Below are positions 1 through 41,279 of a stretch of DNA of 41,279 bases, piece by piece. A program made the position numbers and the translations under genes. Origin of the DNA: Dehalococcoidia bacterium. GTDB taxonomy: Bacteria > Chloroflexota > Dehalococcoidia > Lucifugimonadales > VXLM01. The notes under the pieces are model-generated. The model ran no database searches. It saw only the letters and a program-made list of their open reading frames with translations, and was not told the DNA's origin. The DNA lies in contig VXLM01000093.1 in the NCBI GenBank assembly GCA_009841605.1, positions 1-41,279 on the forward strand, read 5' to 3'. The stretch's first letter is position 1. The number at the start of each line of letters is the position of its first letter.

Positions 1-2
1 CG

Positions 3-1421
3 GTCCTCACCACTTCGGTCCACTTTCAGCCCGACAACTCCCTCATCGCGTGGATCACCGGCACAGTCGATGCTCCCGGCTACGTCTACGTCGAGTACGA
101 GAATGGCGAGCACGGACGTTTCCGCTCCCGTCCCGTCCCGTCGAACGATACCCAATACACCGTCCACGCGACACGCCTCAGGGCCGACACAACATATAGC
201 TATCAGGTATTCGGCACCGATCTCGCCGGTGGCATCACCGAAGGGCCTACGGGATCGTTTATCTCTGGTCCCCTGCCTGAAGTGCTCGCCGCCGGTCGCT
301 TTACTATCTTCGGTGGCCAACCGACACGCCCTCTAACCTTCATGGATTACCGGCAGGAGGGCTTTTTCGGACTGGCCGCTTTCGATGCCGAGGGACATAT
401 CGTCTGGTACTACAAGGCATCCGAAGGCGAAGGACAGCAGCCGGACGGAATGGTACGTAAGCCCAACGGCAACATCGTTTACCTTGCCGGCTACCAGGGT
501 GGCACGACCAGTAGCGGTCTGGTCGAGATCGACGCGATGGGCAGACAGGTCGACGAGCTTGTCGGAGAGTGCTCGCCGTTCAGTCCCATCCACCACGAGG
601 TGCAGGTCCTCCCCGATGGACGGATCATGTATCTCTCCCGTGACATCCTCTGGGAGGGCTACGGCGAACCGCTGCACCCGCAGGAGGGCGACACCATTGG
701 AATCTGGGACCAGGAGACCGGCGAGAACGAGATTGTCTGGAACATCTTCGACCACATCTCGCCGTCAGACAGGACCGAACCCGACTCCGACCGACGGCTT
801 CCGGGATTCCCCCTCTGGGGCGGTTGCGACCGAGACCGCTCCGTGCAGGACTGGAGTCACGCCAACTCCGTCACCATAGCCCCGGACGGCAGCTTCATCC
901 TCAGCCTGAGGCATCTCGATCAGGTAGTCTCGATATCGTCCGACTTCAAGAAAGTGCAGTGGCGTCTCGGCGGGCCGGGCGGTGATTTCACCTTCCCGAA
1001 CCCGGAAGACCGGTTCTATGAACAGCACACCGCCGCTCAGCTTGCCAACGGCAACATCCTTCTCTTCGACAACGGCAATGACCGCCCTAACGAGGAGGGC
1101 GGCCAGTATTCTCGCCCACTAGAACTGGAACTCGATCATATGAACAAGACCGCCCGCGCTGTCTGGCAGTTTCGGCACAACCCTCAACTCTTTGCTGTCT
1201 GCTGCTCCAGCGTCGAGCGACTGCCAAACGACAACACGCTCGTCCTCTACGGGAGCAGTTTTCTCCCTGATCCGCGTCCGTTCAAGATCATGGAGATCAC
1301 TCCCGAGGGCAGGGTCACGTGGGAGGTCGTCCACGTCTCTCCCGGAAAGCAGACCCAGTACCGAGTCTATTCCGCCGACTCGATCATGGGGGAAATGCGG
1401 ATCGGCCCGGATTCGCCGTAG
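3..1421 (+). CDS. Arylsulfotransferase (ASST)-like protein, 5' end outside the window
   Basis: The reading frame is open from base 3 to a TAG at 1419-1421, so this is the C-terminal 472 residues of a longer protein. A GTG at 282 is unlikely to be the start, because the upstream part of the same frame encodes a plausible beta-sandwich (Fn3-like) domain with a typical Tyr-rich strand pattern (YVYVEYENG near residues 28-36). From about residue 95 the chain looks like the beta-propeller of the Arylsulfotran_2 type: repeated blade motifs such as PNGNIVYLAGY, the stretch WSHANSV, then VQWRLGG, FYEQHTA and LLFDNGN. Family members are usually exported and move sulfate between phenolic compounds, or are uncharacterised propellers. 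The catalytic histidine of characterised ASSTs cannot be assigned with certainty here. The family call is good; the activity is inferred. Confidence 0.8.
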   Translation, partial: VLTTSVHFQPDNSLIAWITGTVDAPGYVYVEYENGEHGRFRSRPVPSNDTQYTVHATRLRADTTYSYQVFGTDLAGGITEGPTGSFISGPLPEVLAAGRFTIFGGQPTRPLTFMDYRQEGFFGLAAFDAEGHIVWYYKASEGEGQQPDGMVRKPNGNIVYLAGYQGGTTSSGLVEIDAMGRQVDELVGECSPFSPIHHEVQVLPDGRIMYLSRDILWEGYGEPLHPQEGDTIGIWDQETGENEIVWNIFDHISPSDRTEPDSDRRLPGFPLWGGCDRDRSVQDWSHANSVTIAPDGSFILSLRHLDQVVSISSDFKKVQWRLGGPGGDFTFPNPEDRFYEQHTAAQLANGNILLFDNGNDRPNEEGGQYSRPLELELDHMNKTARAVWQFRHNPQLFAVCCSSVERLPNDNTLVLYGSSFLPDPRPFKIMEITPEGRVTWEVVHVSPGKQTQYRVYSADSIMGEMRIGPDSP

Positions 1422-1434
1422 TGTCCCCGGTTCG

Positions 1435-1463
1435 TTGACTTCGATTCTCCGACGCCGTACATT
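1435..1463 (+). promoter_or_regulatory. Sigma70-type promoter of the copper operon
   Basis: A -35 box TTGACT (1435-1440) is followed by a 17-bp spacer and a -10 box TACATT (1458-1463). It lies 46 bases before the csoR start. The CsoR-type operator begins 7 bases after the -10 box, where bound repressor would block initiation. Confidence 0.65.
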
Positions 1464-1470
1464 TAACCCA

Positions 1471-1490
1471 TACCCCCCGCTAGGGGGTTT
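1471..1490 (+). promoter_or_regulatory. Putative CsoR operator
   Basis: A G/C-tract inverted repeat, CCCCC-GCTA-GGGGG (1474-1487), sits inside an ATACCCC...GGGG context. This is the known shape of CsoR binding sites (pseudo-palindromes of C runs and G runs flanked by A/T). It covers the expected transcription start of the csoR-copA-YHS operon, consistent with autorepression relieved by Cu(I). The call rests on pattern and position only. Confidence 0.7.
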
Positions 1491-1508
1491 TAAAGCGGAG
1501 GACGCCTC

Positions 1509-1841
1509 ATGGCAACGAACACAGCCATCCCACACCGTGAGCACACCGACCACCACACTCACTCCCCCTCAGACCTCCCCGACGCCAAGCAAAACGCCCT
1601 GAAGCGACTCAAGTATATCGAGGGACACCTGGGCGGGGTTCGACGGATGATAGAGCAGGACACCTATTGCGTCGACGTGCTCAAGCAGACCTTCGCGGTG
1701 CGGCGCGCGATTCAAAAGCTGGAGTCCGTGCTGCTGGAAGGCCATCTGCACGGCTGTGTCATTGAGGGCATGAAGGCCGGACGAGAAGACGATGTGCTCG
1801 GCGAGCTGCTGGAACTCTACTCCCTGGCTGACAAGAGGTAG
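1509..1841 (+). CDS. csoR: CsoR-family copper-sensing repressor
   Basis: A 110-residue all-helical metal-sensing repressor (DUF156/CsoR family). The Cu(I) ligands are recognisable as Cys54, His79 and Cys83; the spacing Cys-x24-His-x3-Cys equals that of the Mycobacterium CsoR Cys36/His61/Cys65 set. The family binds DNA as the apo form and releases it on Cu(I) binding. The start is supported by GGAGG at 1497-1501, 7 bases before ATG. It is the first gene of an operon with copA (6-base gap) and a YHS protein, behind a promoter and operator of the expected type. Odd feature: the first 25 residues extend beyond the usual helix 1 and hold five histidines (9, 12, 15, 16, 18), possibly an extra metal-binding tail. 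Confidence 0.93.
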   Translation: MATNTAIPHREHTDHHTHSPSDLPDAKQNALKRLKYIEGHLGGVRRMIEQDTYCVDVLKQTFAVRRAIQKLESVLLEGHLHGCVIEGMKAGREDDVLGELLELYSLADKR

Positions 1842-1847
1842 CCCCCG

Positions 1848-4168
<2,321 letters not shown>

Positions 4169-4172
<4 letters not shown>

Positions 4173-4369
4173 GAATACCGCTGTTCAGCAAGCCTCCTCC
4201 TATAGCCATCGACCCTGTTTGCGCGATGAAGGTAAACATGGAAAACCCTCATGGAGGCATCTACACGCACGACGACGTCACGTACTACTTCTGCGGCCCG
4301 GGATGCAATCGCGCCTTTCAAAAGGAGCCGGAGGAGTACCTGTCCGGACGGAAGAAAGTCGATATGTGA
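4169..4369 (+). CDS. YHS-domain protein, probable copper-binding accessory
   Basis: A 66-residue protein made almost entirely of a YHS/TRASH-like domain: IDPVCAMKV near residues 14-22, then [13 protein letters not shown] at 38-50. Cys18, Cys42 and Cys46 are the likely metal ligands. YHS domains occur fused to or beside copper ATPases and are thought to bind or hand over copper. Its ATG overlaps the copA stop codon (ATGA), so it is almost certainly co-translated with copA. There is no signal peptide, so it is probably cytoplasmic. The role as a Cu chaperone or buffer is inferred from context. Confidence 0.88.
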
Positions 4370-4397
4370 TAGGGGCATCCCTTTGCCGGTTCAGTCC

Positions 4398-4886
4398 ATG
4401 ATTCGAGGAATCGTACATATAAGACATTGGGGCTTGGTCCCGTTGCTTCTCCTCACTGCATGTGGAGGAGGCGGAGATGAGTTGGGCAAATGGAATATCG
4501 ACGTTCAGGGCGTGGGTGCCAGCATACTGACCCACCACGCGGGTCAGGAGGTCCTACTTTCAATCACCTGCAGTGAAAAGGGTTTCCGCGCGGCCATACA
4601 TACAAATATCCATTCGGACTTCAGAGACGTAGTCCATCCGGTGACGATCAAGTTCGACCAAAACGAACCTGCTGAACATCTCTGGAACTATTGGCACTTC
4701 GCAGAATCGGGCTTTTACAAGACTAGCGTCGTCGCCAACGAGCCTAGCGCATTTATCGAGCAGCTATTGGACGCCAATCGATTGACTGTGGACATCGCCA
4801 TAACAGAGACCAACTCGGTACCCGCAACTTGGGACGACGTGGGCGGCTTTGCGATTGCATACGAGGCCATCAAGCGCGAATGCTGA
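4398..4886 (+). CDS. Small lipoprotein of unknown function
   Basis: A 162-residue protein starting at the ATG at 4398. This start gives a proper lipoprotein signal: a short basic segment, the hydrophobic stretch GLVPLLLL and lipobox LTAC with Cys22, followed by GGGG. Starts further upstream in the same frame would run through the YHS gene. The mature part is a beta-rich domain with Cys58 (LLSITC) and a C-terminal Cys. The pattern FDQNEP...W...FIEQLLDANRLTVDI recalls periplasmic TagO/VasI-like domains, but this resemblance is weak. Base composition is more A/T-rich than copA. It lies 28 bases after the copper operon on the same strand, but nothing in the protein suggests copper binding. Confidence 0.75.
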   Translation: MIRGIVHIRHWGLVPLLLLTACGGGGDELGKWNIDVQGVGASILTHHAGQEVLLSITCSEKGFRAAIHTNIHSDFRDVVHPVTIKFDQNEPAEHLWNYWHFAESGFYKTSVVANEPSAFIEQLLDANRLTVDIAITETNSVPATWDDVGGFAIAYEAIKREC

Positions 4887-4898
4887 CTTGCAACCTAC

Positions 4899-5660
4899 CT
4901 ATTCCGCCCCCGACAGCCACCCCGCGAAGAACCGGGGAGACCAACGCCGGGAAAGGTGCATAGTCTTGTTCGAGTAGGCCGACTGGGGTGGAACCATTTC
5001 CGCATCCATCCACGCTTCTGCCGCTGCTATGGTGGGAAGCTCGATCACGTAGGCGCGGTGCCAGTCGGGCTGCGGGGCCATGAGTTGGAATGCATCGAGA
5101 CGGATCAGTCCGTGCTCTCGCGCGACCGACTTCATCAGTTCACGATGCTCGGCATCACCTCGCTCCCCCTCTGACGCGAGCACCGCCTCTGGCAGCATTC
5201 GCGCAAACTCCAACACGACGTAGCTGTCACGGTCGACATCGAGGGGTGGCAGATTATGCGGGTCAACCGGACCGAGCGGCTCAGTCTCCGAGCGCGGAGT
5301 GGTCACCCATTCATTGAAGTAGTCCTCCGCGAATCGGCGTGCCAAATGGTACTCGTAGTACCCATACGTGCCATACGGCGGGGCCATCTCCGCCTCGATC
5401 CATGCCTCCGCTCCCTCCAAGGTCGGGAACTCGAGCACCCAGAAGCGCTCCCACGGCTGCTTGGGCTCCATGAGCCTAAACCCCTCCACGGTCATCATGC
5501 CGTGCTCGTGTGCGACTCCCAGCATGAGCTCGACGTGCTGCGCGCTGTAGTCGTCACGCTGAGCGTCTGTGAGCCTATGCCACGTTTGAAGCCTCCCTCC
5601 CTTGAACAGCACCACTACGCTGTCTGCGTTAGAAGTCAAGTCACCCGTCCCATATGGCAT
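4899..5660 (-). CDS. Tandem-duplicated alpha/beta-barrel-like protein, function unknown
   Basis: 253 residues from the ATG at 5660, chosen because GGAGG lies 5 bases before it; a longer frame to 5702 has no such site. The protein is an internal duplication of two units of about 110 residues (roughly 12-120 and 145-253). Both units share the order VVLxF...EHxELMxxVAxEHG...FxLMxPxxxW...LPT/FPTxxxAEAW(I/M)xAEM. The small beta-alpha-beta units with a conserved His-Gly after the first helix resemble dimeric ferredoxin-like barrel (Dabb/EthD/YCII-type) domains; the two halves could form the dimer-like barrel within one chain. No signal peptide is seen. It is convergent with the lipoprotein gene. 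The duplication is certain; the fold is inferred. Confidence 0.75.
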   Translation of the reverse strand: MPYGTGDLTSNADSVVVLFKGGRLQTWHRLTDAQRDDYSAQHVELMLGVAHEHGMMTVEGFRLMEPKQPWERFWVLEFPTLEGAEAWIEAEMAPPYGTYGYYEYHLARRFAEDYFNEWVTTPRSETEPLGPVDPHNLPPLDVDRDSYVVLEFARMLPEAVLASEGERGDAEHRELMKSVAREHGLIRLDAFQLMAPQPDWHRAYVIELPTIAAAEAWMDAEMVPPQSAYSNKTMHLSRRWSPRFFAGWLSGAE

Positions 5661-5724
5661 AGCGGCCTCCGTGTGAATCCATTGTCGGCAAGGCCTTCCC
5701 ACTGTTGCAATAAGGTTCGTCTAG

Positions 5725-5786
5725 TCCGTTCGGTCTGAGCTTGTCGAAGGTTCTATTTGTGGTTCGACAGGCTCACCACGAACGGA
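5725..5786. repeat. Dispersed inverted-repeat element, copy 1
   Basis: Two arms of about 25 bp, beginning TCCGTTCGG and ending CGAACGGA, surround a loop of about 10 bp. The same element (CCTGTCGAAGG / GGTTCGACA cores) recurs at 15780-15846 and 37844-37904. It fits a non-coding stem-loop element family lying between genes. Confidence 0.85.
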
Positions 5787-5853
5787 CTTTGAAAAGCCCT
5801 GCGCTTTGCGGAAGAGTGTACCCCAGTATGTTCCTCTCTGGTAGGATTGCGGC

Positions 5854-6804
5854 ATGGTCGACATCGTATCCATTGGCGAGTGCTTCATCGAGTTCTTCAC
5901 CTACGAGATGCTTCACTCCGAGGCGGAATGGGAACTCGTCCACTCCGGCGACACCTATAACGTACTGGCGATGGCGAACCGCCTCGGCACGTCCTGCGGG
6001 TACATCACCCGCATCAGCGACGACCCATTCGGAGACTACCTGCTGGAAGAGTGGCGAAAGAGGGGCATCGACACGACACACGCCCGTCAGGTGCGGGCCT
6101 TCAACGCGGTAGAGTTTTCGTCGTCCGAACCGGTCGGCGAGGGATCGAAAGTCGTCTACCGCAAGGGCGCCGCCGCGAGCACCATGACACCCGACGACGT
6201 CGATCCCGCCTATATCTCCAGTGCAAAGATCCTACACGTAAGCGGCATATCGCAGGGCATCTCAGGTAGCTGCCGCGAGACGGTTATGAAGGCGGTCAAA
6301 ATCGCCCACGAGTCCAGTGTGCTCGTCTCCTACGACACCAATCTCCGCGTCAACCTATGGGAATCCATAGCCGAGGCCCGCGACGCCATGGACGAGTTGC
6401 TGCCTTACATCGACATCATCACCCCAAGCTTCCCTCATGAGCCTGCCGCGTTGATCGACCTCCACTCCGAGCGCGAGGTAATCGACTGGTTCCTCGAACG
6501 CGGCGTCGGTACAGTCGGCCTGAAGTGCGGTGCGGAGGGCGCATGGGTCGGAACGCCCAGCGAGATAGTCCGCATACCTGGCGTGGCCCCAAAGGGCCTG
6601 CTCCACACCAGCGGCGCCGGGGATACCTTCGTCGGCGGACTGCTGCACTGCATCGCCAACGGGATGGACGCCGTCGAGGGAGCGCGATGGGGCGTGGCGT
6701 GCGCCGGCCTCAAGGTCGGAGGCCCTAGCATCGAAGCCCAACCGACCTTGCAGGAAGTCCTTGAAGTACTGCCCTCGGTGCAAGCCATAAACGTCTCCCG
6801 ATGA
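5854..6804 (+). CDS. PfkB-family sugar kinase, KDG-kinase-like
   Basis: A 316-residue ribokinase-superfamily kinase that would phosphorylate a sugar or sugar acid with ATP. The N-terminal strand VDIVSIGE, the substrate-lid region and the C-terminal signature GAGDTF (Asp257 as catalytic base) are intact. The segment YDTNLRVNLW resembles the FDPNxRxxLW segment of 2-keto-3-deoxygluconate kinases, and DIITPS follows as in that group. The substrate is therefore probably a 2-keto-3-deoxy sugar acid, though other PfkB substrates are possible. The start has an AGGA-type site 9 bases upstream. It begins a same-strand row with the amidohydrolase and phosphatase genes (gaps 76 and 78 bases), compatible with joint expression. 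Confidence 0.85.
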   Translation: MVDIVSIGECFIEFFTYEMLHSEAEWELVHSGDTYNVLAMANRLGTSCGYITRISDDPFGDYLLEEWRKRGIDTTHARQVRAFNAVEFSSSEPVGEGSKVVYRKGAAASTMTPDDVDPAYISSAKILHVSGISQGISGSCRETVMKAVKIAHESSVLVSYDTNLRVNLWESIAEARDAMDELLPYIDIITPSFPHEPAALIDLHSEREVIDWFLERGVGTVGLKCGAEGAWVGTPSEIVRIPGVAPKGLLHTSGAGDTFVGGLLHCIANGMDAVEGARWGVACAGLKVGGPSIEAQPTLQEVLEVLPSVQAINVSR

Positions 6805-6880
6805 GATACAATGCCCAATCGTTGAAACCATCCTCGCTGCCGCTTGACCGGACACGAGGATCACAGGTCTAACAAGCACA

Positions 6881-7702
6881 GTGATCATCGACACCCACCT
6901 GCACGTCTATGCCGACGACGAGAGCCTCTTTCCCTACGTCGCCGGAGGCAAGCCCGCCCGGCCCGCATCCGTGGAATACCTCCTGCCCCTGATGGACGAG
7001 GCAGGCGTCGACAAGGCGGTCATCGTACAGCCCCGCGTCTACTCATGGGACAACCGATATCTTGCTCACTGCATCGAGCGTTTCCCCGACCGATTCACGG
7101 CGCTGGGGCTTGTCGATCCTACTGCTTCAGACAGCCCCGACCGGCTGGAAGAGCTGGTCCGCGAACACTGTTTCGCAGGGCTTCGGCTTGAACTTGGCTG
7201 GGAAGATGACCTCGACGACTTCCACGGCAAGGATCGTTGGCCCCTCTGGGAACGCGCCCAAGACCTGGGAGTCGCTTTCGGAATTCTCGGATCGGCAAAG
7301 GACCACTCATGCGTCGAACCGATGGCGGCCATGTTCCCCGGCGTCAACATCCTCCTCGACCACCTGGGCGGCCTACCACTAGACCGGGAGCAGCAGGACT
7401 CGCTGATCAAGGCAACCTTGCGCCTTGCGAGATACCCGAACGTCTACGTGAAGCTCTCCAACCTGCAGGGCAAGTCGAGCGAGCCGTACCCGTTTCGCGA
7501 CACCTTCGATCTCGCGCATCGCATCTATGACGCCTACGGTCCCGAACGGCTCATGTGGGGAACGGACTTCCCCGGTGTGATGATCAAGTGTGGCTACGCA
7601 AACGCCGTGGAACTCGTCCGCACTCATCTCCCTTTCTTGACCGAGTCCGACAAGGAATGGATTCTCCACAAGACCGCGGAGAAAGTCTTCCGATTCCAAT
7701 GA
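6881..7702 (+). CDS. Amidohydrolase 2 family metal-dependent hydrolase (lactonase-like)
   Basis: A 273-residue single-domain TIM-barrel hydrolase of the Amidohydro_2 type. It begins at a GTG with the metal-binding strand IIDTHLHVY (His6, His8). Later landmarks are DHLGG near residue 163 and the closing motif WGTDFPG with Asp229. This family includes 2-pyrone-4,6-dicarboxylate lactonase, L-rhamnono- and L-fucono-lactonases and related decarboxylases. Next to a sugar-acid-kinase-like gene, a sugar lactonase role is attractive, but substrate residues cannot be judged here. There is no signal peptide, so it should be cytoplasmic. The ribosome site before GTG is weak (AGG 11 bases away); the start is fixed mainly by the metal-binding strand. 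Confidence 0.85.
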   Translation: MIIDTHLHVYADDESLFPYVAGGKPARPASVEYLLPLMDEAGVDKAVIVQPRVYSWDNRYLAHCIERFPDRFTALGLVDPTASDSPDRLEELVREHCFAGLRLELGWEDDLDDFHGKDRWPLWERAQDLGVAFGILGSAKDHSCVEPMAAMFPGVNILLDHLGGLPLDREQQDSLIKATLRLARYPNVYVKLSNLQGKSSEPYPFRDTFDLAHRIYDAYGPERLMWGTDFPGVMIKCGYANAVELVRTHLPFLTESDKEWILHKTAEKVFRFQ

Positions 7703-7780
7703 GCGATGAGCCGGCCCCAATGGGGTGGCGCATTCACGAACCCACGGCCTTACATCACCTAATTACGGAGTTACGACCCC

Positions 7781-8602
7781 TTGAGCATTCCAATCGGCAA
7801 TAGCGGCAAGACGACCCTCGAAGTGGCGCGGGAGGCGGCGAAACTCGCCGGAAAGCTCGCGAAAGAGCGGTTCGAGGGGGAAAAGGGCATCAGGTTCAAG
7901 CGTCCGGGTGACGTCGTCACAGACGTTGACACTGAAGCTGAGGCCCTCATATTCGCCCTAATCCAACAAGAATTCCCCGACCACACCCTCGTCGGAGAGG
8001 AGAGCGCGTCCGACGTTCGCGCCGATGAAGGATATGCGTGGATCGTCGATCCGGTGGACGGGACTCGAAACTACTCCGTCGGACTGCCAATCTACTCCAC
8101 GGTCGTGGGACTGGCGCTGGACGGCGAGGTCCTTGTCGGGGTGAACTACGACCCCGAGCGCGACGACCTGTTCGAGGCCCAACGCGGCGGGGGCGCGTAC
8201 CTGAACGGGAAGCCCATTCACGTATCGAAGAAGACCGAGATCAAAGACTGCATCATCGGTTTCGATCTTCCCTACAGCGATGTCGGCGCACGCTACGAAC
8301 TGGACATGCTCGCCCAAGCGGTCTGGCCGAACATGGGAACGGTGCGGAGCATCGGTTCGTCCGCCCTCGGCATCTCGTACGCCGCGGCAGGTAAAACGGA
8401 TATGTACTTCCAGCACCGTCTTTCGCCGTGGGACATGGTTGCGGGCATCCTCCTCGTCGAAGAGGCGGGCGGCGTAATAACCGACCGCAACGGCAACCGT
8501 GCCACCCTCTACAGCGACGGCATCATCGCGTCGAATCCCAGTCTGCACGAAGAGTTCCTACGCCTGACCGAGGGCGCCGACTGGCGACTGCCGGCCATGT
8601 GA
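7781..8602 (+). CDS. Inositol-monophosphatase-family phosphatase
   Basis: 273 residues with the full Mg-dependent, Li-sensitive phosphatase signature: GEES (72-75), DPVDGT (90-95) and WDMVAG with Asp218. The family hydrolyses inositol-1-phosphate, histidinol phosphate, fructose-1,6-bisphosphate or nucleotide 3'-phosphates. Length and motifs fit an inositol-1-monophosphatase/SuhB-type enzyme, but specificity cannot be set from motifs. The start is a TTG with GGAG about 10 bases upstream; no ATG occurs before the conserved helix. It closes a three-gene plus-strand row and is followed by a repeat-rich gene-free interval. Confidence 0.88.
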   Translation: MSIPIGNSGKTTLEVAREAAKLAGKLAKERFEGEKGIRFKRPGDVVTDVDTEAEALIFALIQQEFPDHTLVGEESASDVRADEGYAWIVDPVDGTRNYSVGLPIYSTVVGLALDGEVLVGVNYDPERDDLFEAQRGGGAYLNGKPIHVSKKTEIKDCIIGFDLPYSDVGARYELDMLAQAVWPNMGTVRSIGSSALGISYAAAGKTDMYFQHRLSPWDMVAGILLVEEAGGVITDRNGNRATLYSDGIIASNPSLHEEFLRLTEGADWRLPAM

Positions 8603-8671
8603 CGAATTGCCCAATTCTGGCAATCGCTCATGTCGGTTGTCACCGACACCATCTATCATGCAAACGGCGTA

Positions 8672-8735
8672 GTAGGAGCGATTCGCGAATCGCCCCCTAC
8701 GTGAGATCGGCCAAGGGTTATTTTCAGAGGCATGA
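8672..8735 (+). repeat. Composite repeat, copy 1: palindrome plus tail
   Basis: A 29-bp near-perfect palindrome (8672-8700, core GCGATTCGCGAATCGC) ends in CTAC. It is followed by a tail GATCGGCCAAGG...TATTTTCAGAGG. The palindrome also occurs at 22727-22754; the tail recurs only at 9103-9129. Confidence 0.8.
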
Positions 8736-8781
8736 CCGACCATGCGGGTGCGCTTGAGAGAGGTGAGGGGCTGCAAGGAAA

Positions 8782-9023
8782 TTTGTTGCACTGTGTTGCA
8801 TTCTGTTGCATTTTTCTCGTTATTGTAAAGTTTACGGCTTTGCCGGATCACGTGGCACAGGGTAAAACGGGGAAGCGCATGAACATGCGTCTCCGAGGCT
8901 TTTCTTTGTTTTATATGTGCCATTTGACGCCATTTTGCGCCATTTCCTAGCTGCCGCGAGTGTGGTCCGTGGACAGTCGCATAAGGATAATATGGTACAT
9001 GCGTTCTTCATTGTCAAATCGGG
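8782..9023 (-). repeat. 240-bp dispersed element with 10-bp iterons, copy A
   Basis: Matches the reverse complement of 40833-41068. The best-conserved 140 bp differ at about 25 positions (about 82 percent identity by hand alignment), and the outer 30 bp near 8992-9023 are almost identical. Iteron array 1: TTGCA at 8786, 8796 and 8806 (exact 10-bp period). Iteron array 2: three 10-bp units ending GCCATTT at 8916-8945. At its outer end the minus strand carries TTGACA (9012-9017) and, 17 bases on, CATATT. Confidence 0.8.
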
Positions 9024-9068
9024 AGAGGCTCTTCGCAGGAGCGAGGGTTGGTGATTGCTCTAGCAGTG

Positions 9069-9135
9069 AAAGGGCGGGTTTGAAATCCGCCTCTACAAGC
9101 GAGGTTGGCCGAGGCTATTTTCAGAGGAAGGGTCG
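9069..9135 (+). repeat. Composite repeat, copy 2: palindrome plus tail
   Basis: An imperfect palindrome (GGCGGGTTTGAAATCCGCC, 9073-9092) is followed by CTAC and a tail GAGGTTGGCCGAGGCTATT... ending TTTTCAGAGG. The tail matches that at 8705-8730 closely. The same unit architecture as copy 1, but with a different palindrome sequence. Confidence 0.7.
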
Positions 9136-9137
9136 AG

Positions 9138-9728
9138 CTACTGATGGCTCAGATTGATTGTCGTCTCCGCGAGCGCAAAGACGCACGAGCTCCGGTCGCC
9201 GCCTATCGAGTTCCGCCAGATATCGCGCGTGTACGGAGCGCCATCAACCGTCTTGCCATCGGCGATTAGCTCGGTCTCGTAGGTGAAGTACAGCAACGAA
9301 AAGATTTGCATGTTCGGTGTTCCTGAAGGCGTCGGCCCCCAGTGGATGACAGCGGGATCGGTAACTGTCCAGGCGGACACTACTTTCTGTCCATCGGCCT
9401 CGACGGTCCACGAAGGCTTTGTCCGCACGTCCCCTCCCCTCGTCAAACACGCCTCGACCACCGGCATCTCACGGTCGAACTGGTTGCCTCGACCGCGGAC
9501 CATGTTCTCGATCGTCCATTCCGCCAATTCGGCATTGTCGGCGTAGACCGCGTCGATACCGGCGTCCGGTATGGTCACGAACGCCACCGTTCCCTCTCCG
9601 GCGCTGCTGTATCGGGTGTGGTAGAGACTGAAGCTCCCGGTGTCTTCAGTCTCGCCGGGGCGTCGCAAGTAGTTGATCCAGTGCTCTCCTGACCAGTGCA
9701 CCGCGCCTTGAATGGTGTCTCCGCTCAT
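9138..9728 (-). CDS. Conserved-looking protein of unknown function
   Basis: 196 residues from an ATG at 9728 preceded by GAGGAGG about 6 bases upstream, so translation is well supported. The protein is rich in beta-strand-type alternation and aromatic residues (IQGAVHWSGEHW near the start, PAVIHWGPTP and FSLLYFTYE later). It has no signal peptide, membrane segment or motif that I recognise. The pattern of short strands with Trp/Tyr suggests a beta-barrel or lipocalin-like small-ligand domain, which is a guess. It lies 34 bases downstream of the HtrA-like gene on the same strand, counted to the end of that gene, so the two may be co-transcribed. Confidence 0.65.
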   Translation of the reverse strand: MSGDTIQGAVHWSGEHWINYLRRPGETEDTGSFSLYHTRYSSAGEGTVAFVTIPDAGIDAVYADNAELAEWTIENMVRGRGNQFDREMPVVEACLTRGGDVRTKPSWTVEADGQKVVSAWTVTDPAVIHWGPTPSGTPNMQIFSLLYFTYETELIADGKTVDGAPYTRDIWRNSIGGDRSSCVFALAETTINLSHQ

Positions 9729-9762
9729 CTAATCCTCCTCGTTGGACTGTCGATTGCCGGAT

Positions 9763-11415
9763 TCATTCTCCGAGCGTGAGCTCGACGGTATGTCGCTCAA
9801 CCCCACGATAATAAGTTATCTGTGCCTGCGAGCCCGGACCGTGCCTGAACAAGTAGCGGGCCAGTTCCCCGGAATTGGTGACGGGCTGTTGATCGATGGC
9901 CACGATGATATCACCCCTCCGCATCCCCGCCTCGAATGCCGGAGCTTCTTCGACAACGTCGGCGAGGAACACCCCCGCGCGCACGTCATGCGGCAAGGCG
10001 ATTCCCAACTGTATGATCAGCTCTGCCGAGACGTTGAGCGGCGTGATTCCCAAAGAGCCGCGACGGACCTCACCAAATTCCATGAGTTGATTCGCGACGT
10101 AAGAGGCGTCGTTGGCATTCACGGCAAAGCCAATGCCGCGTGTCTCCACGATGATGGCGGTATTGATTCCAATCACCTCGCCCTGATCGTTCAACAGGGG
10201 ACCGCCGCTGTTGCCCTCGTTGATCGGGGCCGTGTGAAGCACCATGTCGACAATCGTCAGTTGAGGACTTGCAGGCGTCGAGACTCCGGTGGCGCTTATG
10301 ATCCCGTTCGTAATGATCGGGGCCCCCGGAAGAGCGAAAGCGTATCCAATTGCAAGCACGGTCTGGCCTACGGCCAATTCGGACGAGTCGCCCAAAATCG
10401 CGGGCTGCAGGTCCACACCATTCGAAGAAATCCTGATCACCGCCGTATCGGTCTGGACATCGCCGCCAATCAATTCGGCGAAGAAGCTCTGGCCGCCGTG
10501 CAGCGTCACGATGATGGTTTCCGCCTTCTCCACCAGATGATTGCTGGTCAATATATAGCCATTGCTGTCCAGGAGGATGCCCGTGCCAACGAGATTGGCT
10601 CCCGGTGGATCGACCCCCGGCCCGATTCCCACCGGTTCCGAAACGGCGATGTGCACGACCGAGGGACGAACTACGGAATAGATTTCCGTAGCCGTCAAAG
10701 CACTCGGTGTCGGAGTGCCGGTAGGCTCAGGTGTCGCCGTCGCCGTTGGAGACGGTGTAGGTGTTGCCGTCGGTGTAGGTGTGGGGGGTGGTGTGGACGT
10801 TGGCGTCGGCGTCGCGGTGGGTATGATGGTCGGAGGCGGCGTTGTGATCCCTTGTGGGGTAGGTGTGGGACTGGGTGTCGCAGTTGGCGTCGGCGTTGAG
10901 GTCGCGGGTGTCGACACGGGAGTGGGCGTGGGTGTCGGCGTCTCGGTTGGGGAAGGCGTCGGCGTTTCGGACTCTGGTGTGGGGCTCTCCACTTCCACTG
11001 CGGTTGGCGCGGACGTGACTACTGCGGTAGGTATCGGGCTCGATGCCTGACTGATCGGCGAAGGCTGTGGTGTCGGGGTTGGCGTCGCGGTAGGTGTCGG
11101 CGTGGGTGTTGGAGTTGGCGTCGCGGTAGGTGTCGGCGTGGAAACGAGAGTTGGTTGCGGCGTCGGAGTAGTGAGCACAATCACCGTCTGGATCGAGGGT
11201 GGGAGGACGATGACGATTGGCGTCATGGTGGGTGGAGCGGGGCTGGGGGTCGGCGTTGGAACGTCCAGGGTTGGTTCTGTAGTCAGCGCCGCCGGGGTCA
11301 GGGTCGTCGGACTCTCGACGACCTGGACATCGGGCGGCGTGCTGTCCCAACAGGCCGCGCCAAAGACGCCGACTGCGCCCCAGACGACAAACGGCAAAAG
11401 CCGACGGCTGAGCAC
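9763..11415 (-). CDS. HtrA/DegP-like serine protease lipoprotein with long Thr/Pro linker and PDZ domain
   Basis: 550 residues from a GTG at 11415, which has a GGGGGA site upstream and gives a clean lipoprotein signal: RR, the hydrophobic [13 protein letters not shown] and lipobox GAAC with Cys22. Residues of about 50-265 are an extended Thr/Pro/Ser-rich linker made of short TPTP-type repeats. The trypsin-like domain follows, with triad His293 (SNHLV), Asp323 (TDTAVI) and Ser403 (GNSGGP); the spacing fits HtrA enzymes. A single PDZ domain (about 455-540) ends the protein. It probably acts outside the cytoplasmic membrane in protein quality control, with the linker spanning cell-wall or surface material. 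A longer frame to 11520 lacks a signal-like start. Confidence 0.9.
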
Positions 11416-11795
11416 CGGAAGTCCCCCTTTTCCCGGAACCGTTCCCACGGTCCCACCCTTTTTTGGGACGACACGGATCGACGAGTATCGACTCGCGGAC
11501 CAATTCTGACAAACTACCAACTATATCTTCCCATAATTTGGAAGGGTTTGTCGGCGGCTCACAATTCTGGTCGGGATCTTCTCCAACCCCAAACGTCAGG
11601 AGTAGACCGACACAGGAACGCGTGGCATCGTATCAGCAATAACGCGGTAGCGTACTTGCGGTTATACCGCAGAGAGACGAGTAACTAAAGTGAAGGCGCG
11701 AAGTCTTTAAGAGATACCTAAAGCCTGTTGCACCCTAGTTATGAAATTAGGGAGCGGAACGAACGAATCTACAAAATGCCACGAGGCATGTAGAG
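11416..11795. other. Gene-free interval upstream of the HtrA-like gene
   Basis: No gene seen. The interval should carry the htrA-like promoter on the minus strand, but no clear -35/-10 pair stands out. It contains one perfect 6-3-6 palindrome, listed separately. A small inverted repeat CTTCC/GGAAG lies at 11527-11544. Confidence 0.5.
11657..11671. promoter_or_regulatory. Perfect palindrome, possible operator
   Basis: TGCGGT-TAT-ACCGCA is a perfect inverted repeat with 6-bp arms. It lies about 240 bases upstream of the HtrA-like start, in the only interval able to hold that gene's promoter. It could be a regulator site; there is no further support. Confidence 0.3.
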
Positions 11796-11984
11796 CTAGC
11801 GGTTTCGGCGGCGGCGGATGCGGCGGAGGCTCCGGGACTTATCGAGTCGCTTCTGCTCCCCCTTCGAACGGAAGAACCGCCTGTTCCGCAACTCACGAAG
11901 AATTCCAGACCGCTGCATCTGGGTCTGAAATCGCTTCAGAAGCTGATCGCCGTCTTCTCCATCACGGAGCGTTACGTGTGCCAA
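11796..11984 (-). CDS. rpsU: Small ribosomal subunit protein bS21
   Basis: A 62-residue, very basic protein matching bS21: an N-terminal VTLRDGED segment, then LLKRFQTQMQRSGILRELR with the family's RF and SGIL..LR landmarks. It ends in an Arg-rich tail (RRIRRRRNR). bS21 joins the 30S platform near the anti-Shine-Dalgarno region and helps initiation. The start is a TTG; an in-frame stop lies a few codons upstream, so no longer form exists. GGAG occurs 11 bases before the start. A perfect -10 hexamer and a hairpin lie upstream. Unlike many bacteria, dnaG and rpoD are not adjacent. Confidence 0.92.
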   Translation of the reverse strand: MAHVTLRDGEDGDQLLKRFQTQMQRSGILRELRNRRFFRSKGEQKRLDKSRSLRRIRRRRNR

Positions 11985-12019
11985 GTTCCTGTATTCTCCA
12001 TCTTCTCATAAACAAATCG

Positions 12020-12051
12020 GGCGGGCCGCTCGGCACGCCGAACTGATTATA
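12020..12051 (-). promoter_or_regulatory. rpsU promoter -10 box and leader hairpin
   Basis: On the minus strand a perfect TATAAT (12046-12051) has a weak -35 (TTGCAG) 19 bases upstream. Transcription would start near 12039, exactly at a potential 8-bp stem with one mismatch, GGCGTGCC-GAGC-GGCCCGCC (12039 down to 12020), followed by a T-rich stretch. It could stabilise the leader or act in attenuation. Confidence 0.45.
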
Positions 12052-12102
12052 CCACTATCGGGACGGTGAACTGCAACGACAACGCAGGCAAGGTGACGAC
12101 GA

Positions 12103-13026
12103 CTACGTCAACAACCCGGCCTCACGGAGAATTCCGGGTATTTGCGCCTTCTCTTCTTCGGTGAGTGAGCGCATAGGTGCCGACACCGTGTCGTGGTCGA
12201 TGATCCCAAGGATCTTTAGACTCGACTTGAGACCCGAAGACGTCGAGGCGTTTCGCCCGCCCGCCTTTGCGAGTCCCATCACCCGTTGGGCCGAAAGCGC
12301 CCTATCAAGATACTCATTCGCCTTCTCCGTGTCTCCCGCCTCGCCTGCTTCCCATGCACGAGAAAGAGCGCCCGCCGCGATGTTCCCTCCGCCGGGGATA
12401 GTGCCGTGCGCTCCCAGGCATTTGGTCATGGTCGTTCTATAGACGGACCCGAGAAAGCGATACATCTCCGCCCCGTTCCTCCGGCATCGCGCCACGAGCT
12501 CGGCGAAAGCCTCACCCTGACCCGAAGAGTCTTTCACGCCCACCACGGTTCCCTCCGCCGCCAAGTCCGCTATCGTGGCAGGCTCCACAGTGAGTTTGAC
12601 CGTGATTGGGATGTTGTACACCCAGAGAGGTTGAGACACGGCGTCGCTGATAGCGCGAAAGTGGTCGGCGATCTCCCCCTGGTCATAGAGATAGTAGTAC
12701 GGCGGTGTGGCCGCAATGCCGTCGAGGCCGCTCTCGGCCAGGGCCCGCGCCATGTCGATGGTCGCCTGGGTGCCCGCTCCAGAAACGTTGCCTATTACCG
12801 GAACGCGACCGTTGACCTCCTCAGCCGTCTTCTCGATGGCGAGGATACGCTGATCGTCCCTCAGTGCGGCGAACTCGCCCGTCGTTCCCGCGGCCCATAT
12901 CCCGTGGGCCCCCTCGTCGATGAGATAGTTGACCAGCCGCCGGAGCGATGCCGTGTCCACTCGCTCGTCTGGCGTCAGGGGCGTGACCGACGGTACTACA
13001 ACTCCCTTAAACTTGCCGTTCAACAT
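12103..13026 (-). CDS. DapA-family aldolase/synthase
   Basis: 307 residues from the ATG at 13026 (an AGGA site is just upstream; the frame to 13089 adds unrelated residues). It is a TIM barrel of the dihydrodipicolinate synthase / N-acetylneuraminate lyase family. GTTGE (47-51), Tyr137 (VYNIP) and the Schiff-base Lys165 (VGVKDSS) are present, with the family's 28-residue Tyr-Lys spacing. The family includes lysine-pathway DapA and aldolases for 2-keto-3-deoxy sugar acids. No other lysine gene is near and sugar-acid-type enzymes are common in the window, so a KDG-type aldolase is plausible; DapA remains possible. It is followed on the same strand by rpsU, which has its own promoter. Confidence 0.88.
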   Translation of the reverse strand: MLNGKFKGVVVPSVTPLTPDERVDTASLRRLVNYLIDEGAHGIWAAGTTGEFAALRDDQRILAIEKTAEEVNGRVPVIGNVSGAGTQATIDMARALAESGLDGIAATPPYYYLYDQGEIADHFRAISDAVSQPLWVYNIPITVKLTVEPATIADLAAEGTVVGVKDSSGQGEAFAELVARCRRNGAEMYRFLGSVYRTTMTKCLGAHGTIPGGGNIAAGALSRAWEAGEAGDTEKANEYLDRALSAQRVMGLAKAGGRNASTSSGLKSSLKILGIIDHDTVSAPMRSLTEEEKAQIPGILREAGLLT

Positions 13027-13158
13027 AGTCCTGCTTTCATTTGGAAGAGATCGCCCGCGAGGGCCGGATACCATTCTAACGCAGTCCAAATAAACTTTCG
13101 AGCAGCCTGAAGGGTTATTGCTGCCATCGTGAGCGGGAACAAAAGGGTGCAGCTACCC

Positions 13159-13692
13159 TTACCGCATCGGGTTCTCGATAGCATAGTGCGGGACGGGCCT
13201 TCCCTTGTCGTTGAGCGACAGGCCAATCGAGTGCATACCCATCTTCTCCATCACGCGGATCGACCTTGCATTCTCCGGCCTTGCGCTGGCAATAACCCGC
13301 TCGAAACCGAGAGACTCAAATCCATACTGGAGAATCCTCGCGCCCGCCTCCGCCGCAAGCCCCTTGCCCCACGCGTCCTTCGCCAGTGCATACCCTATCT
13401 CGATCTCGCCCTCGTACTCCCCATACATTCGCCGCAGGAATCCGCAGTAGCCGACGAACGCGCCCGTCCTATTGAAGACGAGCGGCCACATCGTCCACCC
13501 GTACCGCTCGTAGTCGCTCATGCGGTTGGATACGAACTGCCGCGTCTCGTCCTCCGACCACGGCTGGTAGTGCCCGATGTACTGCATCACCTCAGGGTCG
13601 AGAGACATCGGGCGAATGAGCCGCCAGTCGTCCGCCCGCCAGTTTCGGATGATGAGCCTATCCGTCTCAAGGAACACGCCTTCTGGCACCAC
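13159..13692 (-). CDS. GNAT-family N-acetyltransferase (RimJ/RimL type)
   Basis: 177 residues with the layout of ribosomal-protein-alanine acetyltransferase-like GNATs: LETDRLIIRNWRADDW at the start and IEIGYALAKDAWGKGLAAEA carrying the acetyl-CoA loop. Then comes FERVIASARPENARS and the closing VMEKMGM. It transfers an acetyl group from acetyl-CoA to an amine; the substrate is unknown. The start is GTG, one base after the stop of the upstream gene, with an AGGAG site lying inside that gene's end, so the two are translationally coupled. It is cytoplasmic. Confidence 0.9.
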   Translation of the reverse strand: MVPEGVFLETDRLIIRNWRADDWRLIRPMSLDPEVMQYIGHYQPWSEDETRQFVSNRMSDYERYGWTMWPLVFNRTGAFVGYCGFLRRMYGEYEGEIEIGYALAKDAWGKGLAAEAGARILQYGFESLGFERVIASARPENARSIRVMEKMGMHSIGLSLNDKGRPVPHYAIENPMR

Positions 13693-13693
13693 A

Positions 13694-14050
13694 CTACTCC
13701 TGCACTTCCGTCAGAAGGCGTTCGAGCATGTCAGCGACTTGTCCCGTCTCGCAAAACCGGGCATCAGGGAACTTCTCACGTGCAACCGCAACCTTGTCCG
13801 GCTTGCCGCCCTCGAAGACTATCGGGATGTGCCGCCGACTCTTGGCCTCCTGGAACCACTCCGCGACGGCTCGACCATGCGACGGCAGCCTGTCCAGTGA
13901 GATGACGACCGCATCGGGAACTTCGCCCTTAAGACTCGGCGAACTGTCGGCGCTCCAATGCGCGCGCACGTCATGCCCGGCCTCGGTCATCGGAGCAATG
14001 CGCTCCAACGCCTCGCTCTCGTTCCAGTGCACGTAGAATATGCGGGCCAT
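13694..14050 (-). CDS. Receiver-like (CheY-fold) small protein lacking phosphosite acids
   Basis: 118 residues with an alternating beta/alpha pattern of receiver-like folds: IFYVHWNES, PDAVVISLDRLPSHGR, HIPIVFEGG, ARFCETG. The usual N-terminal acidic pair is absent (VHWNE). The residue at the phosphoacceptor position, four before the conserved Pro55, is Ser51; Asp53 is shifted. It is therefore unlikely to be phosphorylated in the standard way. It may be a stand-alone pseudo-receiver that acts by protein contact. It is coupled to the GNAT gene downstream (1-base gap), which suggests a shared function. Confidence 0.65.
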   Translation of the reverse strand: MARIFYVHWNESEALERIAPMTEAGHDVRAHWSADSSPSLKGEVPDAVVISLDRLPSHGRAVAEWFQEAKSRRHIPIVFEGGKPDKVAVAREKFPDARFCETGQVADMLERLLTEVQE

Positions 14051-14206
14051 TGGGAGGATATTGGCGGTCTTCGGGGTATTGAACGGGCCTCACAACCCTA
14101 GTTCTTGCCTTGTAATCTCGTCAATAGGACGAAGGGCACCTAATTCCGTTACAATGGCCCGCAGCACAGACATGGCCCTACCTAACCGAATTCAAGGAAT
14201 ATACTC

Positions 14207-15760
14207 ATGACAGACCGATACCCCAACCAGCCCATCATCTTCACCGACGACGCATGGATCATGAGCGAGGATCCTCCCATCACGCCGGAAATCATCTGGG
14301 AGAAGATGATCCGTCCGTTTGAGGGGATGCCCGCTTCCCTGTGGTGGGCCGTGGGCGACCACGAGGTCTACCACCACGAGACCGAAATCGGCGAGATCAT
14401 TGGCGACGGGTACGACCTCTCCGAGCTATCGGACTTCGAACGGCGAAAAGCCCTGAACTTCAGACACCTGACCGAGACGACGAGCGGACCGCTTACGGTG
14501 ATTTCGTCGCTGTGTCGTGAGGCCGGCATCGAGTTCCTGCCCCGCTTCAGGATGAACAGCCACTACGCCTACTACGCTCCCCCCTACACGGATAATGTCC
14601 GCCCCGGGTTCGGCCGGTACAGACAGGAAAACCCCCACCTGCTCATCGGGCGTCCGGGCGAGAACATCCCGGAGGACACGATAGACTGGGATATCCGCAC
14701 CGGCAAGGACTATGCCTATCCCGAGGTCCGCGACTACGCCTACTCGATGATCACCGAGATGTTCGAGCGGTTCGACGTGGACGGCGTGGAGATGGACTTC
14801 AACCGCCATCCCGGGGTCTTCCGGCGTGAGGAGGCCCACCAGAACCGCTACCTGATGACCGACCTCGTGAGGCGTGTCCGCAAACGGCTCGACGAGGTTG
14901 GCGCGGAGCGGGGCCGCCACCTCAAGCTTGCCGTGCGTGTAGCGCCCACGCTCGCCAATGCCGCGAGGATGGGACTCGACGTGCCGAAATGGATGACGGA
15001 CGGTCTCGTCGACACGGTCATCGCGGGTGTGGGATGGATACCCTTCGAGATGCCGATTGCCGAGTTCGTCGAGGAGGCGCGTGGAACCGGGTGCGCGGTA
15101 TACGGATGCCTTGAGGGACTGCGTCCACTCGTGGACGAAAGCGCCCTGCGCGCCGCCTCCTATCGCTACTGGGAAGCCGGAGCGGACGGCATTTACCTGT
15201 ACAACTACTTCACCCTCCCTCCGACGTGGATACGACGCACAATTCCTGAACTCGCTGACCCCGCCAGGCTCAAGACCATGTCCAAGCGGTACGAGGCCGA
15301 CCACGCGGACAGGATTCAGTACGGCGGACACGGCGGGGCGTTCCGTAACGCCGTCCCCGCCGCACAAATGCCCATCACCCTCATCGAGACATCCACGGGC
15401 AGGGGGCCTGTCGTGAACATCGATGTCGCCGACGACGTGGAGGCCGCTCGCGCCGAGGGAAAACTCGGACGCTGCACGCTCGGAGTCAGCATCGAACACT
15501 TTGCACCGGACGACAAGGTCGACGTCCTGCTCAACGGCGACCTCCTCGCATGGGGCACGGGACGCGAATCGTACATGCCCGGAGGACGGAAGTGGCCCAC
15601 GCTGGAGGGAGAGGTCGGACTCCACTACGACATCGACAGCCCGCCCCTGCGTAAGGGAGTCAACAAGATCGAGATCCGACGCAGGCCGGCGGCGGACGAT
15701 GTCGGCAACCAGCCCGTCGTCACCAACGTCGAGATCACGATCACCTATCAGGACGCTTAG
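14207..15760 (+). CDS. Glycoside-hydrolase-like TIM-barrel protein, subfamily I, paralog 1
   Basis: 517 residues with no signal peptide. Residues of about 10-350 fit a (beta/alpha)8 barrel of the GHL10/DUF4015 glycosidase-like type: IIFTDDAWIM at strand 1, then DHEVYHHETEIGEIIG and FLPRFRMNSHY. Next is the strand-end acidic motif VDGVEMDF (Glu195, Asp197) followed by NRHPGVFR, then YLYNYF. A C-terminal beta-sandwich (about 390-517, with VDVLLNGDLLAWG) follows. It is closely related to the protein at 23924-25531 and more distantly to those at 21149 and 26199. The predicted role is cleavage of, or binding to, a carbohydrate; the substrate is unknown. The start follows AAGGA by 9 bases. It is the first gene of the accessory carbohydrate region. 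Confidence 0.75.
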   Translation: MTDRYPNQPIIFTDDAWIMSEDPPITPEIIWEKMIRPFEGMPASLWWAVGDHEVYHHETEIGEIIGDGYDLSELSDFERRKALNFRHLTETTSGPLTVISSLCREAGIEFLPRFRMNSHYAYYAPPYTDNVRPGFGRYRQENPHLLIGRPGENIPEDTIDWDIRTGKDYAYPEVRDYAYSMITEMFERFDVDGVEMDFNRHPGVFRREEAHQNRYLMTDLVRRVRKRLDEVGAERGRHLKLAVRVAPTLANAARMGLDVPKWMTDGLVDTVIAGVGWIPFEMPIAEFVEEARGTGCAVYGCLEGLRPLVDESALRAASYRYWEAGADGIYLYNYFTLPPTWIRRTIPELADPARLKTMSKRYEADHADRIQYGGHGGAFRNAVPAAQMPITLIETSTGRGPVVNIDVADDVEAARAEGKLGRCTLGVSIEHFAPDDKVDVLLNGDLLAWGTGRESYMPGGRKWPTLEGEVGLHYDIDSPPLRKGVNKIEIRRRPAADDVGNQPVVTNVEITITYQDA

Positions 15761-15761
15761 G

Positions 15762-15870
15762 GGGTGTCCTAAAGGAACTCCGTTCGCCCTGAGCCTGTCG
15801 AAGGGTCGAGTCGCTGCATATGGTTCGACAAGCTCACCACGAACGGTTTCCGGCGACCTATGAGACACCC
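15762..15870. repeat. Dispersed inverted-repeat element, copy 2, with outer flanks
   Basis: The core arms are at 15780-15846 (CCGTTCGCCCTGAGCC... / ...CTCACCACGAACGG). An outer pair GGGTGTC (15762-15768) and GACACCC (15864-15870) makes a longer stem. It begins directly after the stop of the upstream gene and could work as a transcript-end structure. Confidence 0.8.
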
Positions 15871-15901
15871 TCATAGGGTCCGGCGTTTCTCGTTTTGTTT
15901 C

Positions 15902-16681
15902 CTACACGCCCTTCATGATGTCGAATCCCAATTCGAGATTCTTCGCGACAATCCGCCTTAATCGTGGATTGTCGCTGTTCACGTAGGACTCCGACGGGCG
16001 AAGCGAGTAGTTGGACACATCATAGAAGTCCCTCACGTCCTTCTCCTTCGACTCGGTCGTCGGGTTCTCCATGAAGTTGATCGCATGTTGGTGACGCCCG
16101 TCGTGCCCGCCGAACGCCGCATGCAGGATGTGCTCGGTGAAGACGGCAAGGTCGCCCTGTTGCAGTTCCAGCGCCACGCTCGGTAGAGCCGACTGCTCAA
16201 GTCCGAAGGGTTTCGACTCAGGGTCGCTGCTGCCATGTCTGAGCGGCTCCAAGAGGTCGGGAGAACTGCGGCGATGCGAACCCGGCACCACGCGCAAGCT
16301 GCCAGTGCCCGCCGTCAGGCTCTCCGGATAGAACGCAATCTTGACGGACTTGACCGTCTCGTCCCAAAGCCCCGATCCGTGCCAAAGCGTATCTCCGGCA
16401 TGAAGGTTACCCTCCGTACCAATCAAGAAAAAGTCGGGTCCCAGCAGGTCTTCCCCGATGCAATAGATCCGGTCGTCCGCCGCGAGTCCCGCCATGAAAG
16501 GCCGCCGCTCGAAGAACGGCTGAAGCGCCGCCCGTCCCGACGGCAGCCTGTTCCCCAATCCCTCCGCAAATATCTCGTCCGATTCCCGCTTGATCGTGGC
16601 CATCTCCTCAGCCGAGAATACGTCCCGCAGCACGAGGTATCCGAATGCATCAAAGAACTGCTTCTGGTCTTCACTCAGCAT
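15902..16681 (-). CDS. PhyH-family (phytanoyl-CoA dioxygenase-like) protein with altered iron site
   Basis: 259 residues from the ATG at 16681 (AGGAG 6 bases upstream; the TTG at 16687 is less likely). The fold landmarks of Fe(II)/2-oxoglutarate PhyH enzymes are present: FGYLVLRDVFS at the N terminus, VKIAFYPE, and GSLRVVPGSHR. The distal ligand is His187 (EHILHAAFGG) and Arg196 should bind 2-oxoglutarate. The proximal motif that should read His-x-Asp reads His101-Gly-Ser103, so the carboxylate ligand is missing. That change occurs in Fe halogenases of this superfamily (Asp to Ala/Gly) and in inactive homologues. It is transcribed towards the first glycosidase-like gene. Confidence 0.85.
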   Translation of the reverse strand: MLSEDQKQFFDAFGYLVLRDVFSAEEMATIKRESDEIFAEGLGNRLPSGRAALQPFFERRPFMAGLAADDRIYCIGEDLLGPDFFLIGTEGNLHAGDTLWHGSGLWDETVKSVKIAFYPESLTAGTGSLRVVPGSHRRSSPDLLEPLRHGSSDPESKPFGLEQSALPSVALELQQGDLAVFTEHILHAAFGGHDGRHQHAINFMENPTTESKEKDVRDFYDVSNYSLRPSESYVNSDNPRLRRIVAKNLELGFDIMKGV

Positions 16682-16848
16682 ATTCAACTCCTGTCTACGT
16701 CAGACGATGCTCGCCTAACCCCTGCTTCGGTGTCGCATTCTATCAGCCGTCGCACAAGAACGGGCACTGTACCTTCAAGGGACGCTCCGACACGTCCACA
16801 TGATAGAATCCCGCCCGGACTGGAGATCCAAAGGCATTTGATCGTCCC

Positions 16849-17790
16849 ATGAAAGCCCAAAACTCTGCCCCGAACATTGTCGCCCTAGGCGGCATGAATA
16901 TGGCCCTGATCGGCACTGCTGAGAGGCTGCCCAATCCGGGCGAGACGCTTCGAGGTGAACGCTTCTACACAGCCCCCGGAGGCAAGGGCGCCACCCAGGC
17001 CGTCGCCGCCGCGCGCCTTGGAGCGAACGTCAAGATGGTCGGACGTGTGGGAAAGGACATGTTCGGCCCGCGACTACTGGACGCCCTGAAGAACGACGGC
17101 ATCGACGTGACCGGCGTGGCCGAAGACCCCGACCATCCATCAGGCGTTGGAATGATCGTCCTGAACGCCGAGCGACAGAACCACGTTCTCGCGATCTACG
17201 GCGCGAACCTCCAGTGCAACGAAGACCAGCTTGCGGCGGTAGAGGAAGCGTTGAACGGCGCGGATGTCCTCCTCTTGCAAATGGAACTTCCATTCCCTCT
17301 CTCCGTAGACGCCGCGCGGGCTGCCCAATCGCGAGGCGTCACCACGATGCTCGATCCGGCCCCTGCATCGGACATCCCTCCCGAAGCATTCCGCCACGTC
17401 GACATCATCACTCCCAATCAGACCGAGGCCGAATACCACACCGGCATCCGAGTCGACGACGTTCCGTCCGCCCAAAAGGCCGCCGAATTGCTCTTGGAGA
17501 AAGGCGTCGGCACTGCCATCGTCAAGTTGGCCGAGCAAGGTGTCTATTGGGCTTCACGCAATGCGAGCGGATACGTACCCGCCTACGAGGTCGAGGTCGT
17601 CGACACCATCTCGGCGGGCGACGCGTTCAGCGGCGCTCTCGCCGTGGCATTGGGCGAAGGCCGGAGTATGGAAGAAGCCGTCCGCTATGGAGCCGCCGCC
17701 GGGGCTCTCGCCGTCACCAAGCGGGGCGTCCAAACCGCCATGCCGACACGCGCAGAGGTCGACGGCTTATTCAATCGCGACGTTCCGTAA
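16849..17790 (+). CDS. Ribokinase-like PfkB sugar kinase of changed specificity
   Basis: 313 residues, cytoplasmic, of the ribokinase subgroup: IVALGGMN strand, PGGKGATQAVAAARLG (43-58), MELPFP, and the C-terminal SAGDAFSG with catalytic Asp258. Against E. coli RbsK, two ribose-binding residues differ. The Asp of the N-x-D motif is Ala19, and the Asn of GGKGANQ is Thr49. ATP-binding and catalytic parts look intact, so it should be an active kinase for another sugar or nucleoside. No strong ribosome site is seen before the ATG, but the first beta-strand needs this start. It is divergent from the PhyH gene, with about 170 bases between them. Confidence 0.85.
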   Translation: MKAQNSAPNIVALGGMNMALIGTAERLPNPGETLRGERFYTAPGGKGATQAVAAARLGANVKMVGRVGKDMFGPRLLDALKNDGIDVTGVAEDPDHPSGVGMIVLNAERQNHVLAIYGANLQCNEDQLAAVEEALNGADVLLLQMELPFPLSVDAARAAQSRGVTTMLDPAPASDIPPEAFRHVDIITPNQTEAEYHTGIRVDDVPSAQKAAELLLEKGVGTAIVKLAEQGVYWASRNASGYVPAYEVEVVDTISAGDAFSGALAVALGEGRSMEEAVRYGAAAGALAVTKRGVQTAMPTRAEVDGLFNRDVP

Positions 17791-18137
17791 GCTCACGTGT
17801 CTTCGAGTCCCCTGCACGAGTTCCGTCAGCCAACATCCGAAGTCGCTTCAATGAGGGTACCTTAATACAAGGGCCCAAAGTGCCACTAGAGCATGGGTAA
17901 GGTACAATCCGGAGCGCAAGGACTGACCCAGCACTTTCAATGCGCCTCGTGATCTACGGACTGGGTAGGAAGGATGTTCCTCGTAAAGTCACTGGAACCT
18001 GCATCGACGAACCTTGACAATGCCCAACGCCGTCCACTATAGTTGCGCTCGGCCTCCCCGTGAGGTTAATCGGTAGGTTGCGCCGCTCGGCAAGTGCGGA
18101 ACAGCCTAGAGGCTCATTAGAAGAGAGGAGAGGATAA
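17791..18137. other. Gene-free leader region before the solute-binding protein gene
   Basis: No gene or RNA is recognised. Its 3' part holds the promoter and about 90 bases of leader of the next gene. The leader ends in an A/G-rich ribosome site (AGAGGAGAGGATAA) directly before the GTG start. Confidence 0.55.
18014..18043 (+). promoter_or_regulatory. Sigma70-type promoter of the solute-binding protein gene
   Basis: A consensus -35 TTGACA (18014-18019), an 18-bp spacer and -10 TATAGT (18038-18043). This is one of the best promoter matches in the window, consistent with strong expression of an abundant binding protein. Confidence 0.75.
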
Positions 18138-21050
18138 GTGTTACATAAATTCAATCGGCTTATAGTGTTGATGTTGGCATCTACGGTCGTCGTCGCCTTA
18201 GCGGCGGTTGCCTGTGGGTCTGACGACCCTGAGCCAGCACCGGCAGCGCCAACACCGGACGTGGCGGCGATCATTGACCAGGCTCTCCAGCGCGCGCCAC
18301 AGGGCGCGACTGTTGAGGAGATCCAGGGCATGGTAGGCGACTCGATCGCCGCGGCTATGGCCGCGATGCCCGAAGCGTCACCCGGACTGACCCGCGCGGA
18401 CGTCGAGTCAATCGTTCGCTCCGCCTCCGGCAACCAGCTTTCGGCGGCTGACGTGAAGAGTATCGTGGACGAGTCCATCCGCGCGCTCCCTGCGCCGGAG
18501 ATCAACCAGAGTGAACTCACCGGCCTGATCAATTCGGCCGTTGCGCAGTCCGTCCCCGAGGGCGTGAGCGCCGCGGAGATCCAGCGCATCGTGCAGTCCC
18601 AGGTGACCGCCGGACTGGCGGGTTCGCTGACGCGCGGTGACGTCGAGGACCTGGTTGCCTCGGCCGTAACAAACGCGGTCGGTGACCAGCTTTCAGCCGC
18701 CGACGTGCAGAATATCGTCGATAATGCCCTTGTAGCCACTAACGCGGCCATCGAGGCGGCGGCAAAGCAGGCTGAGACGGCGGCTATGGCGGCAGACAAT
18801 GCGGCCATGGCGGCGGAGGGCGCAGCTATGGCGGCGGACACTGCCGCGATGCAGGCGGAAGAGGCCATCAAGGGCGTCGAGCAGATAGCCATGGATATTC
18901 AGACGCCTGCCTCGTGCTACATTCGAGGCAATCGCGTGACTGACTGCCCGTCGAAAGGCAGTTCCTCCTATCGGGCCGCACCTCATACGAACGGAGTCCC
19001 CTGGCTCTATCACTCGGCTTACGACGGACCGACTCCGGCCAATTTCTTCGAGTCCCCCCTGTCCGCCCAGCTCGTTAAGGAAGGCGCTCTGCCTCCGCTC
19101 GCCGAGCGACTCCCTGTTCCTGAGGACGTGAGCGTCGTGCTCGGTCCTGACGGCATCGGCGAGTATGGCGGCGCGTACCGCATCACCGAGATTCGCTCCT
19201 ACACCGGCGAGTGGATCGCCTTCGGGTTCGTACAGCGTGACTCCGATGAGATCAACTTCGGTCCCGGCGCCGGCAAGAGCTGGGAGGCTAGCGAGGACGG
19301 TCGTGAGTACACCTATACGCTGCGACGTGGCCTCAAGTGGGACGACGGTGTTCCTCTGACGGTTGAAGACGTTCGGTTCGCCTTCGAGGACCACAACTTC
19401 AACGAGGAAATCAACCCGTTCGTTCCCGCGCAGATGACCGACCCTGTCACCGGGGAACAGGCTCAGTTCAGCGTCGTTGACGACCTTAACTTCAAGATCG
19501 CCTTCGACTCCCCTAACTGGGTCCTCATGGAGCAGACCCTCACGCAGAGCCTCTGCATGAGGAACCGCTTCTGCTGGTTCGGCCACCCGAACCTCAAGAA
19601 GATCCATCCCAAGTACACCGACCCGACGAAGGTCCAGGCCATCGCGGATTCCATGGGCCTGAAAGACTGGAGAGACGTCATGCACGCCTCCCAGAACGCC
19701 CAGCTTGCTCGCTACGAGCTTCAGCCCTTCGCGGACATTGGTTCGACGGGCTGTGTGGCGCCCTACTGCTTCGTCGAGTACAAGCCCGGGGAGCTCGCGG
19801 TCGCAGAGCGCAACCACTACTTCCCGTTCGTAGACCCCGCCGGCAACCAGCTGCCCTACACCGACCAGGTCGTCATGATCATCCTTCCGGGTGATGAGGC
19901 TACCGTGCGGTTCCGGGCGATGAACGGTGAGGTTGACGGCAGGACCACGAACTACGTCCTCCACGAGCTCCCGCTGTACGTCGAGAACATGGAGCGAGGA
20001 GACTACAGCATCTACGGCTGGCCCGCCCTGGGCGGCGCCGACCTTGGCTTTGAAGTCAACCAGACGTACAACGTGAACACCGAGGTCGGACGGCTGCTCA
20101 GGACCAAAGAGTTCCGAATCGCTATGTCTCACGCGCTCGACCGCAACGCCATCAACGAAACGGCTCAGCTCGGGCTGGGCGTGATCCAGAACCGCGTTCC
20201 TCACCCGAACACGCCCTACAACCCCGGCGATGACGAGCTTACCCAGCTTTACATGGAACGGGACCTCGACAAGGCGAATATGATGCTCGACGATCTCGGC
20301 CTCTCTGGCCGTGACGACGCCGGCTTCCGCACCTTCTCAAATGGCGACCGCGTAAGCATCAACTTCATCTTCTCGCCTTCCCACGGCCGTCCCATAATTG
20401 GTGAGCTGCTCAAGGCTCAGATGGCCGAGGTCGGGATCGACATTCAGCTCGACATCCAGGGTCGCTGGTGGGAGCCGTTCCGAGCGGTTGAAGAGTGCTG
20501 CAGCATCAACACGAACCTTTCACGCCACACTGTGAACCCGTGGATGCGCTTCAGGACGAACTTCATCCCGTTCCACGAGGTCTACTTCGCCCCGGGGATG
20601 CTGATCGCCAAGTACTATCGCACGCAGGGCGCCGAGGGCATGGCTCCCGGCTCCGATCCCAGCTTCCTGCCGCTGGCTCCTCCGGACGCCTTCCCTGCAG
20701 ACCACTCGGGATGGTTCAAGAACCTGCACGACGACACCATCGCAGGGTTCGCCAACTCCACGTTCGACCCGCGCCGCGTCGAGCTTGGCAAAGGGATGTA
20801 CCGCAACCACGCGGAGAACCTGCTGGCCATCCACGTGTCCGCCTTCTCGAACGCGCACATCGGCCTCATGCTCAACAGGAACAACATGAGAGGCGTGCCG
20901 TTCACCCACGCGCAGGACCACAACGGCCACACCGCTTGGGCGTACTTCTTCGACGACGGTCAGGACAACTACAACCACCCGGGCAACAGGTCCCAGTACT
21001 GCAACAGCTGGGCCTTCCACCTGGGCGGCAGGCAGGCGTGCTCAAACTAA
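18138..21050 (+). CDS. Family 5 extracellular solute-binding lipoprotein with long helical N-terminal extension
   Basis: 970 residues, against about 530-620 for usual DppA/OppA proteins. GTG start with a strong purine-rich site; signal LIVLMLASTVVVALAAVAC with lipid-attached Cys26. Residues 40-255 are an extra domain: at least five copies of an LTRxDVExIV / LSAADVxxIV helix motif (for example 84, 101, 143, 164, 185), then an Ala-rich heptad run (about 203-245) likely to form a coiled coil. The SBP_bac_5 domain starts near 340 (TYTLRRGLKWDDGVPL) and runs to the end. It should bind a peptide, oligosaccharide or similar ligand outside the membrane for an ABC importer, but no permease or ATPase gene is adjacent. 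It is followed by a strong terminator. Confidence 0.9.
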   Translation: MLHKFNRLIVLMLASTVVVALAAVACGSDDPEPAPAAPTPDVAAIIDQALQRAPQGATVEEIQGMVGDSIAAAMAAMPEASPGLTRADVESIVRSASGNQLSAADVKSIVDESIRALPAPEINQSELTGLINSAVAQSVPEGVSAAEIQRIVQSQVTAGLAGSLTRGDVEDLVASAVTNAVGDQLSAADVQNIVDNALVATNAAIEAAAKQAETAAMAADNAAMAAEGAAMAADTAAMQAEEAIKGVEQIAMDIQTPASCYIRGNRVTDCPSKGSSSYRAAPHTNGVPWLYHSAYDGPTPANFFESPLSAQLVKEGALPPLAERLPVPEDVSVVLGPDGIGEYGGAYRITEIRSYTGEWIAFGFVQRDSDEINFGPGAGKSWEASEDGREYTYTLRRGLKWDDGVPLTVEDVRFAFEDHNFNEEINPFVPAQMTDPVTGEQAQFSVVDDLNFKIAFDSPNWVLMEQTLTQSLCMRNRFCWFGHPNLKKIHPKYTDPTKVQAIADSMGLKDWRDVMHASQNAQLARYELQPFADIGSTGCVAPYCFVEYKPGELAVAERNHYFPFVDPAGNQLPYTDQVVMIILPGDEATVRFRAMNGEVDGRTTNYVLHELPLYVENMERGDYSIYGWPALGGADLGFEVNQTYNVNTEVGRLLRTKEFRIAMSHALDRNAINETAQLGLGVIQNRVPHPNTPYNPGDDELTQLYMERDLDKANMMLDDLGLSGRDDAGFRTFSNGDRVSINFIFSPSHGRPIIGELLKAQMAEVGIDIQLDIQGRWWEPFRAVEECCSINTNLSRHTVNPWMRFRTNFIPFHEVYFAPGMLIAKYYRTQGAEGMAPGSDPSFLPLAPPDAFPADHSGWFKNLHDDTIAGFANSTFDPRRVELGKGMYRNHAENLLAIHVSAFSNAHIGLMLNRNNMRGVPFTHAQDHNGHTAWAYFFDDGQDNYNHPGNRSQYCNSWAFHLGGRQACSN

Positions 21051-21083
21051 ACTGAGCCGACCGTAGGAAACGATGGTATGATT

Positions 21084-21114
21084 ATCGGGGCCCCGTATCT
21101 GGGGCCCCGATTTT
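21084..21114 (+). terminator. Rho-independent terminator after the solute-binding protein gene
   Basis: A 10-bp perfect GC-rich stem TCGGGGCCCC / GGGGCCCCGA (21085-21094 and 21101-21110) with a 6-base loop, followed by TTTT. It lies 34 bases after the stop codon. Confidence 0.82.
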
Positions 21115-21148
21115 CGTATTCACGACCACTTTCGCTGGGAGGTCTCGA

Positions 21149-22726
21149 ATGTCCACACCGCGCATCATGTTCTACCACGACGGGAGACATCCCCTCATAT
21201 ACATGTACGAACCTCCCATGCAGAAGGAGGAGTACCAGCACGCGGTCGATGAGATCGCGGGCACTCCCATAGACGTCCTGATGTTCGGCGTCGGCGACGG
21301 GCGCACCGTCCTCTACGACACCAAGGTAGGCGAGCTATGGGGCCACCATCTGGATCGCTGGATTCACGCCATATGGCGTCGGACGCATCAGAACGCGAGG
21401 GCCCTCATCGACGCGGGCCACAACCCTCTCCAAATTGCGATTGATCGCGCCCACGAAAAGGGTAAGCTCATATACCCCGTCCTCCTCGTCCAGATGCCGA
21501 GCGGCGAACGCTACGGCGAGGAAACCCTAAACACCAGGGGTTCTCTGTTCCGGTTCGAGAACAAGCAGTGGGACATCGGAGCCGCCGGCGACCTCGACCC
21601 CGAATGGCCCGGCTACGAGTGCGCCGACTTCAAGCATCAGGAGATACGCGACGAGCGTTTCGCGCTCATCGATGAGATTCTTTCCTACCCCGTCAACGGC
21701 CTCGAGCTCAGCCTCGTCCACCACCCGTACTACTTCCACCCGAACGAAATCGACGAGGGCCGCGAGATCATGACGGAGTGGATTCGGCGAGTCCACACGG
21801 CCGTCAAGGCCGGCGGCGAGGAACGGGAATTGGTCATCCAGGTTCCTAACTCCATCGATGAGGCCCTCTCAATAGGTCTCGACGTACCTGCATGGATCGA
21901 GCAGGGTATCGTCGATGTCCTTGTGGTGGCCGAGACAACCAGCCCCTACCTCCTGAATTCCATGGCTGATTTTCGCCCCGTTGTGGAAGCCGCAAAGGGT
22001 TCGGGAGTCCGCGTGTACGCCAACATCAACAGTCTCGTCGACTCCGACCGCCTCGCCTCAGGCACCATCGAGATGATTCGCGCCGCCGCTACGAACTACT
22101 GGCGGCAGGGCGTAGACGGTATCTACATGGGACACTGGCACGAACGCTGGCCGTACACTGCCGACTTCTACGAGATCCTCCGTGAGCTCCCCTTCCCCGA
22201 TGTGATGGATTACGGTGACAAGATCTACATCATGCCGACTGAGAGCCCCCGCCGCAGCACGCCCGAACCTTCCGCGCCGCTTCCAAGAACGCTGGAAGTC
22301 GGTAAACCTGAGTCCTTCACATTCACCATCTCCGACGATCTGCCCAAGTGGGGAGACATGGGGCGCGTCCACGAGGTCGCCCTGCGAGTCATGCTTAGCG
22401 CGGTCTCCGAGATCGACAAGGTCACTTTCAAGTTGAATGGCAAGACGCTCCCCGACGGCCTGCGCCGGACGATCAACCAGATGTACCGCCTGCGGTCCCC
22501 CAGGCACCGCATCTTCGGCTATTGGTTCATCTTCAAGCTCGACAGCGACCACTGGCCCAAACAGGGCGAAAACGAGCTCGAAATCACCCTCGAACACCGT
22601 GACACGGTCTTGACGATGGACGCGGGCGTCCGGGATGTCGAGCTGGACATCAAGTACCTCATGGGCAAGAACTTCCACCGCGGCTTTGTCGACCAGGACC
22701 TCGGCCCCTACGAATTCTCAAGCTAA
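21149..22726 (+). CDS. Glycoside-hydrolase-like TIM-barrel protein, subfamily II, paralog 2
   Basis: 525 residues, no signal peptide; GGGAGG lies 7 bases before the ATG. N-terminal signature IMFYHDGRHPLIYMYEPPMQ, then GRTVLYDTKVGELWGH, the subfamily II version of the conserved T-x-x-GE-x-x-G block. Then YPVNGLELSLVHHPYYFHP with Glu186 at a strand end, and IYANINS/MGHWHERW late in the barrel. Residues of about 370-525 form a beta-sandwich (VTFKLNGKTLPD, ELEITLEHR). It is close to the protein at 26199-27800, sharing long stretches, and is a distant relative of subfamily I. The predicted role is carbohydrate hydrolysis or binding; there is no biochemical anchor. Confidence 0.75.
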   Translation: MSTPRIMFYHDGRHPLIYMYEPPMQKEEYQHAVDEIAGTPIDVLMFGVGDGRTVLYDTKVGELWGHHLDRWIHAIWRRTHQNARALIDAGHNPLQIAIDRAHEKGKLIYPVLLVQMPSGERYGEETLNTRGSLFRFENKQWDIGAAGDLDPEWPGYECADFKHQEIRDERFALIDEILSYPVNGLELSLVHHPYYFHPNEIDEGREIMTEWIRRVHTAVKAGGEERELVIQVPNSIDEALSIGLDVPAWIEQGIVDVLVVAETTSPYLLNSMADFRPVVEAAKGSGVRVYANINSLVDSDRLASGTIEMIRAAATNYWRQGVDGIYMGHWHERWPYTADFYEILRELPFPDVMDYGDKIYIMPTESPRRSTPEPSAPLPRTLEVGKPESFTFTISDDLPKWGDMGRVHEVALRVMLSAVSEIDKVTFKLNGKTLPDGLRRTINQMYRLRSPRHRIFGYWFIFKLDSDHWPKQGENELEITLEHRDTVLTMDAGVRDVELDIKYLMGKNFHRGFVDQDLGPYEFSS

Positions 22727-22754
22727 GTAAGGGGGATTCGCGAATCGCCCCTAC
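22727..22754. repeat. Palindromic dispersed repeat
   Basis: GTAAGGGGGATTCGCGAAT followed by CGCCCCTAC, starting directly after a stop codon. Same palindrome family as 8672-8700. No tail sequence follows here. Confidence 0.8.
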
Positions 22755-22797
22755 TCATCATCATGCCGCGACGAACGACTCGGAAAGGAACTCAATA

Positions 22798-23910
22798 ATG
22801 GCCAAGTACAGGGCGGGCGTTATAGGACTCGGATGGATGGGACTGCTGTATGACATGGCCGGCCGACTGCCATACAGGCTGGGCATCGATACCGCGGACA
22901 GCATCGACAGGCCGACCCCGGAGCTCAACGTGCACCGGCAGTTCTATCTCCACGAGCGGCATTTGCCAAAAGGCACGCCGTCCTCCTACTCCGAGGCCCT
23001 CTACGACCGGCCCGAGATCGACCTCGTAGCAGGATGCGACCGCGATCCGCCTCGCCTCCAGGCTTTCGGCGACCGCTACGGAGACGTCGCCCTATATACG
23101 GACGGCGCAGAGATGCTTGAGAAGGAGAAGCTCGACATCGTTGCGATAGCCACGAATACCAAAAGCCGTCCAGAGCTCGTCCGCCTGGCCGTCGAGAACG
23201 GCGCCAAGGCCGTCGTTACTGACAAGCCCATGTGCCACACCCTCGCCGAAGCCGACCTCATGGTCGGCGTCTGCAGAGACGCAGGCGTGCCCCTGAACTG
23301 CGGCGCGATCTCCACGACTCACCCGTCCTTCGCCAAGGCCAGGGAACTGCTCGAATCTGGCGTGATAGGCGATGTTGTCTCGATGGAAACTTCAGGCCGC
23401 CCCGGAGCGCAACACCAAAACTGGTCCTACTTCCTCGACAGCGCGCCCGCATGGGTCGTCGGCACAGCAGACAAGCCGCCCCTCGAAACGGGCAGCAGCG
23501 AGTTCAAAGGCCAGGGCCTGCTCGTCTGCGAGGACGGAACGATCGTCCACTTCCGTGAGGGCGCTCCCATGCTCCGCATCAGCGGCACGGCCGGGGAGAT
23601 GGTCCACGGCCACGCCAACCTGCGCGAGTGGACTCTCTCCCAGGACATCGACACCGTCGGCGGAGTCAAGCGCGTCGACATGCCATGGCCCGGTCCGCAA
23701 ACGGACTCCTACGGCACGACCTATTCCGTCGCCGACGTTATGGACTGCCTCGATGGAAAGCTCGACGAGCCGAAGAACTCCGGACGTAGAGTCGCTGTAG
23801 CTATCGAGGTGGAGATAGCCCTCAAGGTCTCGTCCGCCAACGGAGGACAGAGGGTAGACCTCCCCCTCGAAGACCGGTCGCTCGGCCTCGAATACGAGTG
23901 GTGGAGATAG
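22798..23910 (+). CDS. Gfo/Idh/MocA-family oxidoreductase
   Basis: 370 residues. The N-terminal Rossmann motif GVIGLGWMG (7-15) binds NAD(P). The second beta-strand (DLVAGCDRD) comes only at about 75, so about 45 residues (LPYRLGIDTADS...HERHLPKGTPSSYSEAL) are inserted in the nucleotide domain. The usual EKP motif appears as Asp142-Lys143-Pro144. The C-terminal alpha/beta dimerisation domain follows. Enzymes of this family oxidise, reduce or epimerise sugars, inositols and their derivatives. A/G-rich AAGGAA precedes the ATG. It lies between glycosidase-like genes 2 and 3, on the same strand as 2 and convergent with 3, which supports a sugar substrate. Confidence 0.85.
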   Translation: MAKYRAGVIGLGWMGLLYDMAGRLPYRLGIDTADSIDRPTPELNVHRQFYLHERHLPKGTPSSYSEALYDRPEIDLVAGCDRDPPRLQAFGDRYGDVALYTDGAEMLEKEKLDIVAIATNTKSRPELVRLAVENGAKAVVTDKPMCHTLAEADLMVGVCRDAGVPLNCGAISTTHPSFAKARELLESGVIGDVVSMETSGRPGAQHQNWSYFLDSAPAWVVGTADKPPLETGSSEFKGQGLLVCEDGTIVHFREGAPMLRISGTAGEMVHGHANLREWTLSQDIDTVGGVKRVDMPWPGPQTDSYGTTYSVADVMDCLDGKLDEPKNSGRRVAVAIEVEIALKVSSANGGQRVDLPLEDRSLGLEYEWWR

Positions 23911-23923
23911 AGAATCCGCCCGC

Positions 23924-25531
23924 CTACTGCTTGTAGGCTACGTCCAGCTCGACGTTGGTGAGCGTCACCGCGCCGCCGGCATTCCCACTTGACGGGACGA
24001 GACTGACCCCGATGGCATTGTCGCCCTGCCGAAGGGGAGGACACGCCACCTCGAACGTCAAGCTCTTCCCCTCGTTCTGCCGCTCTTCAGGATACCCCGG
24101 ATAGGCCATCCAAAAATGGCCCGTGATCCCCATTCGCGTCCAGCCGTCAGCCGCGTTGCCCCCCGACTGACGAGCAAGCGTCGCCCCGTTGATCGTGACC
24201 TCGATCTCGTCGTCGGGCGAAATATCCTCAAACCGCAGCGTCAGACTGCACCCTTCCAGTGCATCATCGGCAATTGCCGAATCGAGGTCATCCGTCACCT
24301 CGATCGAGAATTCAGGGCCAGCGCCGTCCGAGGTGGAACGCAGCGTCACAGGTAGAGTGGTCGAGGGCGACGCATACCGGAACGCCCCACCGTGACCACG
24401 TGAGGGGTACAGCGGCCCCGCCCTGTCCAACTCGTACCGCTTGTTCAGCCGCGCCAGGCGACTGGGATCAGAGACTTCCTCCGCTATCCTCTTATTCCAC
24501 TCAGGATAGATCGTATAGAAATTGTACAGGTAGACTCCCGTAGCGCCGTGGCTCAGCCACCGTGCCGCCAGAGCACGAACGGCGTCGTCGTCCATGTGTC
24601 GCGTGGCCTCGATGCAGCCGTATATCTGGCATCCCGTACCCTCAGCGGCCTCGACAAACTCCCTTATCGGCGTCTCGAACGGTATGAACCCTCCGCCTAC
24701 CGCCACGATGTCCACCAATCCGTCACGTATCCAACTCTCAACATCCAAGCCTATCCTCACCGAATCGGCCAGCGTCGGAGGAACTCGGACTGCAAGCTGC
24801 AAATCCCTACCTCTCTCGGCCCCGACCTCCTTCAGACGGTTGTGCACCGTCTCGATCAGGTCCGTCATCAGGTACCGGTTCTGGTACGCCTCATCGGAAC
24901 GAAAGACGCCGGGATGTCGCATGTAGTCCATCTCAACGCCGTCCACGTCAAAGCGCTCGAACGTCTCGAAGATGATCCGCCTCATGTACTCCCGCACTTC
25001 GGGAAATGCGTAGTTCAGGCCCGTTCTCTGCCCCCATGGCAGGCTTCCAACGGCAAGCTCTTCGCCCGGCTTGCCGATGAGCAATTCGGGGTTGTCCCGC
25101 CGGAACCGTCCATAGGCGGGGTTGCGCGGATCGATCTCGTAGTGACTGCTCATCCTGACGCGCGGGAAGAACTGCAGCCCCGCCTCACGGCACAGCTTGG
25201 ACAGCGCCGTGACAGGCCCTCCACACTCATCCATCAACGCCCTGACGTTGGCCGCGATCTTCCCGATCACCCCCGGCGTGCCGGAGTGAACGAACGAGTA
25301 CGTACCCTCATCCAACCCCTCGATTGCCTCGCCGATGATCTCCCCGATCTCCGTCTCGTAGTGGTACACCTCGTGATCCCCGATGCTCCACCACAGCGCC
25401 CCACCCGGCCAGTTGTGACTATCCACCACCTCCGCCTTCAGTTTCTCAACGGTAAGTGGCGGCTCGGTGGCGCTCAGAATCCAGCCGTCGTCGGTGAAGA
25501 TAACCTTCGGAGCATCAGAGGAAACAGTCAT
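23924..25531 (-). CDS. Glycoside-hydrolase-like TIM-barrel protein, subfamily I, paralog 3
   Basis: 535 residues from the ATG at 25531 (GGAG 8 bases upstream; the frame extends to 25555 without support). Very similar in layout to the protein at 14207: VIFTDDGWIL, DHEVYHYETEIGEIIG, FFPRVRMSSHYE, VDGVEMDY (Glu200, Asp202) then MRHPGVFR, and QNRYLMTDL. VYLYNFYT closes the barrel. The C-terminal beta-sandwich carries IEVTINGATLA. The strand-end Glu/Asp pair is the best candidate for active-site residues. A possible promoter lies at 25590-25618. It converges on the oxidoreductase gene with 13 bases between stops. Confidence 0.75.
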   Translation of the reverse strand: MTVSSDAPKVIFTDDGWILSATEPPLTVEKLKAEVVDSHNWPGGALWWSIGDHEVYHYETEIGEIIGEAIEGLDEGTYSFVHSGTPGVIGKIAANVRALMDECGGPVTALSKLCREAGLQFFPRVRMSSHYEIDPRNPAYGRFRRDNPELLIGKPGEELAVGSLPWGQRTGLNYAFPEVREYMRRIIFETFERFDVDGVEMDYMRHPGVFRSDEAYQNRYLMTDLIETVHNRLKEVGAERGRDLQLAVRVPPTLADSVRIGLDVESWIRDGLVDIVAVGGGFIPFETPIREFVEAAEGTGCQIYGCIEATRHMDDDAVRALAARWLSHGATGVYLYNFYTIYPEWNKRIAEEVSDPSRLARLNKRYELDRAGPLYPSRGHGGAFRYASPSTTLPVTLRSTSDGAGPEFSIEVTDDLDSAIADDALEGCSLTLRFEDISPDDEIEVTINGATLARQSGGNAADGWTRMGITGHFWMAYPGYPEERQNEGKSLTFEVACPPLRQGDNAIGVSLVPSSGNAGGAVTLTNVELDVAYKQ

Positions 25532-25589
25532 GTTGGTTCTCCAATTGGCAAGCAAGTATATGGAAATTGTCCGTGTGGACGCGGCCCCG

Positions 25590-25618
25590 AGTATAGCCAG
25601 TGCTAGGGTGTTTCACAA
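25590..25618 (-). promoter_or_regulatory. Possible promoter of glycosidase-like paralog 3
   Basis: On the minus strand, TTGTGA (25618-25613), a 17-bp spacer and TATACT (25595-25590). It lies about 60 bases before the ATG at 25531. Confidence 0.45.
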
Positions 25619-25678
25619 GGGGGAACGTACTAATACCGCGCTGTCGAGTGCTGGAGGATTACAGCAACTGTCTCACAC

Positions 25679-25903
25679 TTATAGCGCATCGAACTCACGT
25701 AGGGTTATTCCGGCCTGTCGCGTGATGCTACGTAGGGTGCCTGCAGCTATTTCTCTATGGCGGGGCACAATAACCGAGAGCACCCCGGCATCGGTCGCCC
25801 TAGCGAACTTGACGTGGCTACCCTTTTGACTGACCTCAGCGAATCCGGCCCTTCGGAGTTTGCGAACGACCTCCCGGTAGGACAGAGGTCTAGCTGGCGG
25901 CAA
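25679..25903 (-). CDS. hicA: HicA-family mRNA interferase toxin
   Basis: 74 residues of the double-stranded-RNA-binding-like HicA/YcfA fold: LSYREVVRKLRRAGF, then QKGSHVKF with the expected catalytic His30, then VIVPRHREIAAGTLRSITRQAGI. Toxins of this family cleave mRNA and slow growth. The start is a TTG that reproduces the usual MPP...LS N terminus, with a GAGG-type site upstream; it overlaps the end of hicB by 14 bases. The gene order is antitoxin then toxin, the reverse of the E. coli locus but seen in other bacteria. All key residues are present. Confidence 0.9.
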   Translation of the reverse strand: MPPARPLSYREVVRKLRRAGFAEVSQKGSHVKFARATDAGVLSVIVPRHREIAAGTLRSITRQAGITLREFDAL

Positions 25904-26096
25904 CCTCTACCTCGATGCGACGGATCTGGGGTGAAGCGGTGGGAACGGGAGGCTCGAAGTGCAACTCCAACGCTTCACGCAAGTTATCAAGTGCTTGGTC
26001 AAACGTTTCGCCCTGACTGGCTACGTCGGTCTCCAGGGCTTGCGCTACGTACCACTCCCCTTCCTTGCACACGCTCGCTGTAAACGCTCGTTTCAT
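25890..26096 (-). CDS. hicB: HicB-family antitoxin
   Basis: 68 residues from the ATG at 26096, which has GGGAG upstream; a frame to 26159 is less likely. It has the partial RNase-H-like HicB fold: FTASVCKEGEWYVAQALETDVASQGETFDQALDNLREALELHF. It lacks a C-terminal DNA-binding domain, as in the short HicB type. It neutralises HicA by covering its active site. It lies between the third and fourth glycosidase-like genes, all on the minus strand, and is coupled to hicA by overlap. Confidence 0.88.
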   Translation of the reverse strand: MKRAFTASVCKEGEWYVAQALETDVASQGETFDQALDNLREALELHFEPPVPTASPQIRRIEVEVAAS

Positions 26097-26198
26097 CGCA
26101 TCACTCCCGCCCAAAGGGTTGTGTAGACCAATCCTATCATGGCTATCTACGCCAAGCACTCGCGAAGGTTCCCCTGTTAGTCACTACCAAGATCACGC

Positions 26199-27800
26199 CT
26201 ACCAATTCCCCCCCATTCTCCCCTCGAACTGCCCCAGAGCCGGGTCTTCGTATCCGCGACGGAAGTTCTTGCCCATCAGGTACTTCGTCTCCAGTTCGAC
26301 ATCCTGGACGACGACCGGAGGCGTCACGTCCGGATCGCGCTCCAACAACGTAATCTGCAGGGTGTTGTCCCCCTGCCGCGGCCAGGAGTCGCGGTCCAGC
26401 TTGAAGACGAACCAGTATCCCTGCGCAGTCCGGCGGGGGCCGTTCATCCAAAACATCTGGTTGATGATCCTCAAAGCGCTGTCAGGCAAGACTTCGCCGT
26501 TCAGTTCAAAGGCTAAACGGTCGAGTTCGGTCGTATTCGTTATTCGGACGCGAAGCAGCACCTCGTACACCCGCCCGACGGCGTCCCACCGAGGAAGGTC
26601 GTCATTGATGATGAAATCAATCGGTGTCGGCGTCCCGACCTCCAGAGTCGCCGGCAGCTGCATCACGCTGCCCGGCCCGCTCTCCGGCTTCGGCCCGTCG
26701 CCGAGCGTGGGCACCCTGTAATACTTGTCCTTCGGGGCCATCACGTCCGGCTGAGGTATCTCCCTGATCTTCTCGTAGAACGTGCCGTCATACGGGTAGT
26801 TGTAGAACCACCCCCTGGAAATGTATATTCCCTCGATTCCCTGCGCCCAGTAGTTGCCCGCCGCCGCGCGGATCATCTCGATCGTCGCATCGCCCACCCT
26901 GTCCGAGTCCACGCGATGCTGCAGCGATGCATGAACGCGACAGTCCGTACCTTTCGCGGCCTCCACCAGCCCACTGAAATCAGCGAGTTGGTTCATCGTG
27001 TCCCCAACCGCTCCGTCCCCGATGATCACGTCGACGATCCCGTCGTCAATCCAGCCGCGAACGTCCATGCCGACTGCCATGCACTCATCGAGGTTCGCTG
27101 GAACGCGCACCGCGAGCTCACGATTAGGCCCGCTTCGATGGACGGCGTCATAGACCCTGCCGATCCACTCCGTCAGTACGGGACGGCCCGCGTCCACCTC
27201 GTCGGGATGGAAGTAGTACGGCAGTTGCCCCATGTGCAGCTCGAAGCCGTCTACCGGATAGTTGGTCACAACCTCTTCAACGATGGCGAACCGCTCCTCG
27301 CGGACCTCATCGTGCATGAAGTCGAGCCCGTCGAATCCCGGAAAGCTGGAGTCGACGCCCCCCTTCGCCTGGATTTCGAGATGCTTGTTCTCGAAGCGAA
27401 AGTCCGAGCATCGCACCCATGTCGCTCGATCCCCCCATCGCTCGTCGCTCCCGACCTGCACGAGCAGAGTCGGGTACAGCAGCATCCCCTTCTCATGCGC
27501 GCGGTCGCACACGATCCGTAAGGGGTCGTTCCCCTCCTCGATCAACCCCTTGGCGTTCTGGTACGTCCGCCTCCAAATCAGGTGAGGCCACTTGTCGACG
27601 TTGTGCCCCCAAAGCTCTCCCACCTGCGTATCGTGCAGCATTGTTCGTCCCTCTCCGAGACAGAACATCACCGCGTCAATCGTCGTGCCCGAAAGCTCGT
27701 CGATGGCGGCGGCGTATTCCTCCTTCTGCATCGGCGGCTCGTACATATAGATGTGAGGATGGCGTCCGTCGTGAAAGAACATCATGCGCGGCTTTGTCAT
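26199..27800 (-). CDS. Glycoside-hydrolase-like TIM-barrel protein, subfamily II, paralog 4
   Basis: 533 residues; AAGGAGG lies 7 bases before the ATG, a strong start. Subfamily II signatures: RMMFFHDGRHPHIYMYEPPM, GRTMLHDTQVGELWGHN, CDRAHEKGMLLYPTLLVQ, YPVDGFELHMGQLPYYFHP (Glu187), and YISRGW near the barrel end. The C-terminal beta-sandwich includes LAFELNGEVLPD and MGKNFRRGYEDP, both matched in the protein at 21149. With that protein it forms a clear paralog pair. It is probably cytoplasmic, since no signal is seen, so any substrate would be a small imported sugar unless export is non-classical. Confidence 0.75.
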   Translation of the reverse strand: MTKPRMMFFHDGRHPHIYMYEPPMQKEEYAAAIDELSGTTIDAVMFCLGEGRTMLHDTQVGELWGHNVDKWPHLIWRRTYQNAKGLIEEGNDPLRIVCDRAHEKGMLLYPTLLVQVGSDERWGDRATWVRCSDFRFENKHLEIQAKGGVDSSFPGFDGLDFMHDEVREERFAIVEEVVTNYPVDGFELHMGQLPYYFHPDEVDAGRPVLTEWIGRVYDAVHRSGPNRELAVRVPANLDECMAVGMDVRGWIDDGIVDVIIGDGAVGDTMNQLADFSGLVEAAKGTDCRVHASLQHRVDSDRVGDATIEMIRAAAGNYWAQGIEGIYISRGWFYNYPYDGTFYEKIREIPQPDVMAPKDKYYRVPTLGDGPKPESGPGSVMQLPATLEVGTPTPIDFIINDDLPRWDAVGRVYEVLLRVRITNTTELDRLAFELNGEVLPDSALRIINQMFWMNGPRRTAQGYWFVFKLDRDSWPRQGDNTLQITLLERDPDVTPPVVVQDVELETKYLMGKNFRRGYEDPALGQFEGRMGGNW

Positions 27801-27981
27801 AGTGGGCCTCCTTCTTCACTAAGCCCTAAAGTGCGGAGATTATACGCTCGGAGTCGCCGAAAGTCGTGCCCGAAACCGTTAAACGCCTGGGGGCAAGTCA
27901 GTCCGTCTACATAAGGGTTCGTCCACTCTTCGGCTGGCATCCTTCCAATTTTGAAATAGCAATCGAATTGAGGGTCGTATC

Positions 27982-28020
27982 CCCTCTCCCGTCGTGGGAG
28001 AGGGCTAGGGTGAGGGTGTC
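27982..28020. repeat. Short stem-loop repeat of a common bacterial type
   Basis: A perfect 9-bp stem CCCTCTCCC / GGGAGAGGG (27982-27990 and 27996-28004) followed by CTAGGGTGAGGGTGT. This resembles a widespread short intergenic repeat. The surrounding gene-free interval (27801-28092) shows nothing else clear. Confidence 0.7.
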
Positions 28021-28092
28021 CTGAGTAAGCTACCGAAATCCCATGAAACCGGTACTAGGCACCCCCTGTCGAGAGCCGCCTGATCGCTGCAC

Positions 28093-28905
28093 CTAATGGT
28101 CCTGAACCCCGACCCATGCCACATACATATCAGCGACCGTCTGAAACCTGTCGTCGGGGTTCTCAACGCAGGACCTGACCATGACCTCGTACTGTCCGTC
28201 GGAACCCTTGAAAGCGATCCTCTCCAACGAGTTATCCGACATCAGCACTGCCGCCGTCCGGCCCATCGTGAACACCGTCGTTCGCTCGTCGATGGTGGCG
28301 CCAAGCTCGAACTCCTCGGGCGCCATGAACCGCGACGAGCCGAACATTCGCCCCATGCGGTTGGTAAAACTTCCCTTGTTATAGCTGTCGAGGTCTATGA
28401 CATGAACGCGATGACTGCGAAAGTCATAGATCATTGCCCCGTCATAAAAGTCATTGGCGATCCAACCCAACTTCGCCAGCTCTCGATGAAGCTCGTACAC
28501 CTCCGTCACCAGATGCCCGACTTCGCTCACCGTGAGACGCCTGACTCGATCAATACTGCTTCTTATCAACTCTCCCTCGGCCCAATCGTATATCAGCATC
28601 GGTCCCCAATCAGACTCCACGACTTGATGGAGATTAGGAAGCGCCCTGTGATCCGAGGACTCGGCCAGTTTCACCGCGTTACGCAGAAGGGAGACTCTAC
28701 CGGTGTGATCAAGATACGAAGTGTTGTCGTCCGGTCGCCCTGCCGTCTTCACGAAATAGCGCCGTGCGTCGAGCTCAACCCCATAGGATACGTTGCCGGA
28801 GTCCTGCGTTCGCTCATCGAAGACGGTGAATATCTCTCCGCGTTCAGACAGGAAGGTCGCAGGGTCGAGCTCAACACGTTGAAGGGATGGAAAAGGCTTT
28901 ATCAC
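28093..28905 (-). CDS. Atypical protein-kinase-like protein
   Basis: 270 residues; GTG start with AGGA 6 bases upstream, 17 bases after the DUF2971 stop. Eukaryotic-kinase landmarks are present in order: Lys53 (YFVKTAG), hinge LIYDWAEGEL (104-113), catalytic-loop Asp152 (WIANDFYDGAMIYD), the DFG-equivalent DLD (171-173), MAPEE (194-198) and a late Asp-containing helix. Deviations: HRD reads AND, the loop Lys is Tyr154, and the Mg-binding Asn five residues after Asp152 is Ala157. It may phosphorylate a protein or small molecule by a variant mechanism, or be a pseudokinase. It is the last gene of a four-gene minus-strand cluster. Confidence 0.75.
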   Translation of the reverse strand: MIKPFPSLQRVELDPATFLSERGEIFTVFDERTQDSGNVSYGVELDARRYFVKTAGRPDDNTSYLDHTGRVSLLRNAVKLAESSDHRALPNLHQVVESDWGPMLIYDWAEGELIRSSIDRVRRLTVSEVGHLVTEVYELHRELAKLGWIANDFYDGAMIYDFRSHRVHVIDLDSYNKGSFTNRMGRMFGSSRFMAPEEFELGATIDERTTVFTMGRTAAVLMSDNSLERIAFKGSDGQYEVMVRSCVENPDDRFQTVADMYVAWVGVQDH

Positions 28906-28922
28906 GAATATCCTGACAGTGT

Positions 28923-29738
28923 CTAGGATTCGTAATCGTCGGAAGCTTCTTCGTAGCCGTACGTGGAGGAGGACAGAACCAGCTTTCGCGGCTTCCCCGC
29001 TCGATATCGGTTGTTTTTGTCTGCCAAGCGATCTTGGATCAAGTTAACTGCTTCTGGTTCTGTTCTCTCGGTGTAGTACACACATACAACAGCCTCATTC
29101 GGCACCTGAACCAGATTTATGGGTTGTCCGCGTTGGCCCATTTCTCCTGTGCCGATGGTCCTACTCAGTTCTACGATCAATCGCCATTCATCTTCGTAGT
29201 TCCAATGTTCACTCTTCACTGACAATAGTTTCGGCAGATTCGACTCTGGAAAAACTAGGACCTTCGGTCCCATGATCGGAACTGGTTGATTTGCATATAC
29301 CACGTTCGTCAAGCAACCGTTTGGGCCGGTAAGTTTAGTGAGTTCAGCAACATCGTAGCCTATGACAAAGCCCGAACCATCGATAGTGTAATGAGACCAC
29401 ATTAGGGGATGGCAAGGTTGAGTAGTAAACGAGACGATTCCGAACCTTGTCGAAAGCTGCTCAGTGAGCAATTCACGCGTGAACAGACTACTGTGTTCTG
29501 CCCTAGCACGGCCTACATAATCTTCGGTGATTGGTTTGCTTTGGTTGATATCGGTGAGAATCTTCGCTAGCTTGCGATTCTCTTCTGCTTCATCCCTAAA
29601 GACGTACAATGGCCTAACGTGACATTCAAATGGGTCGTTTAGGGCTGCTGGTTGAGTAGCTCGGAGAGTCCCGTCTCCTACTTCTGGGATACAGGTGAGG
29701 GCTCTCCGAGCAGTGACGTATTTGTAAAGGATGTCCAT
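28923..29738 (-). CDS. DUF2971-domain protein
   Basis: 271 residues from the ATG at 29738 (a TTG at 29759 is an alternative; neither has a strong ribosome site). It matches DUF2971: LYKYV at the start, NDPFE (34-38), FGIVSFTTQP, MWSHY (113-117) with GFVIGYD, and KSEHWNYEDEWRLI (175-188). Biochemical function is unknown; the family often sits in mobile or defence-related gene sets. Base composition is clearly lower in GC than its neighbours: bases 29041-29100 contain only 26 G+C of 60. That suggests acquisition by transfer. Its neighbours are a methyltransferase upstream and an atypical kinase downstream on the same strand. Confidence 0.82.
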   Translation of the reverse strand: MDILYKYVTARRALTCIPEVGDGTLRATQPAALNDPFECHVRPLYVFRDEAEENRKLAKILTDINQSKPITEDYVGRARAEHSSLFTRELLTEQLSTRFGIVSFTTQPCHPLMWSHYTIDGSGFVIGYDVAELTKLTGPNGCLTNVVYANQPVPIMGPKVLVFPESNLPKLLSVKSEHWNYEDEWRLIVELSRTIGTGEMGQRGQPINLVQVPNEAVVCVYYTERTEPEAVNLIQDRLADKNNRYRAGKPRKLVLSSSTYGYEEASDDYES

Positions 29739-29795
29739 GACAGACCAAGACCTCGTCAAAGGTGACTGTAGCCTGTCCGATTGTACACGACGATT

Positions 29796-30782
29796 CTATG
29801 CGGTTTGATCGTTGTCCCGTAAAGGCAGGGTTTTCAACCGCCCATTCTCTGCGTCCACGCCAACAGGCATCCCCTCAATCGCAGCCGTTATCCCCATCTC
29901 CTTCAGACGACGTTCTTGGATGAGGTCAATGGCAAACCCGGATATCTCAATTCCCGCCCACCGCCGTCCCAAGTTCTCCGCAGCAACGACGGTCGTCCCG
30001 CAGCCGCAGAACGGGTCAAGCACCATATGGCCCGGACTGGACGACGCCTCGATGATGCGCTCCAGCAACGCTACCGGCTTCTGCGTCGGATAGCCTAGCC
30101 GTTCCTTCGACACGTTGATTATCGGCTTGATGTCATCCCAAACGTCGCGGACGTACACGTCGGCGTAGGGCCTGCCTTCCTCGTCGAACTGCGCGTTGAA
30201 GAACGGCTTGTCGTACAGCACCCGCTCCTGCAGCGGGCGATGCTTGTAAGCGTCTGCCTTCACGTAGAACAGCAGCACGTCGTGCTTGCGCGGCCAGTAC
30301 CGCTTGCTGACCCCGCCCGTCCGGTAGCTCCATACGACTTCATTACGAAAATTGCTCGCGCCGAATATCCCGTCCATCACGATCTTGAGGTAGTGGCTCG
30401 CCGTCTGGTCGCAGTGGAGATAGATGCTGCCCGTTCGTTTCAAGAGGCGACGCATCTCCGCTAGCCGCTCCGTCATATACGTGAGATAAGCCAGCATGGC
30501 GGACTCTCCAAGCTGGTGGAGAAGCCCCACGATGACGTTCCGTGCAGGATGTCCATCGTCCTCCAGAATCCGGCGAAGCCGGTCGGTGGCCGCTGCGTCC
30601 CATTTCCACGTATCGTTGAAGGCCCGTGCGCGGGACGTTCCGCCCGTTCCGGTCTCGGAACGAATGTCGTAACCGGCGCTGCTGTTGAACGGTGGGTCGA
30701 GGTAGATCAGGTCGACGCACTCATCGGGCCATCGCCGCATCCAGTCGAGGCAGTCTCCGCGATAGAGCGTCCGGTGCTGCAT
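29796..30782 (-). CDS. Beta-class site-specific DNA methyltransferase (orphan)
   Basis: 328 residues from the ATG at 30782; a TTG at 30803 would overlap xth. Motif order is that of beta-class N6-adenine/N4-cytosine methylases. The catalytic motif DPPF (29-32, in LIYLDPPFNSS) comes first. A variable target-recognition region (about 120-225) follows. The SAM-binding motif LDPFCGCGTT (from Asp256) lies near the end, after GYPTQKP. DPPF/Y favours adenine N6 methylation. No restriction endonuclease gene lies beside it, so it is an orphan methylase or part of a non-classical system. It starts 10 bases after the xth stop. All SAM and catalytic motifs are intact. Confidence 0.92.
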   Translation of the reverse strand: MQHRTLYRGDCLDWMRRWPDECVDLIYLDPPFNSSAGYDIRSETGTGGTSRARAFNDTWKWDAAATDRLRRILEDDGHPARNVIVGLLHQLGESAMLAYLTYMTERLAEMRRLLKRTGSIYLHCDQTASHYLKIVMDGIFGASNFRNEVVWSYRTGGVSKRYWPRKHDVLLFYVKADAYKHRPLQERVLYDKPFFNAQFDEEGRPYADVYVRDVWDDIKPIINVSKERLGYPTQKPVALLERIIEASSSPGHMVLDPFCGCGTTVVAAENLGRRWAGIEISGFAIDLIQERRLKEMGITAAIEGMPVGVDAENGRLKTLPLRDNDQTA

Positions 30783-30792
30783 GGGAAACTCG

Positions 30793-31572
30793 TCAGCTCC
30801 CAATCTCCACTTCCAGGCTGATGGGACAGTGGTCCGACCCCATCACGTCCTGATGGATGCCCGCCGACTTGACGCTATCGCGGAACTCTTCGTTTACGAA
30901 GAAGTAGTCGATGCGCCACCCGACGTTCCGGGCACGAGAGTTGGCGCGCTGGTTCCACCACGAATACTGGTCCGGCTCCTCGTTGAACATCCTGAAGGTG
31001 TCCACATACCCGCACTCCACGAGCTTGTCGATCCACTCGCGCTCAATAGGCAGGAAACCCGATATCTTCTCGTTCGCCTTCGGTCGAGCGAGATCGATGG
31101 GCTTGTGCGCGGTGTTCACGTCGCCGCACACGACGATATTCCTGCCCTGCGACCTGATCGACTCGATGTGGTCCAGGAAAGCCTCGTAGAAGTCCATCTT
31201 GTACGCGAGTCGCTCGTCCGAGCTCTTGCCGTTCGGGAAGTACACGTTGAACAGAACGAAGTCGCCCATGTCCACCTGCAGGGTGCGTCCCTCGCTGTCG
31301 AACCGCTCAATGCCGAATCCCGGCTCGACACCCACCGGCTCGGTCGTGGTGTACAGCGCGACGCCGCTGTAGCCCTTCTTCTCCGCCGAGGAGTAGAACT
31401 TGTGATATCCCTCGATCCCCCGCAGGTCTGCCGGAAACTGCTCCTCTTGGGCCTTCGTTTCCTGTACGCACAGAATGTCGGGCCGATCTTCCTCGAACCA
31501 GTCGATGAATCCCTTTCGATGTGCCGCCCTGATCCCGTTCACGTTCCAAGAGACGATCCTGATCGTTGCCAA
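30793..31572 (-). CDS. xth: Exodeoxyribonuclease III (AP endonuclease)
   Basis: 259 residues, the normal length for ExoIII/ExoA. The complete active site is visible: Asn10 (SWNVNG), Glu38 (QETK), Tyr111 (YFPNG), Asp151 and Asn153 (GDVN), Asp222 (RIDYFF), and Asp247-His248 (SDHCP). It cuts DNA 5' to abasic sites and removes nucleotides from 3' ends in base-excision repair. The start is a TTG with GAGGAGG 7 bases upstream; no better start exists and the protein then begins [10 protein letters not shown]. It heads the methylase - DUF2971 - kinase cluster. Confidence 0.96.
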
Positions 31573-31730
31573 TGGTAAGCCTCCTCATGTATCTCGCCTA
31601 ACTGCCCCGTCACGATACCGTACCAAGCGACTCTGAGGATCTCTCAGGTACGGTTGCGCTGTATGGTGCAACACCCCACCGGAACGGTGATGTAGCAATG
31701 CGCTGACTACGTGGTTCCTCGCGACACAGG

Positions 31731-32264
31731 CTATATCGCAAGGCCGTATTTGTTCTCTCCCGGGTCGCCCGGTTGACCCAGAAGCGCCACGAGCCTGATT
31801 ACCAGCGTCCCACCGATCGCTCCGACTACCGCGCCGATACCGAACGACAGTAACCCGGCCCGCAAGAGTGTCTCGCGGATAGAATCCTTCACAATACCGT
31901 CTGGAATCTCATCGAGGCGACCCTCATCGTAAAAGGCTATCCCCAGGGCCATGTCACCGAACACGAAATGTGCAAAGGCGATCACGAAAGCCAATGAGGC
32001 GACGCCAACGCCAATCAGTAGCCACCCTATGCTCTTCTCTATGTCGTGCAATCGTCTTGCAATGGCGGCCAATGTTGGGATTAGCGTTGCCACGATGTAG
32101 ACGGCGGAGAAGATTGCGAATGCGTAGTGAACTACGAATGCGAGCAGGAGAGCAGCAAGCAGGATGGCGGCTTGAACCAGTACGAACATCCAGAACACCG
32201 AGCGGCTAACTCGTCCCGCAAAGACCGCATATCTCCCCATCGTCCGAGTGTATGCGTCTACCAT
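31731..32264 (-). CDS. DUF805-family inner-membrane protein
   Basis: 177 residues. The DUF805 (YhaH-like) signature is clear: RYAVFAGRVSRSVFWMF at 11-27, then IARRLHDIEKSIGWLLIG at 68-85, and a C-terminal GQPGDPGENKYG. Three to four hydrophobic segments (about 24-50, 52-66, 80-103, 136-160) place it in the cytoplasmic membrane. The family has no established function; some members are associated with stress or phage-derived loci. AGGA lies about 11 bases before the ATG. It is a single gene with gaps of about 160 and 310 bases on either side. Confidence 0.9.
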   Translation of the reverse strand: MVDAYTRTMGRYAVFAGRVSRSVFWMFVLVQAAILLAALLLAFVVHYAFAIFSAVYIVATLIPTLAAIARRLHDIEKSIGWLLIGVGVASLAFVIAFAHFVFGDMALGIAFYDEGRLDEIPDGIVKDSIRETLLRAGLLSFGIGAVVGAIGGTLVIRLVALLGQPGDPGENKYGLAI

Positions 32265-32575
32265 TAGCGTGGTTCCTATCTATCAGGGAGCGGTTGAGTA
32301 CCCATTTGAGCCGAACAGGATAGACTTGTCAATCCTTCCAGGTGGTCAGAAATGGCTGACGTTCGCTAAAGAAATCCCGTGCAACCGGTGGCAGTAATTC
32401 GCTCCTGACACAGCATGATTACCATGGAGCACCTCAAGGTGCCAACCGTCGGATGGCGCAGGTTAGCTCAAGCTCGTATCACTCCACTGGCGAATTGAAG
32501 CCACTTCGTAGCTGCGAACGACCCTTGTGGTAAAGATGTAAGATACCGCCGTAGACCGACAGCAGGGGAACCCAC
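32265..32575. other. Gene-free interval between DUF805 and deacylase genes
   Basis: No gene. A small inverted repeat GCACCT-CA-AGGTGC lies at 32429-32442. A 19-base segment at 32371-32389 matches 28035-28053 at 17 positions. An AGGGGAA ribosome site precedes the ATG at 32576. No clear promoter can be named. Confidence 0.5.
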
Positions 32576-34171
32576 ATGGCGTTCGAGACAACAGTCACCG
32601 GCGGAACAATCGTCGACGGAAGCGGCAAGGCCCGCTACGAGGCCGACATCGGAATCACAGACGGCGTGATCGCGGCAATCGGCGACCTTATCCGCGCGGA
32701 GACAGCCCGCACAATCGATGCCACAGGCCACGTGGTCGCTCCCGGCTTCATCGACATGCATTCCCACTCCGACCGCACGCTCATCGACGACCGGAACGCC
32801 GAGAGCAAGGTGTACCAAGGGGTCACCACCGAGGTCGTCGGCAACTGCAGCTACTCCCCCTTCCCCGTCGGCCCGCTCGGGCCTTCGGCGATAACGCGGT
32901 CTCACCTATCGAAAGTAGAATGGACGTGGACCGACCACGATGGGTACGCCGAATTCCTGGAGTCGGACGGCATCAGCCTGAACGTCGCAAATCAGGTCGG
33001 ACATACCGCCCTGCGCGCCGCCGCTGGACTACTCGACAATCGCGCACCGACGGCGGACGAGCTTGCCGTCATGTGTCGTCTCGCCGCCGAGTCCGTCGAG
33101 CAGGGATCCTTCAGCTTCACGACCGGCCTCACGCTCCCTCCAGGAAGCTACGCCGCCACCGAGGAACTCATCGAGATCACCCGCGCCATCGCCCCGTACG
33201 AGGGCGCCTTCTACGCCAGCCACGCCCGGCTCTGGGCGGACAACCACGTCAATGCGGTGGAGGAGACCATCGAAATCGGCGAGGCCGCGGGCGTGCCCGT
33301 GCAGTACTCCCACATGGCGATCATCGACAGCCGCGTCTTCGACACCCCTGAGGTAATGATCGAGCCTATCGAACGCGCCAGGTCACGGGGCCTTGACGTC
33401 ACGTACGACATGTACCCCTACATCGCGGGCGGCACGCATCTGAGCCAGATGGTTCCTGAGTGGCTGCAGGATGGTGGAGTAGAGAAGATGCTGGAGCGCC
33501 TTCGCACCCCGGACACACGCCGCCGGGCCGTCGCCGACCTGCGAAAAGGCTGGTTTCGCGGTCTGCCGTGGGAGTGGGACACCATAGTCATCAGCCACGT
33601 GCAGAGCGAGGCGAACCACGACATCGTCGGCAAGTCCGTCGAGCGTATCGCCGAGGAGCGAAACGACGATCCCGCGGAGGTCTATCTGCAGCTCATCGAC
33701 GAGGAGGACAACAACGTGGGCTGCGTCGCCGTCAACCGCCGCGAGGACAACATCCGCTACTTCATGGCACAGCCCTACGCCATGTTCGGCTCTGACGGCA
33801 GCGCGGTCTCGCCAACAGGAATCTACGGCGACGACAAGCCCCATCCCCGCTTCTACGGATGCTACCCCCGCATCCTCGGCCGCTACGTCCGCGAGCAGCC
33901 GGCAGTGCTATCCCTTGAAGAGGCAATCTACAAGGCCGCGGGCTTCCCCGCCGAGCGCATGGGCTTCAAGGACAGGGGTCTCCTCAAAGAGGGCTGCGCC
34001 GCCGACATCGTCGTCTTCGATCCCAACACCGTCATCGACAACGCCACCTTCGACGACCCCCACCGCTACTCGGACGGTATGCCCCACATCCTCGTCAACG
34101 GCAAACCCGTCATCCTGGACGGCACACACACCGGAGCAAGACCCGGCCGCGTCCTCCGACGAGGAGAATAG
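32576..34171 (+). CDS. N-acyl-D-amino-acid deacylase-type amidohydrolase
   Basis: 531 residues of the amidohydrolase superfamily, D-aminoacylase/dihydroorotase-like branch. A small beta-domain is formed by the two ends (TVTGGTIVDGSG at the start, DIVVFDPNTV and LVNGKPVI at the end). The barrel begins at APGFIDMHSHSD with metal ligands His62 and His64. GNCSYSPFPVG contains Cys91, the cysteine that binds metal in D-aminoacylases. GLTLPPGSYA and YASHARLW follow. It should hydrolyse N-acyl-D-amino acids or related amides, possibly from peptidoglycan or other D-amino-acid material. There is no signal peptide, so it is cytoplasmic. It is transcribed alone and followed by a long inverted-repeat element. 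Confidence 0.9.
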   Translation: MAFETTVTGGTIVDGSGKARYEADIGITDGVIAAIGDLIRAETARTIDATGHVVAPGFIDMHSHSDRTLIDDRNAESKVYQGVTTEVVGNCSYSPFPVGPLGPSAITRSHLSKVEWTWTDHDGYAEFLESDGISLNVANQVGHTALRAAAGLLDNRAPTADELAVMCRLAAESVEQGSFSFTTGLTLPPGSYAATEELIEITRAIAPYEGAFYASHARLWADNHVNAVEETIEIGEAAGVPVQYSHMAIIDSRVFDTPEVMIEPIERARSRGLDVTYDMYPYIAGGTHLSQMVPEWLQDGGVEKMLERLRTPDTRRRAVADLRKGWFRGLPWEWDTIVISHVQSEANHDIVGKSVERIAEERNDDPAEVYLQLIDEEDNNVGCVAVNRREDNIRYFMAQPYAMFGSDGSAVSPTGIYGDDKPHPRFYGCYPRILGRYVREQPAVLSLEEAIYKAAGFPAERMGFKDRGLLKEGCAADIVVFDPNTVIDNATFDDPHRYSDGMPHILVNGKPVILDGTHTGARPGRVLRRGE

Positions 34172-34197
34172 TCCTGCTCCTATCTCCTACACTAATT

Positions 34198-34330
34198 CTG
34201 TCATTCCGAACGCAGCGAAGCGGAGTGAGGAATCTAAAATCCTTGCTTGCAGCGTAGGCCCTGTGGGTTAACCAGCGCCATGACACGACAACATAACGCC
34301 TGAGATTCCTCGCTGCACTCGGAATGACAG
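34198..34330. repeat. Dispersed CATTCCGAA repeat in inverted arrangement
   Basis: The left arm starts CTGTCATTCCGAACGCAGCG (34198) and ends AGTGAGGAATCTAAAATCC. The right arm reads GAGATTCCTCGCTGCACTCG and ends GAATGACAG (34330). Arms of about 30 paired bases flank a middle of about 55 bases. Further copies are at 41142-41215. Confidence 0.85.
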
Positions 34331-34397
34331 ACCCTTTGGCGAGTTACGCCAAAGTCCGAGAAAGCGAAAATCCATCGAGATAACCCGGACGCCTGAC

Positions 34398-35804
34398 CTA
34401 CACCAACAGCCGGAGCGGGTGCTCGAGATACTCTTTCAGCTGCACGATGAACTGCGCGCCCTCGGCTCCGTCCGAGACCCGGTGATCGACCGACAGTGTG
34501 GCCGACATGATCTCCCGCACGACGACGCTGTCGCCCTGAACGACGGGCTTTTTCTGCACCGTGCCAATCGCCAGAACCGCAGACTGCGGCGGCTGGATGA
34601 TCGCGACGAAGCTCGTCACGTCGAACATGCCCATATTGCTGATGCTGAACGTCCCGCCCGTGTACTCCTCCGCATGCAGCGTCCCGCTCTGAGACCGCTG
34701 CACGAGGTCCTTGCTCGCGGCGGAAATCTCCGTCAGCGACTTGTCTCCACAATCGAGAATCGCCGGCATGATGAGACCGTTCTCATCCGCAATCGCGATT
34801 CCGATGTTGATCGAGTCGTGCATCCTGATCCCGTCGTCGGTGTACGACGAGTTGAACTTCGGGAAGCCCTTTATGGTATGCACACAAGCCTTGATGACCA
34901 GGTCATTCACGCTCACCCGAGCGTCACCCTCCAGGCTCGCGTTGATCTCCTTGCGCAGCGACATGGCATCCGTCATGTCTATGTCGGTCGAGACGTAGAA
35001 GTGCGGAATTGTCGTCTTGCTCCCAACAGTCGTGCGCGCTATCTGCTGCCTCATGCGCGTCAGCGGCACGAGACCCACATCTTGACCTTCCGGCTCAGGC
35101 TCAGGTTCTACCGGCTCTTCAACCTCCTCCGGGGCCTCCATGGCAGATTCCTCTTCCACGGCCTCGGCTGGCTCTTGCTCTTCGACGGCTTCAGGAGCTT
35201 CCTCTTCCGGCATGGGAGGCTCTTCAACAGCTTCGGGAGCCTCCGCAGGTTCTTCTTCCTCCGGTGCTGCTTCAGGAACTGGCATGGGCTCCGCAGCCAG
35301 CACGTCCGACCTGAGTATCCGACCGCCCGGACCGGTTCCCTCGACGGTATTCAGATCGACCCCTCGCTCCGCCGCCAACTTGCGAGCGATAGGAGAAGCT
35401 CGCACCTCGCTCGGCGACGCCGGAAGCGGTATCGCGTCTGCTTCAGACTCATCCTCCTCAGCCTCGGGCGCTTCTTCCGCATCCGGCTCGGAGGGCTCTT
35501 CCTCAGCGACGGGCTCCGCCTCAGTCGCCTCCTCCGAGTCGTCTCCGTCTGCCGCAACCGTCTCGCCCTCCGCGCCGACCGTGGCTATCGACTCTCCAAC
35601 CGCCACCGTCGTGCCCTCTTCCACGAGCAGTTCCAGGAGCACACCCTCTGCCGTCGACTCGAACTCGACCACGGCCTTATCGGTTTCGATCTCAGCCACA
35701 GCCTCGCCCAGCGACACCTCGTCGCCCACCGACTTCAGCCAGCGCACGAGTGTCCCTTCCTGCATGTCGTACCCCATTTGGGGCATGGTCATTTTGGTTG
35801 CCAA
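34398..35804 (-). CDS. pdhC: Dihydrolipoamide acyltransferase (E2) of a 2-oxoacid dehydrogenase complex
   Basis: 468 residues. The lipoyl domain (1-80) has the lipoylated Lys43 in ETDKAVVE. A long Glu/Pro/Ala-rich linker runs to about 125. The E1/E3-binding domain (ASPIARKLAAERGVDL...GTGPGGRI, about 130-165) and a second Glu/Pro/Ala-rich linker follow. The catalytic domain from about 235 carries DHRVSDG with His441 and Asp445. The start is TTG with GAGGAGG 7 bases upstream. It accepts the acyl group from E1 and passes it to CoA. It is the last gene of the minus-strand cluster, 11 bases after the E1-beta gene. An acetyl (pyruvate) substrate is most likely; branched-chain or acetoin types cannot be excluded. 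Confidence 0.93.
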   Translation of the reverse strand: MATKMTMPQMGYDMQEGTLVRWLKSVGDEVSLGEAVAEIETDKAVVEFESTAEGVLLELLVEEGTTVAVGESIATVGAEGETVAADGDDSEEATEAEPVAEEEPSEPDAEEAPEAEEDESEADAIPLPASPSEVRASPIARKLAAERGVDLNTVEGTGPGGRILRSDVLAAEPMPVPEAAPEEEEPAEAPEAVEEPPMPEEEAPEAVEEQEPAEAVEEESAMEAPEEVEEPVEPEPEPEGQDVGLVPLTRMRQQIARTTVGSKTTIPHFYVSTDIDMTDAMSLRKEINASLEGDARVSVNDLVIKACVHTIKGFPKFNSSYTDDGIRMHDSINIGIAIADENGLIMPAILDCGDKSLTEISAASKDLVQRSQSGTLHAEEYTGGTFSISNMGMFDVTSFVAIIQPPQSAVLAIGTVQKKPVVQGDSVVVREIMSATLSVDHRVSDGAEGAQFIVQLKEYLEHPLRLLV

Positions 35805-35815
35805 AAGACGCCTCC

Positions 35816-36793
35816 TCAGAGACTGTAGAGTTTTTCGATTTCCGCGATGACGCGGTCCGCGTCGGGTATTTGCAGGTCTTCCAATGTCGCGTTGTAGGGC
35901 GCCGGCACATCCTGCCCGTTGACTCGGCCCACCGGCCCGTCCAGATAGTCGAACGCCGCCTCGTGGACGGTGCTCGCTATCTCGGCGGAGAACCCGCCCG
36001 TCCGCCAGTTCTCCTCCACGATCACCACCCTGTTCGTCTTCTCGACCGACTGCACGATCGTTTCGGTGTCCAGCGGCTGCAGCGTCCGCAGGTCGATCAC
36101 CTCCGCCTCCACGCCGCGCTCCGCCAGCCGGTCGGCCGCCTCAAGCGACGTGTACACCATCCGTCCATAGGCAACCAGCGTGATATCCGTCCCCTCTCGC
36201 CTTACGGCCGCCTTGCCCATCGGCACCGTGTAGTGCTCGTCCGGCACCTCGCCCCTCTTGCCGTACAGCAGGCCGTGCTCCGCGAAGATAACCGGATTCG
36301 GGTCCGCTATCGCCGTGCGGAGCAGTCCGAGCGCATCATACGGGTCGGAGGGTACGCATACCTTCAATCCGGGCACGGAGGCGTACCAACCCTCGAAGTT
36401 CTGTGAGTGCGTAGCCCCGAGGCGGCCTCCCCCTCCCGTGACGGCGCGGATCACCAGCGGCACCTTGATCTGACCGTTCGACATATAGCTCATCTTGGCC
36501 GCGTGGTTCACCACCTGGTCGATGCCCAGGAGCATGAAGTTGATGGTCATCATCTCGACGATGGGGCGCATCCCCGCCATCGCCGCGCCCGTCGCCGAAC
36601 CGATAATCACCGACTCGGCTATCGGACAGTCGCGGATGCGTTCCGGCCCGAACTCCTCGAAGAACCCGCGCGTCACAGCGTAGCTCCCCTGGTACACTCC
36701 TATGTCTTCCCCCATCAGGAAGACGCGGTCGTCCGCCTCCAAGGCCTCTTGCAGACCCCTGCGTATCGCCTCTCTTATGATGAGCTCAGCCAT
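35816..36793 (-). CDS. pdhB: Pyruvate (2-oxoacid) dehydrogenase E1 component, beta subunit
   Basis: 325 residues, the normal length. It has the transketolase-like pyrimidine-binding N domain (LMGEDIGVYQGSYAVTRGF at 26-44, FGPERIRDCPIAES at 48-61), then the C-terminal domain ending TGGFSAEIAST...YNATLED. With the alpha subunit it forms the thiamine-diphosphate E1 heterotetramer that decarboxylates the 2-oxoacid and loads lipoate on E2. The ATG at 36793 is 24 bases after the alpha-subunit stop, so they are co-transcribed. No disruption is seen. Confidence 0.95.
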   Translation of the reverse strand: MAELIIREAIRRGLQEALEADDRVFLMGEDIGVYQGSYAVTRGFFEEFGPERIRDCPIAESVIIGSATGAAMAGMRPIVEMMTINFMLLGIDQVVNHAAKMSYMSNGQIKVPLVIRAVTGGGGRLGATHSQNFEGWYASVPGLKVCVPSDPYDALGLLRTAIADPNPVIFAEHGLLYGKRGEVPDEHYTVPMGKAAVRREGTDITLVAYGRMVYTSLEAADRLAERGVEAEVIDLRTLQPLDTETIVQSVEKTNRVVIVEENWRTGGFSAEIASTVHEAAFDYLDGPVGRVNGQDVPAPYNATLEDLQIPDADRVIAEIEKLYSL

Positions 36794-36817
36794 TGATGTT
36801 GTCTCTATACAAATACG

Positions 36818-37798
36818 TTAGTCCGCATACACGTGGTCGAACAGCGCCTCCGCGGGCGGTTCCGGGCTGTTCTCAGCGAACTCGACCGCCTCGTCGACCA
36901 CAGCGCGCGCCTCCCGGTCGATCTCCACGAAGTCCGACTCCTCCATGATGCCCTCGGCCATCGCGAGATTTCGCAGGTTGCCGAGAGGATCGTTGTTCTC
37001 TCTCCACGCGCCGATCTCGTCCCGCGAGCGGTACGCCTGAGCGTCCGCCACCGAGTGACCGCGGAACCTGTACGTCATCGCCTCAACGAAAACGGGCCCG
37101 TTGCCTGAACGGACCCGCTTGACGGCCTCTATGGATGCTTCCCGTACCGCAAGTACGTCCTGGCCGTCTACGTTCGTGCCGGGTATGTTGTACGCCGCGA
37201 TGTCGTCATATATCTCCTTGCCGCCTGCCCGCGCCCGCTCGATGTGCGTGCCCATGCCATAGAGGTTGTTCTCCAGGAAGAACACCACTGGCAGATTCCA
37301 CAGCGCCGCGAGATTCAGCGACTCGTGGAACTCGCCCTCGTTCACTGATCCGTCGCCGAAGAAGCACATGACGATCCGGTCCTCGTCCCGCGTCTTGATC
37401 GCGAGCGCCAGTCCCACCGCCAGGGGCAGTTGACCCGCTACGATGGCGTGCCCGCCCCAGAACCTCTTCGAGACGTCGAACAGGTGCATCGACCCGCCCT
37501 TGCCGCCGCTGACTCCTGTCGCCTTCCCATATAGCTCCGCCATCACGGCGTTGGGGTCGAGACCCTTCGCCAGTGCGTGGCCGTGATCCCGATAGCTCGT
37601 AATCACGTCGTCGTCCGGCCTCAGCGCCGAGATTGCGCCGACCGCGACCGCCTCCTGACCGATGTACAGGTGCAGGAAGCCCTTGATCTTCTGTTCCTGG
37701 TACTTGACCTGGCTCAGCTCTTCGAAAATGCGGATAGTCTGCATCTGCCGATAGAAATCGGCCACCTGCGTCTTATCCAGTGTCGTTGCCAGCGCCAT
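36818..37798 (-). CDS. pdhA: Pyruvate (2-oxoacid) dehydrogenase E1 component, alpha subunit
   Basis: 326 residues. HLYIGQEAVAVG (43-54) and ITSYRDHGHALAKG (66-79) are typical of E1-alpha. The thiamine-diphosphate motif runs from GDG (148-150) to NN (177-178). HAIVAGQLPLAVG marks the active-site helix, and YRFRGHSVAD is the conserved phosphorylation-loop region. Together with E1-beta and E2 it forms the oxidative decarboxylation core. ATG start at 37798. The E3 gene lies upstream on the same strand, separated by 172 bases holding a dispersed inverted repeat. Confidence 0.95.
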   Translation of the reverse strand: MALATTLDKTQVADFYRQMQTIRIFEELSQVKYQEQKIKGFLHLYIGQEAVAVGAISALRPDDDVITSYRDHGHALAKGLDPNAVMAELYGKATGVSGGKGGSMHLFDVSKRFWGGHAIVAGQLPLAVGLALAIKTRDEDRIVMCFFGDGSVNEGEFHESLNLAALWNLPVVFFLENNLYGMGTHIERARAGGKEIYDDIAAYNIPGTNVDGQDVLAVREASIEAVKRVRSGNGPVFVEAMTYRFRGHSVADAQAYRSRDEIGAWRENNDPLGNLRNLAMAEGIMEESDFVEIDREARAVVDEAVEFAENSPEPPAEALFDHVYAD

Positions 37799-37843
37799 AG
37801 TCCGCTCCGGCCCGTTTCATTACGCTTATGCTCTTGGTTCTCA

Positions 37844-37904
37844 TCCGTTCGCCCTGAGCCTGTCGAAGGGCAATTCATGGTTCGACAAGCTCACCATGAA
37901 CGGA
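37844..37904. repeat. Dispersed inverted-repeat element, copy 3
   Basis: Arms TCCGTTCGCCCTGAGCC... and ...CTCACCATGAACGGA around a loop of about 9 bases. It lies between lpdA and pdhA, where it could end or process the lpdA transcript. Same family as 5725-5786 and 15780-15846. Confidence 0.85.
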
Positions 37905-37970
37905 TTTTGCAGACTCTGCAAACACTCTTTCTTTGCCTAGTCTAGATGCCTCAGTCCCGGAGGGCCTTCC

Positions 37971-39353
37971 TCAAATATGTACCGCCTCGCCGTCCGCGGC
38001 CAGTGCCGCCTCCTTGATCGTCTCCGACAGCGTCGGATGCGGATGGACCAGCCAGCCCAGTTCCTTGCTCGTGCTCTCCAGCAGCCGCGCCATCCCAAGC
38101 TCACCGAGAAGCTCGGTCACCTCTGCGCCGATCATGTGGCCGCCGAGGATGTCACCGATCTCATCGTCGATCACCACCTTGACGAATCCTTCCGACTCCG
38201 CTAGCGCAAGCGCCTTTCCGCTCGCGATGAAGGGGAATTTCCCAACCCTCACGGTATACCCGCGCTCTTGGGCCTGAGCCTCAGTGAGTCCGAAGCTCCC
38301 CACCTGCGGCCTGCAGTAGGTCGCTCTCGGGATGAAATCGTAGTCCAGCGGCTGCGGATCGAGCCCTGCCATGTGCTCCACTGCCGTCACGCCCTGCGCC
38401 GAAGCCACGTGCGCCAGCAGCATCTTGCCGGTCACGTCGCCTATCGCGTAGATGTTCGGCACCGTCGTCTGCATCATCTCGTCTATGGAGATGTACCCGC
38501 GCTCGACCTCGACGCCGACCGCTTCCAACCCCATGCCTTCCACGTTGCCCTGCGATCCGACGGCCACAAGCACGGTGTCGCACTCGATGTTGGACGTGCC
38601 CTTCTCGTTCGTGACGGTCACCGTTGCGATGCTCCCCGACACCTTCACCTCGTCGACGCTCGAACCCACCATCGAAGTGATGCCCTGCCGCCGGAACGAC
38701 CGCTGAAGCTGGCTGCTAACCTCCTCGTCCTCGGTCGGAACGAGACGAGGCAGCAGTTCCACCAGCGTGACCTCGGTGCCGTACTTGCTCCAAAGGTAGG
38801 CGAACTCCGCGCCCGTAGCTCCCGCTCCGACGATGACGGCCCGTTTGGGGGCCTCTCGCCTTTCAAGTGCCTCCCGGCTCGTTATCACGACCCTGCCGTC
38901 GATGGGCAGGTTGGGAAGCTGGCGGAATCGCGCCCCCGTGGCGATGATGATGTTCTTGGCCGAGAGCGTCTCACCGGCTCTCTGGACCTCGACCGTGTTC
39001 GCGTCCTTGAGGGTGCCGTAACCCTCATAGACGGTCACGTTGTTCTTCTTCAGGAGAAACGAGACGCCGTCCGTCAGCCGCTTGACGACTCGTCGACTGC
39101 GGTCGATGGCCTTGCCGAAATCGACCCGCATATTGTCGAAGACTATCCCGAACTCGTCCGCGTGATTCAGAAGGCTGACGACCTCGGCGTTGCGGAGGAG
39201 CGCCTTGCTCGGGATGCACCCCCAGTTGAGGCACGTCCCGCCGAGCTCCGACCGCTCGACTACCGCTGTGTTCATTCCCAGTTGCGCCGCCCTGATGGCG
39301 GCCACGTACCCCCCGACACCGCTCCCAACGACCACTACGTCATATTCTGCCAA
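37971..39353 (-). CDS. lpdA: Dihydrolipoamide dehydrogenase (E3)
   Basis: 460 residues with all flavoprotein disulfide reductase landmarks: FAD motif GSGVGGYVAAI (10-20), redox-active GGTCLNWGC (Cys41, Cys46), and the NAD-binding GAGATGAE in the middle. YAIGDVTG is the second FAD motif, and the C-terminal HPHPTLSE carries catalytic His439 and Glu444. It reoxidises the E2-bound dihydrolipoyl group and makes NADH. The start is TTG with AGGAG 7 bases upstream. It is the first gene of the PDH locus. A stretch of about 310 bases to the divergent corA gene should hold the promoter; a TAGAAT-like -10 is possible near 39395 but is not convincing. Confidence 0.96.
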   Translation of the reverse strand: MAEYDVVVVGSGVGGYVAAIRAAQLGMNTAVVERSELGGTCLNWGCIPSKALLRNAEVVSLLNHADEFGIVFDNMRVDFGKAIDRSRRVVKRLTDGVSFLLKKNNVTVYEGYGTLKDANTVEVQRAGETLSAKNIIIATGARFRQLPNLPIDGRVVITSREALERREAPKRAVIVGAGATGAEFAYLWSKYGTEVTLVELLPRLVPTEDEEVSSQLQRSFRRQGITSMVGSSVDEVKVSGSIATVTVTNEKGTSNIECDTVLVAVGSQGNVEGMGLEAVGVEVERGYISIDEMMQTTVPNIYAIGDVTGKMLLAHVASAQGVTAVEHMAGLDPQPLDYDFIPRATYCRPQVGSFGLTEAQAQERGYTVRVGKFPFIASGKALALAESEGFVKVVIDDEIGDILGGHMIGAEVTELLGELGMARLLESTSKELGWLVHPHPTLSETIKEAALAADGEAVHI

Positions 39354-39665
39354 TCGTACACTCCTACAAATCCGTCCTTCGCGTCGCGTCCTATTCTACA
39401 CCATCGGCATATACGCAAAAAGACACATCGGGTCGATGTGCGATAACCGGACCATGCGCGTCTGCCACTCTCACCCCCTCCCCTTACTGGAGTCCGTCCC
39501 TTGACCTTGCCGACGAACGGCGACTACGATTGTCCTACGGAGATTCCATGATTCCGCCTGACGTCCGTGCGCTTGGCAACGAGCGTCGAGATCGGTTGCT
39601 AAGGTCGGTTGGAATTGGGGCGATCTGCCTGCTCACGCGACCGTAATAGGCATCAAGGGCTGACA

Positions 39666-40766
39666 ATGGCATACACCGCGTACTACCTCAGTCCCGACCG
39701 GCGCCTTGCCGGTGATGTGGACGACAGCCATATCCGGTCGATTCTCGAATCGGAATCGGGCGTTCTCTGGGTGGATTTCACAGAACCTGACGACGGTGAT
39801 CGCGACCTCTTGCTCAACATCTTTGGGTTCCATCCTCTAACAGTCGATGCCGTATTGGACCAAGCTCCACAGACTGTTCGTGTCGAGGACTTCGGACGGT
39901 ATGTTTTCATCAATGCCCAGAGCGTCGACTACACGCTCGACGAGGATGTCCTTCAAACAGCCGACCTCACCATATTCATAGGCTCGAACTACGTCGTAAC
40001 CGCCCACGACGTCTACATGCCCAGCGTCGACGCAATTCGCAGGCTCGTGGAAGTCGACGGCAGACCAATGATGAAGGGTTCGGTGTTCTTCGCCTACTCG
40101 CACTTCCAGGCGCTGCTTCAGGCTGTCACCCCCGCGCTGGACAGGATGTCCGACAGGGCCGATGCAATTGAAGACCGTATCCTCGCTCATCCGGACGAGT
40201 CCGCTCTCACGGCGGTCATGACCCTCAAGAGGTCCAGTCTCAGCCTCAGCAGGGCCTTGGTGCCGCAAAGAGAGATATTGAGCCGATTGGGACGGCGAGA
40301 GTTCGACCTCATAGGCGAGGGGGCCGACCTCTACTTCAGAGACCTCTTCGAGTACCTCGTGCGCGTCCAAGCCGCCAACGACGTGATCAGGGAACGCGCC
40401 GACACCTCTCTGGCCACCTACCTATCTGCGGTCTCCAATCGCCAGAACGAGATCATGAAGGTGCTCTCCATCGTCGCGACGATCTTCATGCCCCTCGGCC
40501 TGATCGCCGGTATCTTCGGAATGAACTTCGAGTACATGCCCGGCACCGAGTTTCGCTGGGGCTACCACATCATATGGGCCGTAACCCTGGTCGCTCTCGG
40601 ACTGATGCTCTGGATGCTGTGGTTGAAGCGGTGGATAGTTGGCGGAAGCAGGGTCTTCAGGAGCGGAAGGCTGGGAAGATTCGTTCCCACGGACATCGAC
40701 CCTCACCGTCTGACCAACTACGTAGGCCGCGCCGCCACCCGCACCATGCGGTGGAGGGTCCGCTGA
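39666..40766 (+). CDS. corA: CorA-family Mg2+/metal ion transporter
   Basis: 366 residues from the ATG at 39666 (AAGGG about 8 bases upstream; a frame from 39609 adds an unrelated leader). It has a large N-terminal cytoplasmic alpha/beta domain, long stalk helices (about 160-265), then two C-terminal transmembrane helices. The signature GMN is at 285-287 at the end of the first helix, followed by the short acidic loop FEYMPGTEF. CorA forms a pentameric channel gated by intracellular Mg2+; some members carry Co, Ni or Zn. The Arg-rich tail is somewhat longer than usual. It is divergent from lpdA and is the last gene before a repeat-rich stretch. Confidence 0.95.
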   Translation: MAYTAYYLSPDRRLAGDVDDSHIRSILESESGVLWVDFTEPDDGDRDLLLNIFGFHPLTVDAVLDQAPQTVRVEDFGRYVFINAQSVDYTLDEDVLQTADLTIFIGSNYVVTAHDVYMPSVDAIRRLVEVDGRPMMKGSVFFAYSHFQALLQAVTPALDRMSDRADAIEDRILAHPDESALTAVMTLKRSSLSLSRALVPQREILSRLGRREFDLIGEGADLYFRDLFEYLVRVQAANDVIRERADTSLATYLSAVSNRQNEIMKVLSIVATIFMPLGLIAGIFGMNFEYMPGTEFRWGYHIIWAVTLVALGLMLWMLWLKRWIVGGSRVFRSGRLGRFVPTDIDPHRLTNYVGRAATRTMRWRVR

Positions 40767-40832
40767 GCGGTACCGCCCTGCCCGCGTCCGACGGTGCGCC
40801 CTCCATTCCCCTGGCACCCAGCACCCTCCAAC

Positions 40833-41068
40833 CCCGATTTGACAATCAAGAACGGATGTACCATCATAGACACATGTGGCTACTAACCACTCACTCTCAG
40901 GACGATTTAGCAGTGGCGCAAAATGGCACAGATACAACAAAGAAAAACTTCGAAGAGCCTTGTCCATGCGCTTCCCTGTTTCGACCTGCACCACGTGATT
41001 TGGCGAAGTCGTGAACTTTACAATAACGAGAACAATGCCACAAAATGCCACACAGTGCCACAATTTGA
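40833..41068 (+). repeat. 240-bp dispersed element with 10-bp iterons, copy B
   Basis: Inverted relative to copy A (8782-9023). Iterons: two TGGCR units near 40914-40927, and three TGCCAC units at 41036, 41046 and 41056 (10-bp period). The outer end carries TTGACA (40839-40844) with CATCAT 17 bases later. In copy A all three right-hand iterons have CA where copy B has CC. Confidence 0.8.
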
Positions 41069-41134
41069 GAATTTGACTCCCCACTATTGTCGTTACGTGC
41101 ATCTAAAGGCGTCGACGATGACCCACGTCTCACC

Positions 41135-41215
41135 CCATCACCTGTCATTCCGAACGCACACTCCATCACCTGTCATTCCGAACGCAGCGAAGCGAAGTGA
41201 GGAATCTAAAATCCT
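41135..41215 (+). repeat. Tandem 28-bp duplication and CATTCCGAA repeat
   Basis: A 24-base segment (CCATCACCTGTCATTCCGAA...) at 41135-41158 is repeated at 41163-41186, a 28-bp period. The second copy continues into the full repeat CGCAGCGAAGCGAAGTGAGG AATCTAAAATCC, as at 34200-34242. Confidence 0.8.
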
Positions 41216-41279
41216 CGCACTCCGACCGTAGCGCCATATGCACCACCCTCTTCTTTCTACTTTCTACCTATCCCATTAC

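Follow-up and report, generated by a model that had tools for sequence, protein, structure and literature searches.

Two similar, gene-free stretches lie 32 kb apart and in opposite orientation in a contig of a Dehalococcoidia bacterium, each with short direct repeats (iterons) in phased arrays; what are they, and what would read them? We analyzed the whole stretch of DNA in which they lie (41,279 nucleotides, hereafter the window). The original prediction had left the choice between a recombinase attachment-type site, a non-autonomous mobile element, and a binding platform for an unknown regulator. We arrive at the last of these in a more definite form: with a probability of roughly two in three, judging from sequence, the two stretches are SOS promoter/operator cassettes without a gene of their own (orphans), controlled by TerS-like proteins that have diversified and regulate themselves.

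Two inverted copies and their genome-wide family

The two stretches (copies A and B) match as predicted (BLAST alignment of 244 bases, 75% identity, E = 2e-42; 185 matches in the 290 columns of a global alignment), and the outer end that had been called conserved (CCGATTTGACAAT.AAGAACG.ATGTACCAT) is among the best-kept blocks, together with one running from the leader into array 1. The iteron period is exactly 10 bp in both copies, and the expectation of two arrays in each holds in full for copy A; array 2 of copy B has only two units (40913-40931) against three in copy A (8914-8943), the gap being one 10-bp unit. Array 1 reads ATGCAACA three times in copy A versus ATGCCACA three times in copy B, which is the change from TTGCA to TGGCA that had been noticed in all three units on the other strand. 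The parts of the two copies, with the evidence for each, are the following.

8782-9023, minus strand: copy A, whole (alignment with copy B)
8989-9017, minus strand: copy A promoter TTGACA-N17-CATATT, reading toward lower coordinates (promoter and LexA-box score 18/20)
8995-9006, minus strand: copy A LexA-type box GAACGCATGTAC, within the promoter spacer (the lexA promoter region carries GAACATCAGTAC)
8914-8943, minus strand: copy A array 2, ATGGCGCAAA ATGGCGTCAA ATGGCACATA, core GCG/GCA (alignment)
8833-8913, minus strand: leader between the arrays of copy A, well kept between A and B (alignment)
8816-8832, minus strand: copy A motif AACTTTACAATAACGAG, immediately upstream of array 1 (alignment)
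8782-8811, minus strand: copy A array 1, ATGCAACAGA ATGCAACACA GTGCAACAAA, core CAACA (pattern search, alignment)
40833-41066, plus strand: copy B, whole (alignment with copy A)
40839-40867, plus strand: copy B promoter TTGACA-N17-CATCAT (score 17/20)
40850-40861, plus strand: copy B LexA-type box GAACGGATGTAC (alignment)
40913-40931, plus strand: copy B array 2, two units, GTGGCGCAAA ATGGCACAG (alignment)
41014-41030, plus strand: copy B motif AACTTTACAATAACGAG (alignment)
41035-41064, plus strand: copy B array 1, ATGCCACAAA ATGCCACACA GTGCCACAAT, core CCACA (alignment)

Copy A lies between convergent genes (an inositol monophosphatase family gene and an unnamed ORF), and it is therefore no ordinary promoter there. 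The description as gene-free was fair: the 121-aa ORF from 8923 is a mechanical frame for which no sign of coding was found, and the leader ORFs were set aside as probably non-coding, their frames being open in some copies and their substitutions, by eye, following no clear codon-position pattern. Neither an Rfam family nor a tRNA was found in the elements. Beside copy A, positions 8620-8736 of the window hold an unrelated dispersed repeat with the palindrome GAGCGATTCGCGAATCGCCC, which has a partial second copy near 9104-9128 and dozens of partial copies in two related genomes (G001 and G003).

A search of the source genome with the copies had been suggested as a check on whether the pair stands alone. 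It does not: in this genome (G000, a 3.2-Mb Chloroflexota MAG of 143 contigs, 95% complete) copy A returned 24 matches, and the pattern ATGNNNCA (ATGN3CA) repeated three times at period 10, with one mismatch allowed, returned 44, versus one for the reversed control pattern. Two modules are common to the copies, an iteron array preceded by CTTTACAATAACGAGG and, at the opposite end, TTGACA-N17-TATACT with GAACNNNNGTNC in the spacer; the middle is variable. Extended flanks are shared by C56, C101, and C48, and by copy A and C118, and contig C275 of G001 carries a tandem series of four arrays, 172 bases apart. The variable leader of some cassettes (L007, L009, and L016) holds a hairpin repeat, CCCTCACCC...CTCTCCC-ACGAC-GGGAGAGGG, which also occurs elsewhere in the loci that were read. 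At one locus (L145, G000:C72 9000-13695), CAACA and TCCCA arrays at 4403-4546 lie directly upstream of the start of a VapB-like antitoxin gene. On contig C553 of G003, orthologues of copy B and of the cassette at C39:20435 are 1.5 kb apart, which makes it probable that C143 and C39 are adjacent in the genome, meeting at position 41279 of the window and the end of C39.

Each copy reads, along its promoter strand, TTGACA-N17-TAtacT with a LexA-type box, then a leader, then 10-bp iterons. A promoter and LexA-box score of at least 16/20 was found before more than half of 37 arrays in this genome, versus 2 of 286 random stretches (420 bases each, taken from the window, with a maximum score of 16). 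The cassette box GAACNNNNGTAC also occurs at lexA itself, which is present at C140 and has GAACATCAGTAC directly after its -10 hexamer; as far as can be told, the box would be the SOS box of this clade.

These numbers bear on the first two readings of the original prediction. Two inverted copies 32 kb apart agree with an attachment-type site for a recombinase; there are, however, more than 40 arrays, with different cores and many of them before genes, and the protein family that co-occurs with them (below) has an HTH and no recombinase domain. No shared crossover core was seen among the copies. The idea found no support, and we give it next to no credence. As for a mobile element, the cassettes are dispersed, multi-copy, and turning over between species; terminal inverted repeats beyond about 5 bases, convincing ends, and a clean empty site were looked for and not found, and where an orthologous site lacks the cassette, more has changed than one clean insertion would explain. 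A candidate empty site for copy A in G001 was discarded, since the intergenic region there holds unrelated sequence.

TerS-like HTH genes with arrays on their start codons

Copies at C72 and C85 carry a gene. Their promoter, leader, motif, and array are as in the window elements and lead into an intact ORF of ~150 aa that starts inside the array, the end of the motif AACTTTACAATAACGAG being the Shine-Dalgarno-like GAGG of these gene-bearing copies. The encoded protein matches HTH_Tnp_1_2 (PF13022) above the cut-off (E = 5e-7) and, in PHROG, the terminase small subunit family phrog_2538 (E = 1e-10). An AlphaFold2 model (72 sequences, pLDDT 83) has a three-helix HTH domain followed by long helices; its best PDB matches by Foldseek are all chains of 2AO9 (phBC6A51; probability 1.00, E = 8e-3 to about 1e-2) and next Sf6 gp1, a terminase small subunit (TerS). 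Most hits of the family profile in a sequence search of the PDB were helical-repeat designs, and Sf6 TerS was found at E = 0.4. A co-occurring DNA-binding gene had been suggested as a thing to look for, and this family is a candidate.

Five further paralogues are present in the genome, two at C82 and one each at C126, C44, and C41. Each gene at C82, C126, and C44 is preceded by a LexA-type promoter of its own, and its start codon is covered by an array with another core; at C41 the promoter is present and the upstream array is less clear. LexA-type promoters precede the HTH genes in this genus, and outside it stand before some HTH genes of families f23 and f40 (some with GCAC half-sites); none is visible before those of f19 and f41. 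Placement of the array on the start codon extends beyond this genome: the best three-unit score round the start codon reaches at least 21/24 at period 10 in 40 of 81 homologues, versus 0-2 of the 81 at the control periods 7-9 and 11-14, and the units lie mostly at -10, 0, and +10 relative to the start codon. Because the iterons cover the start codon, the N-terminus of the protein is the operator translated, and the iterons spell such beginnings as MQQNAT, MEQNGT, MSHDVP, MLQNVA, and MTENVR.

The HTH family occurs in 30 of 250 genomes of the order and the arrays in 16 of 247, 12 of these 16 carrying the family as well (hypergeometric P = 1e-9). One genome from another family (G204) has 21 arrays, mostly of the CGA/CAT/CAA type, and a protein with CGACA, and also TCC/TCT arrays and a protein (helix RRTIH) with TCTCA upstream. 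Close relatives in the reference collection occur in the Chloroflexota MAGs IRC4_bin_30 and APA_bin_48, which the bin names suggest to be sponge-associated. Among viral contigs, L280 (IMGVR_UViG_3300022208_000078, 588-1011) has three 10-bp units with the core GCAG over an HTH gene start, and the pattern ATGCAACA repeated three times had no match. A protein related to the L280 family, mostly hypothetical or unannotated, is encoded by Streptococcus satellite phages (MK448444.1 and others; L303-L313), with no iteron array at its start. In other families the HTH gene is followed by a conserved second small gene (about 100-130 aa, L.RR.....W.......YL..C), often with an overlapping start (L183, L160, L188, L042, L163, L168, and others); it has no Pfam or PHROG match and was looked for and not found in the genome of the window.

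The likeness to TerS concerns both architecture and putative target. In phBC6A51 (2AO9), Sf6 gp1, SF6/SPP1 G1P, and P22 gp3 an HTH precedes a helical domain, as here, and in P22 and SPP1/SF6 the packaging site pac lies in or around the start of the protein's own gene (PMC9611059, PMC4737164). The 2AO9 protein is among the ring-shaped TerS oligomers (PMC4737164), and sites spaced by one helical turn would be well matched by HTH domains arranged in a ring or chain. In the SaPIs, operon I places the terS gene under SOS control (PMC5052747), much as the LexA-type promoters suggest here. These parallels, with the TerS-like profile and fold matches, could mean that a packaging system has been domesticated, as in a gene transfer agent or satellite, with the arrays as pac-like sites at which the TerS-like protein marks the chromosome for a terminase. 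A single terminase-large-like gene was found in the genome (L321, C47, 6202-7641), at a distance of 3.2 kb from an array; the G001 orthologue (L322, C275, 4550-5944) is 1.8 kb away from the four tandem arrays. Such proximity is not beyond chance, however: by a rough estimate, any given gene has an array within 3.5 kb with a probability of ~1/11. No capsid, portal, or tail genes are apparent among the translations listed beside the C47 gene, whose contig has no HTH gene, adjoining or otherwise. The arrays stand on start codons and between promoter and gene, and the Streptococcus satellites have the related protein and no array. We regard a packaging role as very improbable.

Unlike phage TerS genes, those described here are chromosomal, have many paralogues, lie away from TerL, and have exact 10-bp iterons and a readable helix/core code; unlike SaPIs, they form no satellite element, no capsid-remodelling genes were seen, and there are many orphan promoter/operator copies. 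Single HTH domains of SF6 TerS, by contrast, bound pac DNA weakly and with little sequence specificity (PMC4737164). Specific DNA recognition by TerS was still called unclear and controversial in a 2022 review (PMC9611059).

Covariation of recognition helix and iteron core

We write the recognition helix as a-b-T-L-e-R-W and the iteron as ATG-N5. Across 39 distinct helix/core combinations, core base 4 covaries with residue a, base 3 with e, and base 2 with b, which is linked to base 1 as well (permutation P = 2e-4 to 6e-4, with no correction for phylogeny). Where b is K or R, base 2 is C in 13 of 13 combinations, versus 3 of 26 for other residues; at a, R goes with C and E with G, and at e, Y goes mostly with A and R mostly with C. 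Close relatives differ by single steps: RTTIY and RSTIY go with CAACA versus RKTIY with CCACA, and ESTLR with AGCGG versus ESTLY with AGAGG. Further pairs are VSTLR with AGCGG, ISTLT with AGCAG, and [IL]ATLK with AGCC[AG].

To allow for shared ancestry, we took independent contrasts on a tree built without the helix residues under test. For b and base 2, 5.2 of 6 contrasts were in the expected direction and none opposite (P about 0.03-0.13); for a with base 4 and e with base 3 the contrasts were too few for significance. The rules were derived and tested on one set, with the exception of two viral contigs: L280 (helix ERTLY, array GCAGA), found later, fits three of the three rules, and the faecal phage contig L315 two of three. 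One paralogue in the genome of the window misfits (helix RETIS with a TCCCA array), no paralogue matching the orphan cores GAA, GCA, CAT, and TTA was found in this incomplete MAG, and the arrays of G066 do not match its one known protein.

Since three helix residues and the iteron core change in step, a given protein is likely to bind the iterons that belong to it; specific recognition is well supported at the level of sequence. Both cores of array 1 in the window have a matching paralogue in the same genome, the difference between TTGCA and TGGCA corresponding to T versus K in the helix. Two suggestions of the original prediction thereby gain substance, that the concerted difference reflects matching to different proteins and that the elements are a binding platform for a regulator, now a TerS-like HTH family.

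The same covariation speaks to the idea that the elements make a small SOS-induced RNA or a leader peptide and that the iterons act in RNA. The promoter does read via a conserved leader into a Shine-Dalgarno-like sequence and repeated ATG codons. An exact 10-bp period is nevertheless that of the DNA helix and not a multiple of 3 nt, the core follows an HTH recognition helix, inspection of the leader translations reveals no conserved reading frame, and Rfam gave no match; we find an RNA role scarcely credible.

Orphan cassettes and concerted core switches

When the 37 arrays were scanned for an HTH gene downstream (a set that leaves out the C72 gene, whose array has two units), strong matches were found at C85 and C126 and a weak remnant at C96; most of the others are orphans like copies A and B. 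Downstream genes are co-directional with the cassette in 25 cases versus 6, while upstream genes face it in 13 versus 15 (Fisher P = 0.008). From the reading of their translated starts, the downstream genes presumably include dnaB and genes for a branched-chain aminotransferase, a rhamnose mutarotase, and a VapB-like antitoxin.

Orthologous orphans can differ in core through all of their units at once. Copy B is 91% identical over 480 bases to its orthologue in the sister species G003, where the array reads ATGCAACAGA ATGCAACACC ATGCAACAAA, with the core CAA in all three units versus CCA here. The C44 array has CCA here and in G003 and CAA in G001, that at C56 has GAA here and CAA in both relatives, and that at C129 has CCA here and CAA in G001. 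In these switched pairs, which were chosen for examination because they differ, the constant ATG..CA bases are kept at 14-15 of 15 positions and exactly three of nine core bases differ, always at one unit position. Promoters of the orthologous orphans keep 26-28 of 30 bases in four of five comparisons, at an overall identity of 66-91%. In G001, where no RKTIY protein was found, all 11 exact matches have the core CAA. The switches may have come about through selection by a changed regulator or through conversion from another array.

Conversion belongs to a different account of the orphans, in which HTH genes left behind dead 5' ends or gave rise to MITE-like derivatives, copying by duplication or transposition raised their number, and gene conversion makes the units change together. 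That the cassettes are multi-copy and dispersed agrees with it, as do the truncated HTH frame behind the array of L007 at C96, the extended flanks that some copies share, the tandem arrays of G001, and the ACAGTGC that copy B has in common with copy A, as conversion would give. Against it, C96 alone among those of the 37 arrays that bear no gene has an HTH remnant within a distance of 700 bases, orthologues keep promoters and constant iteron bases better than the surrounding sequence, unit-specific tails are mostly retained while cores change, and downstream genes are preferentially co-directional. We judge this account unlikely, yet worth keeping in mind.

Under the preferred reading, the elements would derive as orphan copies of the 5' control region of phBC6A51-like, TerS-type HTH genes. 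A sigma-70-type promoter, to judge from its LexA box, would fire once LexA is removed, and the transcript would pass through one or two arrays of 10-bp iterons. In gene-bearing copies, where the array spans the Shine-Dalgarno and start-codon region, the encoded protein is proposed to bind there, perhaps as a ring or chain that sets an HTH on the same face of the DNA at every helical turn, and so to shut off its own synthesis. Each paralogue has an iteron core of its own, and bases 2, 3, and 4 of that core follow three helix residues, as the covariation shows. Orphans, keeping promoter and array without the gene, would put adjoining DNA under the SOS response and one paralogue, a function we infer: the C72 protein (helix RTTIY) would control copy A (CAACA), and the C85 protein (helix RKTIY) copy B (CCACA). 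A change of one base through all three units, as seen for copy B, would then move a cassette between regulators, possibly under selection.

The proposed oligomeric regulators on three period-10 direct repeats have a counterpart in MraZ. The MraZ fold is AbrB-like and not HTH. The proteins here differ from it in this respect, and their diversified cores contrast with the one conserved site of MraZ, for which no LexA box is reported. In Mollicutes an octamer of MraZ binds three direct repeats of period 10, (AAAGTGKN3)3 (PMC5282649). Paralogues of the LacI family are mostly autoregulated and have a code readable from local regulation (PMC4052901; Camas 2010 cited therein); their operators are palindromic, whereas here we have phased direct repeats in the regulator's own N-terminus, plus orphan SOS cassettes. 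TerS target DNA in the protein's own gene, LexA-controlled terS (in SaPIs), and triple 10-bp repeats (in MraZ) are already known. No description of a system that joins private, diversified iterons to a readable code and to dozens of orphan SOS cassettes was found in the open-licence literature searched.

The wider proposal, which we put forward tentatively and hold with slightly less than even confidence, is that a chromosomally domesticated, diversified TerS-fold family forms a regulatory network, with private iterons read through a simple code, an operator in each protein's own N-terminus, and dozens of orphan cassettes that switch regulator by a change of one base per unit. With dozens of protein/site pairs provided by nature, the family gives access to a proposed one-residue/one-base code; it also shows what may be a route from packaging protein to gene regulator, along which orphan promoters appear to change regulators by concerted one-base changes.
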